Of a stretch of DNA of 64,000 nucleotides, positions 1-64,000 are shown one piece after another. A model generated the notes under the pieces. That model was not told where the DNA came from. It was given only the letters and a program-made list of their open reading frames with translations, and did no database searches. The position numbers and the translations under genes are program-made. The stretch is from Nitrospirota bacterium. GTDB lineage: Bacteria; Nitrospirota; Nitrospiria; Nitrospirales; Nitrospiraceae. Each line of letters begins with the position of its first letter. The first letter of the stretch is position 1. Location of the stretch: positions 62,001-126,000 of the forward strand of contig JBFMAX010000007.1 of assembly GCA_040755395.1 (NCBI GenBank). Reading direction: 5' to 3'.

Positions 1-2775
1 GGCGTCGCCGACGAGCATGGCCGGCTGGTGGCTTCGACGGAACCCGGCTTGGTCGGGCAGGAGCATGGACGGAGCGACTGGTTCCTCGACGCCCGGGATC
101 GGCGCGGACCGGTGGTGGGCGATGCGGAGCCGTATGAATCGGTCGGCGGAGTCGAGGCGATCGCCTTCTCCGCTCCGATCCTCGGACCGTCCGGGGACTT
201 TGGCGGCGTGGTGACGACGCGAGTCGGATTGGCGGCTCTCGAAGAAGTCGCGACCAAGACGGTGGTCGCCTTTCGAGCCGGGAATGGCGGGCGGGGTCCG
301 ATCGAATATCAGTTCCTCAACGCCCGGGGCGAAGCCTTTCTCGATTCCGACCTCGCGCACAAGGGGCGGGTCAACATGCGGCGGCTCGGTCTGCCCTCCG
401 CCCGGCTCAGCGAGTCCGGCCGCTCGGGGTATGTCGAAGAGGAGCATCTGCGGCGACACGTCCCGGTCGTCACCGGATATGCCCGGACGCGAGGGGATAA
501 GGATGGAGCGGGACCGCAGTGGACGGTGTTGCTGCGCGTCGATCGGGACCGCATCCTGGGACCGATCCATGGACTGTTGTGGAAGTTGGGCGGCGCAGGA
601 TTGGTCGTGTGGTTTCCGATGTTGGGGTTGTTGCTGTGGGCGACCCGCCGCCTGCGGACCGAATACGAACAGGCGCGGCAGGAGAGCGAGTGGGCGCGGG
701 CGGCGGAGACGGCGTTGTTGCAAAGCCAGGAACGTAACCAGGTGATCGTCGACACGGCGCTCGACGCGGTGATCACCACGGACGCGGGCGGCGCCATCAC
801 GGATTGGAACGCGCTGGCCTCGCATCTCTTCGGGTGGACACGGGAGGAAGTCATCGGCCGGCAGTTGTCCGCCGTGATTTTCCCCGAGCGGGATCGGGCG
901 GCGCATGAGCAGAGGATGCAGCAGTTCCTTGCCACGGGAGAAAGTCGATTCCTCAACCAGCGGGTGGAGGTCATGGCGCGCCACCGCGACGGCCACGAGT
1001 TCCCGGTCGAATTGGCGATCGCGCCGGCGCGCGTAGGGGGAGCCACCATCTTCAGCGCCTTTGTGCGCGACATCGCGGCCCGAAAACGCGCGGAGAGCCG
1101 CCTGGCCTCGCAGTACACCGTGACGCGCGCGCTGTCCGAATGCCACACGCTGGCAGGCGCCGCCCCGAAGATCCTGCAGGCGCTCTGCGAAAGCCTGGAA
1201 TGGGAATTGGGGGTACTGTGGCAGGTCGACCGCTCCACCGACGAACTGCGCTGTCTCGATCTCTGGGTCTCGCCGGCCTTGCGGGCCGACGAGTTCGTGA
1301 CGGCCACCGCCCTGCAAACATTCAGGCGTGGTGTGGGGCTCCCTGGCCGGGTCTGGGCCGCCGGCAACCCGGCATGGATCGCGGACGTACTGGCCGACGC
1401 CAACTTTCCCCGCGCCGTGTCGGCCCGCACCGTCGGTCTGCACGGCGCGTTCGGTTTCCCCGTTCACGTCGGCGGCGACGTCGAGGCCGTCATCGAACTC
1501 TACAGCCGGCAGGTGCGGGAGCCCGACGAAGAACTGCTGAAGATGGCGGCCGATATCGGGCTGAAGATCGGCCAGTTCGTCGAGCGGTCCCGCGCGCAAG
1601 AGGCCCTTCGACAAACGGAAGCCCAATTGCGGCAGTCGCAGAAGATGGAGGCGATCGGCCGACTGGCCGGCGGCGTCGCGCATGATTTCAACAACCTGTT
1701 GACCGTCATCCGAGGCTACAGCGATCTGATTCTGACCCGCCTGAATCCGACGGATCCGCTGCGCAAGGACGTCGAGGAAGTCAAGAAGGCCGCCGATCGC
1801 GCCGCGAGCCTGACCGCCCAGTTGCTCACCTTCAGCCGGCGCCAGTTCGTCGCGCCGAAGCTGGTGGATCTCAACGTGGTCGTGTCGAGCATGGAAGCCA
1901 TGCTGCGACGGCTGATCGGCGAGGACCTCATCCAGCTCTGCACGGTGCTCGATCCGAACGTCGGCATGGTCAAGGCCGATCCCGGACAGATCGAGCAGGT
2001 CATTATGAACCTGGCGGTCAACGCGCACGACGCGATGCCGACCGGCGGAACCCTGACCATTGAAACCCGCAGCGTCCAGATCGCCGACCAGCCCGGAAGG
2101 GATTCCCAATCGGTCGATCCCGGTTCGTACGTGATGCTGGCGGTCAAGGACACCGGTTGCGGCATGGATGAGGAGACGCAATCGCATCTGTTCGAGCCTT
2201 TCTTCACCACAAAAGAGCAAGGCAAGGGAACGGGACTCGGACTCTCGACCGTCTACGGGATCGTCAAGCAGTGCGGCGCTCATATCTCCGTGGAGAGCAG
2301 ACCGGGGCATGGGGCCACGTTCAGAATCTTTTTCCCGCGCGTCGACGAGACCGCAGACGCGACGGAGGCGGGCGCCGGAGCGGCCGGCGAGTCCCGCGGC
2401 AAGGAAACGGTCTTGTTGGTGGAAGACGAGCCAGGCGTGAGGGGGCTGGTGCACAATACGTTGAAGCTGCACGGCTACACCGTGCTGGAAGCCCGGCACG
2501 GCATCGAGGCGCTTCTGACCGGCGCCAAGCACATGGGGCCGATCCATCTGTTGCTGACGGACGTGGTCATGCCGCAGATGAGCGGGCCGGAGGTCGCCGA
2601 ACACCTCGCCGCCGTCCGTCCCGGGCTGAAGGTGTTGTACATGTCCGGCTACCCGGACCATCCGATCTTCTCGCAAACCGGGGTGGCCGCTCACGCGGCC
2701 TTCCTGCAGAAGCCCTTCACTCCGAACGCCCTCGCGCAGAAGGTGCGCGAAGTGCTCGATGGCGCCGCGAAGTAA
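1..2775 (+). CDS. Hybrid sensor histidine kinase (Cache-like, PAS, GAF, HisKA, HATPase, REC), 5' truncated
   Basis: The reading frame is open from the first base, so the start lies outside the window; a GTG at 28 is internal to a Cache-like sensor region. Order seen: periplasmic sensor domain (to about nt 580), one membrane segment (about nt 585-650), PAS (about nt 730-1080), GAF (about nt 1130-1580), NtrB-like HisKA with phospho-acceptor His at nt 1681 in GGVAHDFNN, HATPase with GKGTGLGLSTVYGIV near nt 2225, and a C-terminal receiver with Asp at nt 2560 (LLTDVVMPQMSG) and Lys in FLQKPF. The kinase should autophosphorylate and pass phosphate to its own receiver. No dedicated output regulator sits next to it. 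The ligand is unknown. Confidence 0.93.
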   Translation, partial: GVADEHGRLVASTEPGLVGQEHGRSDWFLDARDRRGPVVGDAEPYESVGGVEAIAFSAPILGPSGDFGGVVTTRVGLAALEEVATKTVVAFRAGNGGRGPIEYQFLNARGEAFLDSDLAHKGRVNMRRLGLPSARLSESGRSGYVEEEHLRRHVPVVTGYARTRGDKDGAGPQWTVLLRVDRDRILGPIHGLLWKLGGAGLVVWFPMLGLLLWATRRLRTEYEQARQESEWARAAETALLQSQERNQVIVDTALDAVITTDAGGAITDWNALASHLFGWTREEVIGRQLSAVIFPERDRAAHEQRMQQFLATGESRFLNQRVEVMARHRDGHEFPVELAIAPARVGGATIFSAFVRDIAARKRAESRLASQYTVTRALSECHTLAGAAPKILQALCESLEWELGVLWQVDRSTDELRCLDLWVSPALRADEFVTATALQTFRRGVGLPGRVWAAGNPAWIADVLADANFPRAVSARTVGLHGAFGFPVHVGGDVEAVIELYSRQVREPDEELLKMAADIGLKIGQFVERSRAQEALRQTEAQLRQSQKMEAIGRLAGGVAHDFNNLLTVIRGYSDLILTRLNPTDPLRKDVEEVKKAADRAASLTAQLLTFSRRQFVAPKLVDLNVVVSSMEAMLRRLIGEDLIQLCTVLDPNVGMVKADPGQIEQVIMNLAVNAHDAMPTGGTLTIETRSVQIADQPGRDSQSVDPGSYVMLAVKDTGCGMDEETQSHLFEPFFTTKEQGKGTGLGLSTVYGIVKQCGAHISVESRPGHGATFRIFFPRVDETADATEAGAGAAGESRGKETVLLVEDEPGVRGLVHNTLKLHGYTVLEARHGIEALLTGAKHMGPIHLLLTDVVMPQMSGPEVAEHLAAVRPGLKVLYMSGYPDHPIFSQTGVAAHAAFLQKPFTPNALAQKVREVLDGAAK

Positions 2776-2797
2776 TGTGGAATTAGGAATGTGGGAG

Positions 2798-2895
2798 TAT
2801 GAATGAGGAATGTTGAATGCTGAATTATTGACAAGGCAAGGCCCTTCCGTCGCATAAGCTCCACAATTCATAATTCATCATTCAACATTCATAAG
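2798..2895. repeat. Long imperfect intergenic hairpin with reiterated GAATGTT/GAATTAT words
   Basis: The left arm at 2810-2828 and the reverse complement of 2872-2890 agree at 18 of 19 positions. Both arms consist of near-repeats of a word like TGAATGT. The roughly 45-base centre is GC-rich and unrelated. Similar architecture with different words recurs at 10003-10074, 10512-10596 and 11555-11653. Confidence 0.7.
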
Positions 2896-2896
2896 T

Positions 2897-2917
2897 GATC
2901 AAGCTGTAAGCTTGATC
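2897..2917. terminator. Short perfect stem-loop, possible terminator
   Basis: GATCAAGCT and AGCTTGATC form a 9-base-pair stem around a 3-base loop, followed by TTCCCCCC rather than a clean T run. It could end transcription from the sensor kinase, but without a T tract this is only a structural call. Confidence 0.35.
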
Positions 2918-3192
2918 TTCCCCCCGTGTTCCGCTTATGGTGGCGCCAGGTTGGATAGCGAAGAGCGGCCGCCGGCAAATAGTCGTTATGACCGCAAGGC
3001 GGCCACCCTGCAGGATGAACATCACGGTTGGGCGAGAGGCGAAGGGCTCGGGGCGAGGGGGGGGACTCCGGCCTCTAGCCTCGGGCCGCTAGCCCCGCGC
3101 CTATTTTCATGGCAGCGCTGCGCTCTTCGCTCTCAGACGACGGCCGGTGAGGCGAGAAACGACGCAGGCGTTCAGGAAACGCGGATCGAACC

Positions 3193-4008
3193 ATGCACAA
3201 AGGCCAGGAGTTGGACATCGATCGATATCGGGTGCGGGAGGAGCCGTTCTACGCGGAGGTGCGCGGGGAGATCGGGCTGTTTACGATTGCGGCGCGGAAC
3301 CGGATGCCGGTCATGCTCAAAGGCCCGACCGGTTGCGGCAAGACGCGCTTCGTCCAGCACATGGCGTATCGCTTGAACCGCCCGCTCATCACCGTCGCCT
3401 GTCACGAGGACCTCACCGCCTCCGACTTGGTCGGGCGGTACCTCTTAAAAGGACAGGAGACGGTGTGGGTGGACGGCCCGCTCACGCTCGGCGTCAAACA
3501 CGGCGCCATCGTCTACTTGGATGAAATCGTCGAGGCGCGCAAGGATACGACGGTGATCATTCACCCGTTGAGCGACGACCGTCGATTGTTGCCGATCGAG
3601 AAAAAAGGCCAGATCGTCGAGGCCGTCGACGACTTCATGCTCGTGATCTCCTATAACCCCGGCTACCAGAACGTGCTCAAGGAATTGAAGCAAAGCACGA
3701 AGCAGCGGTTCATGGCGATCGAGTTCGACTATCCGGCGCGCGACATCGAAACCCGGGTGATCGAACACGAGGCGGGTGTGAACAGGGAGACGGCCGAGCG
3801 ACTGGTGACGCTCGGCGCGAAGGTCCGCCATCTCAAGAATCACGGGTTGGAAGAAGGCGTGAGCACGCGGCTCCTCATCTACGCGGGGACGCTGATCCGG
3901 CAAGGCGTACCGCCCGAGCAGGCCTGCGACGCGGCCGTGATTCGCCCGATCACCGACGATCCGGATATGCAGCGGAGCATTCAGGAAGTGGTGAAGGCGA
4001 TCTTCTGA
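3193..4008 (+). CDS. AAA+ ATPase of the CbbQ/NirQ/NorQ (MoxR) type
   Basis: The 271-residue protein has Walker A GPTGCGKT near residue 42, Walker B AIVYLDEI near residue 102 and the C-terminal helical lid typical of CbbQ/NorQ. Members work with a VWA-domain partner (CbbO/NorD) to remodel or insert metal into enzymes such as nitric oxide reductase or RuBisCO. The probable partner here is the large VWA protein at 6902-9994, separated by two plus-strand genes and two minus-strand genes. No norB/norC or rbcL is visible, so the client is unknown. ATG start at 3193; no strong Shine-Dalgarno is apparent. Confidence 0.9.
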
Positions 4009-4060
4009 AAGAACGCGAGGTTAGAGGCGAGCGGCGAGAGGGAGCGACGCTGCTATTCCC

Positions 4061-4357
4061 GTGAGTTCTCCCGCGATCGTGAAGGATAGCCCTGCAGGGG
4101 CGATTCTTCTGGTACACGTACAGCCCAAAGCGTCTCGGACCGAGTACGTCGGGCTTCACGGGGATGCCCTGAAGTTCCGAGTCGCCGCGCCGCCGGCCGA
4201 GGGCGCGGCCAATGAAGAAGTGTGCCGGTTTCTCGCCGGGGCGTTCGGCCTCCCGTTGAGCGCCGTCGAAATCGGTTCCGGGGCGGCCGGACGGCGTAAG
4301 CGGATTGTGTTGAAAGGTGTCAGCGCGGTGAAAGTCCGCCAAGCGTTCGGGCTTTAG
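4061..4357 (+). CDS. DUF167 (YggU-type) small protein
   Basis: A 98-residue protein starting with GTG. The family signature is visible: HVQPKASRTE near residue 19 and AAPPAEGAANEEVCRFLA near residue 43, ending in a basic GRRKRIVLKGVS stretch. The family is widespread but has no settled function. It lies 52 bases after the NorQ-type ATPase and 11 bases before the next lipoprotein gene, so the three may be cotranscribed. Confidence 0.85.
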   Translation: MSSPAIVKDSPAGAILLVHVQPKASRTEYVGLHGDALKFRVAAPPAEGAANEEVCRFLAGAFGLPLSAVEIGSGAAGRRKRIVLKGVSAVKVRQAFGL

Positions 4358-4368
4358 AACGTGCGAAC

Positions 4369-4836
4369 ATGAGCGGACCCGCCCGCCACATCGGATTTTT
4401 CCTCGCCCAACACTTGAGTCTGTTGGCGGTTTCCGCAGTCGTCGGCCTTGCCGGTTGCTCCGGCTCTCAACCGATCCTTTATCCCGATTCCCATTTCAAA
4501 ACCGTCGGCCGGGAGGCGGCTGAACGGGACATCGATGAGTGCAAGAAGTCGGCGGAGGCTGCGGGGGCCGAGCCGGGGGCCGGTCAAGCCGGAGAGGTGG
4601 CAGGCAGCACGGCGGTCGGCGCCGGGATCGGCGCCGCCGGCGGGGCGGTGGGGGGCGCGGTGGTCGGCGCGGCAGGAAGCGGGTCCGCCATCGGCGCGGC
4701 CAGCGGCGCGGTGTGGGGTCTCCTCACCGGGTTGTGGCACGCGTTCACGGACGACGGTGAGCCGAATCAGACTTATCGCCGCTTTGTCGATCGGTGCCTC
4801 AAGGAAAAAGGGTACGAGGTCGTCGGATGGGAGTAG
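4369..4836 (+). CDS. Glycine-zipper lipoprotein
   Basis: The 155-residue product has a hydrophobic signal with lipobox LAGC at about residues 26-29, predicting a lipid-anchored envelope protein. Residues about 75-120 form a Gly/Ala-rich zipper (repeated GAGIGAAGGAVGGA pattern), which in related proteins packs in or against the membrane. A conserved-looking C-terminal YRRFVDRCLKEKGYEVVGW segment follows, as in many small bacterial 'glycine zipper family' proteins. Function unknown. The gene begins 11 bases after the DUF167 stop. Confidence 0.8.
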   Translation: MSGPARHIGFFLAQHLSLLAVSAVVGLAGCSGSQPILYPDSHFKTVGREAAERDIDECKKSAEAAGAEPGAGQAGEVAGSTAVGAGIGAAGGAVGGAVVGAAGSGSAIGAASGAVWGLLTGLWHAFTDDGEPNQTYRRFVDRCLKEKGYEVVGWE

Positions 4837-4913
4837 CAAGCGTCGCGCGAGCGGGCGGAATTCGCGGGTCGCGCCCGTCGCGCGAACCACCGAAACCTTT
4901 CAGCCGCGTGCGC

Positions 4914-6173
4914 TCACAACAAAAAGCAGCCGGGAAAGTCGGCCAGAAGACATTGGAGGCGGATGGAGACCCGTTCCAGCCGCGTGATGTCGTCCTCGGA
5001 CGGTTTGTCGGGGTTCACCCGCTCCAACCATTCCACGTCCCGCTTCAATTTCCAGAGCGAGAGGGCGGACGTGCCGGGAATCTTGCTCTGCTCGTCCGCG
5101 GCCAGCAAGATGAGCGGACGCAAGCTCGCCACTTCGTCGGCGAAGACCAGCCGATCGGCGTCGAATCCATATGGCTCTCGGTCCTGATCGATCATTTGAA
5201 GAAAGGCCTGCAGCCAACCGACCGTCGCGGCCATGCGCTCATAGTGGAGCGTGTCGGGCAGGTCGGACGGCTGGTGATAACGCGGCGTACGGCCCGCCGA
5301 GAGAAACACGAACGGGACTCCGGCGTTCCGGAAGGCGTCATAGTCGCTGAAGGCGACTTGACCCAGCAGCGGGATCTCCTCGACCAGGTGCAGGCCGACG
5401 GGAAGAACGGTAAGAGGCGAGAGGCCGGGGTGAAGCGGGGACGCTTCACGCTTCACGTTGAACGTTTCACGACCGGCGGCTTCTTTGAGCCGCCGGTAGA
5501 GCGCCGGGCTCTTTTCCGCTCCCGCCGCGAAGACCGTCTCCTGCAACGGCGCCCAGTGCGCTCCGCCCATGAGGTCCATGATAATTGCGGCTTGCACGTT
5601 GGAGAGGACGCCGATCTCGGGTGGGAGATGGCCGACGAAGTGTTGCGATCCCATGAGAGACGTGCGGATATAAGGGGGCTCCTCCGTATTGAACGCGGCG
5701 AACAGCACCTGGTGTGCCCGGAGAGACGGCAGAGTCCGGGCGGTTTCGATCAGGATCGCCACCGCAGCCGCGTTGTCGTCGGCGCCCAGGTATCGGCCGC
5801 CCAAGTGGTCGTAGTGTGCCCCGATGAGAATCCACCGAGGCGCCGGATGGTGCGGCGTCGAAGGGTGAACGCCGAGGAGGTTGTCTCCCAACGTCGTCGA
5901 GACCGGTTGCCGGTATCCGTGTAAAGACGCCAAGGGGACGAGCCCTGCTTCCCGGAACCGGGCCTCGATGTAGACGGCCGCCTTCCGATGGCCGAGGGTG
6001 CCCGGTTTTCGCCCCGCGAGCTCGGGGCCGGCCAGATAGTCAACGTGGGCTTTCAATCGCTTGGCGAGATCGCTGACGACGGGAAGACTCTTGGGATCGA
6101 CGGCGGCCATGGCGAGCCCGTACAGCATGAAACCGGCAAGGAGGAGGCGCGGCGTGATTCGGAGCCGGAGCAC
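4914..6173 (-). CDS. M28-family zinc aminopeptidase, exported
   Basis: 419 residues beginning with GTG after a good Shine-Dalgarno (GGGGAGGA, about 9 bases upstream). An N-terminal hydrophobic segment (residues 8-24) predicts export. M28 metal ligands are recognisable: GAHYDH, GADDNAAA, NTEEPP, MDLMGG and YHQPSD. Family members remove N-terminal amino acids or act as glutaminyl cyclases; the substrate here cannot be read from sequence. It follows the FTR gene by 42 bases on the same strand, so both are probably one transcript. Confidence 0.88.
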   Translation of the reverse strand: MLRLRITPRLLLAGFMLYGLAMAAVDPKSLPVVSDLAKRLKAHVDYLAGPELAGRKPGTLGHRKAAVYIEARFREAGLVPLASLHGYRQPVSTTLGDNLLGVHPSTPHHPAPRWILIGAHYDHLGGRYLGADDNAAAVAILIETARTLPSLRAHQVLFAAFNTEEPPYIRTSLMGSQHFVGHLPPEIGVLSNVQAAIIMDLMGGAHWAPLQETVFAAGAEKSPALYRRLKEAAGRETFNVKREASPLHPGLSPLTVLPVGLHLVEEIPLLGQVAFSDYDAFRNAGVPFVFLSAGRTPRYHQPSDLPDTLHYERMAATVGWLQAFLQMIDQDREPYGFDADRLVFADEVASLRPLILLAADEQSKIPGTSALSLWKLKRDVEWLERVNPDKPSEDDITRLERVSIRLQCLLADFPGCFLL

Positions 6174-6215
6174 GCTGAGGGTCCTCCCCGCCGCGGCGAA
6201 GGGGCGGGACGTTGA

Positions 6216-6665
6216 TCAAGGGTTCGGCCCAGGCTCGGTGGCGGCGGACATCTGGACCCGACCGGGCTCGCTCTGCGTTTGTGCCTTATGACGAAGCGCA
6301 CGACCTTTGTCCGGAGTCGGGTCGCCGATCAGACCGTAGACCTGTCGGCCTTCGTGGTCCTCCGGGAGGTACTCGGTGATCGGCATGCCGTCCTCCCGCA
6401 CGAACAGGAGACAGTGGCAGTACTTGTAGATCTGCATCTCATCGCAGGCGCAGATCCATCGCCGCAGCTTGGCCTCCGCTTGCTTGTCCTGGTAGAAATT
6501 GCATGGGCAGAGCGGCTTTCCCAGTTCATCCACGTGCGCGGCGAGGCCCTTGACGACCGCTTCGGTCACGGCGGGATTGGGATGAAACCTCGTTCCGCTC
6601 TTTTCCGCGAACCCCCGCACGAACTTCCACATCTTGTCCAGACTTTCCTGGGTCGGATCTCCCAT
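6216..6665 (-). CDS. Ferredoxin-thioredoxin reductase catalytic-chain protein
   Basis: A 149-residue product, starting at the ATG of MGDPTQES; the open frame continues upstream but that part looks non-coding. The Fe-S and disulfide cysteines of the FTR catalytic chain are all present: CPC near residue 55, CAC about 17 residues later and CHC about 8 residues after that. FTR takes electrons from ferredoxin through a [4Fe-4S] cluster to reduce thioredoxin disulfides. No variable (beta) chain or thioredoxin is adjacent, as in many non-phototrophs. Downstream on the same strand is an M28 peptidase. Confidence 0.9.
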   Translation of the reverse strand: MGDPTQESLDKMWKFVRGFAEKSGTRFHPNPAVTEAVVKGLAAHVDELGKPLCPCNFYQDKQAEAKLRRWICACDEMQIYKYCHCLLFVREDGMPITEYLPEDHEGRQVYGLIGDPTPDKGRALRHKAQTQSEPGRVQMSAATEPGPNP

Positions 6666-6901
6666 GGGTCTCCTTAGGCTATAGGCAACAGGCAATGGCC
6701 GGTAGGCCGGCAATCTTTTCTCGTGGCCCGGCGCCTTTAGCCCCTCGCCTCGCGCCAGCACGCGAGCGCGTAGTTTACAAGCGGAAGGGCCTCCTTTACA
6801 ATCCGTCACTTCCGTAGGAAGGCGAGTGGCGATAGGCAAGAGGCGGCGGAGGCGGGCCCATCAAACTCTTCCGCTCGTGCCTGCAAAGGCTGGTTACTGA
6901 G

Positions 6902-9900
6902 ATGGCACCGAACGAACAATTGACCGAGCGATTGACCGATCAACTCGGCCGGGCGACCGCCGTCGAGCTGGTCGAGGCCCTGGCGAAGACCGCCGGGCGT
7001 TCCGATTCGGTGCAAGCCGCGTTGGTCTTGCTCGATGAACTGGAGGAGGTCTCGCCCAAGGTCGCGCGGTCCGCGATCGAGGCGTTTCCGGAGTTGCTGC
7101 GCCGCGGCTGTCTCGATCATGCCGTACCGTGGCTGGATCTCGGGATCGCCATAGCCGGGTCCTCCGGCGCGGCGGCAATGAGGTACTTCAAGGAAAGCCC
7201 CCTGCTGCTCCGCGCCGTTGAACCGGACTCGGCGCGCGCGCATGTGCTCGAGGTCGCGTTGGAATCGGCCGAACAGGATCCGAACGTGGCGCTGGAATTC
7301 ATCAGGGTCGCGCCGGAGCTGACGAGAATATTGCCGGCTGATCAGTTGCGCGCCTGGGGCGAGATCGGCGCCGAGTTGGCCCGCGTGGATTACGTCGTGG
7401 GGATCGAGTGTATGCGGCAGAGCCCGCAAGTCGCCCGGGTTCTCAGGCCCGACGATCTCCGGGCGTGGGTCGCTTTCGGGATGAAACTGATCGCGCAGAA
7501 CAGCCTCGGCAAGACCGACTATCTGGGCACGCTGGAATTCTTCCGGACCAGCCCGACCATCCTCAGCGATCTCGACGATCCTCCCGTCAGGCAGGCCGTG
7601 GTCGCGCTCGGTTCGCTGCTCGCCGACCGCTCGCCCGGTGCGGCGATTGCGTTTCTGGCGGAGGCTCCGGTGTTGATGCGGCGTCTTCCCGATCCGGATT
7701 GGCGGCTGCGGATCTTGCGGTACGGCGCATTGGTCGGGGAACGAGATGCCGAGGCGGCGCTGGCCTATCTGCGTCGCGCGCCTGAGCTGGCGACCCTGAT
7801 CGGCGATGTTTCCAACGCCGGGATCAAGTTTGAGAACTGGTTCAAGGCCGGCATGGAGACCTTGGACTACAGTGCGGAAGGAGGGCGGGCCTACTTCGCT
7901 CTGGAGACGGTCAAGGCGCTGGCGTCGGCGGAACAGGCGATGAGCGGGGTGCCGCTCCGGTCCGTGGCCCGCTCGCTGAAGTTGTTCGCGAAAGCGCTCT
8001 GCGGGACCGACGTGACGATCCGCGCATTGCCGGAATCCGGCGGGACCGACCAGGAGCCGATCCGCGCGACGGTCGAGGCGGATGGGCGCAGCATTGCCTT
8101 GCCGGCGATCCAGCGGCGTTGCGCGACGCAAGAGGAGAACATCCGGCTGTATCACGTGATGACGGCGCACGAAGCGGGACATCTGGAGTTCGGGACCTAC
8201 AATCTGAATATCCGGGCGCTGGCTGATCTGGTCGAGGAAGTCCGCCGACGAGACGGGCGGGACTCGCGAGACGAGCGAGACGTGCCGGAAAAGCCCGTCG
8301 CGCCTGTCGCGCCGGCCCCGCAGAACCTAGGGCAATTTTTCGATCTCTATCCGCAGCCCGGCGTCATCCGGGACTTGTGGGTGATTCTGGAGGATGCCCG
8401 GGTCGAATATTTGCTACGGCGGGAATATCCGGGACTCAGCCGCGATCTCGCGCGCCTGGCCCGCGAGGCGGCAACGACTCGCTCGCTCCGGCACGGATTG
8501 TCGGTCCGCGAGTTGGTCGTCGATGCGCTGCTCTTGCTCACCACCGCCGAGCCCGGCACCGTCAGGATTCCCGATCCGGTGGCGGAGATCGTCGAGCGGG
8601 CATGGCGGCTTTGCCAACGCGTGCTCAGGCCGGAAGCGACGGCGGAGGACGTCGTGCGGGCAGCGCACCAAGTGTACGAGCTCTTGGAAGAGATGGTGGG
8701 GACATCTTCTCAAGGCGAGGCCGGTGAAGGTTCCGCGCCGCAGCCGGATCAGGGTGCGGGACCGAAGGCGTCCGAGGAGATGACGGGCGCCTATCGGCCG
8801 GTGACCAATTGGGCGTATCGAGGCGCCATGAATCCGGATCGGGTGCCGGATCGAAGCGGGGCAGGCGGGGAATCTGCCGACTCCTCGGACGGTTCCGAAG
8901 GCGACGCGGAAATGGCAGTGAGCGGAATTACAGGCTCGGCCGGCCCGGCGGACGCGATGGGACAGGGCCGCTCCTCGGAAGCGCCGCGCAGGGAATCCAC
9001 CGGAGAAGGATTGATGCCCGGTCAGGTCTGGCCGTCAGTGCTGGAGGAGTGGCTGCTGGCCGAGAACGAGCAGAGGGAGCCTACGGGCGTTCATGCGGCC
9101 GGCGGTCGCGTGTTCCGGTATCACGAGTGGGATGCCGCGATTCAGGACTACCGGACGAATTGGTGTCAGGTCGTGGAGCGGGAGGCCGCCGACGGTCCCT
9201 CCGATTTCATCGAAGAGACTCTGGCCGCCCATCGGGCGGGCGTGACGCTGCTGCGGCGCTATTTCGAAAGCCTACGCCCGCCCGGGTTGCGTCGCGTGCC
9301 GGGCTGCGCGGATGGGGACGAGGTGGATCTGGATGCGGCGGTCCGGCGCATGGCCGACGTGGCCGCGGGCGCGGAGCCGTCGGAGCGCGTCTACATGCGG
9401 CGCGAAAAGCGGGAGCGGCAGGTCGCCGCCGCGTTCCTGATCGACATGAGCGGGTCGACGAGTCGGCAGCTCGCGGACGGCCGGCGCATCATCGACGTGG
9501 AGAAAGAGAGCCTCGTACTCTTGTGCGAAGCGCTGGACGCGGTGGGTGACCAGTATGCCGTGTACGGTTATTCCGGTCGCGGGCGGTTTCAGGTCGAGTT
9601 TTTCGTTCTCAAGGAATTCGGCGAGCCGCTCGGCGGACGGGCGGCGCATCGTTTGGGCGGGATCATGCCGCTTCATCAGAATCGAGACGGCGCGGCCATT
9701 CGGCATGCCACGCGGAAGCTGCTGGCGCAAGTCGCCAAGACCCGCCTGCTGGTTCTCATCAACGACGGCCGACCGCTGGACGACGGGTACCGGGACGACT
9801 ACTCGCTGGAGGACACCAAGGCGGCGCTCCGGGAGGCCCGTGTCCGCGGGGTCGAACCGTTTTGTATTACGGTCGATCGAGAAGCCGACGCCTACGTGCG

Positions 9901-9994
9901 CCGGCTGTACGGCGACGTGCGGTTTCTGGTCATCGACCGTATCGAAACGCTGCCGGAACGGCTGCCGATGATCTATCGGCGCTTGACTGCGTAG
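6902..9994 (+). CDS. Large NorD/CbbO-type VWA protein with N-terminal helical repeats and HEXXH motif
   Basis: 1030 residues, longer than usual NorD proteins. Residues about 60-320 contain roughly six degenerate helical repeats, each with a core like ALEFIRVAPELTRIL (also YFKESPLLLRAV, CMRQSPQVARVL, FLAEAPVLMRRL). An HEAGH motif is at residues 423-427, with an acidic ILEDARVEYL stretch about 75 residues later. A low-complexity acidic/Gly-Ser linker follows (about 600-690). The C-terminus is a VWA domain with MIDAS DMSGSTS at about residue 848 and LINDGRPLDD further on. Family members partner NorQ/CbbQ ATPases in activating metalloenzymes; the ATPase at 3193 is the likely partner. Confident on the VWA/NorD call, less so on the client. 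Confidence 0.88.
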   Translation: MAPNEQLTERLTDQLGRATAVELVEALAKTAGRSDSVQAALVLLDELEEVSPKVARSAIEAFPELLRRGCLDHAVPWLDLGIAIAGSSGAAAMRYFKESPLLLRAVEPDSARAHVLEVALESAEQDPNVALEFIRVAPELTRILPADQLRAWGEIGAELARVDYVVGIECMRQSPQVARVLRPDDLRAWVAFGMKLIAQNSLGKTDYLGTLEFFRTSPTILSDLDDPPVRQAVVALGSLLADRSPGAAIAFLAEAPVLMRRLPDPDWRLRILRYGALVGERDAEAALAYLRRAPELATLIGDVSNAGIKFENWFKAGMETLDYSAEGGRAYFALETVKALASAEQAMSGVPLRSVARSLKLFAKALCGTDVTIRALPESGGTDQEPIRATVEADGRSIALPAIQRRCATQEENIRLYHVMTAHEAGHLEFGTYNLNIRALADLVEEVRRRDGRDSRDERDVPEKPVAPVAPAPQNLGQFFDLYPQPGVIRDLWVILEDARVEYLLRREYPGLSRDLARLAREAATTRSLRHGLSVRELVVDALLLLTTAEPGTVRIPDPVAEIVERAWRLCQRVLRPEATAEDVVRAAHQVYELLEEMVGTSSQGEAGEGSAPQPDQGAGPKASEEMTGAYRPVTNWAYRGAMNPDRVPDRSGAGGESADSSDGSEGDAEMAVSGITGSAGPADAMGQGRSSEAPRRESTGEGLMPGQVWPSVLEEWLLAENEQREPTGVHAAGGRVFRYHEWDAAIQDYRTNWCQVVEREAADGPSDFIEETLAAHRAGVTLLRRYFESLRPPGLRRVPGCADGDEVDLDAAVRRMADVAAGAEPSERVYMRREKRERQVAAAFLIDMSGSTSRQLADGRRIIDVEKESLVLLCEALDAVGDQYAVYGYSGRGRFQVEFFVLKEFGEPLGGRAAHRLGGIMPLHQNRDGAAIRHATRKLLAQVAKTRLLVLINDGRPLDDGYRDDYSLEDTKAALREARVRGVEPFCITVDREADAYVRRLYGDVRFLVIDRIETLPERLPMIYRRLTA

Positions 9995-10002
9995 CGGGAT
10001 TA

Positions 10003-10074
10003 GGCAAGAGGCGAGAGGTGTCGATCCGAAGCGCCTTCTGCATATCCCGTGCTCCTCGCCTCGCACCGCTTGCC
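10003..10074. repeat. Imperfect intergenic hairpin of GGCGAG-type words
   Basis: Left arm GGCAAGAGGCGAGAGGTG (10003-10020) is opposed by 10051-10074, whose reverse complement reads GGCAAGCGGTGCGAGGCG and on. The two arms share the words GGCAAG and GAGGCGAG. It sits in the short gap between the VWA gene and the next small gene, so it could attenuate readthrough. Confidence 0.55.
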
Positions 10075-10098
10075 GAGCAGTTGAGTTCGGGTCACAAA

Positions 10099-10509
10099 AT
10101 GCCAGACCACTCGGAAAAACCCACTGTCCCCGGCTGGCTCTACAAACTGTTTACCGGCCACCAGTACCCCTATGTGCGGCGGCAGGCCAAGTTTGCGAAC
10201 CGGGACGTCAAGCCCGGCGAGGAACGGCGGGAGCCGACCCGCGAAGAAATCGACGCGAAGTTCTGGGAAATTTATCCTCGGTGCTCGGTGAAAATTCTGC
10301 AGGAAGTCAAAACCGGCATGATCGTCAGCTTTGTCGAATTGGGCGAGTACGCACCCGGCGCGTATCAGGAACTGATCGATCACCCGGAAGAGTTTCTGGC
10401 CAAGATGTACGGCAAGAAAAAGATCAAGGTGAACTTCTACGACGGAGAAAATTTCGTTTGTACGATCAATTTCAAAGTCGGGGGATGGACGGGGCATGAG
10501 GAACATTAA
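10099..10509 (+). CDS. Small conserved-looking cytosolic protein of unknown function
   Basis: 136 residues starting at the ATG of MPDHSEKP. The frame is open further upstream, but that part overlaps the VWA gene and the intergenic hairpin and looks non-coding. No signal peptide or membrane segment. Notable stretches are WLYKLFTGHQYPYVRRQAKF near the start, EIYPRCSVKILQEVKTGMIVSF in the middle and a Lys/aromatic-rich end (KKKIKVNFYDGENFVCTINF). Two Cys are present but no metal motif. I do not recognise the family. It lies 104 bases after the NorD-type gene on the same strand and could be its functional partner. Confidence 0.7.
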   Translation: MPDHSEKPTVPGWLYKLFTGHQYPYVRRQAKFANRDVKPGEERREPTREEIDAKFWEIYPRCSVKILQEVKTGMIVSFVELGEYAPGAYQELIDHPEEFLAKMYGKKKIKVNFYDGENFVCTINFKVGGWTGHEEH

Positions 10510-10511
10510 AA

Positions 10512-10596
10512 CGTTAATCGTTAACCGTCAACCGTGAACCGTTCATCGAGGAAAACCGGGTCTCTTGCGTTCACGAATAACGTTTAACGATTAACG
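10512..10596. repeat. Long imperfect intergenic hairpin of CGTTAA-type words
   Basis: The 28-base arm at 10512-10539 matches the reverse complement of 10569-10596 at 24 of 28 positions. Each arm is itself a chain of near-repeats (CGTTAAT, CGTTAAC, CGTCAAC, CGTGAAC). The loop of about 29 bases is GC-richer. It fills the gap before mdh. Confidence 0.75.
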
Positions 10597-10606
10597 GGGA
10601 GTGCAC

Positions 10607-11545
10607 ATGGCTCGAACGAAAGTGACGGTGGTCGGGGCGGGGAACGTCGGGGGGACGGTCGCCCAGCGGCTGGCGGAGAAGAATTGCTATGACATCGTGC
10701 TGGTGGATATCGTCGAAGGCGTTCCCCAAGGCAAGGCGCTGGACATCACGCAGGCCGGCCCGGTCTGCGGTTACAACTCCCGCGTCGTCGGCACCAACGG
10801 GTATGACGAAACGGCCGGCTCATCCGTCGCGGTGATCACCTCGGGTGTTCCGCGCAAGCCCGGCATGAGCCGCGACGAACTGCTGGCGACCAACACCAAG
10901 ATCGTGCAATCGGTCGTGCGCGAGGTTGCGTTCCGGTCCCCCAACGCGATTCTGGTCATGGTCACCAATCCGCTGGATGTGATGGTGCATGTGGCTCGGC
11001 GGGTCAGCGGGTTTCCCAAAAGCCGCGTCCTGGGCATGGCCGGGGTGTTAGACTCGGCGCGGTTGCGGTCGTTCATCGCCCAAGAACTGGGCGTCGCCGG
11101 GACGGACGTGCAGGCGATGGTCCTGGGCGGGCACGGCGACACGATGGTGCCGTTGCTGCGGTATACGACCGTGGCGGGACGCCCGGTCACTGAACAGTTG
11201 CCTAAAGAGCGATGGGAAGCGTTGATTCGACGGACGCGCGACGGCGGCGCGGAGATCGTCAATTTGCTGAAGGCCGGCAGCGCCTATTATGCGCCGTCGG
11301 CGTCCGTCGTCGAAATGGTCGAAGCGATTCTCAAGGACCAGAAGCGCATCCTGCCCTGCGCCGTGCTGTGTGAAGGCGAATACGACCTGCAGAACGTGGT
11401 GGTCGGGGTGCCGGTCAAGCTCGGACGAAACGGAGCCGAAGCCATCGTCGAATACGAGCTGACCGCCGAAGAACGCGCGGCGCTGCACGCTTCCGCGACC
11501 GCCGTGCGTGAACTCTGCGGGGTCGTGGACCGCCTCCTGACCTGA
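10607..11545 (+). CDS. mdh: Malate dehydrogenase (NAD-dependent, LDH-like type)
   Basis: 312 residues from ATG at 10607; a GTG six bases upstream is a less likely start. Dinucleotide-binding [13 protein letters not shown] at the N-terminus with Asp-Ile (VLVDIVEG) at the end of beta-2 favouring NAD. The catalytic His is in [12 protein letters not shown] (about residue 175) and substrate-binding Arg residues are in [15 protein letters not shown]. This is the MDH type common in bacteria with LDH-like enzymes; it interconverts malate and oxaloacetate in the TCA or reductive TCA cycle. The gene stands alone between two intergenic hairpins. Confidence 0.95.
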
Positions 11546-11554
11546 GCATGAGCT

Positions 11555-11653
11555 CAATGGTCAATAGTCATTCGTCAATGGTCAGTAGTCATTGGTCAAC
11601 GGATAGGCTTGGCCGGTGCAGTAAGCCCTTTGACGCTTGACTGTTGACCATTG
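11555..11653. repeat. Long imperfect intergenic hairpin of GGTCAAT-type words
   Basis: The 27-base arm at 11555-11581 matches the reverse complement of 11627-11653 at 23 of 27 positions. The left arm and its continuation to 11601 repeat the word GTCAATG/GTCATTG at least five times. It lies just past the mdh stop codon and may act as a transcript-end structure. Confidence 0.75.
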
Positions 11654-11736
11654 CCTGCTCCTTCCGCCGCTTGACATTCCGGCTCGGCTTGCAGTAGACA
11701 CTTCGGCTTAGCAGTTAACCGAAGGGTGGGGACGAT

Positions 11737-12327
11737 ATGACATTCCTCGAAAATCCTTACCAGACGATGGCCGTAGGATTCGCGCTGACGATCGCGTTGG
11801 TCGGGATATGGCTGGCGATGGTCGGCATGCCGGACGGTGGAGCCTGGTTCGAGCAGATCTTCCGCTGGCTTCATTTCCTGGCCGGCATCACCTGGATCGG
11901 GCTTCTGTACTTCTTCAACTTCATCAACGCGGGCTTCCTGAAATCGCTGGACGCCGGCCAAAAAGGGGTCGTGATTCCGCGGTTGATGCCGGCCGCGCTG
12001 AACTGGTTCCGTCACGGCGCGACCGTGACCGTGCTGGCGGGGCTGGCGTTGATCTTTTACTTGCACCCGTCCCTTGAGGGCACCGGCGACAAGGCGATAT
12101 GGATCGGCGGTCTCCTGGGATTGATCATGATGATCAACGTCCACGCGATCATCTGGCCGTGCCAGAAGAAGATCATCCAGTGGACCAAGGAGTCCGCGGA
12201 GACCGGCAAGCCGACCCCTCCGGAAATGGCGGCGGTTGCCAAGAAGGCGCTCTATGCCTCGCGGATCAATGTGATGCTCTCGATTCCGATGCTGTTCTTC
12301 ATGGCGGCCGCCAGCCACTTCAAATAG
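11737..12327 (+). CDS. PuuD-like (urate hydroxylase membrane domain family) integral membrane protein
   Basis: 196 residues, almost entirely membrane-embedded. Hydrophobic helices cover about residues 10-30, 40-65, 90-110, 122-142 and 176-194. Conserved-looking motifs include WLHFLAGITWIGLLYFFNF with a helix-borne His, NWFRHGATVTVLAGL and INVHAIIWPCQKK; the His residues could ligate haem. Proteins of this family are named after PuuD urate hydroxylase, whose longer form adds a cytochrome c domain that is absent here. No purine-degradation genes lie nearby, so a role in urate oxidation is doubtful; a haem-binding respiratory role is an alternative. Confidence 0.75.
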   Translation: MTFLENPYQTMAVGFALTIALVGIWLAMVGMPDGGAWFEQIFRWLHFLAGITWIGLLYFFNFINAGFLKSLDAGQKGVVIPRLMPAALNWFRHGATVTVLAGLALIFYLHPSLEGTGDKAIWIGGLLGLIMMINVHAIIWPCQKKIIQWTKESAETGKPTPPEMAAVAKKALYASRINVMLSIPMLFFMAAASHFK

Positions 12328-12629
12328 GTCCGTCGCGATCATCCCTGTGAGTGACCGGCGGGCGGGTACGGCCGAATCGCGTCGAGTCCGGTCTCGAAGT
12401 CTCATTCGCTGCCTGCGCGGGATCATGCCGCAAACCGTGAGGTGGTTACGGTTCTGATAACGGCCATCCGTAGAACCGCCGCCTGGTGTACGGCCGAAGT
12501 GCCCATCCGGACATAGGTCCCTGGCCCTAACTCCTTGAGAATCAGCCCTATTCGCCAGCCCTTGGCTTGACGAGCCGGGTAAGCGGGCCGTATAGTGAGC
12601 CTCTCGTTCGACTCTTCCGGAGGAACCTG
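12328..12629. other. Intergenic region holding the nuoF-like promoter
   Basis: About 300 bases with no convincing gene. The word TACGGCCGAA appears twice (near 12368 and 12491). Apart from the promoter at 12567-12596 I see no further structure. Confidence 0.5.
12567..12596 (+). promoter_or_regulatory. Sigma-70-type promoter for the nuoF-like/ferredoxin genes
   Basis: -35 TTGACG (12567-12572) and -10 TATAGT (12591-12596) with an 18-base spacer, about 33 bases upstream of the chosen GTG start. Confidence 0.55.
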
Positions 12630-13931
12630 GTGACGGCTGCGGAACCGAGAGTGCTGCAACAGCTCAACGGGAAGCCGTGGGAGATCGACCCTTATCTGAA
12701 AGTCGGAGGGTATGAGGCCTGGCGGAAGTGTGTGACCGAGCTGCAGCCGGACGACATTGTCGGAGAGATCAAGCGGTCCGGGCTTCGCGGCCGAGGCGGG
12801 GCCGGTTTCCCGACCGGCACCAAGTGGGACAAGGTTCTTCACCACCGCATCAAGGAACGCTACTTCGTCTGCAATGCCGGCGAGCATGAGCCCGGGACCT
12901 TCAAGGACCGGTATCTCCTCCAACACGCTCCCCATCAACTGCTCGAGGGATGTTTGATCGCTTCGTATGCGGTCAACGCCAAGGCTTCGTTCATCTATAT
13001 CAACCACGAATATCAGGAGGAGCATGAGAACCTGAAAAAGGCCATCGCGCAGGCCAGGGAACGCGGGTTTGTGGGCAAGAACATCTTCGGCAAGGGCGTC
13101 GACATCGAGATCGAGCTGTTTGCCGGTCATGGGAGTTACGTTGCGGGAGAAGAAACGGCCATGTTGGAGTCGATGCAGGGCCGGCCGGCGATGCCTCGCC
13201 AGAAGCCGCCGTTTTATCCGACCGACTTTGGGCTCTACGGCAAGCCGACGCTGGTGAACAACGTCGAGACGCTCTGCAATATTCCGCGCATCCTCCGAAA
13301 CGGCGCCGACTGGTTCACCCAGGTGGGTACGGAGAAGTGTCCGGGCACGATGTTGTTCTCGCTCAGCGGGGCTGTCAACCGGCCGGGCGTGTACGAGATG
13401 CCGATGGGGACGACGATTCGGCGACTGATCGAGGAGTGCGGAGGCGGGGTGCCGGGCGGGAGAAAGGTGAAAGCCGTGTTTCCAGGCGGCCCGGCGTTTT
13501 CGATGGTCATGCCCGACCAACTGGACCTGCCGATGGATTTCGATTCTCTCAAGAAAGCCGGAACCGGACTGGGCTCGGCCGGCGTGATCGTCGTGGACGA
13601 TACGACCTGCATGGTGGCCCAGACGCTGAAATTTTCCAATTTCTTCAAGACCGAGAGCTGCGGTCAGTGTCCGCCCTGCCGCATGGGCACGATCAATCTC
13701 GCGACGCTGGTCGACAAAGTAGAGCGGGGCGAAGGAACTCAGAAAGATCTCGACAGCCTGTTGCAGCTCTGCGGATTCGTGAAAGGGACGGGGTACTGCA
13801 CCTTGGTGACCGGGGCTGCGGTGCTGGTGCAGAGCAGCTTGCGGCTGTTCCGGCATGAATATGAGGAGCATATCCGGTTGCAGCGGTGTCCCTATCGGCC
13901 CGTGGCGGCCGGGATCGGCTCCTGTGCGTGA
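12630..13931 (+). CDS. NuoF-type NADH-binding flavoprotein (NADH dehydrogenase 51 kDa subunit family)
   Basis: 433 residues. I chose GTG at 12630 because CCGGAGGAAC lies just upstream and the preceding in-frame codons overlap the promoter. FMN/NADH motifs: GLRGRGGAGFPTGTKWDK near residue 53 and GHGSYVAGEETAMLESMQG near residue 165. The N3-type [4Fe-4S] ligands are ESCGQCPPCRMGT near residue 340 with a further Cys in the TGYCTLV stretch. NuoF oxidises NADH in complex I, but here no nuoE or other complex I gene is adjacent; instead a 2Fe-2S ferredoxin starts 12 bases later. A stand-alone NAD(P)H:ferredoxin oxidoreductase module is a plausible alternative. Confidence 0.9.
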   Translation: MTAAEPRVLQQLNGKPWEIDPYLKVGGYEAWRKCVTELQPDDIVGEIKRSGLRGRGGAGFPTGTKWDKVLHHRIKERYFVCNAGEHEPGTFKDRYLLQHAPHQLLEGCLIASYAVNAKASFIYINHEYQEEHENLKKAIAQARERGFVGKNIFGKGVDIEIELFAGHGSYVAGEETAMLESMQGRPAMPRQKPPFYPTDFGLYGKPTLVNNVETLCNIPRILRNGADWFTQVGTEKCPGTMLFSLSGAVNRPGVYEMPMGTTIRRLIEECGGGVPGGRKVKAVFPGGPAFSMVMPDQLDLPMDFDSLKKAGTGLGSAGVIVVDDTTCMVAQTLKFSNFFKTESCGQCPPCRMGTINLATLVDKVERGEGTQKDLDSLLQLCGFVKGTGYCTLVTGAAVLVQSSLRLFRHEYEEHIRLQRCPYRPVAAGIGSCA

Positions 13932-13943
13932 GGAAGTTCGTCG

Positions 13944-14303
13944 ATGCCGCGTGTGACGTTCCTGCATCCCCAGGGAAAGAGCGGCGACGTGGAACCCAAC
14001 ATGACGCTGCTGGAAGCGGCTCAGACGCTCGGGTTCCCCCTGAATCATGATTGCGGCGGCAACGCCTCCTGCACGACCTGCCGGGTCGAGGTGCAGGAGG
14101 GCGGCGAAAATCTCTCCGAGATCGACTTCGACGAGCAGGATCTATTGGATCGGGAGGCGCTGTCGGAGCCGTGGCATCGCCTCGGGTGCCAGGCCCGGGT
14201 GCTGGGCGATGTGGTCGTGCGGGTGCCGGAATCGAAATGGGAGTCGCCGTCGTCTCAGCAGCGGGACGCACGGTCGAGCGATCACGAATGCAGCCTTCCA
14301 TGA
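13944..14303 (+). CDS. 2Fe-2S ferredoxin
   Basis: 119 residues. Plant/adrenodoxin-type cluster ligands are seen as CGGNASCTTC near residues 37-46 (C-x5-C-x2-C) plus a fourth Cys in LGCQARVLGD near residue 80. It begins 12 bases after the NuoF-like stop codon, so the two are surely cotranscribed and the ferredoxin is the likely electron partner of that flavoprotein. The C-terminal 25 residues after PESKW are polar and unlike the ferredoxin fold. Confidence 0.9.
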   Translation: MPRVTFLHPQGKSGDVEPNMTLLEAAQTLGFPLNHDCGGNASCTTCRVEVQEGGENLSEIDFDEQDLLDREALSEPWHRLGCQARVLGDVVVRVPESKWESPSSQQRDARSSDHECSLP

Positions 14304-14347
14304 AGAAGGTGTGATAGACTACAGGGGATCATAGAGGGAGGAGAACA

Positions 14348-14668
14348 ATGATCACCATTACGCCGGTGGCCGAGCAGAAGATCAAGGAACTGATGGCCGA
14401 AGAGAAGGACACGGTCGGTCTGCGGATCTACGTCCGCGGCGGCGGATGTCACGGGTATCAATACGGCATGGCTTTCGAGTCGAAACTGTCCGATGACGAC
14501 ACCGTCATCGAGAAGGGGGGCGTGAAGGTCATTCTGGATTCGCAGAGCGCGCCGCTGCTGAGCGGGGCGGAAGTGGATTACGTCGACAGCCTGCAGGGGT
14601 CCGGCTTTGCCATCAAAAATCCGCAGGCCAAGACCACCTGCGGGTGCGGCAGCTCGTTCAGCGCCTGA
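14348..14668 (+). CDS. A-type iron-sulfur carrier (ErpA/IscA/HesB family)
   Basis: 106 residues with the family's three cysteines: one in GGCHGYQYG near residue 36 and two in CGCGSSFSA at the C-terminus. The protein delivers [4Fe-4S] or [2Fe-2S] clusters to apo-enzymes. ATG is preceded by a strong Shine-Dalgarno (GAGGGAGGAGAACA). Placement right after a NuoF-like protein and ferredoxin, both Fe-S proteins, fits a maturation role. ErpA versus IscA cannot be settled from this sequence alone. Confidence 0.92.
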   Translation: MITITPVAEQKIKELMAEEKDTVGLRIYVRGGGCHGYQYGMAFESKLSDDDTVIEKGGVKVILDSQSAPLLSGAEVDYVDSLQGSGFAIKNPQAKTTCGCGSSFSA

Positions 14669-14676
14669 GGAGAAAC

Positions 14677-14820
14677 GGTCAGCTCTCGGCATTCAGCCGT
14701 CAGCCTGAAGTGAAGAGACACTCGAGAGAGGGGCCGGAGTTGCCTTTCCGTAGGAGGTGCAATTCCGGCCCGATTCTTTTTATCTCGTGGCTGATTGCTC
14801 ACGACTGACGACGAGCAAGC
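14677..14820. repeat. Weak intergenic hairpin of GTCAGC-type words
   Basis: Words such as CAGCTCTC, CATTCAGC and CGTCAGCC on the left are opposed by GGCTGATTGC, TCACGACTGA and CGACGAGC on the right. Pairing is looser than at 10512 or 11555, so this is only a possible member of the same architectural class. Confidence 0.35.
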
Positions 14821-14828
14821 GCTTGGTC

Positions 14829-15278
14829 ATGGATCGAGCCAGCGTCACACGGCGGTATCGGTTTTGCGCGCAGCATCGGCTGCACACCGAGCGCCTGTCC
14901 GAAGAAGAGAACTGGGCCGTGTTCGGGAAATGCAATAATCCCAACGGCCACGGGCATAACTACGTCGTGCTGGTCACGGTGACGGGCGAGATCGATCCTC
15001 GAACCGGCGCCGTGATCGATCTCCGGGAGTTGGACCGTATGGTGATTGACACGATCGTGAAGCGCTTCGACCACCGGGACCTGAATCAAGACCCGGAATT
15101 CACCGGCCGCACGACCACCGGCGAGAATCTCGCCATGCTGATCTGGGACCTGCTGGTCGCACGCGTCCCTCAAGGCCGGCTCGAGAAAGTCGGGGTCATC
15201 GAGACCCGCGACAACTACTTCGAGTACACCGGACCGGAAGTGTCCCGGGCAACGGTGACTGGAGTGACTCATGAGTGA
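14829..15278 (+). CDS. 6-pyruvoyl-tetrahydropterin synthase of the eukaryote-like (biopterin) type
   Basis: 149 residues from the ATG of MDRASVTRR. Zinc ligands: AQHRLH near residue 14 and HGHNY near residue 43. The catalytic Cys is in [14 protein letters not shown], the spacing of animal PTPS rather than of Que[20 protein letters not shown] and TTGENLA also follow the animal pattern. PTPS turns 7,8-dihydroneopterin triphosphate into 6-pyruvoyl-tetrahydropterin. The stop codon overlaps the folE start by 8 bases, so both early steps of the pathway are translationally coupled. QueD activity for queuosine is the main alternative. Confidence 0.88.
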
Positions 15279-15918
15279 TCGTCTATCGACGGTGAGACGA
15301 GCGGGACGAAGCCGGGCCATTCGCGCCAACGGGCGTCCGGCCGAGATTGAGGAGATCCAGGCCTTGGTGGTGGATCTATTAGCCATGCTCGGCGAGCAGC
15401 CGAGGAGAAACGGGCTCCTGAAGACGCCCGAACGGGTGGCGAAGGCCCTGCGGTTCATGACGCAGGGCTATCAGCAGGACATCGAGCGGCTGCTCAACGG
15501 CGCGCTGTTCCCGATCGACTATGACGAGATGGTGATCGTGAAGGACATCGACTTCTTCAGCCTCTGCGAGCACCATCTTCTGCCGTTCTTCGGAAAGTGC
15601 CACGTCGGGTATATCCCCAATAAGAAAGTGGTCGGCCTGAGCAAGATCCCGCGCGTCGTGGACGCCTTCAGCCGGCGGCTCCAGGTGCAGGAACGGCTGA
15701 CGGTGCAGATCGCGGAGACCCTGCAGTCGAAGCTGAACGCCCATGGGGTCGGGGTGGTGATCGAAGCCCGCCACCTCTGCATGATGATGCGCGGCGTCGA
15801 GAAGCAGAACACCATCGCGGTGACCAGTTCCATGCTGGGGGTCTTCAGGAGCCAGCAGCAGACGCGTGACGAATTCCTCAAGCTCATCCGGCGGGGCAGC
15901 GTCGGGGACCCTGACTGA
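15271..15918 (+). CDS. folE: GTP cyclohydrolase I
   Basis: 215 residues. Zinc and substrate motifs: [20 protein letters not shown] near residue 95, [23 protein letters not shown] near residue 125 and [16 protein letters not shown] near residue 167. The enzyme converts GTP to 7,8-dihydroneopterin triphosphate and feeds folate, queuosine and biopterin pathways. The start codon lies inside the end of the PTPS gene (8-base overlap), which puts its product directly upstream of that enzyme. The N-terminal 30 residues are basic and probably disordered. Confidence 0.96.
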
Positions 15919-15956
15919 GCCGCGCTGATGTGTCCACGCTGAATCGGCACGCTGCT

Positions 15957-15991
15957 AATTCAGAATTCAGAATTCAGAATTCAGAATTCAG
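15957..15991. repeat. Tandem AATTCAG repeat, five copies
   Basis: Five perfect head-to-tail copies of the 7-mer AATTCAG followed by AATTTC, between convergent folE and the hydrolase. It has the same flavour as the reiterated words in the intergenic hairpins but lacks an opposing arm. Confidence 0.9.
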
Positions 15992-16791
15992 AATTTCTTC
16001 CCCCCAATCCTTTCCGCAAACGCCGTCACCGCTCGATTGAAGATCTCCGGTTGCTCGATGTTGCTCAGGTGGCCGGCGCCGGGAATGATCTCCAGCCGAG
16101 CGCCGGCGATTCCATCGGCGATGCGTTTGTTCTCCTCCGGCGTGGTCAGCATATCCTGATCGCCGACCAATACCAGTGCAGGACAGATGATGGTGCTCAG
16201 AAGCGGCGTGGAGTCCGGCCGTTCCGCGATCGCCATGAGGTCACCGACGATTCCGCTGATCTGCGTGCTCATGATGATGGCCCGCACCCGCTCGGCCAAG
16301 GCGGGGTTCTTCTGCACGGTGGACGGGCAGAGGAGTTTGGGAACCATCTCGTCGGCGACCGCCTTCGGTCCTTCCTTGTAGACCTTCTGCGCCAGATTGA
16401 ACCGCCAGGTCACTTGGGTCGGCTGGTCGGCTTCGGCCCTCGTGTCCGCAAAGATCAACCCTTGAATCCGGTCCGGATGGCGGCGGTACATGGCGAACAG
16501 GATGTACCCTCCCATCGACAACCCGACCATGACCGCCTGCCGGATGGAGAGTTGGTCCAAGAGCGCGGTGACATCGTCCGCGAACTGGTCCAGTGTGTAC
16601 CGCCACAGCGGCGCGTCCGATTCACCATGTCCGCGCAGGTCCACGGTGATGACTCGAAACCGCTTCGACAGGGCGCTCGCTTGAGTCGCCCACATGGTCC
16701 GGTTCAAGGGGAACGCATGGAGAAACACAATGGGTGTCCCCGTGCCTCGGTCGTCGCAGGCGAGATGGACGCCGTTGACCTCGACAATCAT
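15988..16791 (-). CDS. Alpha/beta-hydrolase
   Basis: 267 residues. Oxyanion/HG-type motif FLHAFPLNRTMW near residue 25, nucleophile elbow GLSMGG near residue 95, acid in VLVGDQDMLT near residue 218 and catalytic His in GAGHLSNIEQPEIF near residue 244. The fold covers esterases, BioH-like carboxylesterases, lactonases and haloperoxidase-like enzymes; nothing here fixes the substrate. It is divergent from rarA and convergent with folE. The stop codon region runs into the AATTCAG repeat. Confidence 0.88.
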   Translation of the reverse strand: MIVEVNGVHLACDDRGTGTPIVFLHAFPLNRTMWATQASALSKRFRVITVDLRGHGESDAPLWRYTLDQFADDVTALLDQLSIRQAVMVGLSMGGYILFAMYRRHPDRIQGLIFADTRAEADQPTQVTWRFNLAQKVYKEGPKAVADEMVPKLLCPSTVQKNPALAERVRAIIMSTQISGIVGDLMAIAERPDSTPLLSTIICPALVLVGDQDMLTTPEENKRIADGIAGARLEIIPGAGHLSNIEQPEIFNRAVTAFAERIGGKKF

Positions 16792-16964
16792 TGGTCTGCT
16801 CTTTCGTTGATCGTGAACGGTCGCTCTTGAGCAGTGTTTCCCCTATCAAGAGATCGCAGGCTCGTCAAGAGGCTAAGACCGAAACAGGCGCTCCCGAGTC
16901 TGTCAACGCCATTTACGGGTGTTCTTCCGGAGGTATACAATTTGATCGCTCATCGTGTGAACCT

Positions 16965-18257
16965 ATGGCCAATCCACGGCATCAGGAAGGCGATCTCTTT
17001 TCCGGTTCGGCTGAGCGGGATGTCGTGCCGGCGCCCCTCGCCGAGCGGATGCGCCCGCAGGACTTCTCGGACTTCGTCGGTCAGGAGGAGATCGTCGCGC
17101 CGGATCGACCGTTGCGGCGCGCGATCGAGGCGGATCAGCTCTCGTCCGTCATTTTCTGGGGGCCTCCGGGGTCCGGGAAAACCACGCTCGCGCATCTCAT
17201 TGCTCGCCACACGAAGGCGGAATTCGTTCCGTTTTCCGCGGTCACCAGCGGGATTCCGGAACTGCGGGAAATCATCCGGGCCGCGGAACAGCGACGCACG
17301 CTCCACGGCCGGCGCACGATTCTGTTCGTCGACGAAATCCATCGATTCAACAAGGCCCAGCAGGATGCCTTTCTCCCGCACGTGGAGCGCGGGACGATCA
17401 TTCTGGTCGGTGCCACCACGGAGAACCCGTCGTTCGAAGTGATCGCGCCCCTCCTCTCGCGCTCCCTGGTCGTCGTCCTCAAATCCCTGTCGGATGACGC
17501 AATGGCCCGCATCCTGGAACGGGCCCTGGCCGATGAGGAACAAGGCCTCGGAAAGCTCAAGATCGACATGACGCCGGAAGCCAAGCGGCGGTTGATTGGA
17601 TTCGGGAACGGCGATGCCCGGTCCTTGCTCACGGCGTTGGAATTCGTGGCGACCCAGACGCCGCCAGGTCCTGGCGGACGCCGGCTGCTCGACGAGCAAG
17701 GGTTGGAGTCGGCGCTGCTCAAGAAATCGCTCCGCTACGATAAGGCCGGGGAAGAACACTACAATCTCATCTCGGCCTTTATCAAAAGCTTGCGGGATTC
17801 GGACCCGGACGGAGCCCTCTATTGGTTGGCGCGAATGCTCGAGGGGGGCGAAGACCCCAAGTTTATCGCCCGGCGCATGGTCATTTTCGCGTCGGAAGAT
17901 GTCGGCAACGCCAACCCTCTCGCCCTGGTCGTCGCCACGGCGGTCTTCCAGGCGGTGGAGTGCGTCGGCTTGCCGGAAGCTCAGATCAATCTGGCCCAGG
18001 GGGCCACGTATTTGGCTTCCTGTTCGAAGGACAACGCCTCGTACGTCGGCCTGGTTGAAGCCCTTCGGGACGCGCGGGAATTCGGCAATTTAGGCGTCCC
18101 CCTCCACTTGCGGAACGCGGTGACCTCGCTGATGCGGGATCTCGGGTATGGGCAGGGATACCGGTACGTGCACAGCGATCCGGCAGCCAAAGGCGAGCAG
18201 GCTCATCTGCCGGAACGGCTCCGCGGCAGGCAATATTACCGGCCCAAACCGCCTTGA
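16965..18257 (+). CDS. rarA: Replication-associated recombination protein A (AAA+ ATPase)
   Basis: 430 residues from the ATG of MANPRHQEG; the frame is open upstream but that part is not like RarA. Walker A GPPGSGKT near residue 63, Walker B ILFVDEIHRFNKAQQDAFLPHVE near residue 115, sensor 1 VGATTENPSFEV and the C-terminal tetramerisation region with MLEGGEDPKFIARR and ASEDVGNANP. RarA/MgsA acts at stalled replication forks. The conserved EHYNLISAFIKSLRDSDPDGALYWLARM is diagnostic of the family. Confidence 0.95.
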   Translation: MANPRHQEGDLFSGSAERDVVPAPLAERMRPQDFSDFVGQEEIVAPDRPLRRAIEADQLSSVIFWGPPGSGKTTLAHLIARHTKAEFVPFSAVTSGIPELREIIRAAEQRRTLHGRRTILFVDEIHRFNKAQQDAFLPHVERGTIILVGATTENPSFEVIAPLLSRSLVVVLKSLSDDAMARILERALADEEQGLGKLKIDMTPEAKRRLIGFGNGDARSLLTALEFVATQTPPGPGGRRLLDEQGLESALLKKSLRYDKAGEEHYNLISAFIKSLRDSDPDGALYWLARMLEGGEDPKFIARRMVIFASEDVGNANPLALVVATAVFQAVECVGLPEAQINLAQGATYLASCSKDNASYVGLVEALRDAREFGNLGVPLHLRNAVTSLMRDLGYGQGYRYVHSDPAAKGEQAHLPERLRGRQYYRPKPP

Positions 18258-18277
18258 CCGGGGCCCGAAATTGGCTG

Positions 18278-18305
18278 TGGACAAACGATCCTGTTCGGTT
18301 ATACT
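18278..18305 (+). promoter_or_regulatory. Sigma-70-type promoter of the PilZ gene
   Basis: -35 TGGACA (18278-18283), 16-base spacer, -10 TATACT (18300-18305). The PilZ ATG at 18333 follows a GAGGAG Shine-Dalgarno. Confidence 0.6.
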
Positions 18306-18332
18306 TAAGGGCAACGCCGAGGAGTCAAGACG

Positions 18333-18704
18333 ATGGGATCGGTCGCGACACCCAATGAGCGTCGGAAATACGTCCGGGCCACGCTGGTGGGGTCCGCCCA
18401 CATCACCCCCAGGAGCGGAGGCAAGGGCGTCACCGCCGTCCTGGACAATGTCAATAAGATCGGCGCCGGGCTGCACGCCAAGGAAAGGTTGCCGGTCAAT
18501 GAGAAGGTGACCGTCTCGTTGGCGTTTCTGGACCCTGACCGGGTGGAGCAGCAGGAAAGGCTTGCCGGAAGCGTGGCGTGGGTCAAGCCATGGGAGAAAG
18601 GCTTCTTGATCGGCGTGGTCTGGGATGAATTGGTGACGAAAGAGAAAAACCGCTGGCTGTACTATTATCTTGAAGAAACCCTCAAGGAAGCGCCGTCGCC
18701 TTAG
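18333..18704 (+). CDS. PilZ-domain protein
   Basis: 123 residues, essentially one PilZ domain. An Arg-rich box ERRKYVRATLVG is at residues 9-20 and DNVNKIGAGLH is in the position of the D/NxSxxG box, with Asn where Ser is usual, which may weaken c-di-GMP binding. AGSVAWVKPWEKGFLIGVVW is the usual final strand pair. PilZ proteins bind c-di-GMP and control motility, pili or exopolysaccharide. The 3' end overlaps the convergent ABC-F gene by 23 bases. Confidence 0.82.
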   Translation: MGSVATPNERRKYVRATLVGSAHITPRSGGKGVTAVLDNVNKIGAGLHAKERLPVNEKVTVSLAFLDPDRVEQQERLAGSVAWVKPWEKGFLIGVVWDELVTKEKNRWLYYYLEETLKEAPSP

Positions 18705-20535
18705 CCCCCGGCGTCTGCTTGACGCAGTCGAGTTCCTCGGACAGCTTTTCCCACCGAGCCGTCAGTCGCTCCAAATCCTTTTTCCAGGTTTCCTGTTCCA
18801 GATGCAGATCGTGCCACCGGGTGAAATCCTGATAGAGGACCGGATCGGCTAGTTCCTGATCGCGCGTCCGGATTTTTCGCTCGATCTCGGCGATCTCGGC
18901 CTCCGCGCGCGCCACCTGTTTTTCCAGTCTGGCCTGGGTCTTGGACAGTTCGCGCCGGTCTCTGGCGTTGGATTTCGGCGCCATGGCCGCCGTGACGCCG
19001 ATCGCTCCCGCTCTGGTCCGTCCCGTGTCCTGTTCTTCGAGTTCTTCGCGCGTTTCCTTGATCGATTCCAGCTCCTGCGCTTTTTTCCAGAGGTAGTACT
19101 CGTAGTCGCCGAAATAGCTCTTGGCCTGACCGTCTTCGATTTCGACCACTCGCGTCGCGACGCGGGTCAGGAACGTCGGGTCATGGGAGATGAAGATGAT
19201 GGTGCCGGGGAACTCCGTGAGGGCGTCGGTCAGCACGTCCACCGAGGCCGGGTCGAGGTGGTTCGTCGGCTCATCCAGCAACAGCGTATTGGCCGGCTCG
19301 ACGAGCATTCGCGCGAGGGCGACGCGGTTGCGCTCGCCGCCGCTCAGCGCTTTGATGGGCTTCTTCTGGTCCGGTCCCGAAAACAGGAACGCTCCGGCGA
19401 TCCCTCGCAGGAAATTCATCTCGGCCTGTTTCGAGATCTCGGCCAGCGAGTCCAGAACGGTGTGTTCCGGGTTGAGCGCCTCGGCCTGATGCTGCGCGAA
19501 ATAGTGCAGGGTGACGCCGTGGCCGACGGTCCTCGTGCCCTTATCCAACGGCAGGACGCCTGCCAGCATCTTGAGCAACGTGCTCTTGCCCGCCCCGTTT
19601 TCGCCGACCAGCGCCACTCGCTGCCCGCGCTCGACCGAAAAGTCGAGCGACCGGTACACCACTTTTTCTCCGTAGCTCTTCGCGGCTCCCTGCAGTTCGA
19701 GCACCTGCCGGCCGCTCGCCGGCGGGACGGGGAATTTGAATCGCACCCGTTTCGAGTCGCGCGTCCGTTCGATGAGCTTGATCTTTTCCAGTTGCTTGAT
19801 GCGGGACTGCACCTGGCTCGCTTTGTTGGCCTGGTAGCGAAATCGGTCGATGAACTTCTGGACACGGGCGATTTCTTTCTCCTGCCGTTTGGCGGAGGAC
19901 TCCCGTTGGGCGTCGCGGGTCGCCCGCAATTCGCGGAACTTTGTATAGTTCCCTCGGTATTCCTGGATCGTGTGGTTGCGAATCTCCCAGATATGCGTCG
20001 CGATCCGGTCCAGGAATCTGGTGTCATGGCTGATGACCAGAAGGGTCATCTTCGAGCGCAAGAGAAAGTCTTCGAACCACGCTTGTGTTGGTTTGTCGAG
20101 ATGGTTGGTCGGCTCGTCGAGCAACAGGACGTCGGGATTCGACAACAAGAGGTGCGCCAAGGCGACGCGCATGCGATACCCGCCCGAGAGGGCGTCGACC
20201 GGCCGGTTGAAGTCCGCCTCGCTGAAGCCGAGTCCGGACAGGATGCGCTTGGCCTCGTGTTCGGGATACTGGTCGCGGTGGGCGGCGTCCAAGACGTTCT
20301 TGCCCGTGATCGCCTCGAGTTCCTGTGGCAGGTATCCGATGCGCAACCGCGGCCGCTTGCGGATGGCGCCCTTGTCCGGAGATTCTTCTCCGAGGATCAT
20401 CCGGAACAACGTGGTCTTTCCGACGCCGTTCGGACCGACCAGGCCGACGCGCGTGCCTGGCCGTAGGTGCGCCGACGCGTCCTTCAGCAGGATCTTCGCG
20501 GCATATTGCTTACTGACGGATTCGATCTGAAGCAT
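18682..20535 (-). CDS. ABC-F family ATPase (duplicated ABC domains)
   Basis: 617 residues with two ABC cassettes and no membrane segment. Walker A GPNGVGKTT (residue ~34) and GENGAGKST (~310); signatures LSGGYRMRVALAHLL and LSGGERNRVALARML; both Walker B strands end LLLDEPTNHLD. The linker between them is basic, and a coiled-coil C-terminal extension (about 540-610) is rich in Glu/Arg/Lys. This layout is that of Uup/EttA/YbiT-type translation factors that act on the ribosome rather than transporters. The last 23 bases overlap the convergent PilZ gene. Confidence 0.93.
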   Translation of the reverse strand: MLQIESVSKQYAAKILLKDASAHLRPGTRVGLVGPNGVGKTTLFRMILGEESPDKGAIRKRPRLRIGYLPQELEAITGKNVLDAAHRDQYPEHEAKRILSGLGFSEADFNRPVDALSGGYRMRVALAHLLLSNPDVLLLDEPTNHLDKPTQAWFEDFLLRSKMTLLVISHDTRFLDRIATHIWEIRNHTIQEYRGNYTKFRELRATRDAQRESSAKRQEKEIARVQKFIDRFRYQANKASQVQSRIKQLEKIKLIERTRDSKRVRFKFPVPPASGRQVLELQGAAKSYGEKVVYRSLDFSVERGQRVALVGENGAGKSTLLKMLAGVLPLDKGTRTVGHGVTLHYFAQHQAEALNPEHTVLDSLAEISKQAEMNFLRGIAGAFLFSGPDQKKPIKALSGGERNRVALARMLVEPANTLLLDEPTNHLDPASVDVLTDALTEFPGTIIFISHDPTFLTRVATRVVEIEDGQAKSYFGDYEYYLWKKAQELESIKETREELEEQDTGRTRAGAIGVTAAMAPKSNARDRRELSKTQARLEKQVARAEAEIAEIERKIRTRDQELADPVLYQDFTRWHDLHLEQETWKKDLERLTARWEKLSEELDCVKQTPGAKATALP

Positions 20536-20703
20536 GAATCAATCAGGGCGGGTCTTTTCCTACGCAGCAATGATGGTATGGTAAGGATGACCCCGGCTCG
20601 ACCGGAGGTTGGTTGATGAGAGACAAGATCGAAATTAAAGGTCTTATCCGTTGGCATCAATTGAGAAACCGATGAGTAGCCGACGGTACGAGCAAGCTCG
20701 GTT

Positions 20704-20779
20704 TGGTGGAGCTGGCCGGGATTGAACCGGCGACCTCGTGAATGCCATTCACGCGCGCTCCCAACTGCGCCACAGCCCC
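20704..20779 (-). tRNA. tRNA-Ala (anticodon GGC)
   Basis: 76 bases with encoded CCA. The acceptor stem GGGGCTG pairs with CAGCTCC (one G-U), the anticodon stem CGTGA/TCACG encloses loop ATGGCAT with anticodon GGC, and the T arm reads CCGGTTCAATCCCGG. A sigma-70-type promoter lies upstream on the same strand. Confidence 0.95.
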
Positions 20780-20840
20780 ACCCCATCTTGAGTTGTGAGT
20801 GATAAGCGATGAGTTCTGGATTAGTTGACGAGCTGGGCGC

Positions 20841-20869
20841 ATGCTAACACGCGGTCTCTGGGCAGTCAA
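20841..20869 (-). promoter_or_regulatory. Promoter of tRNA-Ala
   Basis: Read on the minus strand: -35 TTGACT (20869-20864), 17-base spacer, -10 TAGCAT (20846-20841), about 62 bases upstream of the tRNA 5' end. Confidence 0.5.
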
Positions 20870-20984
20870 GGAAAGGCGGCGCCCTTCACCGGGCGCGCTG
20901 TCGTGCACGGACATGAGAGATGATGGACGGAGAAGCGGAAACCAGCGCGCTGTTTCCCGCCTCGCGTAGCGGAGCGAACGCGGC

Positions 20985-22403
<1,419 letters not shown>

Positions 22404-22498
22404 CCTGGCCGATCCGTCAATGGTAAGATGCTGCTGCGCTGACCCGTTCAGTGGCGCGAATGCTCGTTGACGGGTAACGAAGAACTCTTCCCGCAGGT

Positions 22499-22574
22499 GA
22501 GCCGCTAGCTCAGTCGGTAGAGCATCGCCCTTTTAAGGCGAGGGCCCTGGGTTCGAGTCCCAGGCGGCTCACCA
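22499..22574 (+). tRNA. tRNA-Lys (anticodon TTT)
   Basis: 76 bases with encoded CCA. The acceptor stem GAGCCGC/GCGGCTC pairs perfectly, D arm GCTCAGTCGGTAGAGC, anticodon stem TCGCC/GGCGA around loop CTTTTAA with anticodon TTT, T arm CTGGGTTCGAGTCCCAG. It lies between purA and a response-regulator gene. Confidence 0.96.
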
Positions 22575-22597
22575 TCTGCAGCAACAAAGATCCGGCC

Positions 22598-22987
22598 ATG
22601 AGCTCCTTTTCTTCAGAGTCCGGCACACTCCTGGCGGTTGACGACGAGCCCGAGATTCGGACGATCATCTTTAACACTCTTACCCCGCTGGGTTATACGG
22701 TTTTGCTCGCCAAGAATGGAGAAATGGCGTATCGCCTTTTCCACCAACACCAGGGCCGGATTCATCTGCTGATTACGGACATGCTCATGCCGGCCATGAA
22801 CGGTTTGGAACTCGCCACCAAAGTCCATGCTCTCAGTCCGGAGACGCGTATCCTCTATCTATCGGAAAACTATATCGTGAAAGGCGGCTTTGCCGAAGAA
22901 CCTGAGGTGGCCTTCCTCCCGAAGCCGTTCACCGGCGCAGAGCTGGTGCGCAAGGTCCGTGAGATTTTACGGGTTTTCGATCGCTAG
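22598..22987 (+). CDS. Single-domain response regulator (receiver only)
   Basis: 129 residues. Acidic pocket VDDEPEIR near residue 14, phospho-acceptor Asp in LLITDMLMPAMNG near residue 57, Ser in ILYLSENY at the usual Thr/Ser switch and Lys in FLPKPFTGAELVRKVREIL. That C-terminal stretch closely resembles the receiver of the hybrid kinase at the start of the window, so both may derive from one hybrid kinase type. No output domain; it likely acts by protein contact or phosphorelay. Starts 24 bases after tRNA-Lys. Confidence 0.9.
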   Translation: MSSFSSESGTLLAVDDEPEIRTIIFNTLTPLGYTVLLAKNGEMAYRLFHQHQGRIHLLITDMLMPAMNGLELATKVHALSPETRILYLSENYIVKGGFAEEPEVAFLPKPFTGAELVRKVREILRVFDR

Positions 22988-23130
22988 CGGAGCTGAGAAA
23001 GACTCTGGTGCGACGGTCCCGGCGCTCTCGCAGTGGGTCGAAACCGGGGTCCTGTGGTTCCCAAAAGCGCAGAGTCAGTCGCTGGGGTGACGGAGCTGTA
23101 TCGACTGGTCGTCAATCGCTCAGATAAGTG

Positions 23131-23442
23131 TCACGCTTTCGCCTTCATAACGATCGCGCGCAGCCGTTCCCGTTGGGCTGGACGGAGAGCGACGAACTCC
23201 AGTCCGAAGGACCGGCCGTGGGTCCAGCGGACGGCGGCCTTTTCCACCCTGAGCGGCCACGGATGGTCGGGAAGAAACAGCGAAAGTTGAAATTCCATCC
23301 CCGGCGTCACCGAAACCTCCGATTCGGCTAGGCACCCCGAAGTCGAGAGATCGAGGACTTTCCCTTCTCCTTCGAAATCGCCTTGCCCGAAAAAGAAAAC
23401 TCGGCAGACCAGCCGTACTCGGCGCGCCTTGCGCGTGCCCAT
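23131..23442 (-). CDS. PilZ-domain protein
   Basis: 103 residues using the ATG of MGTRKARRVRL; the frame is open to 23532 and the true start is uncertain because neither site has a strong Shine-Dalgarno. Arg-rich RKARRVRLVCRVFF and VLDLSTSGCLAES (D-x-S-x-x-G) are canonical c-di-GMP ligands, and VRWTHGRSFGLEFV is the final strand pair. Last of three consecutive PilZ genes on the minus strand; the DLSxSGC motif is nearly identical in the next one. Confidence 0.85.
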   Translation of the reverse strand: MGTRKARRVRLVCRVFFFGQGDFEGEGKVLDLSTSGCLAESEVSVTPGMEFQLSLFLPDHPWPLRVEKAAVRWTHGRSFGLEFVALRPAQRERLRAIVMKAKA

Positions 23443-23612
23443 GTTTGCCACGTTTGCCACCGTTGCCGACCTTCCTAGCAAACCGTAGCCGAATCTGTAC
23501 GTAGGCGCATCACCTATAGAGCGTACCTCCAAAGATGGGCAAGGCGATAGGACGTAAAATTCTAAATCTTCAATAATGTTTGGGTTTCCGTAATTCTGGT
23601 GAGGCGAGAGAG

Positions 23613-23936
23613 CTAAGTTTGAGAGGAATTTTTAAGGGCTTGGACAGCCTCCTGAAGCCGGCTGTTCTCATGAGGGGCTATTTCTGTGAACTGTACGCCG
23701 AATTCCTGTCCGCGGGCCCAGCGGACCGTTCCTCGGTCAATGTAAATAGGAGGGTCCTGTCCCGGCAAGTGCAGGCGTAGTCCGAGTTGCATGCCCGTAA
23801 ACACGGACATAAGGCTGTGTACACGACATCCGCTTGGTGACAGATCCAGCACCATCCCGGAATTTTCCTGTGTCTTGATGCTGGTCAAGACCGCACGAAA
23901 CGAGACCGGAAACCGCTGTTCCTTTCGCAGAATCAT
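23613..23936 (-). CDS. PilZ-domain protein
   Basis: 107 residues from MILRKEQRFPVSFRA; the open frame reaches 24113 but the upstream part carries no recognisable domain. RKEQRFPVSFR gives the Arg box and VLDLSPSGCRVHS the D-x-S-x-x-G box; TVRWARGQEFGVQF closes the barrel. Middle copy of the three-PilZ run, 170 bases upstream of the copy at 23131 and 181 bases downstream of the copy at 24118. Confidence 0.85.
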   Translation of the reverse strand: MILRKEQRFPVSFRAVLTSIKTQENSGMVLDLSPSGCRVHSLMSVFTGMQLGLRLHLPGQDPPIYIDRGTVRWARGQEFGVQFTEIAPHENSRLQEAVQALKNSSQT

Positions 23937-24117
23937 GCCTGTCTCACAGCCTGGACCGGAACCGGCTGTCCCTATTCTGGCTGTTGTCGAACGAGCGATC
24001 AAGAACTTTCCCAAAATCTGAACAGGATACGGTGTCGGCAGGCCGGGAACAGGTAAGCCAAAATACCGGGAAAGGGTCCAGCAATCGTCCGTCAACGAAC
24101 GAGAAGCTCTCACACGA

Positions 24118-24474
24118 CTAAGATCGACTTTTGCTGCGGGTATGATCCGAGACTAGGCGGGACAAACGGGTTTGTTCCTCTTCTGAGAGGCGCAGAAATT
24201 CCACTCCGAATCGTTGACCCTGAGCCCACCGGACGGCGGCACGCACGTTTTGCAACAGGCGCTCGTCTGGTAGGTAGACGTTGAGTCGAACATAGTCGCC
24301 GACCCGCAGCGCTTTCTTGCTCTCGATCGCGCAGCCGGGTGTGGAAATATTAAAGACCGTTCCTTCACCCAGGCCATGCCCGCTTGAGAAGATGGCGGAG
24401 ACTCGGATCGGAATTCTCAGGCTATGGCGCCCCTCCATGGACCGTCCTCGAACCGAGTGGGTATCTTTCGACAT
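24118..24474 (-). CDS. PilZ-domain protein
   Basis: 118 residues. Arg box EGRHSLRIPIRVSAIF near residue 14, VFNISTPGCAIES (N-x-S-x-x-G) near residue 40 and AVRWAQGQRFGVEFLRLSEEEQTRL near the end. The three neighbouring PilZ proteins share GC after the SxxG box and the RWxxGxxFGVEF strand, so they look like local duplicates that have diverged. The gene follows the CHASE3-like membrane protein gene (24593-25276) on the same strand. Confidence 0.86.
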   Translation of the reverse strand: MSKDTHSVRGRSMEGRHSLRIPIRVSAIFSSGHGLGEGTVFNISTPGCAIESKKALRVGDYVRLNVYLPDERLLQNVRAAVRWAQGQRFGVEFLRLSEEEQTRLSRLVSDHTRSKSRS

Positions 24475-24592
24475 AGGTTCTGCCCGTAACGGCGCTTGGC
24501 GACACCTAAGCTAGGCCGGGCTTTCAGCCAAGTCAAGCCTGGAGTGCGTGGCACCGGAGGAGTCTGAGGGACAGTCCGACCGGCGGAGGCCG

Positions 24593-25276
24593 CTAGGACG
24601 CGGCGTGGCCGACCGCGGCGATCCGTTGATCCGTGCGGCTGGCGCGGGCGCGGGAGAACCGCCGAAACAGAAGGCCGAGAAGACCGCCTGTAACCCCGCT
24701 CGCAACGACGATGCCGCACTCGGCAAGCAGCAGACCTCGCAGCATCTGCCTCCGAAACTCCTCGTCTTCCAGTTCGGCGTCCGCAAACTTGTGATCGACT
24801 CTGGATTCAAGCTCGCGGAAGGCGTTCTCGATCGCGAGCAGCAGGGCCAATGCCTCTCCTCGCTGCAAGGAGGAGATGACCTCGGATTGAAGGCCGGCGT
24901 CGATCTGAGAGGCCAACCATCGTCTGTGCCGCAGGTGGTCGAGTAGCCAGAGGCCGAGCGTCCGCACCTGATGCTGCAGCGGTGGAGAATCGGCCAAGAG
25001 TTCCAGCAAGTGATCGAGGATCGGTCTGAGTCGCTCTTCCGCTTTGCCGAGCGGGTCCAACGACACCCGCTGACCGGTCGCCACATGGCTCCTGAAACCG
25101 CTTTCCGCCTCCGCCGTGAGACGTTGAAGCTTGAACAGGTCTTCCCGGATCAAGGTCCGGCGGTGCTGCTCGTCCAAGGCGTCTCGCCAACGCTCGATCA
25201 ATTCGGCCTGACCAGCGACACTGAGACTGAGCAACAGGGAAGCTCCGAGCAGGAGCATCAGGTCCCGCTTCGGCAT
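24593..25276 (-). CDS. CHASE3-like membrane protein without a kinase domain
   Basis: 227 residues from ATG at 25276 with AGGAGGT eight bases upstream; the frame is open further but that part is not coding-like. A signal/TM segment covers residues 6-22, then a long helical extracytoplasmic region (about 25-175) whose pattern resembles CHASE3 four-helix sensors, then a C-terminal TM (about 188-210) and a basic tail. There is no HisKA, GGDEF or HAMP. It follows a receiver-protein gene by 40 bases, so the pair could form a minimal sensor unit. CHASE3 assignment is by pattern only. Confidence 0.6.
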   Translation of the reverse strand: MPKRDLMLLLGASLLLSLSVAGQAELIERWRDALDEQHRRTLIREDLFKLQRLTAEAESGFRSHVATGQRVSLDPLGKAEERLRPILDHLLELLADSPPLQHQVRTLGLWLLDHLRHRRWLASQIDAGLQSEVISSLQRGEALALLLAIENAFRELESRVDHKFADAELEDEEFRRQMLRGLLLAECGIVVASGVTGGLLGLLFRRFSRARASRTDQRIAAVGHAAS

Positions 25277-25316
25277 GGTCGTGCACCTCCTCTTTTGATC
25301 ATGCTTCAACGCTCCC

Positions 25317-25730
25317 TCATCCCGCGATTCTGGTTTTGGACTTCCAGCCTCGCCCGGACTCTGCTGTCTCCACGGCGGAGGCGAGAAGTTCCAGTAACGT
25401 GCGCGAGTCGTAGGGTTTCCGGACCCACGCAACAGCGCCCCGTTCAACCGCTTGGGGGCCAAGGGCCGATGAATCGCGCGAGACCATGATGATCGGCGTT
25501 TCCGGCCACACCACCCGGCACAAAGCCAGCAATTCCAACCCGTTGAGTCTCTGGAGGCGGTAGTCGGTAATGATGGCGTCGAACCGCCGTTTCTTCATTT
25601 CGCTCAAGGCTTCGAGCCCGTCATTGGCGATATGGACGTTGTAGCCCTCGTTCGCCAACAGAAACGACAGCATGTGTCGTGAGCTTTCGTCACCGTCCAC
25701 GATCAAGATTCTCTTGCCGTATCCGTCCAT
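25317..25730 (-). CDS. Single-domain response regulator
   Basis: 137 residues; I chose the ATG of MDGYGKRILIVDG because AAGGAGG lies at proper spacing upstream. Receiver features: VDGDES acidic pair with Gly between the acids, phospho-Asp in AIITDYRLQRLNGLELL, Ser in IIMVSRDSS and Lys in WVRKPYDSRTLLELL. No output domain. Co-directional with the CHASE3-like gene 40 bases downstream and the three PilZ genes beyond it. Confidence 0.88.
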   Translation of the reverse strand: MDGYGKRILIVDGDESSRHMLSFLLANEGYNVHIANDGLEALSEMKKRRFDAIITDYRLQRLNGLELLALCRVVWPETPIIMVSRDSSALGPQAVERGAVAWVRKPYDSRTLLELLASAVETAESGRGWKSKTRIAG

Positions 25731-25929
25731 GACGCCCTCCTTTTTCACTGTTCTTACGCCTACCCCACCTCAGGGGCTTAGAGGACTGGACAAGATTCGT
25801 TCGCAGGTCAGGTTTTTGTCTATTGGGTCCGGGCCTGTCGAAGGGGTATTTCTAAGCCGGCGACGATATGGTGACGGCGCGACTCGGCATCCGAGTCACC
25901 TTCCGAAGCGAGGTGAGGGAGGTAGCGCC

Positions 25930-26220
25930 ATGAAAGGGTTTGGTCTGTGGTTGCTGGCGTCGATCTTCGTGATGGGCGCAGAGATATCCGCGAGTGTGCC
26001 CATGGCGGCTGCACAGCCGGCGGCCTCCCCGCAGGTCATAAAAGGGGATCTACTGTCGATCAAGGGGGAGGTGTACGTGGTGCGGGATGTCTTCGGTCGG
26101 CTGGTGCGGTTGCGGGTCAATAAGGAAACCAAGCGGGAGCGGCTGGTCGTTCCGGGCGAAAAGGTGGAAGTGGAAATGATGCCGGACGGGCGTGCCCTCT
26201 CGATCAAGCCCGCGAAGTAG
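25930..26220 (+). CDS. Small exported protein, unknown function
   Basis: 96 residues with an N-terminal signal peptide ending near AAAQPA (residue ~29). The mature part is a short beta-rich domain: GDLLSIKGEVYVVRDVFGRLVRLRVNKETK and VVPGEKVEVEMMPDGRALSI, reminiscent of small periplasmic proteins annotated only as hypothetical. It lies 39 bases before the glycosyltransferase gene and is probably first in that operon. The ATG follows GAGGGAGGTAGCGCC. Confidence 0.75.
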   Translation: MKGFGLWLLASIFVMGAEISASVPMAAAQPAASPQVIKGDLLSIKGEVYVVRDVFGRLVRLRVNKETKRERLVVPGEKVEVEMMPDGRALSIKPAK

Positions 26221-26259
26221 GACGTGGCGGCCGTCAACTCACTGAAAAGGAGCGAGGGA

Positions 26260-27351
26260 ATGAGAATCGCGCAGGTAGCGCCGTTGTGGGAAAGTGTGCC
26301 CCCGAAACTCTACGGGGGGACCGAACGTATTGTGTCATATATCACGGAAGAGTTGGTCAGATTGGGGCATGACGTGACGCTATTCGCCAGCGGGGATTCC
26401 GTCACGACGGCGAAGCTGGAACCGATCTGTCACCAGGCCCTGCGCCTGAACACGGGTATCTTTAACCGCGATGCGCCGCTGATCCTTCAGTTGGAGCGGG
26501 TTTTCGGATCGCCCGGCGACTTCGACTTGATTCACTCGCATCTCGATTTTCTGGGGTTCCCGCTGGCCCGGCGCTGCCCCGTGCCGGTGGTCACGACATT
26601 GCACGGACGGCTCGATCTGCCGGAACTCGAACCGGTATTCCGCGAGTATGCCGAAATGCCTTTGGTCTCGATCTCGAACGCCCAACGGCGGCCGTTGCCG
26701 TGGGCCAACTGGCAGGCGACGGTCTATCACGGCGTACCGCGCGACCTCTATCGCTACCATCCGCAGCCGGGACGCTATCTGGCGTTCCTGGGACGTATCG
26801 CGCCGGAGAAGCGGCCGGACCATGCGATCGAGGTCGCCAAGCGCGTCGGCATGCCGTTGAAGATCGCAGCCAAGGTCGATCCGGCCGATCGCGAATATTT
26901 CCGCGCCGAAATCGAACCGCTCCTGGCGCATCCCCTGATCGAGTACATCGGGGAGATCACGGACGATCAGAAGAACGACTTTTTGGGCCAGGCGTATGCG
27001 ATGCTGGCGCCCTATGATTGGCCCGAGCCGTTTGGGTTGGTGCTGATCGAGGCGCTGGCCTGCGGCACACCGGTCTTGGCCTACCGTCAGGGCTCAATTC
27101 CGGAACTCATTAAGGACGGCCTGACCGGGTTCGTCAGCGACTCCTTGGAAGAAATGGTCTCGGCGGTGGAGCGAGTTCGGTTCCTCGATCGACGCCGGTG
27201 CCGGCAGGCGTTCGAAGAGCGGTTCACGGTCGAACGGATGGTGCGCGATTACCTCGACGTCTATGAGCAGATGCTCAGCGAGGAAGTAGGATCAATTGCA
27301 TTGCACGGCGGGGACTCGACCCTCACGCGGAGTCGAGAACGGATTGGATGA
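26260..27351 (+). CDS. Family 4 glycosyltransferase (GT-B)
   Basis: 363 residues from ATG at 26260, preceded by AAAAGGAG. N-terminal acceptor side: VPPKLYGGTERIVSYITEELVRLGHDVTLFASGDS. C-terminal donor side: GRIAPEKRPDHAIEVAKR near residue 182 and the EPFGLVLIEALACGTPVLAYRQGSIPELI stretch near residue 252, whose E-x7-E pair binds the nucleotide sugar. Sugar and acceptor unknown. The stop overlaps the MFS start by 4 bases (ATGA). Confidence 0.92.
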   Translation: MRIAQVAPLWESVPPKLYGGTERIVSYITEELVRLGHDVTLFASGDSVTTAKLEPICHQALRLNTGIFNRDAPLILQLERVFGSPGDFDLIHSHLDFLGFPLARRCPVPVVTTLHGRLDLPELEPVFREYAEMPLVSISNAQRRPLPWANWQATVYHGVPRDLYRYHPQPGRYLAFLGRIAPEKRPDHAIEVAKRVGMPLKIAAKVDPADREYFRAEIEPLLAHPLIEYIGEITDDQKNDFLGQAYAMLAPYDWPEPFGLVLIEALACGTPVLAYRQGSIPELIKDGLTGFVSDSLEEMVSAVERVRFLDRRRCRQAFEERFTVERMVRDYLDVYEQMLSEEVGSIALHGGDSTLTRSRERIG

Positions 27352-28700
27352 GCCGCTGGGCATTCCAATCCCGCAATCTAGCCATGATGCGTAGGAGCAT
27401 AGGCGCTTCGACCGTTCACCAGCCCGATCAGCGCGGTCCTTCCGGCTGGCGCCTGCTGAAAACGAAGGACTTCACGCTGCTGTTCGCCGGACAGGCGATC
27501 TCGCAGATCGGGGACAGCCTCAACAAGGTTGCGCTCCTGTGGTTCGTCTACACGTTGACCGGCTCGGCCTTGAAGATGACGGTCGTCGGATTGTTGCAGA
27601 CCCTCCCACCGCTGCTCTTCGGTCCATTGATCGGCGTCTACTTGGATCGATGGCCCAAAAAACCGGTCATGATCGCGGTGGACCTGGTGCGCACCGTGCT
27701 GATCCTGCTGATCCCGCTGTTGTACGCGTGTGACGCGTTGACGTTGGAGCGCCTGTATTTACTGGTGTTTGTGACGGCGGTCGTGTCCACGATCTTCGGT
27801 CCTGCTCTGGCTTCCTCCATCCCGCTCATCGTGCCACGGTCCCAGTTTACCGCCGCCAATGCCCTGCTGCAAAGCACGACCAACGTCGGACTGTTGGTCG
27901 GGCCGGCGGTCAGCGGCGTCGGGATTGCGCTCATCGGCGCGCAGAATGTGCTGTATGTCGATGCGGCGACCTTTTTTGTTTCGGCGCTGTGTCTGATGCC
28001 GATCCGCATGCGGGAGTCGGGCACGCCGACTGGGGCGCGGGCTGAAACCCAGCGGGTGTTGCAGGAACTTCAGGTCGGGTTCCGGTTCGTGTTTCTGCAA
28101 CATCGAACCGTGTTCCTGCTGATGGTGACCGCCGCGCTCTTCACGCTGGGGTCCAGCGCGTTTGTCTTCCTGCTCCCAGTAGTGGCCAAGCAATTGCTGC
28201 AGGTTGGCCCTGTCGGGATGGGATGGCTCTGGTCGGCCCTGGGGGTCGGCATGCTGGCGGCGTCGGTCTCGTTGGCCTGGCTGAAGCCGGGCGAACTGCG
28301 CGAGCGCTTGCGCATGATCGCCGGCTCTCTGGCCGTCGCCGGTCTGGCAGTCTGCGGGTTGGGACTGGTCGATCTGCCCATCGTGTCGGCCGCCCTGGTC
28401 GTCGTAATCGGCGGGAGCACGGCGATGTTTACGCCGCTCGTCTGGGCGATGCTTCAGGAACTGACGCCGGAACGGCTGCTCGGGCGGGTCTTCACCACGT
28501 TCAGCACCGGGGGGATGTCAACCGCGATGGCAGGCATGGCCGGGTTCGGATGGGCGGCCGATTCCCTCGGCCCCTTGGCGAGCTTGATGGGCATCGGTCT
28601 GACCTTGCTCGCAACCGCCGCCGTGGCGGAACTGTTCAGCCGGCGGCAGTCGGCTGAGGATCCCACTTCATCTTCCCCGGCGCCTTTTCTTGCCCGCTAG
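27348..28700 (+). CDS. MFS transporter (MFS_3/enterobactin-exporter-like), first of a pair
   Basis: 450 residues with about 12 hydrophobic segments. AGQAISQIGDSLNKVALLWFVYTLTG opens TM1, and DRWPKKP after TM2 is the loop 2-3 motif. ANALLQSTTNVGLLVGPAVSGVG is typical of this exporter subfamily. The start overlaps the glycosyltransferase stop by 4 bases, so translation is coupled. It is clearly paralogous to the MFS at 29478-30779, which sits after a BON protein. Substrate unknown; drug, siderophore or lipid-linked compound export are options. Confidence 0.9.
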   Translation: MSRWAFQSRNLAMMRRSIGASTVHQPDQRGPSGWRLLKTKDFTLLFAGQAISQIGDSLNKVALLWFVYTLTGSALKMTVVGLLQTLPPLLFGPLIGVYLDRWPKKPVMIAVDLVRTVLILLIPLLYACDALTLERLYLLVFVTAVVSTIFGPALASSIPLIVPRSQFTAANALLQSTTNVGLLVGPAVSGVGIALIGAQNVLYVDAATFFVSALCLMPIRMRESGTPTGARAETQRVLQELQVGFRFVFLQHRTVFLLMVTAALFTLGSSAFVFLLPVVAKQLLQVGPVGMGWLWSALGVGMLAASVSLAWLKPGELRERLRMIAGSLAVAGLAVCGLGLVDLPIVSAALVVVIGGSTAMFTPLVWAMLQELTPERLLGRVFTTFSTGGMSTAMAGMAGFGWAADSLGPLASLMGIGLTLLATAAVAELFSRRQSAEDPTSSSPAPFLAR

Positions 28701-28740
28701 ACGCCAGGCGGTGAGGCGGGCTGCCACGGTGATTCACTCG

Positions 28741-29478
28741 ATGCGGCGTCGATCGCACGTCTTCTCGCTGTTCTTTCCCCGACGGCTCTATCCGGCGATC
28801 GCGATCTGCGGCGTGCTGCTGATCCCCGCGGCACTGCTTCCGGCCGAGGAGCCGGCCGGTGAACCGCCGACCAAGGCGCAGAAGCCCGCTGAGAAGGAGC
28901 CAAAAGAACCGACCCTGCCGACAAAACCCGCCGAACCGCCTCGATCTAAGGAGCCGGAAGAGCGACCGGCGAAGAAGGAGGAATCGGCTGCGCAAGAGCT
29001 TCCCTCGAAGGAACCCTCAAAAACACCCCGAACGTCGCTCATTCTGACGGTCAAACTCGCGCTGATGGCGACGCCGCAACTGTTCCCGTACGACATCGAC
29101 GTAGAGCAGAGCGACCATCAGATCACGCTCACGGGAAAAGTGACGGATGAGGCCGAAAAGACGGCGGCCGCCGAAGTCGCCAAATCGGTGGACGGCGTCG
29201 CGTCGGTGAATAACAAGCTGGAGGTCGTGCCGCAGTTGAAGCAGGCGCTCGCCCGCAAGCGGGATGAAGTGATCACCCAGTACGTGAAGGAGCGCTTCGC
29301 CAAGAGTACGACCCTGAAGGCCGCCAATTTCGAGGTGAAGACGGAAAATGGTGTCGTAATCCTTGCGGGAGTGGTACGATTCCAGGTAATTATTCTCGAA
29401 GCGGCCGAAACGGCCAGGCTGGTCCCCGGCGTCAAGGCCGTGCAGACGGACAAGGTTCGCATCGAAGAAAAGGAGTGA
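28741..29478 (+). CDS. Exported protein with two BON domains and a Pro/Lys/Glu-rich linker
   Basis: 245 residues from ATG at 28741 (an ATG at 28690 overlapping the MFS gene is possible). Signal/TM at residues 15-33, then a Pro/Glu/Lys-rich linker to about residue 95, then BON 1 (YDIDVEQSDHQITLTGKVTDEAEK, VDGVASVNNKLEV) and BON 2 (ANFEVKTENGVVILAGVV, VPGVKAVQTDKVRI). BON domains bind membranes or peptidoglycan-associated partners. The stop codon overlaps the next MFS start by one base (TGATG). Confidence 0.85.
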   Translation: MRRRSHVFSLFFPRRLYPAIAICGVLLIPAALLPAEEPAGEPPTKAQKPAEKEPKEPTLPTKPAEPPRSKEPEERPAKKEESAAQELPSKEPSKTPRTSLILTVKLALMATPQLFPYDIDVEQSDHQITLTGKVTDEAEKTAAAEVAKSVDGVASVNNKLEVVPQLKQALARKRDEVITQYVKERFAKSTTLKAANFEVKTENGVVILAGVVRFQVIILEAAETARLVPGVKAVQTDKVRIEEKE

Positions 29479-30779
29479 TGCCCGGACACAGCTTCACACC
29501 GGTGACTTGCGCCTCTCGCGCCGTCCTCTCCGCAGACGATCACATCACCGCCGTTGGTGCTCAGCGGCTCCTGTGTACGCGGGATTTTGGTCTGGTGTGG
29601 CTGAGTCAACTGGTTTCGCAAGTCGGAGACGGCGTCTCCAAGCTGGCATTACTCTGGTTCGTTTATTCGATCACCGGATCGCCGATCAAGACGACGGTGA
29701 TCGGCTTGCTGCAGACCATTCCCCCGATCGTCCTGGGGCCGGTCATCGGCGTTCTCGTGGATCGCTGGCCCAAGAAGTTCCTCCTTGTTTCCTCGGATAT
29801 CTCGCGCGCGCTGCTGATCGGATTGATCCCCTGCCTGATCTCGGTCGAGTCGTTCACGGTCGAAGTGCTCTATCTGTTGGTGCTGCTCCACGCCATCGCG
29901 ACGGCGATCTTCGGCCCGGCCCTCATCGCGGCGGTGCCCGCCATCGTCGCCAAGCGGCAGTTCACCGCGGCCAACGCGCTCCTGCAAAGTACGACGAGCC
30001 TTGGGATCGTGATGGGGCCGGCGCTCAGCGGGATCGGGATCGCGTTGTCGAGTTCGCAGGAAGTTCTGTGCATCAATGCGGTGACCTATCTGTTGTCAGC
30101 CACGTGCCTCCTGCCGGTCCGCCTGCCGCGTCTGTCCGTCGTGCCTGCCGAAAGACCGCCCGCCGCGGCGTTGCGGCAAGACTTGATGGAGGCCGTGCGG
30201 TTCGTCCTGGGCCGGCAGCCGGCGTTGCTGTGGCTCATCGCGACGGCGGCGCTGTACACGTTCGGAACCAGCGCCCTGACTACCCTGTTTCCGGTGTTCG
30301 GCAGGAAACTGCTCAATTTGGGTCCGGTCGAGGTCGGCTACCTATGGTCGACGCTGGGCGGCGGCCTCCTCGCGATGTCGATCCTGCTGGTCTGGTGGAC
30401 GGAATGGAGTCTGCCGCGTCGGATCGCGCTGATTGCGTGGACCAGCGCGGTCAGCGGGACGGCGATCTGTGTGCTGGTGTGGGTCCGCGATCCACTGGCG
30501 GCGGGCGCGCTGATGGCGGTGGTCGGGTGCGGCATGGGGGCGCTCACACCGGTCGCGTGGGGCGTGGTGCAAGAGATTTCGCCGATCGAGATGGTCGGGC
30601 GTGTCCTGGGCCTCTATCAAACCGCCGCGATGACGTCCGCGATCGCCGGCATCGGCGCGTTCGGATGGATCACCGAAGAACTTGGCGAATCGACGAGCGT
30701 GAAGGGGATCGGTCTGGTGTTGTTCGTCACCGCGCTGTTCGTGAGTCGTTTCAGGCGCCTCCTGGCTCACTCACGGTGA
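29478..30779 (+). CDS. MFS transporter, second of a pair
   Basis: 433 residues, about 12 hydrophobic segments. LSQLVSQVGDGVSKLALLWFVYSITG and VDRWPKKF match the upstream MFS nearly residue for residue, as do ANALLQSTTSLGIVMGPALSGIG and ISPIEMVGRVLGLY versus LTPERLLGRVFTTF. A tandem duplication separated by a BON gene is the simplest history. Start ATG at 29478 overlaps the BON stop; AAGGAG lies just upstream. Confidence 0.9.
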   Translation: MPGHSFTPVTCASRAVLSADDHITAVGAQRLLCTRDFGLVWLSQLVSQVGDGVSKLALLWFVYSITGSPIKTTVIGLLQTIPPIVLGPVIGVLVDRWPKKFLLVSSDISRALLIGLIPCLISVESFTVEVLYLLVLLHAIATAIFGPALIAAVPAIVAKRQFTAANALLQSTTSLGIVMGPALSGIGIALSSSQEVLCINAVTYLLSATCLLPVRLPRLSVVPAERPPAAALRQDLMEAVRFVLGRQPALLWLIATAALYTFGTSALTTLFPVFGRKLLNLGPVEVGYLWSTLGGGLLAMSILLVWWTEWSLPRRIALIAWTSAVSGTAICVLVWVRDPLAAGALMAVVGCGMGALTPVAWGVVQEISPIEMVGRVLGLYQTAAMTSAIAGIGAFGWITEELGESTSVKGIGLVLFVTALFVSRFRRLLAHSR

Positions 30780-30986
30780 TGGCTCATGGGCGGCATCATC
30801 TGCGCCGTCGGCCGCTAAGACGGTCTCGCCACGTCCGTCGTGTGGAGATCTCATGCGTGCCATGAAGCGAGGAAGGGCGAGAGGTTCCCCGTATTCGATC
30901 GGCATGGGGATATCCGGCCAATCTTCAAAGACGCACACGGGCTGTACCCTGGTCGGGATGTCCGGCAGTCAAGCGGGAGAGGGCGA

Positions 30987-32207
30987 GTGAAACGCGTGTT
31001 CGCTGGACCCGGTTCACGAACGGCTGTGGCGTTGTTGCTGTGGGGGGCTCTGTCTGGATGTCTCTCTCCCGTCGCCATGCACCGCGCGGTGTTGGAATAC
31101 GACCACACAGTCAGCCAGGTCGAATCCGAAATGTTGCTGCTGAATATCGCCAGGGCCAGGCAAGGCCTCCCCGTTCATTTCACCGCGGTGTCCAATGTTG
31201 CCGCCACGTTCGACTTCCGTACGAACGCCGGTGTAGGGGCCCAACTGTTCAACAGGGGCGGGACGGACATCACAAGGAATTTTTATACGCTGAATCTGGG
31301 TGCGAGCGTAGCCGAGAACCCGACGGTGAGCATTATTCCCATCCAGGGCGAGGAGTTTACACGCCGCATCCTGACGCCAATGGACGAGACCAAGTTCGAA
31401 TTTCTCATCAGTCAAGGGGTCGAGCCCGCGATCGTGTTGCGGCTCATGGCGCGCGGGATCGGTATCGAGCAAGACGGCAAGAGGACCTTTCTTCTGAACT
31501 TGCCGCATCGCCCCGAGGAGTACGCGGAATTCCGCCGGCGGGTCCTGCATCTGTCCGCTCTGAATCTCGCTCGGCAGCTTCATGTCGGACCACTCGAACA
31601 CGAGGAGCACTGGCCGTTACCCCCAGACCATCCGTTGACCGCACAGGCGTTGGACAAGGGCTACCGATGGATCACGAATGAAGCGGACGGCAGGCCGATC
31701 CTGAGCAAGACGGTCGTCGGGCGTATGGCGATCAGCAACTACGATCCGGCCAAGCTGCCTAATCATGAACGCCGGCGGCTTCACGAGACGGCTTCTCGCT
31801 ATCCGCGCAATTACGTGTTTGTCGACATTCGTCCGGGGTTCCCCGGCGGGGATTACCCGTGGCGAGGCCAGATCAAGCTTCGAAGCTTCAGCGCGATTCT
31901 CGGGTTCGTCGCGCGGGGGATCGCGGAGGAGCCGGAATTTGCAGTGGACCAGGATCAGCGCACCGGTCCGGTCTTGCGCAACCCGGTCTCGACGTTGAAA
32001 ATCGTCGAGACGACAACCAGACCTCGGCACGCCGCCTTTGCCGTGGAACTGCGCGCGCGATGGTACAGCGTCGGGGCGCATGATGACGGTGAAGAACCGT
32101 TGCGTACGTGGAACCGGGAAGCCTTCAGCCTGCTGCAGCAGTTGTTCCAAATGACCGTCACCGATGTCGGGCGGATTCCGACGCTCCCGATCACGATCGC
32201 CAAATAA
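30987..32207 (+). CDS. Outer-membrane-type lipoprotein of unknown function
   Basis: 406 residues from GTG at 30987 (VKRVFAGPG), chosen because it gives a basic N-region, a hydrophobic core and lipobox LSGC near residue 25; GGGAGAGGGCGA precedes it. The mature N-terminus has MHRAVLEYDHTVSQVESEMLLLNIARAR and VHFTAVSNVAATFDF, a combination I recall from hypothetical proteins of several Gram-negative phyla but cannot tie to a function. The rest alternates beta and helical stretches with no known catalytic motif. Placed after the MFS/BON operon with a 207-base gap. Confidence 0.75.
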   Translation: MKRVFAGPGSRTAVALLLWGALSGCLSPVAMHRAVLEYDHTVSQVESEMLLLNIARARQGLPVHFTAVSNVAATFDFRTNAGVGAQLFNRGGTDITRNFYTLNLGASVAENPTVSIIPIQGEEFTRRILTPMDETKFEFLISQGVEPAIVLRLMARGIGIEQDGKRTFLLNLPHRPEEYAEFRRRVLHLSALNLARQLHVGPLEHEEHWPLPPDHPLTAQALDKGYRWITNEADGRPILSKTVVGRMAISNYDPAKLPNHERRRLHETASRYPRNYVFVDIRPGFPGGDYPWRGQIKLRSFSAILGFVARGIAEEPEFAVDQDQRTGPVLRNPVSTLKIVETTTRPRHAAFAVELRARWYSVGAHDDGEEPLRTWNREAFSLLQQLFQMTVTDVGRIPTLPITIAK

Positions 32208-32502
32208 CCGCAAGTACTCGGCATCTATTCTTTCTGACCTCTCGGACGCGGTCCTGAGGATTTCCTTCAGTCTCTGCCCACGCGCTTCAGAGCCGCCGCC
32301 GGTCTTCAGTTCTCTACCTCCGTCATGGACCGATATGGTGGGCCAGTCCGCGAGATTCGGTGCGTCTGCTGCCTTGGCTTATCGCTGGTTCCCGCAATGG
32401 TCCTTGCATCCGGCCGAACGCGGAAAACCAATCAGGAGTCATGCGCCCGAGCGTTCTTGGCGGGACTGTTTGCAGAATATGCCTCGGCCCGCAAGAACGG
32501 GC

Positions 32503-32531
32503 TTGACAGGATAAGCGACCAAGTGTATAAA
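32503..32531 (+). promoter_or_regulatory. Near-consensus sigma-70 promoter of the TetR operon
   Basis: -35 TTGACA (32503-32508), exactly 17 bases, -10 TATAAA (32526-32531). This is the best promoter match I found in the window. The first gene starts at 32639, leaving a leader of about 100 bases. Confidence 0.85.
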
Positions 32532-32532
32532 T

Positions 32533-32582
32533 ATGACCAATAGGTCATAAATGAGTTATAGGTCACTATTGGATAATTGGTC
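32533..32582. promoter_or_regulatory. Palindromic operator cluster overlapping the transcription start
   Basis: ATGACCAATAGGTCAT (32533-32548) is a palindrome with 6-base arms and a 4-base centre, placed right after the -10 box. Further copies of the half-site words follow: AGGTCA at 32560-32565, CTATTGG at 32566-32572 and ATTGGTC at 32576-32582. This size and placement suit a TetR-type repressor, and a tetR-family gene is the fifth gene of the operon downstream, so autorepression is likely but inferred. Confidence 0.65.
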
Positions 32583-32638
32583 TAACACAATGCCGGTGCT
32601 TGCTCGGCGTCTTGTCGTTCAGAGAGGAGGGAGGACTC

Positions 32639-33127
32639 ATGAAGGATGCAATGCTTCGCGCGGAAGCGCTCGATCGGACATGGTTCGCCTTCGACGACGA
32701 AGGAAAGGCTCTTTGGCTCGTTGATCAGTCCGGCAGGAAAGCGTGTCCCATGGCTTGGGAGTCTGTGCAGGACAAGGCAGAGTTCCGGGTAGAGACCCGT
32801 GTACAGGTTCGCTATCGATCACAAGACGGTGCATGGCGGGAAGGTCGGGCAGCTCGGGCTTCCCGAGAGGGGGTCTTTATCGAGGGGGCCGACTTGTTGC
32901 CTGTCGGAGCGGAAGTCGAGCTGAGTTTTGCACCGTCTGATCGTCCGGCAGAGCGGATGAAGGGAGTAGGAACCGTGGCATGGGTCTGCCGCAAGCCCGA
33001 TCAGTTCGGATACGCGCGCGGGATGGGTGTGCGATTCCTGGAAATCATGCCCGTGCGGTGGCTCCAGCACCGCGAGGCAGTCCAGTTGGCGGGTCAAGAG
33101 CAACAGGAAGAAAGGGGCGCGGCATGA
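32639..33127 (+). CDS. PilZ-like domain protein, first gene of the TetR operon
   Basis: 162 residues; ATG at 32639 after AGAGAGGAGGGAGG. Residues about 1-50 form a short charged domain; from residue 52 the pattern is PilZ-like: VETRVQVRYRS, RAARASREGVFIEGADLLPVGAEVELSFAP and VGTVAWVCRKPDQFGYARGMGVRFLEI. The SxxG part of the box is present but the first acidic/Asn residue is Ala, so c-di-GMP binding is uncertain. Stop overlaps the next start by 4 bases. Confidence 0.72.
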   Translation: MKDAMLRAEALDRTWFAFDDEGKALWLVDQSGRKACPMAWESVQDKAEFRVETRVQVRYRSQDGAWREGRAARASREGVFIEGADLLPVGAEVELSFAPSDRPAERMKGVGTVAWVCRKPDQFGYARGMGVRFLEIMPVRWLQHREAVQLAGQEQQEERGAA

Positions 33128-33432
33128 AGGCCATCATGGAAAGAACGGAATCGGTGCTAGGGCGGGTCGGCCGCGTCCACAGGAAAAGTTGGCCGGCCCT
33201 GAGGGAGTTGGAAGGCAAGCCCTGCCGCCTGTGCGGGTGGCGGCGGTACTACCTGGTCTTTCGTTCCTGTACGACCGGGCCGAACGGCACGTTGGAAGCG
33301 AAGTGTAGCCGCTGCGATGAACGGAGAGAGTTAATGTCTGGAGAGTTCGAACATGATGTGGACCGGACTCCACTAAGGAATTCAAAAAGGAATTCGAACG
33401 GGTTGGGCAATCACGACGCTCATGCCAGTTAA
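33124..33432 (+). CDS. Small zinc-ribbon-like protein
   Basis: 102 residues, starting in the ATGA overlap with the preceding gene. Two CxxC knuckles, CRLCGW near residue 34 and CSRCDE near residue 62, separated by about 25 residues, fit a zinc ribbon. The N-terminus is basic and helical, the C-terminus polar. I do not recognise a specific family; nucleic-acid or protein contact is possible. Confidence 0.65.
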   Translation: MKAIMERTESVLGRVGRVHRKSWPALRELEGKPCRLCGWRRYYLVFRSCTTGPNGTLEAKCSRCDERRELMSGEFEHDVDRTPLRNSKRNSNGLGNHDAHAS

Positions 33433-33452
33433 CGCCAGATCGGAAAGGGGGG

Positions 33453-33686
33453 ATGATCATGAACAACCGAACCAGATACGTTGCGGCCGGCGGCGTGACG
33501 TTCGTCACCGGGCTGTTGGTCGGCGTCGGAGCAGGCCTGTTACTGGCCCCGCAATCGGGCGCGAGAACACGTCGACAACTGCGATCGCTGGTGGAAGACG
33601 TGAGTGAACGGGCCGGGTGCATGGCGATCGATGCGAGAGAAGCTCTCGGACGGGTCGTCGAACGCGGGAAACGCTTGGTGGCCTGA
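33453..33686 (+). CDS. YtxH-like small membrane protein
   Basis: 77 residues with one Gly-rich membrane segment (about residues 12-31: GGVTFVTGLLVGVGAGLLLA) followed by APQSGARTRRQLRSLVEDV, the classic YtxH 'APxSGxxTR' junction, and a charged helical tail. YtxH proteins are small stress-associated membrane proteins in Bacillus and many other bacteria with no defined activity. ATG at 33453 or 33459; AAAGGGGGG lies just upstream. Confidence 0.8.
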   Translation: MIMNNRTRYVAAGGVTFVTGLLVGVGAGLLLAPQSGARTRRQLRSLVEDVSERAGCMAIDAREALGRVVERGKRLVA

Positions 33687-33783
33687 GGGCTGCAGCGGGA
33701 AAGCCGACCTGAACTCATCAGGGCGGTCTGTGTCCGGATGAGAGGCCCTCATCCGGACAAGGCCCTATTCATGGGAGGACACG

Positions 33784-33993
33784 ATGCGATGCACACGATG
33801 TCGAGGCTGGATGACGAGGGATTATTTCACCGATCTTCTGGACGACCGAGGCGAACTGGACTTCCAGGGATGGCGGTGCGTCAATTGCGGAGCCGTCGTC
33901 GATCCTGTTATCCTGCGCCATCGAGAAATCGGAGAACTTGAGCCGCTGAAGTCGAAGCGTCGGTGGCGGCTGTACATGACGGCATGTTCATGA
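33784..33993 (+). CDS. Small zinc-ribbon protein
   Basis: 69 residues with CTRCRG near residue 3 and CVNCGA near residue 32, a compact two-knuckle zinc ribbon with TRDYFTDLLDDRGELDFQGWR between. The remainder is basic. Shine-Dalgarno GGGAGGA seven bases upstream. The stop overlaps the TetR start by 4 bases (ATGA), so the two are translationally coupled and the ribbon may modulate the repressor. Confidence 0.75.
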   Translation: MRCTRCRGWMTRDYFTDLLDDRGELDFQGWRCVNCGAVVDPVILRHREIGELEPLKSKRRWRLYMTACS

Positions 33994-34625
33994 AAGCGGA
34001 ACCGGAGGCCCGGAGCATGGCGCCCGCGGCATCGTCACGGGTGGAGCGTCGGAAAGCGCGCACGCGGCAGGCTCTGCTGGATGTCGCCCTGGCGCTTTTC
34101 TCCGAGAAAGGCATCTATTGGACGAAAATCGAGGATATCACCGAGCGCGCCGATATCGGCAAGGGGACCTTTTATAAGTACTTCGAGACCAAAGAGGCGC
34201 TTCTCCAGGCCCTGCTCCAGCAAGGCTTAGACCTGCTCCTCATGAAAACGAAAGAAGCCTCGCGCGGCGCCAAACCCGGACCGAAGCTCTTCAGCAAGAT
34301 CATCGCAGCGAGGTTGGATTTTTTCCTGGAACATCCGGAATACCTGTTGTTGTTCCATCAGGTCCGGGGATTGCTTCAGCTCACGACGGAATCGGCCAAG
34401 GACCTGCGCGCGGTCTATGACGAGCATTTGGATCGCCTCGGGAATCTGCTGCGCCCCGCGCTGAACGGCAAAGGCGCCACCAACCGCATGCTCGCCACGG
34501 CCCTGGCGGCGTACACCTCCGGACTGTTGACCTATTATCTGTTGTTCGACAAGACAGGGGATTTGAAACGGCGTCGCGGAGAGATTCAGGCCCTGCTCGA
34601 GCGAAGCCTTCAGGCGTTGATGTAA
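33990..34625 (+). CDS. TetR/AcrR-family transcriptional repressor
   Basis: 211 residues from the ATG that overlaps the previous stop. The N-terminal helix-turn-helix is clear: RRKARTRQALLDVALALFSEKGIYWTKIEDITERADIGKGTFYKYFETKEALLQALLQ (about residues 20-75). The all-helical C-terminal ligand/dimer domain includes FFLEHPEYLLLFHQVRG. It is the fifth gene of an operon whose promoter carries a suitable palindrome, suggesting it represses its own operon until a ligand binds. Ligand unknown. Confidence 0.92.
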   Translation: MKAEPEARSMAPAASSRVERRKARTRQALLDVALALFSEKGIYWTKIEDITERADIGKGTFYKYFETKEALLQALLQQGLDLLLMKTKEASRGAKPGPKLFSKIIAARLDFFLEHPEYLLLFHQVRGLLQLTTESAKDLRAVYDEHLDRLGNLLRPALNGKGATNRMLATALAAYTSGLLTYYLLFDKTGDLKRRRGEIQALLERSLQALM

Positions 34626-34702
34626 CGAACACCGGGCGGTTCCGATCCGGAGGACGAAGCGCCAGAGAGCCGGTCCGCACGCGCAGCCGGGAGGCGATCG
34701 CT

Positions 34703-34945
34703 ATGAATGGCTCAGAGTCTCAGTCCCGACAGACCCCTGAAGGCGTTCCGCTTGAAGAGCCATCGCGCGGCATGTGGCTGGGCGGAGAGGCGCATGTGGG
34801 TTCGCTCTTTTCTTCTCCCGGGCGTCGGCGGTCCCTGGCGTTTCCCGACGGGCTGGGCCCGCTTGCTCTCGCCACTGTGTTCATCGCGGGTCTTGCGCTC
34901 GGCGTCAGCCTGACCGCGCTGCACCCTTGCTCCTCAAAGCGCTAG
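34703..34945 (+). CDS. Small membrane protein, 3' end formed by an inserted repeat
   Basis: 80 residues. Polar Ser/Gln/Arg-rich N-terminal half, then one hydrophobic segment near residues 52-70 (LALATVFIAGLALGVSLTAL) and a short HPCSSKR tail. The stop codon TAG (34943-34945) lies inside the left terminal repeat of the MITE-like element, so the original C-terminus may have been longer. Last gene of the TetR operon, 77 bases after tetR. Function unknown. Confidence 0.5.
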   Translation: MNGSESQSRQTPEGVPLEEPSRGMWLGGEAHVGSLFSSPGRRRSLAFPDGLGPLALATVFIAGLALGVSLTALHPCSSKR

Positions 34946-35128
34946 CCCGCATTATTCACGAGGATTCGTGACGAAACCGCGCAGACGCGTCGTGAGACGG
35001 GCAAGCGCAGCCACGAGGGAGGGAAGCGTACTTGAAACAGTACGTTGACCGACTGAGTGGCGAGCACGCCCGTCGCAACAGCGTATCCGCGGTTGCAGTA
35101 GAAGCCTTCGTGAATAATGCGGGCTAGC
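34941..35128. mobile_element. MITE-like element, 188 bp with perfect 21-bp terminal inverted repeats
   Basis: 34941-34961 (GCTAGCCCGCATTATTCACGA) is the exact reverse complement of 35108-35128. The interior of about 146 bases has no gene. GCTAGC at each end is itself a palindrome, so a CTAG or GCTAGC target duplication with a shorter 15-17-bp repeat is an equally valid reading. Size and structure match non-autonomous insertion elements mobilised by a transposase elsewhere. Confidence 0.75.
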
Positions 35129-35178
35129 ATGCGGAGCCGTGGGCGTGGGATTGCCCCCGCCCCCAGCCGAATCCGCAT
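35129..35178. repeat. Nested GC-rich hairpin beside the MITE-like element
   Basis: ATGCGGA (35129-35135) pairs with TCCGCAT (35172-35178) and encloses GTGGGCGTGGG opposed by CCCCCGCCCCC. It abuts the right end of the element. It could be a bidirectional terminator for the operon on the left and the small minus-strand genes on the right. Confidence 0.5.
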
Positions 35179-35252
35179 AACCCGGGCATGCGATGGAAAA
35201 GGCTGATCGTGCGCAGATAGGCTGTGACGCGTCCGTCGAGGCCGACGGTTTG

Positions 35253-35405
35253 TTACTCGGCTCTTCTCCTGCGCCGTTCACACCAGCGAACCGGTCGTGT
35301 GACGGTAGAGCAGGCCGCCAGAAGACAAATCACGGTCAAAAATACCACGCTGATCATCAGGAAGAATCCGGCTCTCAGATCCTGCAGCGATATGGCTGTC
35401 ATCAT
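35253..35405 (-). CDS. 50-residue single-pass membrane peptide
   Basis: Starts at a double ATG (MMTAISLQDLRAG) with GAGGT about five bases upstream. A hydrophobic segment FFLMISVVFLTVICLLAAC spans residues about 14-32, followed by STVTRPVRWCERRRRRAE, a strongly basic tail predicting an N-out/C-in anchor. It lies 27 bases downstream of the small zinc-ribbon gene on the same strand. Too short for similarity reasoning; coding is supported by the orderly TM plus positive-inside tail. Confidence 0.45.
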   Translation of the reverse strand: MMTAISLQDLRAGFFLMISVVFLTVICLLAACSTVTRPVRWCERRRRRAE

Positions 35406-35432
35406 CCCGACCTCATCGCGTTGAAGAACGTC

Positions 35433-35630
35433 TCAACAACTCTTCCAGCCGCACACGCAGCTCCATGGAGCTTGGGGATCGTCTTTGCGGAGCCAACGGC
35501 CGCATTCGGGACAGTGTCTTGTCCAGACCTGGCGGGGAGCTGGACAGATGAGGGCGAATCCCTCCGGAATCCGGCGTCGCTGTGGAAGGCGCGTCCCCAT
35601 CTGCACGCTCCCCATCGATTTCGTGGGCAT
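35433..35630 (-). CDS. Small zinc-ribbon protein
   Basis: 65 residues or fewer; starts at residues 1, 6 or 11 are possible, and GGGGAGCG precedes the third. The C-terminal half carries CPECGRWLRKDDPQAPWSC followed by CGWKSC, a compact two-knuckle zinc ribbon, which is unlikely to arise by chance in an unused frame. It probably shares a transcript with the membrane peptide downstream. The plus-strand frame covering the same DNA (35193-35909) has no recognisable content. Confidence 0.5.
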   Translation of the reverse strand: MPTKSMGSVQMGTRLPQRRRIPEGFALICPAPRQVWTRHCPECGRWLRKDDPQAPWSCVCGWKSC

Positions 35631-35905
35631 CAGCGGCCTGTTCGGCGGCCGGGCACGTCAGCTTCGTGCGAGGGTATGAGGAACCGTTTCATCGCTGGTC
35701 TTGCCAGGGCCGAAGCTAGCCGATCGCCAAAGGACAAATCTACTCCACGAAGGAGGGGAACATATCCTTTTGAGGGAGGACTCAGGCATGGGTGCATAAC
35801 GGGAGCGGGTTCAGCAATCCGACATGCCGATGAGGACAATTCCTTCGCTCCACCGGCTTTGTCTTCGCTCGCACATCCAGGAGCCGTCCTGAATTTTGCC
35901 AGCGT

Positions 35906-36448
35906 CTAAAACTGGTTCGCAGCCAGCACCAGAGGACGATCGGCTTCGATCTTGGTCAGCAGTTCGTCAAGGGCTTTTTGCAAGGCCCGGTTGATCGGAT
36001 CCCGATCTGAGGCGGTCGTCCATCGCGCGAACGAGCCGGCGGCCTGCGTTTCGACCGCATAAGAGGCAATGACGGTGTTCTTGGCGGACGAGAGCGCGGC
36101 CTCCAATCGCAGGATGTACAGATATCTGTCCCGTGATCGCATCGTGAGGGCCGCCTTGATCGACAACGTCAGATCAGCCCGGTCCGTTCCCACGCTGCGG
36201 AAGCTGCGCCGCTTCTCGATGTAGGTGATCACCCCTTGCCGGAAATCCCGCCAGGTCCATTCCAACAGCCCGATCCCAGGCATGTGGTCCGCGCCTTCCA
36301 GGGCAAATCCCGTGACGTCGACCTTCAACGAAAGCGGAATCGGGTCGCCCTCAACGGTCCCGGGCTCCGGCGTCACGTGGATGGTGTGGAGACAGCCGCA
36401 GAGGCCGAGCGACAGCCAGGCGAAAAGAAGGGGGAGAATCGCGCGCAT
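35906..36448 (-). CDS. Lipoprotein of unknown function
   Basis: 180 residues. Signal peptide with lipobox LCGC at about residues 16-19, so the mature protein is lipid-anchored. The rest alternates predicted strands and helices: PIPLSLKVDVTGFALEG, FRQGVITYIEKRRSFRSVG, ADLTLSIKAALTM, reminiscent of periplasmic YajG-like or LPS-assembly-type lipoproteins, but no firm match. Downstream of a second lipoprotein gene on the same strand (48-base gap). Confidence 0.75.
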   Translation of the reverse strand: MRAILPLLFAWLSLGLCGCLHTIHVTPEPGTVEGDPIPLSLKVDVTGFALEGADHMPGIGLLEWTWRDFRQGVITYIEKRRSFRSVGTDRADLTLSIKAALTMRSRDRYLYILRLEAALSSAKNTVIASYAVETQAAGSFARWTTASDRDPINRALQKALDELLTKIEADRPLVLAANQF

Positions 36449-36496
36449 CGGTGTGTCAGGCGGTCCGATCAGTCCAGCCGGCCGCGGCGGTCATTG

Positions 36497-36976
36497 TCAT
36501 GGCTGTGCGGCCGATGGGCTCATGATGTCCAGGTCGCGGAGCGCTCTGGCGGCCTGTTCTCGGTAGGTTCGTTCAGTCGATCCGGTATAGGTGTCGACGA
36601 CCCGCTGATAGGCCGCACGCGCCTGGTCGTAGCGTTTTTTGATGGCGAAGTACTGTCCAAGGGCCAGCCAGTTCTGGGCGGCCGTCTCGTTAGCGGTCTT
36701 GACAAGCGCCCACTCGCGGGTCATCCGATTAACTCCCGGTTGCTGCGTTCGGCTCCGGATCGTCTCTCCCAGTTGGCTTGCCAGCGTTTCAATCTGTTCG
36801 TTCTCGTGGATCGCAGCCTCAACGCGGTCGGCCTTCAAGTGGGTGTAAAACGCTTCCACGTGAGCTTTGATCTGGTCGGTGCGCGCCTGATACGGGTCGT
36901 GCGCGCAGCCGGCGAGGATGAAGCAGGCGGTAAGCCACCAGGCGGAGGGGCATAAACGGGAATTCGAGCGTCTCAT
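36497..36976 (-). CDS. Helical (TPR-like) lipoprotein
   Basis: 159 residues from the ATG of MRRSNSRLCPSAWWLTACF; lipobox LAGC near residue 23. The mature part is all-helical, ending in WLALGQYFAIKKRYDQARAAYQRVVDTYTGSTERTYREQAARALRDLD, which reads as about one and a half tetratricopeptide repeats. First gene of the lipoprotein pair; divergent from the exported protein at 37145. Confidence 0.75.
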   Translation of the reverse strand: MRRSNSRLCPSAWWLTACFILAGCAHDPYQARTDQIKAHVEAFYTHLKADRVEAAIHENEQIETLASQLGETIRSRTQQPGVNRMTREWALVKTANETAAQNWLALGQYFAIKKRYDQARAAYQRVVDTYTGSTERTYREQAARALRDLDIMSPSAAQP

Positions 36977-37144
36977 AGAGGGTCCTTTCCGGTCGTCGGC
37001 CCTTGGCCGTGGCGCGTTCGGCCACGGTGGATGTGCTTCGCGCATCCTACTCGATTCGCATGCCTGAAGGCGAGTACCTGGACCCATCTGGACCTTTTCC
37101 CTCCGTTCTGCTTTACTCCTGGAGCATCGAAACGACTATGATCT

Positions 37145-37564
37145 ATGAAACGGTTTCTCCTGCTCGGATCGGCCGGCGTGGCGTGGTGGTGGATCGTCCT
37201 GTCCATCGCATGTGCGGTCCAGTCGCTCGCGGCTTCTCCGGTGCCTATTGATGTCGTGCTCGGGGATCTCGACGCGTTTCATCTCCGCAAGGTGACCGTG
37301 CAGGGCGTCGTGCGGGACTTTCATGCCCTCCCTCCCTATCTGGGGCGAACGGGCCCGGTCTTCGATGCCTGCATCTTCATGCTGGATGACGGCACCGCCG
37401 CCATCCCTGTCCATGTGGTTCACGGCTGCCCGCGTGCGGATTTACCGGTGTTGAACGGAAAGGAGGCCGAGATTCAGGCCACGCTGGAGGTGACGATCAT
37501 CAAAGGGCGCGACCGCTGGACATCCTATGCCCTCGCTGCGGAGATCAAACACCTCGGACGCTGA
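37145..37564 (+). CDS. Small exported OB-fold-like protein
   Basis: 139 residues with an N-terminal signal/TM (residues 5-28, ending near SLAASP). The mature part has short strands: HLRKVTVQGVVRDFHAL, FDACIFMLDDGTAAIPVHVVHG and KEAEIQATLEVTIIKG, in the order of a small OB fold such as those that bind nucleic acid or cofactors in periplasmic proteins. Two Cys (FDACIF and HGCPRA) could pair. No specific family recognised. Confidence 0.65.
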   Translation: MKRFLLLGSAGVAWWWIVLSIACAVQSLAASPVPIDVVLGDLDAFHLRKVTVQGVVRDFHALPPYLGRTGPVFDACIFMLDDGTAAIPVHVVHGCPRADLPVLNGKEAEIQATLEVTIIKGRDRWTSYALAAEIKHLGR

Positions 37565-37608
37565 CGTGAGTCCCGGTGGAGGGAGTTCTTCAAACCGGGG
37601 GGCGTGTA

Positions 37609-38553
37609 TCAAGGAGCCAGCACAGGCAGCACAACGTGCACGTCAAGATAAGGATCGGCGGCGTCTTCGGGGAAGGGCGGAAAGGGATGCGCATCGATGA
37701 CCGCCAACATGGCGGATTCGTCGATCCGCGGGTCTTCAGAGCTCCGTTCCAGTTGGATCAATTGGGCTTCGCCGTTGGCAAACAGCCGGAACCGAACCGC
37801 CGGATTGCGTCGCGCCCGTGACGGCAGTTGAGCGGACATCCTCTCCCGCAGGCTCACGCCGATGAGATCGTTCACTCGTTTCCAATACGCGTGGCTGCCA
37901 TTCAGCGGAGACGGGCGCACAAGATTTTCTTCTCGTACACTTTCTTGTGCGAGCGCGGTCTGAGCCGTCGGCTCGCCGCGAAATCCCGCAGGGCGACCGT
38001 GAGGCCGCGTCGGGACTGATTCGGATGGCGGCCCGGCAAGCGACACGCTACCGGTGGTCGGGGCGCCCAAGGTCACATACACCGTTCGTTTCCCGATATG
38101 GGTTAATTCCATTCCCCTTATGCGCGCGATCATGACGGATACGGGAATCGCTTTCGGCGGCTCGCCTATGGCGCCGGGCGGGGCCACCTCAACCTCCACA
38201 GTGGTCGACAAGTCGCCCGACTGTGCGTCCGGTACGAGCGGATAGAGGCGTTTGGGAAGAGATGGGCCTTCGACGATCGCCACCAAGCTTTCCGGTTGCG
38301 TCGGTGATCCCCCGCTGACGTGAAGAAAAAGAGTCAGGCTGCTTCCCGTCGGCAGAGATCCTCTGGCGTCCGGAGCTTGGATCTCGATTCGCCAGTGACT
38401 TGACGGCTGGGCGTAACCGTCCTGGGTCCAAGCTGAGACGATCCAGAGGGAGAGAAGGACACTTGTCGCGAATCTGAATGCAAGGATCCTGTACCGGTTT
38501 CTGAGAGGGCCCGATCCGGGACCGGCCGATCGTCGACCATCGAAAGGAAGCAT
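37609..38553 (-). CDS. TonB C-terminal-domain protein
   Basis: 314 residues from the ATG of MLPFDGRRS; starts further upstream in the open frame are possible and no good Shine-Dalgarno marks either. A hydrophobic segment at about residues 27-45 precedes a long periplasmic beta-rich region, and the last 90 residues are a TonB_C-like domain: RFRLFANGEAQLIQLERSSEDPRIDESAMLAVIDAHPFPPFP then a VHVVLPV strand. No ExbB/ExbD or receptor gene lies nearby, and the typical Pro-rich TonB spacer is weak. Confidence 0.75.
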   Translation of the reverse strand: MLPFDGRRSAGPGSGPLRNRYRILAFRFATSVLLSLWIVSAWTQDGYAQPSSHWRIEIQAPDARGSLPTGSSLTLFLHVSGGSPTQPESLVAIVEGPSLPKRLYPLVPDAQSGDLSTTVEVEVAPPGAIGEPPKAIPVSVMIARIRGMELTHIGKRTVYVTLGAPTTGSVSLAGPPSESVPTRPHGRPAGFRGEPTAQTALAQESVREENLVRPSPLNGSHAYWKRVNDLIGVSLRERMSAQLPSRARRNPAVRFRLFANGEAQLIQLERSSEDPRIDESAMLAVIDAHPFPPFPEDAADPYLDVHVVLPVLAP

Positions 38554-38660
38554 CACGGCGCGCAGTCTGAACGAAATGGCGGGCGGGGTCAAGCAGGATA
38601 ATGGGCGCCGAATCATTTCCTGCGTGATTTCCAGCCTCAGGGTGCGGTAAAGAACAAGCT

Positions 38661-39128
38661 GTGGCGAAGCGAAGAGAGACACAGCGGTCGCCGGGTTTGA
38701 TGGCTGGCGGAGAACCACATGCCCCGACGGGGATGGTGTCTGGCTTGGCGTTCATCTTCGCCGTCGGAGCGGGAACCTGCTTGGCCGGGTGCTCGGGGCC
38801 ACTGCCTGCGCCGGGGCCGGCAGCTGTTCAGAAGACCACCGGGGACTTGCGCACAACCGAGTCGCTTTCCTCGCAGAAGCTGAAAGGCGAGGCGCCCACG
38901 ACCGCGACGCCGTCGGTCATCGAAGCGGAGGAGTTTCGGCTCATCGACAAAGAAGGCAAGGTCCGCGGACTGTTGCGGGTCGATGAAACCGGTACGTCCA
39001 GCCTGATTCTCTACGACAGCAAGGGGAAAGCCCGCGCAATCCTGCGTGTGCCCAAGGACGGCCCCTCGAGCCTGTCATTCCTCGACGAACACGGCAACGC
39101 CCCTTCGACCCGGCATTCCTTGCCCTAA
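38661..39128 (+). CDS. Probable lipoprotein of unknown function
   Basis: 155 residues if GTG at 38661 is used, which gives a basic N-region; ATGs at 38700 and 38733 are alternatives. Hydrophobic stretch followed by lipobox LAGC near residue 40. The mature part has a polar linker and two near-repeats, EFRLIDKEGKVRGLLRVDETGTSSLILYD and KGKARAILRVPKDGPSSLSFLDEHG, a pattern seen in small bacterial proteins with a repeated 'DxxGKxRAxL' strand motif. Function unknown. Confidence 0.65.
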   Translation: MAKRRETQRSPGLMAGGEPHAPTGMVSGLAFIFAVGAGTCLAGCSGPLPAPGPAAVQKTTGDLRTTESLSSQKLKGEAPTTATPSVIEAEEFRLIDKEGKVRGLLRVDETGTSSLILYDSKGKARAILRVPKDGPSSLSFLDEHGNAPSTRHSLP

Positions 39129-39161
39129 GTGCGAGGGACGGGACGTGATGCTCCGATAGGA

Positions 39162-40424
39162 TTACGGTCGGTCCCGGCGTCGGCCCTTTCTGAATTCCTC
39201 CGATCGACCCGGCCATGTGACGTTGTGGCCGGCAACGTGTTCTCGCTGGAGAGGCCTGCTGGCCGGACGGGGATGGGGTCCGGCGGCGCTCCCTTCAGCT
39301 CGAGGAACCGGTTGTCCCAAGAGGTGTTCAATCGCCCGGATGTGCCGGGTATCCTCGATTGTGACGAAGCTTGTCGCGCGCCCGATCGCCTTCATCCGGC
39401 CGGTGCGCCCGATCCGGTGCACATAGTCTTCCGGCGTGTGGGGCAGGTCGTAATTGATGACATGGCCGATATGGGCCACGTCCAGACCGCGGGCTGCGAT
39501 GTCGGTCGCGACGAGAATCCGATACCGTCCGCGACGGAACCCTTCCAAGGCTGTGCGGCGTTGGGACAACCGGCGATCCCCATGCAGCACGGCCACTTGA
39601 TGGCCGACTTGTTCCAAGGTACGCCCCAAGCGATCGGCGCGATGTTTGGTCCTGGTAAAGACCAAGACGGATTCGTCTTGGTCTTTGAGCAAGGACAGAA
39701 GGAGCGGCGTCTTCTCTTCGGGCGTCGTGTGGTGCAGCGTTTGCGCCACGCCCGCGGCCGGGGTCGCCGACCTGGCGACCATCACACGCTCCGGGGTTCT
39801 CAGGGACATTCGCGCGAGATCACTCAGGTCACCGGGCATGGTGGCGGAAAACAGCAGGCTTTGCCGCTGCTCCGGCAGCGCATCGAGAATCTGGTTCAAC
39901 TGCGGCGCAAATCCCATATCGAGCATCCGATCCGCTTCGTCCAGTACCACGATCTGGAGATGCGAGAGCTGGACCGTCCCGTTCCACAGGTGGTCCAACA
40001 GCCGGCCGGGCGTCGCCACGAGAATATCGGGGAGCTGGCGCAGACCGCGCACCTGGGCCTGCATGTCGCTGCCGCCGACGATGGGAGCGGCGAAAATCCG
40101 GCTGGACCGGCCGAGCCGATCCGAGGTCGCCTGAATCTGAAAGGCCAGTTCCCGGGTCGGCGCCAAGATCAAGCCGCGTGGGTGGCCCTTGGGCCCGTCG
40201 GCCAGCCGCGCGATCATCGGCACGACAAACGCCGCGGTCTTTCCTGTGCCGGTTTGCGCGCAGCCCAACACGTCTCGCCCCCGCAACGCCGGCGGAATGG
40301 CCCGCGCCTGGATCGGAGTCGGTTCGGTCAAGCCCGCGCTGCGCAGGTCCCGCAGGAGCGGGGCAGGCAACCCGAGGGCATCAAAGGTAAGCGGAGGAGA
40401 AGGAAGCTGAGCAGAGGTGGACAT
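39162..40424 (-). CDS. DEAD-box RNA helicase (RhlE-like)
   Basis: 420 residues with all superfamily 2 motifs: Q motif PTPIQARAIPPAL, AQTGTGKT (I), APTRELAFQ (Ia), TPGRLLDHL (Ib), VLDEADRMLD (II, D-E-A-D), SAT (III), then VLVFTRTKHRAD (IV), ATDIAARGLD (V) and HRIGRTGRM (VI). The C-terminal tail is short and basic. RhlE-type helicases help ribosome assembly and RNA turnover. ATG at 40424. Confidence 0.94.
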   Translation of the reverse strand: MSTSAQLPSPPLTFDALGLPAPLLRDLRSAGLTEPTPIQARAIPPALRGRDVLGCAQTGTGKTAAFVVPMIARLADGPKGHPRGLILAPTRELAFQIQATSDRLGRSSRIFAAPIVGGSDMQAQVRGLRQLPDILVATPGRLLDHLWNGTVQLSHLQIVVLDEADRMLDMGFAPQLNQILDALPEQRQSLLFSATMPGDLSDLARMSLRTPERVMVARSATPAAGVAQTLHHTTPEEKTPLLLSLLKDQDESVLVFTRTKHRADRLGRTLEQVGHQVAVLHGDRRLSQRRTALEGFRRGRYRILVATDIAARGLDVAHIGHVINYDLPHTPEDYVHRIGRTGRMKAIGRATSFVTIEDTRHIRAIEHLLGQPVPRAEGSAAGPHPRPASRPLQREHVAGHNVTWPGRSEEFRKGRRRDRP

Positions 40425-40629
40425 AGAAGTATCCTTTTCTGGTTGGATCGCATGAGCACGGGATCAGAAAATCGAGGGAAGCAGAACCGGAAGGGAATCC
40501 GCTCCGGAGAGGATCTGAGCGCGATGCGATCGCGGGGTCCGGAATCTTGAAGGCGTCACGAGCGCCGGACCGTTTCGACCATGACGAAGCCTACCCTACA
40601 GGAGAATCGTCCCCATGTCAAATGCTTCG

Positions 40630-40734
40630 CTATGTCAGCCGTGCAAGGGGGCATGATTGGCTGAGCTGCCAGACGTTATACATGACGATCCCGGCCACGG
40701 CGGCACCCATGATAATGAACAAGCCGACCGGCAC
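40630..40734 (-). CDS. Possible 34-residue membrane peptide
   Basis: Starts with GTG and reads MPVGLFIIMGAAVAGIVMYN, then VWQLSQSCPLARLT. About 22 residues form a credible transmembrane helix. There is no clear Shine-Dalgarno and the in-frame start is uncertain, so this is only a candidate. Confidence 0.25.
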   Translation of the reverse strand: MPVGLFIIMGAAVAGIVMYNVWQLSQSCPLARLT

Positions 40735-40857
40735 GCTCTCTTGAGCGGTTCGCCGGATGCCGATTCCGCGTGACGGTCTGAGGGGAGCCGGATACGCAGC
40801 GCTGGGTGACAGGAGGTTTCTCGCCTATCCGGCTCACTCCATGCGCGATTCTCGTCC

Positions 40858-40886
40858 TTGACACGGTTTCTCTATAGGCCTAGCCT
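40858..40886 (+). promoter_or_regulatory. Possible promoter of the PilZ gene
   Basis: -35 TTGACA (40858-40863), 17-base spacer, weak -10 TAGCCT (40881-40886). Confidence 0.35.
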
Positions 40887-41003
40887 TGCCGTGTTCGGGT
40901 TTCTCTGTTTGGGTACTGACTTCCGCAACACCGGCCTGGCTTGCCATTCTTCGATGAGGACAAGGTCGGCTGAACGTTGCTGACGGTCGGGTTACGGCGC
41001 AAG

Positions 41004-41324
41004 ATGCTCATGGGCGAACGAGAGAATCCCCGTTTCGACGTGCAATGGCCGGTGTCCTTTTCCGGGCCGGGTGTGGCCGGAGGCGGATTGGTCTCCTGTG
41101 TTTCGGTCAGCGGGTGCACCGTTGTCAGTGAGGAACCCGTGACACCGGGGACGTTCCTCTCGTTACATATCCATTTGCCTGAGCAGTATGTGCCGCTCGC
41201 GATCGATGTGGCCGAGGTCCGTTGGGCGACGGGCACGGAATTCGGCGTGGAGTTCAGAACCCTGCGCGCGCAGGAACAAGAGCGGCTGCGCCGCGTCGTG
41301 GATGTACTCGGACGATCCCATTAG
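41004..41324 (+). CDS. PilZ-domain protein
   Basis: 106 residues from ATG at 41004 (ATG at 41010 equally possible). ENPRFDVQWPVSFSG supplies a reduced Arg box, SCVSVSGCTVVS holds S-x-x-G with Cys-Val before the Ser instead of the usual Asp/Asn, and VAEVRWATGTEFGVEFRTL is the closing strand pair shared with the other PilZ proteins here. c-di-GMP binding is therefore uncertain. Next downstream is msrA. Confidence 0.8.
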   Translation: MLMGERENPRFDVQWPVSFSGPGVAGGGLVSCVSVSGCTVVSEEPVTPGTFLSLHIHLPEQYVPLAIDVAEVRWATGTEFGVEFRTLRAQEQERLRRVVDVLGRSH

Positions 41325-41405
41325 CGGCGTGGCCGGTTCTCGGAAAAGGCTTGGAGGCTCGTCGTAAGACTCGATCCGAGCGGCCGACATGTTTCGGAGG
41401 TGAGA

Positions 41406-41963
41406 ATGGTTGACGGACCGGTTGGGTCAGGAATGGAAATCGCCACGCTGGCCGGTGGATGTTTTTGGTGTCTGGAAGCGGTGTACGACCAACTGAAAGG
41501 CGTCGCGTCGGTCGAGTCCGGCTACATCGGGGGAAGCGTGTCGAATCCCACCTACGAGGCGGTATGCACGGGCCGCACCGGCCATGCCGAGGCGGTGCAG
41601 ATCACGTTTGACCCACAGGTCGTGCCGTATCGCGACCTGCTCGAGATCTTCTTCGCCGTTCACGATCCGACCACGCTCAACCGCCAGGGTAACGATGTCG
41701 GCACGCAATACCGGTCCGCGATCTTCTACCATTCACCTGATCAGAAAGCGATCGCCGAAGACGTGATCGCGACGCTGACCAAAGAGAAGGTGTTCGATCG
41801 TCCCGTCGTCACCGAGGTCGTGCCGGCCTCGACCTTTTACATAGCCGAGGCCTACCATCAGGAGTATTTCGTCCGCAACCCGTTGCAAGGCTATTGTCAG
41901 TACGTGATCGGGCCGAAGGTCGCCAAGTTCCGCCGGCAGTTCGCCGCCAAGCTGAAAGGGTAA
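41406..41963 (+). CDS. msrA: Peptide methionine sulfoxide reductase A
   Basis: 185 residues; ATG at 41406 follows GGAGGTGAGA. The catalytic motif is [11 protein letters not shown], with the nucleophile Cys near residue 19. [27 protein letters not shown] and YHSPDQ are diagnostic, and a further Cys in LQGYCQYVI near residue 163 is the probable resolving residue. The enzyme reduces methionine-S-sulfoxide with thioredoxin. No signal peptide, so cytosolic. Confidence 0.96.
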
Positions 41964-41992
41964 TACATCGCTCGGCGCGCGCCTCAGGTCGC

Positions 41993-42418
41993 CTATCGGG
42001 CAAACAATTCGACCATGCTGTCCTTAAGGTCGCTTAACAAGTCGGGCTTCTGAAACACCTGCTGAGGCTTGACGACGATTTCCGCTTGCGGCGGACAGAA
42101 GGGGAATTCGAGTTTGGTCTTGCCCTGCACCTGGGCGCGGATCGTGCCGTCCGACGGACGGCGCAGAACCACCAGGGGATCGCGCGGTTCGATCACGCAT
42201 GAACGGGCGTAACCTGCCTGCCGATAGGGAGCCGGGTCCGCCAGCTCGACCTTGTGCCGACCGTTGGCGAAGACGGTGTCGCCTTCCCGGATGGGACCTT
42301 CGGGCGCGATCGAATAGAGGATGAACGGCACGATAAGCATGATCGCGACGGCAAGGCCGATCGACCACAACGGTGGCCAGGATCGGTCCGTTTGTCCGGT
42401 TTGGCTGGGGGAAGTCAT
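41993..42418 (-). CDS. Single-pass membrane protein of unknown function
   Basis: 141 residues from the ATG of MTSPSQTGQ. One TM at about residues 20-40 (LAVAIMLIVPFILYSIAP) with a short cytoplasmic N-terminus. The extracytoplasmic part has three Cys (YARSCVIEPRD, FPFCPPQ) and short strands, then KPQQVFQKPDLLSDLKDSMVELFAR. No family recognised. Convergent with msrA. Confidence 0.65.
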   Translation of the reverse strand: MTSPSQTGQTDRSWPPLWSIGLAVAIMLIVPFILYSIAPEGPIREGDTVFANGRHKVELADPAPYRQAGYARSCVIEPRDPLVVLRRPSDGTIRAQVQGKTKLEFPFCPPQAEIVVKPQQVFQKPDLLSDLKDSMVELFAR

Positions 42419-42610
42419 ATGCCGAGAAGCTTGCCACACCCACCCATGGTCCTGCCAGGCCTGTCGAAGACGTGGGAGGGGCTGGACTTTCTCCGAGTGA
42501 GAGAGGTACATTTTCGCCCGCCGGGCCCCATGAGAGCCCGAGCAGGTTCGATTGTGCGCCTATGTTCTCCGGCGTTTGCTGATCGGCCAGCTTGCAGAAA
42601 GGAGGATTGC

Positions 42611-42970
42611 ATGGCCAGAAAGGAATATGGACAGTTGTTTGTCACGGCTGCCGTGATCGGATGGTTGTCCGTCGGCGCCGCCTTCGCAGATGAACTGAAG
42701 GTTGAGAATCTCCCCGCCGATCCGAAGGCCTTTCGGGTTCAGGTAGATCAAATCATCCGCAAGGTAGACGGCCTCATCGACAAGCTCAAGGACAAGGGAT
42801 TCTCGCCGGCGCTGCTGGATCTCATGCAGACGCGCGATAACATCATGCGCGAAATTTATAAAGTCGAGAACGCGCCGGACGGCTCCAAGTGGATGAGTAA
42901 GGAGGCGCGCGCGAGCGTCGATGCCATGCTGCGCCTGCTCAAGGAGCAATACGAAAAGGCTTCCGGTTGA
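42611..42970 (+). CDS. Small periplasmic helical protein
   Basis: 119 residues with a cleavable signal peptide (MARKEYGQLFVTAAVIGWLS, cut near AAFADEL). The mature part is about 90 residues of amphipathic helix: FRVQVDQIIRKVDGLIDKLK, LLDLMQTRDNIMREIYKVE, ASVDAMLRLLKEQYEKAS. The start is well supported by AAAGGAGGATTGC. No family recognised; soluble periplasmic chaperone-like or envelope-stress roles are conceivable. Confidence 0.78.
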   Translation: MARKEYGQLFVTAAVIGWLSVGAAFADELKVENLPADPKAFRVQVDQIIRKVDGLIDKLKDKGFSPALLDLMQTRDNIMREIYKVENAPDGSKWMSKEARASVDAMLRLLKEQYEKASG

Positions 42971-43020
42971 ACCCGAGCGATCGGTTTTTGCCGAGGATCA
43001 TCACGGTCTCCAGTAAAGCG

Positions 43021-44047
43021 TCAGGGCGCGGGCGTGTGTTCGGGCAGTGAGCGTGTCCGGCGTCTGCGCCCTGCTTCTTCTTTCTCCTCGCTGTCCACTG
43101 TCCGCCGCTCGTCTCTTTCCGGGTACGACATCGGGCAAGGGTTCCCTGGCGCGAGGCCTACGTCAGCGGTGAGGACTGCGGGTTCGTTTTCGTCGAGCGC
43201 GACGCTCTTCACTTCTGGCAATGCGGCGGGTAGTGCGGCAAAGTCGAAAAGCCGACGATCCATCAGGTGGGAAGGCAGCACATTGGCCAGCGCGGCAAAG
43301 AGGCTGTCGCCGCAGCCGGGAAATCGTTGCTCCCACTCGCGCAACACCGTCTTGACCTGTTTGCGTTTTAAATCCGCCTGCGAACCGCAAAGATCGCAGG
43401 GGATGATGGGAAACCGCCGCAATTCGGCGTACCGAGCCAGATCCGCTTCCTTCACATAGGCCAGCGGGCGGATCACGAGGTGGCGTCCGTCCTTCGCACG
43501 GAGCTTCGGCGGCATGGCCTTGAGCTTCCCGTTGTAGAAGAGATTCAGAAACAGCGTCTCCAGAATGTCGTCGCGGTGATGGCCGAACGCGATCTTGGTC
43601 GCGCCGAGTTTGGCGGCGAGACGGATAAAGATGGCCCCGCCGGAGCCGCGAGCACAGCGAGCAGGTGGTCTCGCCCTCAGGGATCAGGCGTTTGACGATT
43701 GAATAGGTGTCCCGTTCCTCGATGTGATAGGGTATGCCGAGACTGGCGAGATACTCGGGCAACACGTGGGCGGGGAAACCCGGTTGCTTCTGGTCGAGGT
43801 TGACCGCCACAAGCTCGAAGCGGACGGGAGCCCGGCTGCGCAATGCGAGCAGGATGTCGAGCAGGCCGTAACTGTCCTTGCCGCCCGAGATGCAGACCAT
43901 GACCGTATCGCCGTCTTCGATCATAGCGTAATCGGCGATGGCCTGGCCCGTCAGCCGGCAAAGGCGGATGAGCAGCGTCTCGGCCTCGCCGGTCAGCCCG
44001 TCCAGAGGAGCGACGGTCCGTGTGTTCCGTTTCGCCGGGGTCAGCAT
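43021..44047 (-). pseudogene. ttcA: tRNA 2-thiocytidine synthetase TtcA with an apparent frameshift
   Basis: The N-terminal part, from ATG at 44047, has the PP-loop [11 protein letters not shown] and the Cys pair of [12 protein letters not shown]. Just past that (CCCC at 43635-43638 on the plus strand) the frame must change by one base to continue as [26 protein letters not shown], then [12 protein letters not shown] and IPCDLCGSQ with the third Cys. Removing one base of the run restores an uninterrupted alignment to TtcA. Either the gene is inactive or the base is a sequencing error. A polar tail of about 35 residues extends past the usual TtcA end. TtcA thiolates C32 of some tRNAs. Confidence 0.85.
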
Positions 44048-44100
44048 AGGCGATGAGTCGGTCCTATTGTACCCTCTGCCGACGGGAAAAGGGAGGAGAT

Positions 44101-44568
44101 GTGAAGTCGATTTTGTTCGTGTGCACGGGGAACATCTTCCGCAGCGTGGTCGCTGAGTATGCCGTAAAGGCCAGGATCGAGCCGGACCTGCGCTCCATGA
44201 TCGGGTCGGCCGGGATCGAGGCGCAGCCTCAGCCGATCCATCCGTTGATCCGCGGCCGGTTGTGGGAAAAGGGCATCGATCCCTCCCCACACAGGCAACG
44301 GAGAGTCACGCGCGAGTTGCTTGATCGTGCAGACCTGGTCGTGGCGATGGGCCTCGACCACCGGGACGTCCTCCACCGATCCTTCGGGCGGGAGGCGTTG
44401 CTGTTCAATCAGGTGTGCTATGAGAAGGAAGAGCCGGTTCTGGATCTGCACGAAGCGATTCCGGATTGGCAACAGAATCTCGACGCCGCCCGCGCCTACG
44501 TCCTCTCGGTCGTGGATTATATTTGGGACGCCATGCCGGCGTTTCTCTCGCGCGTCGGCCGGTTGTGA
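44101..44568 (+). CDS. Low-molecular-weight protein-tyrosine-phosphatase-family protein
   Basis: 155 residues from GTG at 44101 with GGAGGAGAT just upstream. The P-loop VCTGNIFRS (C-x5-R) is at residues 8-16. [18 protein letters not shown] and [15 protein letters not shown] follow the family order; the general-acid Asp is probably in [13 protein letters not shown], though it is not the usual DP. Arsenate reductase of the ArsC (thioredoxin) type is a less likely alternative because its extra Cys pair is not seen. Confidence 0.85.
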
Positions 44569-44623
44569 GAAGCGCCGCCAGAATCGTCGGGACAGGATTC
44601 GTGCAACGGCCGAGGGCCGCCCT

Positions 44624-46546
44624 TCAGGCGGTGGATTTGAGGAAAAGCGCCGAGAGCGGCGGCAGGATGAGCGTAAGCGAGTAGGGACGACCGTGGAGCG
44701 GCGACGGATCGGCCTCCGTCCCGCCGAGATTCCCCATCCCGCTTCCGCCGTACTCCCGTGCGTCGCTGTTCAGCAGTTCTTTCCAGAATCCCCCGCGCGG
44801 CGCGCCGATCCGATAGTGGACTCGCGGCACCGGCGTGAAATTGCACACGACCAGGATCAGCTCGTCGGTGGACGTCCCGCGCCGCAAGAGGCTGATGACG
44901 CTGGCGTCCGCATCGTGGCAGTCGATCCACTCGAAGCCGGCCGGATCGAAGTCCCGCTCGTGGAGCGCCGGCTCACGCCGGTACACGCCGTTCAGGTCCG
45001 CCACCCATTTTTGCAATCCCTGATGGGACGCGTACTGAAGCAGGTGCCAATCCAGGCTCCCGTCGTGCGCCCACTCGCGCCACTGGCCGAATTCGCCGCC
45101 CATGAACAGGAGCTTCTTGGCGGCTTGGGCGAACATGTAGCCGAACAGCAGACGCAGGTTGGCGAACTTCTGCCAGTCGTCGCCCGCCATTCTGCCGAGC
45201 AGCGAGCCTTTCCCATACACGACTTCGTCGTGTGAGAGCGGGAGGACGAAGTTTTCATGGAACGCATAGAGCATGCGGAAGGTGAGATTGTTGTGCTGAT
45301 ACTTCCGGTAGATCGGGTCCAGGGCCATGTACTCGAGCGTATCGTGCATCCAGCCCATGTCCCATTTCATGCCGAAGCCGAGTCCGCCGGCGTAGGTCGG
45401 GCGCGACACCGCCGGCCATGCGGTCGATTCCTCCGCGTACGTCTGGACGTCCGGATGACGCCGATACACCTCTTCGTTCAGACGGCGGAGAAACCTGATC
45501 GCGTCCAGGTTTTCCCGGCCGCCGTATGGATTGGGAATCCATTCGCCCGGGTTCCGTGAATAGTCCAGATACAGCATGGACGCCACGGCATCCACACGGA
45601 GCCCGTCGACGTGATATTTCTCCAGCCAGAAGAGCGCGCTGCTGATCAGGAAGCTCCTGACTTCATTGCGACCGTAGTTGAAGATGCAGGTGTTCCAATC
45701 GGGATGAAAACCTTGGCGCGGATCGGCGTGTTCGTAGAGATGGCTGCCGTCGAAATAGACGAGTCCGTGTTCGTCGGTCGGGAAGTGCGACGGCACCCAG
45801 TCGAGGATGACGCCGATACCGTGTCGGTGCAATTCGTCGATCAGGTACATGAGGTCCTGCGGCGTCCCGAAGCAACCGGACGGCGCGAAATAGCCGGTGG
45901 TCTGGTAGCCCCAAGAACCGAAAAACGGGTGATCCATCAGCGGCAGGAACTCGACGTGCGTGAACCCCATTCGCTGGACGTAGTCGGCGAGCTTGACGGC
46001 CGCTTCGCGATAACTCAAAGAGCGGTTGCCCTCTTCGGGAATGCGCATCCAGGATCCAAGATGCACTTCATAGATGCTGATCGGCGCGTCGAAGGCGTTC
46101 CGGCGCGCTCTGGTCTGCAGCCATTCATCGTCATGCCAGACGTAGTCGAGGTCCCAGATGATCGAGGCGGTCTTGGGCGGGACTTCGTTGAACCGTGAGA
46201 AGGGGTCCGCCTTGTCGACCCGATAACCATGGTGCCGGGAGCGGATATGGTACTTGTACAGCGTGCCTTTGCCGACGTGCTGGATAAAGCCTTCCCAGAT
46301 ACCGGATCCGTCGCGCAGATGCAGGAAGTGACTGTCTTGGTTCCAGCCGTTGAAGTTCCCGATAACCGAAACCCGCTCCGCATCCGGGGCCCAGACCGCA
46401 AAATACGTCCCGTCTATGCCGTCGACAACGGCGGGGTGCGCGCCGAGCTTGTCGTAGAGGTGGAAGTGCGTGCCTTCGTTGAAGAGGTACAAGTCGTCAT
46501 CGGCGAGGAGCGTGAAGGCGGCGGCTGTTCGCTGTTGATGGCTCAC
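44624..46546 (-). CDS. glgB: 1,4-alpha-glucan branching enzyme
   Basis: 640 residues from GTG at 46546 (VSHQQRTAA) with GAGG eight bases upstream; the frame runs on upstream but the added part is Arg-rich and unlike GlgB. N-terminal CBM48 ([22 protein letters not shown]), then a GH13 barrel: [24 protein letters not shown] with the nucleophile Asp, [11 protein letters not shown] with the acid Glu and [16 protein letters not shown] with the third Asp. It makes alpha-1,6 branches in glycogen. No glgA, glgC or glgP is adjacent. Confidence 0.95.
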
Positions 46547-46715
46547 GGATCGACCTCGTGCTTCGAATGTAATGTGATGTGAGGCGGTCTTGGCATATCG
46601 TAGCCTATCGTCCCGGCCGTCCATCGTCAACCTCGATGTTTTCTTTCGCCGCTTCCGCGGCCGCCACCGCTTCTCTGCGCGCGTTCGGTGTGGAGACCGG
46701 GACTGGGCGCTAGTG

Positions 46716-46734
46716 ACACTCGAGTCTCGAGTGT
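46716..46734. promoter_or_regulatory. Perfect 19-base palindrome, possible operator
   Basis: ACACTCGAG-T-CTCGAGTGT: nine-base arms about a single central T. It lies 170 bases upstream of glgB (minus) and 42 bases upstream of tRNA-Glu (plus). A dimeric regulator site or a cruciform is possible; no gene for such a regulator is adjacent. Confidence 0.45.
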
Positions 46735-46775
46735 GATAAACAGATACCCGGTTCTCAAAGAAGCCTCGCGCATGC

Positions 46776-46853
46776 GTCCCCATCGTCTAGCCTGGCCTAG
46801 GACGCCGGCCTTTCAAGCCGGCAACACGGGTTCAAATCCCGTTGGGGACGCCA
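46776..46853 (+). tRNA. tRNA-Glu (anticodon TTC)
   Basis: 78 bases with encoded CCA. Acceptor stem GTCCCCA/TGGGGAC, anticodon stem CCGGC/GCCGG around loop CTTTCAA with anticodon TTC, T arm ACGGGTTCAAATCCCGT. Stands alone between glgB and the SUMF1-domain gene. Confidence 0.95.
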
Positions 46854-46982
46854 AAATGTTCTCGCTCTGTACGGACCGCAATCGGTTCTCTGTCTCGTCA
46901 GGGAGCAGGGGGGAAGATTGATCGGGGTTGAATCCCATCAAGAGGGTCGGAAAGCCGCACCGCGGCGGCTCGCGGGAGGTTG

Positions 46983-47885
46983 ATGATGCGTCCAAGGTGG
47001 AGCAGCGGTTTGATTCCGGCCGTACTGGTCGCTGGCGTCTTGGCCATGGGCGCCGGCCCTTCGCAGGATGCGCAGACAAAGAGCGACGAAACCGCCACCC
47101 TTCCGGAACCGGTGCCAAAAGGGAAAGACAGCGCCCCAATGGTCCTGATCGCGGCTGGGTGTTTCCCAATGGGGACGAGCAACATCGGCGCCGAGCCGAC
47201 CCAAGGTTTTCCGAACGAGAGTCCCGAACACGAGGTGTGTCTACCTGCGTACTACATTGATCAATTCGAGGTCACGATTGAGCGTTACGCAAAGTTTCTA
47301 CAGGATACTAAGCACGATCCGCCGTCTTTGTGGGACGATGACGCGGTGACCACAGCGCCGGACCGGCCTGTGATCGATGTGACGTGGTATGATGCGGAGG
47401 CTTACTGTAAGTGGGCCGGCAAACGACTGCCGACCGAGGCCGAATGGGAGAAGGCTGCGCGGGGGACCGATCGCCGCCGTTACCCGTGGGGGGACGTGCA
47501 TACATTTCCCGATCTGGCGAATTACAATCGGGGGGATTGGGTGAGTTACCCGGTGACCTTGGCGCCGGTGACCTATGGCGTGGAGGGATTCAACATTCGC
47601 ACGGGTCTGGTTCCCAAAACCGGGGGCCGGAGTCCTTATGGGATCTATAATATGGCTGGGAATGCCTCAGAGTGGGTTGCCGATTGGTATGACCGTGAGT
47701 ACTATTCCAAGAGTCCTAAGGACAATCCGACCGGGCCCGAGGCGGGGGAGAGAAAGGTCTATCGAGGCGGGAGTTGGTACGACATTCCGCGCAAGCTCCG
47801 CACGACCGCGCGCTTTTCTGCCGAGCCGGACTTCCATGATCGCACCACAGGGTTCCGTTGCGCCATGGATGCGGAGAAACAATAG
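46983..47885 (+). CDS. Exported SUMF1/formylglycine-generating-enzyme-like domain protein
   Basis: 300 residues; ATG at 46983 or 46986 after GGGAGG. Signal peptide to about residue 26. FGE-sulfatase fold motifs: MVLIAAGCFPMGTSN, FEVTIERYAKFLQ, VIDVTWYDAEAYCKWAGKRLPTEAEWEKAARG near residue 120, GNASEWVADWYD near residue 223, YRGGSWYD and TTGFRCAMD. The two active-site Cys of true FGE are not evident, so a binding or structural role is more likely than sulfatase activation. A cytochrome c gene follows at 48021. Confidence 0.88.
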   Translation: MMRPRWSSGLIPAVLVAGVLAMGAGPSQDAQTKSDETATLPEPVPKGKDSAPMVLIAAGCFPMGTSNIGAEPTQGFPNESPEHEVCLPAYYIDQFEVTIERYAKFLQDTKHDPPSLWDDDAVTTAPDRPVIDVTWYDAEAYCKWAGKRLPTEAEWEKAARGTDRRRYPWGDVHTFPDLANYNRGDWVSYPVTLAPVTYGVEGFNIRTGLVPKTGGRSPYGIYNMAGNASEWVADWYDREYYSKSPKDNPTGPEAGERKVYRGGSWYDIPRKLRTTARFSAEPDFHDRTTGFRCAMDAEKQ

Positions 47886-48020
47886 GGACGGAAGCAGGCT
47901 GTCCGCGGGCCGAACCGCTTACATACGTGATCAGAGGCGCGATGAGGCCGCGCGGGCGCTTTGATCACGGCAAACCAGCCGGCGAGTCCATCACTCGGTT
48001 CACACCTGTCTCCCTGGATC

Positions 48021-48599
48021 ATGTCGAATCCCGAATCCGATCAGGAACCGCCAGAGCCGTCTTCCTCCGATGACGAGGAGGCGGAGTCACGGGCTCTCTC
48101 GAACGAGAGGGCCTGGACCGCCATCATCGTCGGTGTGGTCTTGCTGACCGCGGTCTTCGCGCTTGGACGTTCCGGCCCGACTCCGTCGAAATCCAAATCC
48201 GAGCCCCAACGGGCCAAAGCTGCACCCCTGCTCTCGCCCGAGGCTGTGCCGTTGGTGACCGGGGAAGAGCCGATCCAGGACTTGTTTGTGAAAGCGGGTT
48301 GCGTGGTCTGCCATACGATTCCCGGCATCGCGGGGGCGAACGGCCGGGTCGGGCCTGAGCTGCTGCTGGGAGCCACAGGTCCTGACCGGCTGGCCGATCC
48401 GAAGTATCGCGGCAAGGCCAAGACGGTGCGGGAATACATCATCGAGTCGATCCTCTCGCCGAGTGTCTACGTGGTGCCCGGTTATCCCGATCGGACAATG
48501 CCGAACTGGTACGGACAAAAGCTCAGCGCCGGGGCGGTGGAGAAGATCGCGGCTTACCTGGAGCAAATCCAGGCAGCCGGCCGGGTTGGCAAGGGGTGA
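48021..48599 (+). CDS. Membrane-anchored mono-haem cytochrome c
   Basis: 192 residues from ATG at 48021 (a start up to 60 bases upstream is possible). Acidic cytoplasmic N-terminus, one TM at about residues 31-50 (TAIIVGVVLLTAVFALG), then a class I cytochrome c domain with haem motif CVVCH near residue 93 and the likely axial Met in DRTMPNWYG near residue 160. Anchored in the inner membrane facing the periplasm. It follows the SUMF1-like gene by 135 bases on the same strand. Confidence 0.88.
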   Translation: MSNPESDQEPPEPSSSDDEEAESRALSNERAWTAIIVGVVLLTAVFALGRSGPTPSKSKSEPQRAKAAPLLSPEAVPLVTGEEPIQDLFVKAGCVVCHTIPGIAGANGRVGPELLLGATGPDRLADPKYRGKAKTVREYIIESILSPSVYVVPGYPDRTMPNWYGQKLSAGAVEKIAAYLEQIQAAGRVGKG

Positions 48600-48685
48600 A
48601 AACAGCTTCTCCGTGGTCGGGAAGGTGTGTGGTGAAGCAACCACGACGGAAAGTGACCAAGGCGAATGAAAGGCTGCCCTATCTC

Positions 48686-49858
48686 TCAGCGTTTACGGAG
48701 CGGGCTCGGCGAAGACGGAGACATGCCCTGGATCTGGAACGTTTTGTCCTTCCCCTCCTTGTCTTTATCCAGCAGGGCGGCGAGCGCTTCCTCGCCCTTT
48801 AAGCCTTCCAGCTTGATCTTCAGCCGCAGGTTGTTGGCGCTGTCGGCATTGATGAGCGCCTGCTCAATGCTGATTTTGCCGGACTTGTAAAGATTGAACA
48901 GTACGTGATCGAAGGTCTGGCACCCTTCCTCGATTCCCTGTTCCATCGCCTCCTTGAGCGTGTCCACTTGCGCCTTCTTGATGAGGTCCTTGACGCGCGG
49001 GGTGTCCAGCATGATCTCCAGCGCAGGCACTCGCTTGCCGTCCAGCGAGGGGATCAGCCGCTGGGAAATGATGGCGCGGAGGTTGAGCGAAAGCTGGAGA
49101 TAGATCTGGGCGTGCCGTTCGACCGGAAAGAAGTTCATGATGCGTTCGATGGCCTGGTTGGCGTTGTTCGAGTGCAACGTGCCCAAACAGAGGTGGCCGG
49201 TTTCCGCGAAAGTAATGGCCGCTTCCATGGTCTCCGTGTCCCGGATTTCTCCGATCAGGATGACGTCCGGAGCCTGCCGCAGCGTGTTCTTGAGCGCGTT
49301 CTGGAACGAATGCGTGTCAAAGCCGACCTCGCGCTGGGTGATAATGCACTTCTTGTGCTGGTGGACGAACTCGATCGGGTCCTCTACGGTCACAATGTGC
49401 CCCGGCGCGATCGTGTTCCGATGGTCGATCATGGCCGCCAGCGTGGTTGACTTACCGGATCCGGTGGCGCCCACGACCAACACGAGACCGCGCTTGGTCA
49501 TGGCGATGTCCTTGATGATCGGCGGGAGTTGCAGTTCCTCGACGGTTTGAATCTCCGCCTTGATCAGCCGAAAGACGAGCCCGACGTTGCCTTTCTGGCG
49601 GAAGATGTTGACTCGGAAGCGCCCCAATTCTTTGTAGTAGAGCGCCAGGTTCATTTCCATCTTTTCTTCGAACTCGCCCCGCTGTTGTCCACGCATCAAG
49701 GCCAGCGCCAAGGCTTCGAGCTGTTCGTTCGTGAAGGGCGGGGCGTCGGTCCGTTGGGTGACGCCGTGAATGCGGTACACCGGCGGAGCATCGACCGTCA
49801 GATACAGATCCGATGCTTCCCGGTCCACCATCACCTTCAGCAAGCTGCGAATATCCAT
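48686..49858 (-). CDS. Type IV pilus retraction ATPase, PilU-like
   Basis: 390 residues. N-terminal DREASDLYLTVDAPPVYRIHG, Walker A GATGSGKST near residue 131, Asp box IVTVEDPIEF, Walker B DVILIGEIRD and the AIRAGE-equivalent region ETGHLCLGTLHSNNANQAIERI. The extended C-terminus (DKDKEGKDKTFQIQGMSPSS) and N-terminal DLYLTV favour PilU over PilT. Such ATPases pull in type IV pili; PilU assists PilT. A PilT homologue lies immediately upstream on the same strand. Confidence 0.9.
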   Translation of the reverse strand: MDIRSLLKVMVDREASDLYLTVDAPPVYRIHGVTQRTDAPPFTNEQLEALALALMRGQQRGEFEEKMEMNLALYYKELGRFRVNIFRQKGNVGLVFRLIKAEIQTVEELQLPPIIKDIAMTKRGLVLVVGATGSGKSTTLAAMIDHRNTIAPGHIVTVEDPIEFVHQHKKCIITQREVGFDTHSFQNALKNTLRQAPDVILIGEIRDTETMEAAITFAETGHLCLGTLHSNNANQAIERIMNFFPVERHAQIYLQLSLNLRAIISQRLIPSLDGKRVPALEIMLDTPRVKDLIKKAQVDTLKEAMEQGIEEGCQTFDHVLFNLYKSGKISIEQALINADSANNLRLKIKLEGLKGEEALAALLDKDKEGKDKTFQIQGMSPSSPSPLRKR

Positions 49859-49920
49859 GCTCCGCCTCCGACGAATCCGTTATGCGCGAGCGGCTGCTAA
49901 ACCGGTCGCGGCGCCGACGC

Positions 49921-50976
49921 TCAGGCGGTCGCCCCGGGTTGGTTGAACAGATTCGGGTTCATGCTCCGCGACTGCGCCTCGCCTTTTGTCACCAAGCCTC
50001 GGTTCACCAGTTCGACCAAGGCCATGTCCATCGTCTGCATCCCGTCCTTCTGGCTGGCCTGCATCATGCCGGGGATTTGATGGAGCTTGGCCTCACGAAT
50101 GAGGTTCCGCACCGCGGTCGTCCCGACCATGATCTCGACCGCCGCGACCCGGCCGCCTGTTCGTTTCTTGAGCAGCGTCTGCGTCAGCACGCCTTCCAGA
50201 GTTTCGGCGAGCTGGGCACGGACCTGCGCCTGCTGGTTCGGCGGGAACGCGTCGATGATCCGGTCGACGGTCTTGGGCGCGCTCGACGTATGGAGGGTCG
50301 CCAGCACCAAGTGTCCCGTCTCGGCCGCGGTCAGCGCGAGTTGGATCGTCTCCAGGTCCCGCATTTCGCCGACCAGGATAATGTCCGGGTCCTCGCGTAG
50401 AGCCGAGCGAAGGGCGTTGGCGAACGAGAGCGTATGCACGCCCAATTCCCGTTGGTTGATCAGGCACTTTTTGGACTTGTGGACGAACTCGATGGGGTCC
50501 TCGATCGTGATGACATGCCCCTCGAACGTGTTGTTGAGGTAATCGATCATCGCGGCCAGCGTGGTCGACTTGCCGGACCCGGTCGGACCGGTGACGAGGA
50601 TCAGCCCCTTTTCTCTGTCGCAGAGCTGCCGGATGATCGGGGGCATGCCGAGTTTCTCGAGCGGAATGATCTCCGTCGGAATGGTTCGGAAAACGGCTCC
50701 CAAACCGCGGTTCTGCAGGAAGACGTTGACGCGGAAGCGCGCAATGTCGCCCATCGCGAAGGAGAAATCGCATTCGCGATGCTCTTCGAAGATCTTGCGC
50801 TGCACGTCGCTCATCATGTCGTACACGAGCGCGTGGACTTCCTCCATGCTCAACGGCGGATGGTCCAGTTTCTTCAAGTCTCCGTGGATCCGGACCATCG
50901 GCGGCTCGCCGGCGCTGAGATGACAGTCCGAGGCGCCTTCTTTGACGGCAAACGTCAGTAACTGCGAAATATCCAT
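49921..50976 (-). CDS. pilT: Type IV pilus retraction ATPase PilT
   Basis: 351 residues. N-terminal EGASDCHLSAGEPPMVRIHGDLKKLDHPPL is typical PilT, followed by Walker A GPTGSGKST near residue 135, IITEDPIEF-type Asp box, Walker B DIILVGEMRD and a His-box region ETGHLVLATLHTSSAPKTVDRIIDAFP. PilT powers pilus retraction in twitching. Precedes the PilU-like gene by 62 bases and the two are probably cotranscribed; no pilin or PilB genes are in view. Confidence 0.94.
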   Translation of the reverse strand: MDISQLLTFAVKEGASDCHLSAGEPPMVRIHGDLKKLDHPPLSMEEVHALVYDMMSDVQRKIFEEHRECDFSFAMGDIARFRVNVFLQNRGLGAVFRTIPTEIIPLEKLGMPPIIRQLCDREKGLILVTGPTGSGKSTTLAAMIDYLNNTFEGHVITIEDPIEFVHKSKKCLINQRELGVHTLSFANALRSALREDPDIILVGEMRDLETIQLALTAAETGHLVLATLHTSSAPKTVDRIIDAFPPNQQAQVRAQLAETLEGVLTQTLLKKRTGGRVAAVEIMVGTTAVRNLIREAKLHQIPGMMQASQKDGMQTMDMALVELVNRGLVTKGEAQSRSMNPNLFNQPGATA

Positions 50977-51211
50977 GAACCGAACCCTCCTCCCTGGCGG
51001 ATCGAATGCAGAATAACGACTGCCCGAGATGAAAAAATGATCTGTTGTTAGTTGTTGGAGCGGATAGCCCTTCGAACGGTCGGAAACCTGTGGCCATCAT
51101 GCCACATCGATTTCAGAAAGCAAGAAAATAGACACAAGCCAATGCGCCTTTAACGGGGCACATCGGGGACCGTCGACGGAGGACGGCGTGAGGGGCGGTG
51201 AAAAGCGCGAG

Positions 51212-52405
51212 TCAGATCAAGCCCAAATCTTTCCCGGCCTTCCGAAAAGCTTCCAGCGCGGCGTCAAGCTGCTCGCTCGTGTGTTCGGAGGTCACCGTGG
51301 TTCTGATCCGGCTCGTTCCTTTGGGGACGGTCGGGGGCCGGATCGCCGGAGCGTACACGCCATATTCGAGGAGTTTCTGAGCCATCGCGAGGGCGCGCTC
51401 GGCTTCGCCGATGAGCACCGGGATGATCGGACTGAGGCTGTCGGCCGTGTCGAAGCCAAGCGATCGCAGCCCGGAAGAGAAATGCCGGCGATTGGCCCAC
51501 AGGCGTGCGCGCCGCTCGGGCTCCGTCTCGAGGATCGTCAACGCGGCTGTTGATGCGGCGGCGCTGGCGGGTGGCGGCGCAGTGGTGAATATGAAAGACC
51601 GAGCCGTGTTGATCAGATAGTCGATGAACGGGGCTGGCCCGACGACATAGGCGCCGATCCCGCCCAGCGCTTTCCCGAGCGTGCCCATATGGAACGGGAT
51701 GCGCGACTCGACGCTGAAATGTTCCAGCGAACCGCGACCGCGCTCGCCCATTACGCCGGTGGCGTGGGCGTCATCGATAAGGATCTGTGCCCCATACTGC
51801 TCCGCCAGCGTAGCGAGGTCGAGCAGAGGAGCCAAGTCGCCGTCCATGCTGAACAGACCGTCGGTAACGATCAGCGTCCGTCGTCCCGCCGGTCGACGCC
51901 GAAGCAAGGATTCGAGATGCTCCATGTCGCGGTGCCGGAACACGCGAAAGTCGGCTCCGCTCAAACGGCACCCGTCGATCAAGCTGGCATGGCACAAGCG
52001 ATCGGCCAAGATGAGCCCGCCGGACCCGATCAATGCCGGGATCATTCCAAGATTGGCGAGATAACCCGAACCGAACACCAGAGCCGCCTCCGTACCTTTG
52101 AAGCGAGCCAATGCCGACTCCAGCTCTATATGGGGCGGGAGTGTTCCGGAGACCAGGCGAGACGCGCCGGCGCCGACACCGAATTTCTCGGTGGCCTGGA
52201 CGGCGGATTGAATGAGTTGAGGATGGGTGGCAAGACCGAGATAGTCGTTCGATGCCAACAGAATAACTTCACGGCCGTCAATCGAGACGACCGGGCCGGT
52301 CGCCGACTGCAGCGGTTTCGGCCGGCGCAGCAGGTGCTGCCGCTCCAGTTGCCGGAGCCTCTCAATGAACTGAAAATACCGATCGGTCTCGTCGGTTGAC
52401 GCCAT
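51212..52405 (-). CDS. bioF: 8-amino-7-oxononanoate synthase family (BioF-like)
   Basis: 397 residues from the ATG of MASTDETDRY. Alpha-oxoamine synthase motifs: LLASNDYLGLATHP near residue 49, GAGASRLVSGT near residue 77, SGYLANLG, ILIDDAHATGVMGERGRGS near residue 205 and the PLP Lys in GTLGKALGGIGAYV near residue 242. The family includes BioF, KBL and HemA; the sequence is closest in feel to BioF, but no other bio gene is adjacent. A sub-optimal promoter (TTGACA, 15-base spacer, TATAGC) lies upstream on the minus strand near 52433-52459. Confidence 0.85.
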   Translation of the reverse strand: MASTDETDRYFQFIERLRQLERQHLLRRPKPLQSATGPVVSIDGREVILLASNDYLGLATHPQLIQSAVQATEKFGVGAGASRLVSGTLPPHIELESALARFKGTEAALVFGSGYLANLGMIPALIGSGGLILADRLCHASLIDGCRLSGADFRVFRHRDMEHLESLLRRRPAGRRTLIVTDGLFSMDGDLAPLLDLATLAEQYGAQILIDDAHATGVMGERGRGSLEHFSVESRIPFHMGTLGKALGGIGAYVVGPAPFIDYLINTARSFIFTTAPPPASAAASTAALTILETEPERRARLWANRRHFSSGLRSLGFDTADSLSPIIPVLIGEAERALAMAQKLLEYGVYAPAIRPPTVPKGTSRIRTTVTSEHTSEQLDAALEAFRKAGKDLGLI

Positions 52406-52583
52406 CGTGCCACGCCGGTTTCGCTGCGGTACGCTATACTCGCTGATCCTCAGTGTCAACGACCGGGCACTGGGGGGGATCCGGATTTTGGCGCGATTGA
52501 CAATCTGCGGCGAACCTTAGTATAAGGCCCGTCACCGCCGAGCCGGAGAATGATTGCCGGCCATCGGCATCCAGGCGCGACCG

Positions 52584-53399
52584 ATGTCCTACCGCATTAA
52601 GATTCCATCAAAAAGCGACCCGGTGAACGAGACGCAGCTTCTCAGCGGGATGGAGCGTCTGTGGTTGACGATTCAGGAATATCGCCGGGCGATTCTGGTT
52701 GGAGGCGCAGTACTGGTCGCGGCGGTGGCAATTGTGATCGGCGTGCTCTGGTATGACCACCGTACGGCGGAGGCGGCGCTCGGTTTGTACCGCGAAGCGA
52801 CCCGCCATTATTTGACGCGTCCTGCCGACAAACCGGAACAAGCCGACGCCAATCTTAAGGAGGCGATCAAGAAGTATCGCCAAGTGGTGGAACAGTATCC
52901 GCGCACTCCCAGCGCGCCGCTCGCCTTATACCATTTGGGAAATGCGTTGGTGCAGGCGAACGAGATCGATGCGGCGATCGAGGCCTACAAGCGGTACGTC
53001 CTGCTGTATGCTTCCAATTCCGCATTGCTCGGACTGGTTCAGCAGCGATTGGGCTACGCATATCTCTTGAAAGGAGATCGGGATCAGGCGGCCAAAGTGT
53101 TTTCAACGGTCGTACAACTGCCAGGTGCCTTGAATAAAGACAACGCGCTTTTTGAACTGGGCAAGCTCGAAGAGGCTCAATCACGGCCGGAAAGCGCATT
53201 GAGCCATTACCAGCAGTTGATCAAAGACTATCCCAGCTCTCCCTTTGCCAGCGAGGCTGCGGTCCGTATCAAGGTGTTGGAAGTGAAGAAAGGACCGGCG
53301 GGAACTTCTTCTGGAACCGCGACGACCGAATCACAACCCGGAGGGTCCGCTACGAATCCAGCCGACCATCCCCCTTCATCGGACGCTACACAACGCTAG
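52584..53399 (+). CDS. Membrane-anchored tetratricopeptide protein (YfgM-like)
   Basis: 271 residues from the ATG of MSYRIKIPSK. One TM at about residues 35-56 (ILVGGAVLVAAVAIVIGVLW), then TPR-like repeats from about residue 88: KYRQVVEQYPRTPSAPLALYHLGNA, AIEAYKRYVLLYASNSALLG, AYLLKGDRDQAAKVFSTVVQ and ALSHYQQLIKDYPSSPFASEAA. The tail is Ser/Thr/Pro-rich. Related YfgM/CpoB-type proteins help envelope assembly. Confidence 0.85.
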   Translation: MSYRIKIPSKSDPVNETQLLSGMERLWLTIQEYRRAILVGGAVLVAAVAIVIGVLWYDHRTAEAALGLYREATRHYLTRPADKPEQADANLKEAIKKYRQVVEQYPRTPSAPLALYHLGNALVQANEIDAAIEAYKRYVLLYASNSALLGLVQQRLGYAYLLKGDRDQAAKVFSTVVQLPGALNKDNALFELGKLEEAQSRPESALSHYQQLIKDYPSSPFASEAAVRIKVLEVKKGPAGTSSGTATTESQPGGSATNPADHPPSSDATQR

Positions 53400-53468
53400 C
53401 CGATTTTTCAGATGCGTGTCGCTCGGAGGGAGACGAAGAGCGTCTGTCTGGCAGGAAAGCGAGGAGCG

Positions 53469-54794
53469 TTATCTGATCGCGAGCACGTCGCCCGGCTTAA
53501 TCAGGGCGCTGGTGAGGTTGTTTCTCGCCTTGAGCACTTTCACCGAGATTCGGAAGCGTTTGGCGATCTTTTCGAGCGTGTCGCCCACCCGTACGCGATA
53601 CACTTTCGTGCTTCCATGGTCTGTGCGGCTGTGCTTGGACTTCACGGCAAGCGGGATGTGCTTGTAGGTCGGAATGCGGTCCAGCAGTTGTTCGACCTTC
53701 TCTTTGGTTCCTGCCGGTACCTTTAGATGATACTCTGCGTCATCGGGCGGTGTCGCGTCCCGGCGAAGCTCCGGGTTCAGATTCTTCAGCTCCTGATAAG
53801 GAATGCCGGTGACGTTCGAGATCGCCCGGAAATGGATCGGACGGCGGACGATCACTTCTTCAAAGCTGTGGGGCGTGACGCCTTCCAGAGGAAATCCATA
53901 ACGATCCGGATTCTTTGCGATGATCGTGGCCGCCATGAAACGGGGAACGTATTCTTTGGTTTCCCGACGGATCAGCTTGGTGCGGGAAATTTCTTTGAAA
54001 CTTTCAGCTTGGGCCTTCTGCAGCGCACGCAGCACTTTTCCTTCGCCGGCATTGTAGGCGGCCATCGCCAACGGCCAACTTCCGAAGAGATCGTAGAGAT
54101 CCTTCAGATACCGGGCTGCCGCAACCGTTGACTTGATGGGATCTCGACGTTCATCCACGTACTGATCGACCCGAAGCCCATAGAGCTTCGCCGTACCTTT
54201 CATAAACTGCCATGGCCCGGTGGCGCGGGCTCGAGAGTACGCATGCGGATTGAAGCCGCTCTCGACCAGGGAGAGGTACACCAGGTCACTCGGCAAATCG
54301 AATTCAGAAAAGATGCTCTCGACCAACGGCTTGTACTTGCCCAGTCGGAGCAGCCATTTCTCGAACCGATCACGAATTGAGGTGTTGAAGTAGCGAATGT
54401 GGCCCTGGACTGAGGAATCCACCACGATGGGGACGTTGTAAGTGACTTCTCTCTCTCCCTCGGAGGCCTTCTCCGATCCCCCTACGGACAGGCTAGACTG
54501 CGAGTCGGTGGCCTGTTGAGATAAGGCGGTTTTCTCCGAAGCCGAAGCCGGCTCTACGACTGTCTTGTCGGCAAGAGAATCGTCCTGAGAAAGCCCGTTT
54601 GAGGACTCTTCCGCTCCCGGCGGCTTTTCAGCTGGTTGTGAAGCGAGGTGGGGGGCCGATGAGGATTCATCGACCGATGCCGGAACCTGTGCCGCCGAGG
54701 CCACTACGACTGCTTGTTCAGCCGTTGCGGGTGTCGATAAGGCCACTGCAGTCAAGGCCACGATCGGTAAAGCAACCACGAATAAGTTTTTCAC
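53469..54794 (-). CDS. Lytic murein transglycosylase with LysM (MltD-like)
   Basis: 441 residues from GTG at 54794 (VKNLFVVALPIV), supported by GGAGAGTAGACAG and a good signal peptide. After a Ser/Glu-rich linker, the SLT domain holds SLVESGFNPHAYSRARATGPWQFMKGTAKLYGL near residue 175, with the catalytic Glu in VESGF, and AYNAGEGKVLRAL. A C-terminal LysM (YRVRVGDTLEKIAKRFRISVKVLKARNNL) and a more diverged one before it bind peptidoglycan. It cleaves glycan strands during wall remodelling. Confidence 0.92.
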   Translation of the reverse strand: MKNLFVVALPIVALTAVALSTPATAEQAVVVASAAQVPASVDESSSAPHLASQPAEKPPGAEESSNGLSQDDSLADKTVVEPASASEKTALSQQATDSQSSLSVGGSEKASEGEREVTYNVPIVVDSSVQGHIRYFNTSIRDRFEKWLLRLGKYKPLVESIFSEFDLPSDLVYLSLVESGFNPHAYSRARATGPWQFMKGTAKLYGLRVDQYVDERRDPIKSTVAAARYLKDLYDLFGSWPLAMAAYNAGEGKVLRALQKAQAESFKEISRTKLIRRETKEYVPRFMAATIIAKNPDRYGFPLEGVTPHSFEEVIVRRPIHFRAISNVTGIPYQELKNLNPELRRDATPPDDAEYHLKVPAGTKEKVEQLLDRIPTYKHIPLAVKSKHSRTDHGSTKVYRVRVGDTLEKIAKRFRISVKVLKARNNLTSALIKPGDVLAIR

Positions 54795-54885
54795 CTGTCT
54801 ACTCTCCGCAGTTTCTTCCGGGCTCCTGCGCCCCACGAATCGATCAGTCGATGAGCGCACGCCACAAAAATCCAAAGTTTTAGCT

Positions 54886-54914
54886 ACCTTAACGATTGTT
54901 CCTGGTGTTGTCAA
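54886..54914 (-). promoter_or_regulatory. Promoter of the MltD-like gene
   Basis: Read on the minus strand: -35 TTGACA (54914-54909), 17-base spacer, -10 TAAGGT (54891-54886), about 92 bases upstream of the GTG start. Confidence 0.55.
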
Positions 54915-55091
54915 GGAAGCTAATGAAAATGAAATGCGCGTGCGAAGACAGCAATCAGTGCGTCGGTGCGAGGAGCGATGAACCTGAGGCTATTCAACCG
55001 ACTGGAAAACAAGACGGTCCTGGAGGTGTAGGTTGCCTTGACTCTCTCACAAGGGCTGTGATAGCGTACCGCCCTTCCTGACCTAGAGAAC

Positions 55092-55125
55092 CCCCAAATC
55101 TTTGTGGACCCCAAATCTTTGTGGA
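55092..55125. repeat. Perfect tandem duplication of a 17-mer in a 5' leader
   Basis: CCCCAAATCTTTGTGGA occurs twice head to tail (55092-55108 and 55109-55125), ending two bases before the TGAGGAGG ribosome-binding region of the aminotransferase gene. It is either a replication slip or a repeated binding element. Confidence 0.9.
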
Positions 55126-55143
55126 GTTGAGGAGGACGGGTCG

Positions 55144-56283
55144 ATGTTGAAACGGTATCTACTCGCTCCGGGACCGACTCCTGTGCCGCCGGAGGTCCTG
55201 CTGGCGATGGCGCGGCCGGTTATTCACCACCGCGCGCCCGAATTCGTCCAAGTGTTCGCCGAAGTGCGCGAAGATCTCAAATGGCTCTTTCAAACCCGCA
55301 ACGATGTGCTGATTCTTGCCTCCTCGGGCACCGGGGGAATGGAGGGGTCGGTGTCGAATTTTCTGTCCCCTGGTGACAAGGCGCTTTGTGTCAACGCGGG
55401 CAAGTTCGGAGAGCGGTGGGTCAAGTTGTGTAAGACATTTGGTGCCCAGGTCGCGGAGATCAAAGTCGAATGGGGGCGGGCGGTCGACCCGCAGGCGGTC
55501 GCCGATGCCCTCAAGAAAGATCCGTCGATCAAGGCCGTCTATGTGCAGGCCAGCGAGACCTCGACCGGCGTCGCGCACGATGTGAAAACTCTGGCGGAGA
55601 TTGTCAAGCCATACGAAGGAACGATTCTGGTGGTCGACGCCATTACGGCGTTGGGCGTGTTCGATATCAAGACCGACGTGTGGGGAATTGATGTGGTCAT
55701 TACGGGATCGCAGAAAGCGCTGATGCTGCCGCCCGGGTTGGCCTTTGTCAGTGTGAGTGAGAAGGCCTGGCAATTGGCTGAGAAAGCGAAAAACGGCGCG
55801 TTTTATTTCAACTTTAAGAAGGAGCGGGATTCTCAGATCAAGAACCAAACAGCATATACCCCGGCGGTCTCCCTAATCCTTGGGCTTCAGGAAGTGCTCA
55901 AGATGCTGAAGGCAGAAGGACTGGAAGCGGTGTTCGCCCGCCAAGCGGCGCTGGCTCAGGCCATGCGGGAGGGAGTCAAGGCGGCCGGACTCTCCCTTTT
56001 CCCCAAGGAGTCGCCCAGCGATGCTGTGACGGCGGTTTCCGCTCCCGAGGGCGTTGATGGTCAGGCGATCTATAAGAACCTCAGGGTGCAATACGGGATC
56101 ACGGCCGCTGGCGGCCAAGACCACTTGAAAGGGAAGATTTTCCGGCTCTCCCATATGGGGTATATGGATCGGTTCGATGTGATCACGGCCTTGGCGGCCG
56201 TTGAAATGGTGCTGCGGGGCCTCGGTCATCCGATCAAATTAGGCAGCGGTGTGGCGAAGGCGCAGGAATTGCTGATGGTGTAA
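55144..56283 (+). CDS. Class V aminotransferase (serine/alanine-glyoxylate or phosphoserine type)
   Basis: 379 residues. LLAPGPTPVPPEVLLAM opens the protein, LASSGTGGMEGSVSN near residue 60 binds PLP phosphate, and the Schiff-base Lys lies in ITGSQKALMLPPGLAF near residue 193. The fold I small-aminotransferase layout is that of AGXT/SPT-type enzymes. Because serA follows 109 bases downstream, the probable job is phosphohydroxypyruvate-phosphoserine transamination in serine synthesis, as in organisms lacking classic SerC; glyoxylate transamination is the alternative. Confidence 0.9.
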   Translation: MLKRYLLAPGPTPVPPEVLLAMARPVIHHRAPEFVQVFAEVREDLKWLFQTRNDVLILASSGTGGMEGSVSNFLSPGDKALCVNAGKFGERWVKLCKTFGAQVAEIKVEWGRAVDPQAVADALKKDPSIKAVYVQASETSTGVAHDVKTLAEIVKPYEGTILVVDAITALGVFDIKTDVWGIDVVITGSQKALMLPPGLAFVSVSEKAWQLAEKAKNGAFYFNFKKERDSQIKNQTAYTPAVSLILGLQEVLKMLKAEGLEAVFARQAALAQAMREGVKAAGLSLFPKESPSDAVTAVSAPEGVDGQAIYKNLRVQYGITAAGGQDHLKGKIFRLSHMGYMDRFDVITALAAVEMVLRGLGHPIKLGSGVAKAQELLMV

Positions 56284-56392
56284 TTCAGAGCATAGGCGAT
56301 GGGCGATAGGCCATCACGGGGAGAGGCCACCGGAGATAATCTGAGCGTCTGACCCAGACCCATTGCCCGAGTCGAAAAAAAGCCGAACGAGT

Positions 56393-57985
56393 ATGAAAAT
56401 TCTGGTCAGTGACAGCTTGTCAAAGCAAGGGATCGAGGTCCTCGAAAAGGCGGGATTCACCGTTGTCGTCAAAACCAAGCTCTCCAAGGATGAGTTGCTC
56501 AAGGAGATCAAAGATTGTGATGGTTTGATCGTCCGTTCGGCGACGAGAGTCACCGCGGATGTGATCGACGCAGCAGAGCGTCTCAAGGTCATAGGGCGTG
56601 CTGGCTCCGGGCTGGACAATGTGGATACCCAAGCAGCGACCCGCCGTGGCATCGTGGTCATGAATACACCAGGCGGTAACACTGTGACAACCGCCGAACA
56701 TACCATGGCGATGATCTTCGCGATGACCCGACGGATTCCCCAGGCGACTGCGTCCATGAAGGCCGGGAAGTGGGAGAAAGAGCGGTTCATGGGCGTCGAG
56801 CTGTACAACAAGATCTTGGGGATCGTCGGTGTCGGACAGATCGGGGGCTATCTGACCAAGCTAGCGCAGGGGATCGGCATGAACGTCATCGCCTACGACC
56901 CCTATCTGGCCGAGGAACGGGCACGCAAGATGGGGGTCGAGATGGTGGATCTCGATGAACTGTTTCGCCGGAGCGACATTATCTCGGTCCACACGCCCTT
57001 GACCCCTGAAACCAGATCGCTGATCGACGTTCGGACCATCGCCAAGATGAAGCCCGGCGTGATGATCGTCAACTGCGCGCGCGGCGGGATCGTCAACGAG
57101 GCCGACCTCTGCGAGGCGCTCAAGACCAAGAAGGTCGCCGCCGCCGCGTTCGACGTATTCGACCAAGAGCCGGTCAAGCCGGATCATCCCCTGCTCACCC
57201 TGGACAATTTCATCTGCACCCCGCACATCGGCGCGTCGACGACGGAGGCACAGGAAAACGTCGCCATCGGCATTGCAGAGCAGATCGTTGATTACTTCAC
57301 CAAGGGCATCGCGCGTGGCGCCGTCAACGTCCCATCGGTGCCGCCTGAACTTCTTCCTCAGCTCCAGCCGTATTTGGCATTGGCCGAAAAAGTCGGCCTC
57401 TTGCAAGCCCAGCTTTACGAGGGCGGACTCGAGCGGGTCACCGTTGAATACAACGGAGAGGTGTCTTCGCTCACTGTCGCTCCGCTGACGATCGCGGTCT
57501 TGAAGGGACTCCTGACCCCCATACTCGAAAACGCAGTCAATTTCGTGAACGCACCGGTCGTGGCCAAGGAGCGGGGGATCGAAGTGAAAGAGGTCAAGAG
57601 CGGAGACGCCGGCGACTTCACGAGTGTGATCCGGGTCTGGGTCGAAGCGGGCAGACGTGTGCACCATGTGGCCGGCACGCTTCACAATCGCAAGGAGCCT
57701 CGCATCGTCGAAATCGACACGTTCCAAGTCGAAGTGGTGCCGGAGGGGCACCTCCTGCTGATCCTCAACGTCGATCGCCCGGGCGTGATCGGCGAGGTCG
57801 GAAAAGTACTAGGAGATCACGACATCAACATCGCCCGCATGCAGTGCTCCCGCGAGGAACGCGGCGGCAACGCCTTATTGATCATTGGTACCGACGTCCC
57901 CTTATCTCGCGAGGTGCTGGACCAGATTAAGTCCGCGAGAAACATTCTCTCGGTCAAGGTCGCCGATCTCTCCATGGGTCTGTAA
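56393..57985 (+). CDS. serA: D-3-phosphoglycerate dehydrogenase
   Basis: 530 residues from the ATG of MKILVSDSL, the full-length type. NAD-binding GVGQIGGYLTKLAQGIGMNVIAYDP near residue 146, catalytic Arg in NCARGGIVNEADL, and the His in TPHIGASTTEAQENV near residue 280. An intervening ASB domain and a C-terminal ACT domain (LLILNVDRPGVIGEVGKVLGDHDINIARMQC near residue 457) suggest feedback by serine. First step of the phosphorylated serine pathway; paired with the upstream aminotransferase. Confidence 0.97.
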   Translation: MKILVSDSLSKQGIEVLEKAGFTVVVKTKLSKDELLKEIKDCDGLIVRSATRVTADVIDAAERLKVIGRAGSGLDNVDTQAATRRGIVVMNTPGGNTVTTAEHTMAMIFAMTRRIPQATASMKAGKWEKERFMGVELYNKILGIVGVGQIGGYLTKLAQGIGMNVIAYDPYLAEERARKMGVEMVDLDELFRRSDIISVHTPLTPETRSLIDVRTIAKMKPGVMIVNCARGGIVNEADLCEALKTKKVAAAAFDVFDQEPVKPDHPLLTLDNFICTPHIGASTTEAQENVAIGIAEQIVDYFTKGIARGAVNVPSVPPELLPQLQPYLALAEKVGLLQAQLYEGGLERVTVEYNGEVSSLTVAPLTIAVLKGLLTPILENAVNFVNAPVVAKERGIEVKEVKSGDAGDFTSVIRVWVEAGRRVHHVAGTLHNRKEPRIVEIDTFQVEVVPEGHLLLILNVDRPGVIGEVGKVLGDHDINIARMQCSREERGGNALLIIGTDVPLSREVLDQIKSARNILSVKVADLSMGL

Positions 57986-58047
57986 CCGACCCTCCATTGG
58001 CCATGGCTCGCCCGCCGAGCACACCGTCCACTCATCCCTCCCGCCCG

Positions 58048-59406
58048 ATGTCCAGACAGGAACGTTCACTCGTGCCGGCGGGCATGACGACCATTTTGCC
58101 TCACGTCGCGCTGCAGGTCCGGTGGCTTGAGGGAATTCTCCTGACCCAGTTGAGTCGTTGGGGCTATGACGAAATTATCCTGCCTACGTTCGAATACTTG
58201 GACGTGCTGGCACCGGGCCTTGAGCAGGACATCATCGAGAAGTGTTACCAGTTCGCCGATCGTACGACCGGCCGTATCTTGCTCCTGCGGCCGGACGCCA
58301 CTGCGCAGATTGCTCGGACCGTGGCGATGGGGATGATCGATCGGCAAATCCCCTTGCGCCTGTCCTATCGGACCTCCGTCTTTCGGTACGAGCCGGAACA
58401 TGCTGGGCGGGATCGGGAGATTTTTCAAGTCGGAGCGGAACTGATCGGGCGGGACGATATTGCCGCCGACGCCGAAATCATCGCGCTCATGGCCGAATGC
58501 TTGAAACAAGTCGGGCTCCGTTCATTCAAAGTCTCTCTGGGGCACGTCGGGTTTTTCAAGGGACTGCTGGCCGGAACAGGGATGTCTGCGGAGGGACGAA
58601 AGCGGGCCGAACAGGCCGCGGCGCGCAAGGATCTGCCGCGCCTCGAAGAAATTCTTTCGTCCGAGCGAGTGCCCCTGGTCCAGGCTCGGTCGATCCTCGA
58701 AGCGCCCGGACTCTATGGGCGGGAGGAAGTGCTGGATCGAGGGCGTCGGCTTGCCGGACGGGATCGTACGCTGCAATCGACGCTCGATCGGCTCACTCAG
58801 GTGTATCGGTTGCTGGAGTCCGCTGACCTCCACGGCTGCCTCTTGCTCGACCTCGGCGAATTCCGCGGCTTCGAATATTATGACGGGCTCGTGTTCGACG
58901 TGTTTGCGGATGGGGTTGGATGCGAACTCGGTGGCGGCGGACGCTACGATCACTTGATCGGACGATTCGGTCGAGATCTGCCGTCCACCGGCTTCGCGTT
59001 GGATGTCGATCGACTCTTCCGCGCGTTGAGCGCGGACATTGCCGGCGAGATCCGCCAAGCAGGGCCTGACTATGTAGTCTGCGCGCCGGCCCACTTGTCC
59101 CAGCGGCTTTTTCAGGTGACGAACCTGTTAAGGGCGCGCGGGTGTAGGGTCATTCATGGGACTGTTCGGAAGCGTCCCGCCGAGACAGTCGGGGCGGCTA
59201 TCGAAGAATCGCGGCGGTATCAGGCCACTGCGGCTCTTGTGCTCGGTGCCCCCGGCCTTTCCTTTGACGAAGTGCTGATGATCGAAAATCTTTCATCCAG
59301 TCCAGCTTCAAAGCGGTCGGAGAAACGCCGCTCCAAGACGCATTCCTTCAAGCGGGTCAAGATTCAAGCGCTTGCCGGTTTGGTCGGCGGAACAACAAGC
59401 TCCTGA
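58048..59406 (+). CDS. hisZ: ATP phosphoribosyltransferase regulatory subunit
   Basis: 452 residues from the ATG of MSRQERSLVP; an ATG at 58003 is also possible. HisRS-like catalytic-core paralogue: YDEIILPTFEYLDVL, LLLRPDATAQIARTVA near residue 85, LSYRTSVFRYE, REIFQVGAELIG and ECELGGGGRYDHLIGRFG near residue 295. HisZ lacks the anticodon domain and activates the short form of HisG in histidine synthesis. No hisG is adjacent. Follows serA by 62 bases on the same strand. Confidence 0.9.
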   Translation: MSRQERSLVPAGMTTILPHVALQVRWLEGILLTQLSRWGYDEIILPTFEYLDVLAPGLEQDIIEKCYQFADRTTGRILLLRPDATAQIARTVAMGMIDRQIPLRLSYRTSVFRYEPEHAGRDREIFQVGAELIGRDDIAADAEIIALMAECLKQVGLRSFKVSLGHVGFFKGLLAGTGMSAEGRKRAEQAAARKDLPRLEEILSSERVPLVQARSILEAPGLYGREEVLDRGRRLAGRDRTLQSTLDRLTQVYRLLESADLHGCLLLDLGEFRGFEYYDGLVFDVFADGVGCELGGGGRYDHLIGRFGRDLPSTGFALDVDRLFRALSADIAGEIRQAGPDYVVCAPAHLSQRLFQVTNLLRARGCRVIHGTVRKRPAETVGAAIEESRRYQATAALVLGAPGLSFDEVLMIENLSSSPASKRSEKRRSKTHSFKRVKIQALAGLVGGTTSS

Positions 59407-59423
59407 CAGGAACAGCGACGGTC

Positions 59424-60770
59424 ATGGCGACAGTCGATCTTTCCGAACCTAAACTGCCCCCCCAAAACCTGGAAGCCGAGCAATCGGTTTTGGGCGCCAT
59501 TCTGCTCGATAATGGGGCGATGGCCAAGGCTATGGAACTGTTGAGCGAAGAAGATTTCTATCGGACAGCGCATAGGAAGATCTATCGCGCGATGCTAGAA
59601 CTGTCCGAGATCGGAGAGGTGATCGACCAGATCACCCTGACCGAGCGGCTCAAGGAGAGAGGTGAGTTGGAAGCGGTGGGAGGCGCCGCCTATCTGGCGG
59701 AACTCGTCCAGATGGTGCCGAGCGCGGCGAATATCCGCTACCACTGCAAGATCGTTCGGGACAAAGCGCTCCTCCGGGGACTGATCAGCACAGCCACCGA
59801 CGTCATCGCCCGCGGGTACGAGGGTACGGCCCCGATCGATGAGTTGTTGGAGTTTGCCGAGCAATCGGTGTTCAGTCTTGCTCAAGGGAAGCTCGGCCGC
59901 TCGTTCACGCAGATCAACCATATCATCAAAGAAAGTCTCGAACTCGTCGACCGCCTCTCGAAACGGAAAGAGCGGGTTACGGGGGTGCCGACCGGGTTTT
60001 ACGATCTTGATGATCTGACGGCCGGTCTGCAGGCATCGGATCTCGTCGTGATTGCCGGGCGCCCCAGCATGGGCAAGACCAGCCTGGCGCTCGGGATCGC
60101 CCAGCACGCCGCCATCCATGTAGGGGCTGTCGTCGGGATTTTCAGTCTGGAGATGTCCAAGCCTCAATTGGTGCTCCGGATGCTGAGTTCGGAAGCCCGC
60201 GTGGATTCTCACGCGTTACGGACCGGGAGACTGCAGAAGGAGGATTGGTGGCGGCTGGCCGAGGCGGCCGGTCGTCTCGAACAGGCGCCGATTTTCATTG
60301 ATGACACGGGGGCGCTCTCGGTCCAACAAATGCGGGGCAAGGCGAGGCGCCTCAAGGCGGAGCGAGGTCTCGACCTGTTGATCGTGGATTATCTCCAGTT
60401 GATGCAGGGCCGTAGCGACGCCGAGTCTCGCCAACAGGAGATCTCCGACATTTCCCGGTCCTTGAAAGGACTGGCCAAGGAACTCAATATCCCGGTCGTC
60501 GCACTGTCGCAGTTGAGCCGCAACGTCGAAAACCGCAAACCGCCGATTCCGATGCTTGCGGACCTGCGCGAAAGCGGCGCCATCGAGCAGGACGCGGACG
60601 TGGTGATTTTCATTTATCGTGAAGAAGTCTACGATCCGAACTCGGAAAAGAAGGGGATCGCCGATATTCTCGTGCGGAAACACCGCAACGGTCCGATCGG
60701 AGACCGGCAACTGTTCTTTCACGATAAGTTCGCGAAGTTCGAAAGCCTCGACACCCGTGAAGCAGTTTGA
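59424..60770 (+). CDS. dnaB: Replicative DNA helicase DnaB
   Basis: 448 residues. N-terminal PPQNLEAEQSVLGAILLD and GGAAYLAELVQMVPSAANI, RecA-like ATPase with Walker A AGRPSMGKTSLALGIA near residue 212, VGIFSLEMSKPQLVLRML, Walker B LLIVDYLQLMQG near residue 318 and C-terminal RESGAIEQDADVVIFIYREEVY. No intein interrupts the usual insertion sites. It unwinds the fork ahead of DNA polymerase. Starts 17 bases after hisZ. Confidence 0.97.
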   Translation: MATVDLSEPKLPPQNLEAEQSVLGAILLDNGAMAKAMELLSEEDFYRTAHRKIYRAMLELSEIGEVIDQITLTERLKERGELEAVGGAAYLAELVQMVPSAANIRYHCKIVRDKALLRGLISTATDVIARGYEGTAPIDELLEFAEQSVFSLAQGKLGRSFTQINHIIKESLELVDRLSKRKERVTGVPTGFYDLDDLTAGLQASDLVVIAGRPSMGKTSLALGIAQHAAIHVGAVVGIFSLEMSKPQLVLRMLSSEARVDSHALRTGRLQKEDWWRLAEAAGRLEQAPIFIDDTGALSVQQMRGKARRLKAERGLDLLIVDYLQLMQGRSDAESRQQEISDISRSLKGLAKELNIPVVALSQLSRNVENRKPPIPMLADLRESGAIEQDADVVIFIYREEVYDPNSEKKGIADILVRKHRNGPIGDRQLFFHDKFAKFESLDTREAV

Positions 60771-60796
60771 CGCTGGGTTATCACCGTCTGTATAAT
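60767..60796 (+). promoter_or_regulatory. Promoter of the TPR lipoprotein gene
   Basis: -35 TTGACG (60767-60772), overlapping the dnaB stop codon, 18-base spacer, consensus -10 TATAAT (60791-60796), about 62 bases upstream of the next ATG. Confidence 0.7.
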
Positions 60797-60857
60797 CCTC
60801 CTCGTACGCGTCCGGATATTCTCCGCAGCTTGTGACAACGGAGTCGTAGTACGGTCC

Positions 60858-62693
60858 ATGAACATGGCTGCCGCAATTGTCGGTCTCACGCTCAGGACAC
60901 TGGGACTCAATGCCTTGATGATTGCGGCGATTCCTTCGATCATTGCCGCCTGTGCCGCCGCTCCTCGCACTGACATCGTATCTCCTCCCGGTTCACCTCC
61001 ATCAGAAACCAAGCCGGCTTCGGCCGTCGATGCTCGGTCCTCGTATCATTTCATGCTGGGCTACCAGGCTGAGCTGGCTCAGGAGACCGAACGCGCCATC
61101 CAGGAGTATCAGGCCGCGTTGCGAACCGATCCCACTTCCCGCTTCCTGAAGGCTCGCCTGGCTGCGCTGTTTTTCTCCGCGGGCGACCTCGCGACGGCCG
61201 TGCGCTACGCGGATGAAGTGGCCGGGGGCGCAGATCAGGATGCGCAGTTGTTGGGACAGATCGCCGGAATTTATGCGGGAGCCGGACAGGTGGACAAGGC
61301 CCTCATGCTGTTCGATCGCGCGATCGAGATCGACCCGTCCAAGAGCGAGTCGTATTTTTCGAGAGGGTTATTGCTGCTGAATCTCAAGCGCTTCGACGAA
61401 GCGACGCAGACCATCGAGCGGGGCATCAAAATCTCGCCTGACTCGCCGGTGGGCTATTACTATCTTGGTCGCGTGGCGATCGAGGCAAAGCAGCCGGATC
61501 GAGCGATTGCCAGTTTCGAGCGGGCCATGGCCGTCAATCCAGCGTTCGAGCCGGCTTACATGGCGTTGGCTTCGGCGTATGAGTCTCAACAGAACCGTGA
61601 AAAGGCCATCGCGGTCTATCGCAAATATCTGCAACTGGTGAATCCTCGCGGGAGGGAAATTCGTCAGCATTTGATTCGACTGTATATCAACGGGAAGGAA
61701 TACAGGGAGGCGATGGCGGAGTTGGAAAAGGTCCTTGCCGATGATCCCTCGGATCTCGACGCCCAACTTCGGCTGAGTTTAATTTACGGTGAACTGAAGG
61801 AGTATCAGAAAGCGATCGAACGGCTAACACAAATTTTGGCTGTCCGTCCGGCCGAACTGAAGATCAGGGACTACCTGGGATTCATGCTTGAAGAAACCAA
61901 GCAATATGACAAAGCAGTGGAGGCCTATACCTACAATCTCAAGCTGGACCCGAACTATTTTGACAGCCATCTGCATTTGGGAGTTTTGCTGTACCGGTTG
62001 AAGCGGTTCCCGGAAGCTGCCGCGCATCTCTCGCAGGCAGTTCAGTTAAATCCCAAACAGCCTGAGGGGTATTTGGTGCTCGGGCTGACCTATCTCCAAA
62101 CCGAACAATACGAATTGGCCCTGCAAACCTTCGAAGAAGGAATCCGTTATAACCCCGCCAATCCTGATCTGCATTTCAATCTCGGGACGGCGTATGACAA
62201 GCTGAATCGGTTCGACGACGTGGTCCGCGCCATGGAGACGACGCTGAAACTCGATCCGAAGCACGCGGATGCGCTGAACTATCTTGGGTACAGCTACGCG
62301 GAACGAGGGATCAAGATCGAGGAAGCTGTCGCGCTGACGAAGCAGGCCGTCGCGTTGAAACCGAACAACGGATATTATGTGGACAGTCTCGGGTGGGCGT
62401 TCTTCAAGATGGGATTGATCAACGAGGCGCTCGCGGAAATCAAGCGAGCAGTCGATCTGGTCGGGGACGATCCCGTCATTTTTGAACACTTAGGCGAAAT
62501 CTACCTCAAGAAAGATCTGATCTCGGAAGCCCGGGAAGCCTGGCTTCATTCTCTGGAACTCGATCCCTCCAATATCAAATTGATTGAGCGCTTTCGCGAA
62601 CGCGGGATGGGAGATCCGACCCAAGAGGAGCGTGTCCGACAGGCTCAACGAAGGGTTTCGGAGAACAAGTCCCCCCAACACGCAACGCCGTGA
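60858..62693 (+). CDS. TPR-repeat lipoprotein
   Basis: 611 residues. A hydrophobic signal ends in lipobox IAAC near residue 31. From about residue 50 at least a dozen tetratricopeptide repeats follow, each near the canonical pattern, for example AIQEYQAALRTDPTSRFLKARLAALFF, ALMLFDRAIEIDPSKSESYFSRGLLLL, AVEAYTYNLKLDPNYFDSHLHLGVLL and NLGTAYDKLNRFDDVVRAMETTLKLDPKHADALNYLGYSYAERG. A scaffold role in the periplasm is likely; the partner is unknown. Promoter just upstream, so it is expressed apart from dnaB. Confidence 0.9.
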   Translation: MNMAAAIVGLTLRTLGLNALMIAAIPSIIAACAAAPRTDIVSPPGSPPSETKPASAVDARSSYHFMLGYQAELAQETERAIQEYQAALRTDPTSRFLKARLAALFFSAGDLATAVRYADEVAGGADQDAQLLGQIAGIYAGAGQVDKALMLFDRAIEIDPSKSESYFSRGLLLLNLKRFDEATQTIERGIKISPDSPVGYYYLGRVAIEAKQPDRAIASFERAMAVNPAFEPAYMALASAYESQQNREKAIAVYRKYLQLVNPRGREIRQHLIRLYINGKEYREAMAELEKVLADDPSDLDAQLRLSLIYGELKEYQKAIERLTQILAVRPAELKIRDYLGFMLEETKQYDKAVEAYTYNLKLDPNYFDSHLHLGVLLYRLKRFPEAAAHLSQAVQLNPKQPEGYLVLGLTYLQTEQYELALQTFEEGIRYNPANPDLHFNLGTAYDKLNRFDDVVRAMETTLKLDPKHADALNYLGYSYAERGIKIEEAVALTKQAVALKPNNGYYVDSLGWAFFKMGLINEALAEIKRAVDLVGDDPVIFEHLGEIYLKKDLISEAREAWLHSLELDPSNIKLIERFRERGMGDPTQEERVRQAQRRVSENKSPQHATP

Positions 62694-62979
62694 CCTTGCT
62701 GTTTGACGGCAGCCACAAGGGCCTCTCTCCCTGTTTACCGGGTTAATGTTGTAGTACATGCATGATCCTAGATGGCACCAGCTACAAATGTGACCTAGGG
62801 CGAGAAGCACTGTCAAAGCAGAAAGTTGTTGTCGGCTATTGTAAGCCAGTTCAAAAGCACGTTAGCAGTGCAAGGATGAGGTATAGTCAGAAAGTGTGGA
62901 AATAGGAAAAAGGCGGTGGCAACCTTTCGGGTGACCAAACCCACCGGGCTGACGCCCAGCCATGAAAGGAGGCACCGCC
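62694..62979. other. Intergenic region, probable left flank of the insertion element
   Basis: About 286 bases. It holds no gene. The stretch from about 62870 to 62979 precedes an IS256-type gene with a good ribosome-binding site and may include its left terminal repeat, but I cannot define the boundary without the other end. Confidence 0.4.
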
Positions 62980-64000
62980 GTGAAGGAGCAGACTACAGCA
63001 GCCCCGTCCGCGTCAAGGCAGGCATGGTGGGACCATCTGGAGGCCTTTGCCCGGGGCCACATCCAACGGTGGGTCCAATCGCTCTTGGAGGAAGAAGTGA
63101 CGACCGGGCTGGGACGTCCGAAGTCCGCCCGACGGGCGGCCGTCGATGCGCCGGCGGGATATCGCAACCGGTACGGCAAACCGCGGAAGCTGACGCTCAC
63201 GTGTGGGACGATCACCGTGCGGCGGCCACGGGTGCGGGGCCTGCCCGAACGCTTCGTCAGTCGCGTCCTGCCGTTGTTCAAGCGGTGGACGAAGGAGGTC
63301 GGCGAGCTCCTGCCCAAGTTATACCTGCATGGCTTGGCGCACGGAGACTTTGAGCTGGCCTTGCGGGGGCTGTTGGGCGAGGGGGCCCCGCTGTCGACGG
63401 CCTCCCTGCAGCGACTCAAGGCCCAGTGGCAACAGGAATATGACACCTGGAAGACCCGGCGGCTGGATGATCTGGAGGTCGTGTACGCGTGGGCGGACGG
63501 GCTGTACGTCAAAGCGGGGTTGGAGGACAGTAAAGCCGCGCTGCTCGTGGTGATCGGGGCGCTGACCGACGGTCAGAAGATGGTCCTCGCGGTCGACAGT
63601 GGCCAGCGGGAATCCCAGGAGTCCTGGAGTGCCGTCCTGCGGGATCTGCGGGCGCATGGCCTGAAGCCCTGGCGGTGCACGGTGGCCGATGGCCATCTCG
63701 GGATCTGGGCCGCGCTTGCCGAGCAGCAGCCGACGGCGGCCGAGCAGCGGTGCTGGAACCATAAGATCGTCAACGTGCTCGATGCGATCCCGACGAAGTA
63801 CCAGGCGGAGGCCACGACCTGGCTGAAAGCCATTCCGTAGGCGAGACTCGGGCCGAGTGTGATCGGCGCCGGGACCAGTTCAGCCGCCGGTACCGCGCCG
63901 TGGCCCCGAAGGCCGTCGAGCGCTGACACGCTGATGGGGAGCGCCTCATCACGTTCTATCAGTTCCCGATGGAGCACTGGCGACACCTGCGGACCACCAA
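62980..64000 (+). pseudogene. IS256-family transposase pseudogene, continues past the window
   Basis: GTG at 62980 has AAAGGAGG eight bases upstream (ATG at 62962 also in frame). The product resembles IS256/Mutator transposases: RRPRVRGLPERFVSRVLP, WADGLYVKAG with the first catalytic Asp near residue 173, VADGHLGIWAAL with the second near residue 233, and the CWNHK motif. TAG at 63838-63840 interrupts it; reading resumes one base earlier as GETRAECDRRRDQFSRRYRAV, meets TGA at 63924-63926 where Trp is expected, and continues to HWRHLRTTN at the window edge. At least one base deletion and one nonsense change make it inactive. Confidence 0.88.

Follow-up and report, generated by a model that had tools for sequence, protein, structure and literature searches.

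A putative TetR autorepressor with a tandem-dyad operator in an operon related to Nitrospira glycogen and trehalose gene clusters

An operon of six genes in a Nitrospirota genome is preceded by a tandem array of inverted repeats that, among related bacteria, occurs wherever the operon's TetR-family protein is encoded. We consider it fairly probable that the operon represses itself and forms the leader cassette of an alpha-glucan/trehalose module of the Nitrospira type, uncoupled from the glgC-treY genes in the genome studied here. The operon lies within the window, by which we mean the whole 64,000-nucleotide stretch of DNA analysed (GCA_040755395.1, contig JBFMAX010000007.1, positions 62,001 to 126,000). 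The family to which this genome belongs also holds Nitrospira MAGs, and its source is therefore a Nitrospira-family bacterium. The operon is not an isolated invention: the same genes, predicted repressor and DNA switch recur in relatives. Nitrospira are major nitrite oxidisers and comammox bacteria, and they make trehalose and glycogen. A search of the open-access literature found no account of transcriptional control of either process in Nitrospira. The presence of a conserved, defined operator and a tetR gene in front of glgC-treY in the cultured species N. moscoviensis makes such control directly testable, and would thereby connect the metabolism of storage glucan or osmolytes with zinc ribbons, a degenerate PilZ protein, YtxH and a WLGxEAxV membrane protein.

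Promoter, operator and genes of the operon

Direct reading of the sequence gives a promoter with TTGACA at 32503-32508, a 17-bp spacer and TATAAA at 32526-32531, followed by six co-directional genes. The original prediction of a near-consensus promoter with a palindrome behind it, and of six genes with two ATGA overlaps, is borne out; both overlaps are real, at 33124-33127 (PilZ-like/zinc ribbon 1) and 33990-33993 (zinc ribbon 2/TetR), and Pfam identifies the PilZ, YtxH and TetR genes. A consensus promoter scan of the window gave no match here, for the sole reason that the scanner requires a T at the last position of the -10 box. The features of the operon are:

32503..32531, + strand: sigma-70-type promoter, TTGACA-N17-TATAAA (sequence; the -35 TTGAC also occurs in relatives)
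32534..32583, + strand: operator array of three dyads, TGACCAATAGGTCA / TGAGTTATAGGTCA / TGGATAATTGGTCT, with an 18-bp period, over the predicted transcription start (sequence and comparison)
32639..33127, + strand: PilZ-like protein, 162 aa (PF07238, E 1.9e-7; alignment)
33124..33432, + strand: predicted zinc-ribbon protein 1 (CxxCG...CxxC), 102 aa, ATGA overlap with the PilZ gene (sequence, alignment)
33453..33686, + strand: YtxH-family small membrane protein, 77 aa (PF12732, E 2.3e-12)
33729..33759, + strand: hairpin between the YtxH and zinc ribbon 2 genes, near-perfect 12-bp stem without a T-run (folding)
33784..33993, + strand: predicted zinc-ribbon protein 2 (MxCxRC...WRCxxCG), 69 aa (alignment, homologue search)
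33990..34625, + strand: TetR-family repressor, 211 aa, ATGA overlap with zinc ribbon 2 (PF00440, E 2.7e-15; relatives)
34703..34945, + strand: small membrane protein with a WLGGEAxV motif, 80 aa (alignment)

The palindrome ATGACCAATAGGTCAT occupies 32533-32548, directly 3' of TATAAA, and the predicted transcription start, at about 32538, falls inside the first dyad. The 14-bp dyads start at 32534, 32552 and 32570, in exact 18-bp steps, two adjacent dyads spanning 32 bp. Dyad 2 (TGAGTTATAGGTCA, 32552-32565) matches TGAC...GTCA at 7 of 8 positions and dyad 3 (TGGATAATTGGTCT, 32570-32583) at 5 of 8; among random window 14-mers, about 0.04% match at 7 or more positions and about 3% at 5 or more. 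The three further half-site copies first noted behind the palindrome are therefore present, but are better described as two more full dyads.

The window operator is the only convincing copy in its genome. ATGACC-N4-GGTCAT occurs once in 4.1 Mb, a profile trained without the window ranked the window site top in the 64 kb (39.7 bits), with the next five best matches all overlapping it, and a tandem-dyad profile search of the whole genome found no second site. A wider regulon was considered and rejected, the operator core occurring 9 times against 7 for a control pattern. Also discarded as targets were an identical 14-mer on contig C5, which sits within an epimerase gene, and two core copies on contig C3, which flank an unrelated TetR gene. 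The latter gene (G000:C3, about 216611-217308; L137) has TGACCG-N2-CGGTCA palindromes on either side and is likely to be a second autoregulated TetR of this genome.

By its HTH domain and all-helical predicted fold, the product of 33990-34625 is classed as a TetR-family repressor. Its AlphaFold model (pLDDT 86.7) matches TetR-family folds in the PDB, the nearest by Foldseek being FadR-type acyl-CoA regulators (TM 0.71, 17% identity), and efflux regulators are among its best matches by sequence in the PDB. The best NCBIfam match is RutR, a membership we rejected at 52.9 bits against an equivalog cut-off of 368 bits.

Both the PilZ-like protein (31.8 bits against a gathering score of 22.5) and the YtxH protein (47.6 against 37.5) score above their Pfam thresholds, which places the former in the PilZ fold and the latter in the YtxH family. 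In alignments of the PilZ-like family, the RxxxR and [D/N]xSxxG motifs are not conserved; the window protein has an RVETR that its relatives do not share, and RASREG in place of the second motif. Because these signature motifs are not kept, the protein probably does not bind c-di-GMP. The same observation weighs against the idea of a c-di-GMP responsive operon, in which the PilZ protein would read this nucleotide and act on membrane partners. The significance of the PilZ domain match and a diguanylate cyclase gene 3' of the TetR gene in one distant locus (L160) speak for it, but several cassettes with no detected PilZ gene retain the remainder, and we regard it as very improbable.

Neither zinc ribbon has a Pfam family above cut-off; the CxxC pairs of both are kept in alignments of relatives, consistent with their prediction as zinc ribbons. 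Homologues of zinc ribbon 2 occur in every one of the 78 family genomes, as many as 22 matches being found in a single genome; the protein belongs to a large lineage-specific paralogue group with no Pfam entry above cut-off. The two strongest matches to zinc ribbon 1 other than the window's own (G026, G007) were rejected as cassette members, as they lie outside any cassette.

The sixth open reading frame has a weak coding bias, but is probably a real gene, because its homologues share the WLGxEAxV motif and a C-terminal hydrophobic stretch. Such homologues are found 3' of treY in L120 and L126. Directly 3' of the operon is an element of about 190 bp (34941-35128) with 48-nt inverted ends that are 77% complementary; about 50 sequences in the genome match it in full or in part. 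The sixth gene takes its stop codon from this element. Lastly, the whole gap between the YtxH and zinc ribbon 2 genes folds at a predicted -43.5 kcal/mol (z -3.0). Its hairpin is possibly an RNA stability element; no equivalent was seen in the corresponding gaps of relatives.

Pairing of TetR and operator across genomes

Relatives of this TetR are encoded in 25 distinct loci, window counted, gathered from whole genomes of the family and named genome contigs (24 Nitrospira-type and one from Acidobacteria). In every one of the 25, the dyad core TGACY-N4-RGTCA precedes the leading gene of the TetR operon, and TTGAC stands at the -35 position 5' of the core in 23. In nearly all loci the operator lies directly behind the -10 box and a degenerate second dyad follows 18 bp further on; some, including the window, have a third. 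Across the 78 family genomes, the operator profile had matches in all nine that encode this TetR and in none of the 69 that do not (Fisher p about 5e-12, relatedness ignored). It should be noted that this profile was partly built from positive sites, which makes the positives partly circular and leaves the negatives unaffected, and that strict filters were applied.

The pairing extends to another family of the order, where an OmpA gene adjoins it (L157). The same operator and a TetR of 38% identity also occur in an Acidobacteria MAG (L160, 6423-11202), followed by genes for a diguanylate cyclase, a DUF389 protein and a chloride channel. TetR is the sole gene common to all operator loci, three of which (L156, L157 and L160) are without the remaining cassette. 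G090, L148 and L150 have a second operator, which lies near an OmpA-type gene in those cases where its surroundings can be seen; the regulon can therefore be slightly larger in some species.

Comparative footprinting thus gives strong support to the original prediction of TetR control. Since the operator tracks TetR (25 of 25 loci; nine genomes versus 69) and the window site ranks first, TetR is almost certainly a local autorepressor, and we are highly confident that it acts on the operator array. Many TetR proteins act in trans, and the dyads could in principle belong to another regulator, with tetR a mere passenger. The perfect co-occurrence of operator and TetR in the 78 genomes, their persistence across phyla beside differing neighbours and the status of TetR as the one gene in every operator locus make this scarcely credible.

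Glycogen and trehalose genes around the cassette

Gene order is conserved in other genomes, and the genes are not scattered in relatives. The order PilZ-zinc ribbon 1-YtxH-zinc ribbon 2-TetR is kept in G063 (L116), with a CBM48 gene added 5' of tetR; most other TetR loci read YtxH-zinc ribbon 2-(TatA, nucleotidyltransferase)-CBM48-TetR. The CBM48 protein matches the AMPK/isoamylase glycogen-binding module of Pfam at 5e-11 to 2e-12. In most relatives glgC (PF00483, 4e-64) and then treY stand 3' of tetR, so that the description of the operon as self-contained does not hold for them. The GDE domain in relatives' loci was also assigned by Pfam; treX, treZ, treS and treY are named by similarity, length and position, with no per-gene family search.

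In L126, L120 and L158, the gaps are 15-60 bp between tetR and glgC and range from an overlap to 22 bp between glgC and treY, which suggests a single transcript. Other TetR loci have longer gaps, or OmpA or phasin-like genes in between. N. moscoviensis (L158) has treX (on the opposite strand), followed by treZ, zinc ribbon 1, YtxH, zinc ribbon 2, CBM48, TetR, glgC, treY, then treS and treT.

Cassettes without TetR, consisting of zinc ribbon 1 with YtxH and/or zinc ribbon 2 and no operator, were found in G099, G032, G068 and G080. They adjoin genes for glycogen debranching enzyme (L123, L124, L186), TreT (L123) or OtsA (L125, L186), and three of them come after BON-MFS or MFS-BON-MFS genes, as the window's cassette does. 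The TetR-free cassettes share an inverted repeat, ACAT-N2-TGTYC-N5-GGAYAAxATGT, 5' of zinc ribbon 1 (L123:3945, L124:4219, L125:4404, L186:7621). The repeat lies about 48 bp 3' of the debranching gene in L123 and L186, and may be a terminator or a different operator.

These neighbourhoods make it quite probable that the cassette is linked to alpha-glucan/trehalose metabolism in relatives, gene neighbourhood being no proof of common function. TetR is present in only nine of the 78 family genomes, and the family's trehalose synthesis is therefore independent of it. Distant relatives of this TetR have other neighbours, OmpA in the case of L157 and a diguanylate cyclase in that of L160, and the regulator may accordingly sense something unrelated to sugars.

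An inducible envelope or stress response, the function first suggested for the operon, fits these neighbourhoods less well than a storage and compatible-solute module. TetR would on that account sense a membrane-active compound or lipid and induce protective small proteins, the glycogen linkage being incidental. The operon does encode YtxH and a second small membrane protein, the FadR-type fold and the efflux regulators among the sequence matches of TetR are in keeping with such a ligand, and OmpA genes follow or share the operator in L148, L150, L151, L153 and L157. However, the operon has no efflux pump, chaperone or protease, and the tight linkage to CBM48, glgC, treY, GDE, otsA and treT recurs with or without TetR. 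We judge this alternative unlikely.

In the window, the genes 5' of the operon run GT4-MFS-BON-MFS, then the two features below, then the operon:

30825..30947, + strand: remnant of a glycogen debranching enzyme (GDE) gene, N-terminus, 41 codons (tblastn 44% over 41 aa, E 7e-4)
30987..32207, + strand: 406-aa protein (homologues of 50-52% identity; no Pfam match above cut-off)

The remnant is 1.6 kb upstream of the promoter, and an intact GDE gene takes the equivalent place, after the same MFS/BON genes, in L123, L124 and L186. In L118, L121, L151 and L153, a homologue of the 406-aa protein is encoded upstream of the TetR cassette and divergently from it. The genome's own glgC-treY-treS-treT genes are on contig C21, in an order close to that of N. 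moscoviensis but with no cassette between treZ and glgC, and a profile search found no operator at this locus. The simplest reading is that, by a rearrangement, a TetR-type cassette was parted from its enzymes and came to lie at a debranching-type locus. In trees of YtxH and zinc ribbon 2, the window sequences fall near TetR-free cassettes (for YtxH, with L126) at a support of about 0.9; as the proteins have only 70 aa, such trees cannot settle the history of the cassette.

Two further loci were noted in this genome. A probable glycogen branching enzyme gene, judged by its appearance and weak CBM48/TreY similarity, lies 10 kb downstream of the operon (44624-46624, - strand). On contig C18 (G000:C18, about 39888-41970; L138), a PilZ paralogue with 44% identity to the operon's adjoins an OmpA-type gene that in L118 stands between tetR and glgC; L138 would be another dispersed piece of the alpha-glucan/trehalose module.

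Biosynthetic sugar-enzyme genes are absent from the window operon, which is thus best seen as a relative of the trehalose/glycogen operons rather than a complete member, and its function in this genome is inferred from relatives for that reason. We propose that two to three of the tandem dyads over the transcription start, directly behind the -10 box, are occupied by TetR dimers, which would block RNA polymerase and shut off their own mRNA, and that a ligand would release TetR from the array and de-repress the operon. In relatives, the de-repressed transcript would also yield the glycogen-binding CBM48 protein, ADP-glucose synthesis (glgC) and maltooligosyl-trehalose synthesis (treY), and ligand release could thereby raise storage glucan and/or trehalose. 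To the degenerate PilZ protein, the two zinc ribbons and YtxH we assign a putative accessory role, exerted at the membrane or on the glucan. With the loss of glgC-treY coupling, TetR would be left controlling just the accessory proteins and itself; we regard the operon as a probable switch for carbon storage or osmoprotection, detached from its enzymes in this genome.

A more specific version is that Nitrospira-type nitrifiers have a dedicated TetR switch, ligand-sensing and with a tandem-dyad operator, which controls carbon storage and trehalose synthesis jointly with membrane, zinc-ribbon and PilZ-fold accessory proteins acting on glycogen or on the trehalose enzymes; in the genome studied here, these proteins would then act in trans on a trehalose locus from which they are separated. 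This we hold to be possible, if rather doubtful. Conversely, the operon could be a decaying leftover, its enzymes lost, its last gene truncated by a MITE and little function remaining. The upstream GDE remnant, the location of glgC-treY elsewhere and the stop codon supplied by the repeat element would fit such decay. Against it, no damage is seen in the promoter, the operator or any of the six reading frames, and there are more operator dyads than in most relatives, a sign that the array is probably under selection or was recently active; we find outright decay improbable.

Comparison with known systems

A search of open-access papers found no description of this TetR, its operator or the cassette, in agreement with the original view that no operon with this set had been described. 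The YtxH protein resembles its family in scoring above the PF12732 cut-off, and has zinc-ribbon, PilZ-like and TetR proteins as its partners in the window. The B. subtilis acyl-CoA regulator FadR (3whb/3whc) is the closest PDB fold of TetR (TM about 0.7), but the two share 17% identity and the window operon has no fatty-acid genes.

The core of the RutR box, TTGACCA-N2-TGGTCAA, resembles TGACC-N4-GGTCA. RutR itself, the pyrimidine regulator of E. coli, has a 16-bp palindromic box (PMC10891134); it differs in that there are no rut genes at the window operon and in a weaker structural match than that to FadR.

QacR, CgmR and CprB are TetR repressors whose long operators are bound by a pair of dimers (PMC4150764), such QacR-type operators being about 22-32 bp long. 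Tandem dyads near the transcription start, a TetR_N HTH and autoregulation (in CprB) are common to these systems and, as predicted from sequence, to ours; the differences are the operator sequence, the 18-bp array of two to three dyads and the lack of efflux or antibiotic target genes.

The trehalose pathway is conserved in most Nitrospirales (PMC12342949). The window locus differs from the trehalose/glycogen clusters of Nitrospira in being without the enzymes, and is tied to them by the cassette that stands between treZ and glgC-treY in N. moscoviensis.
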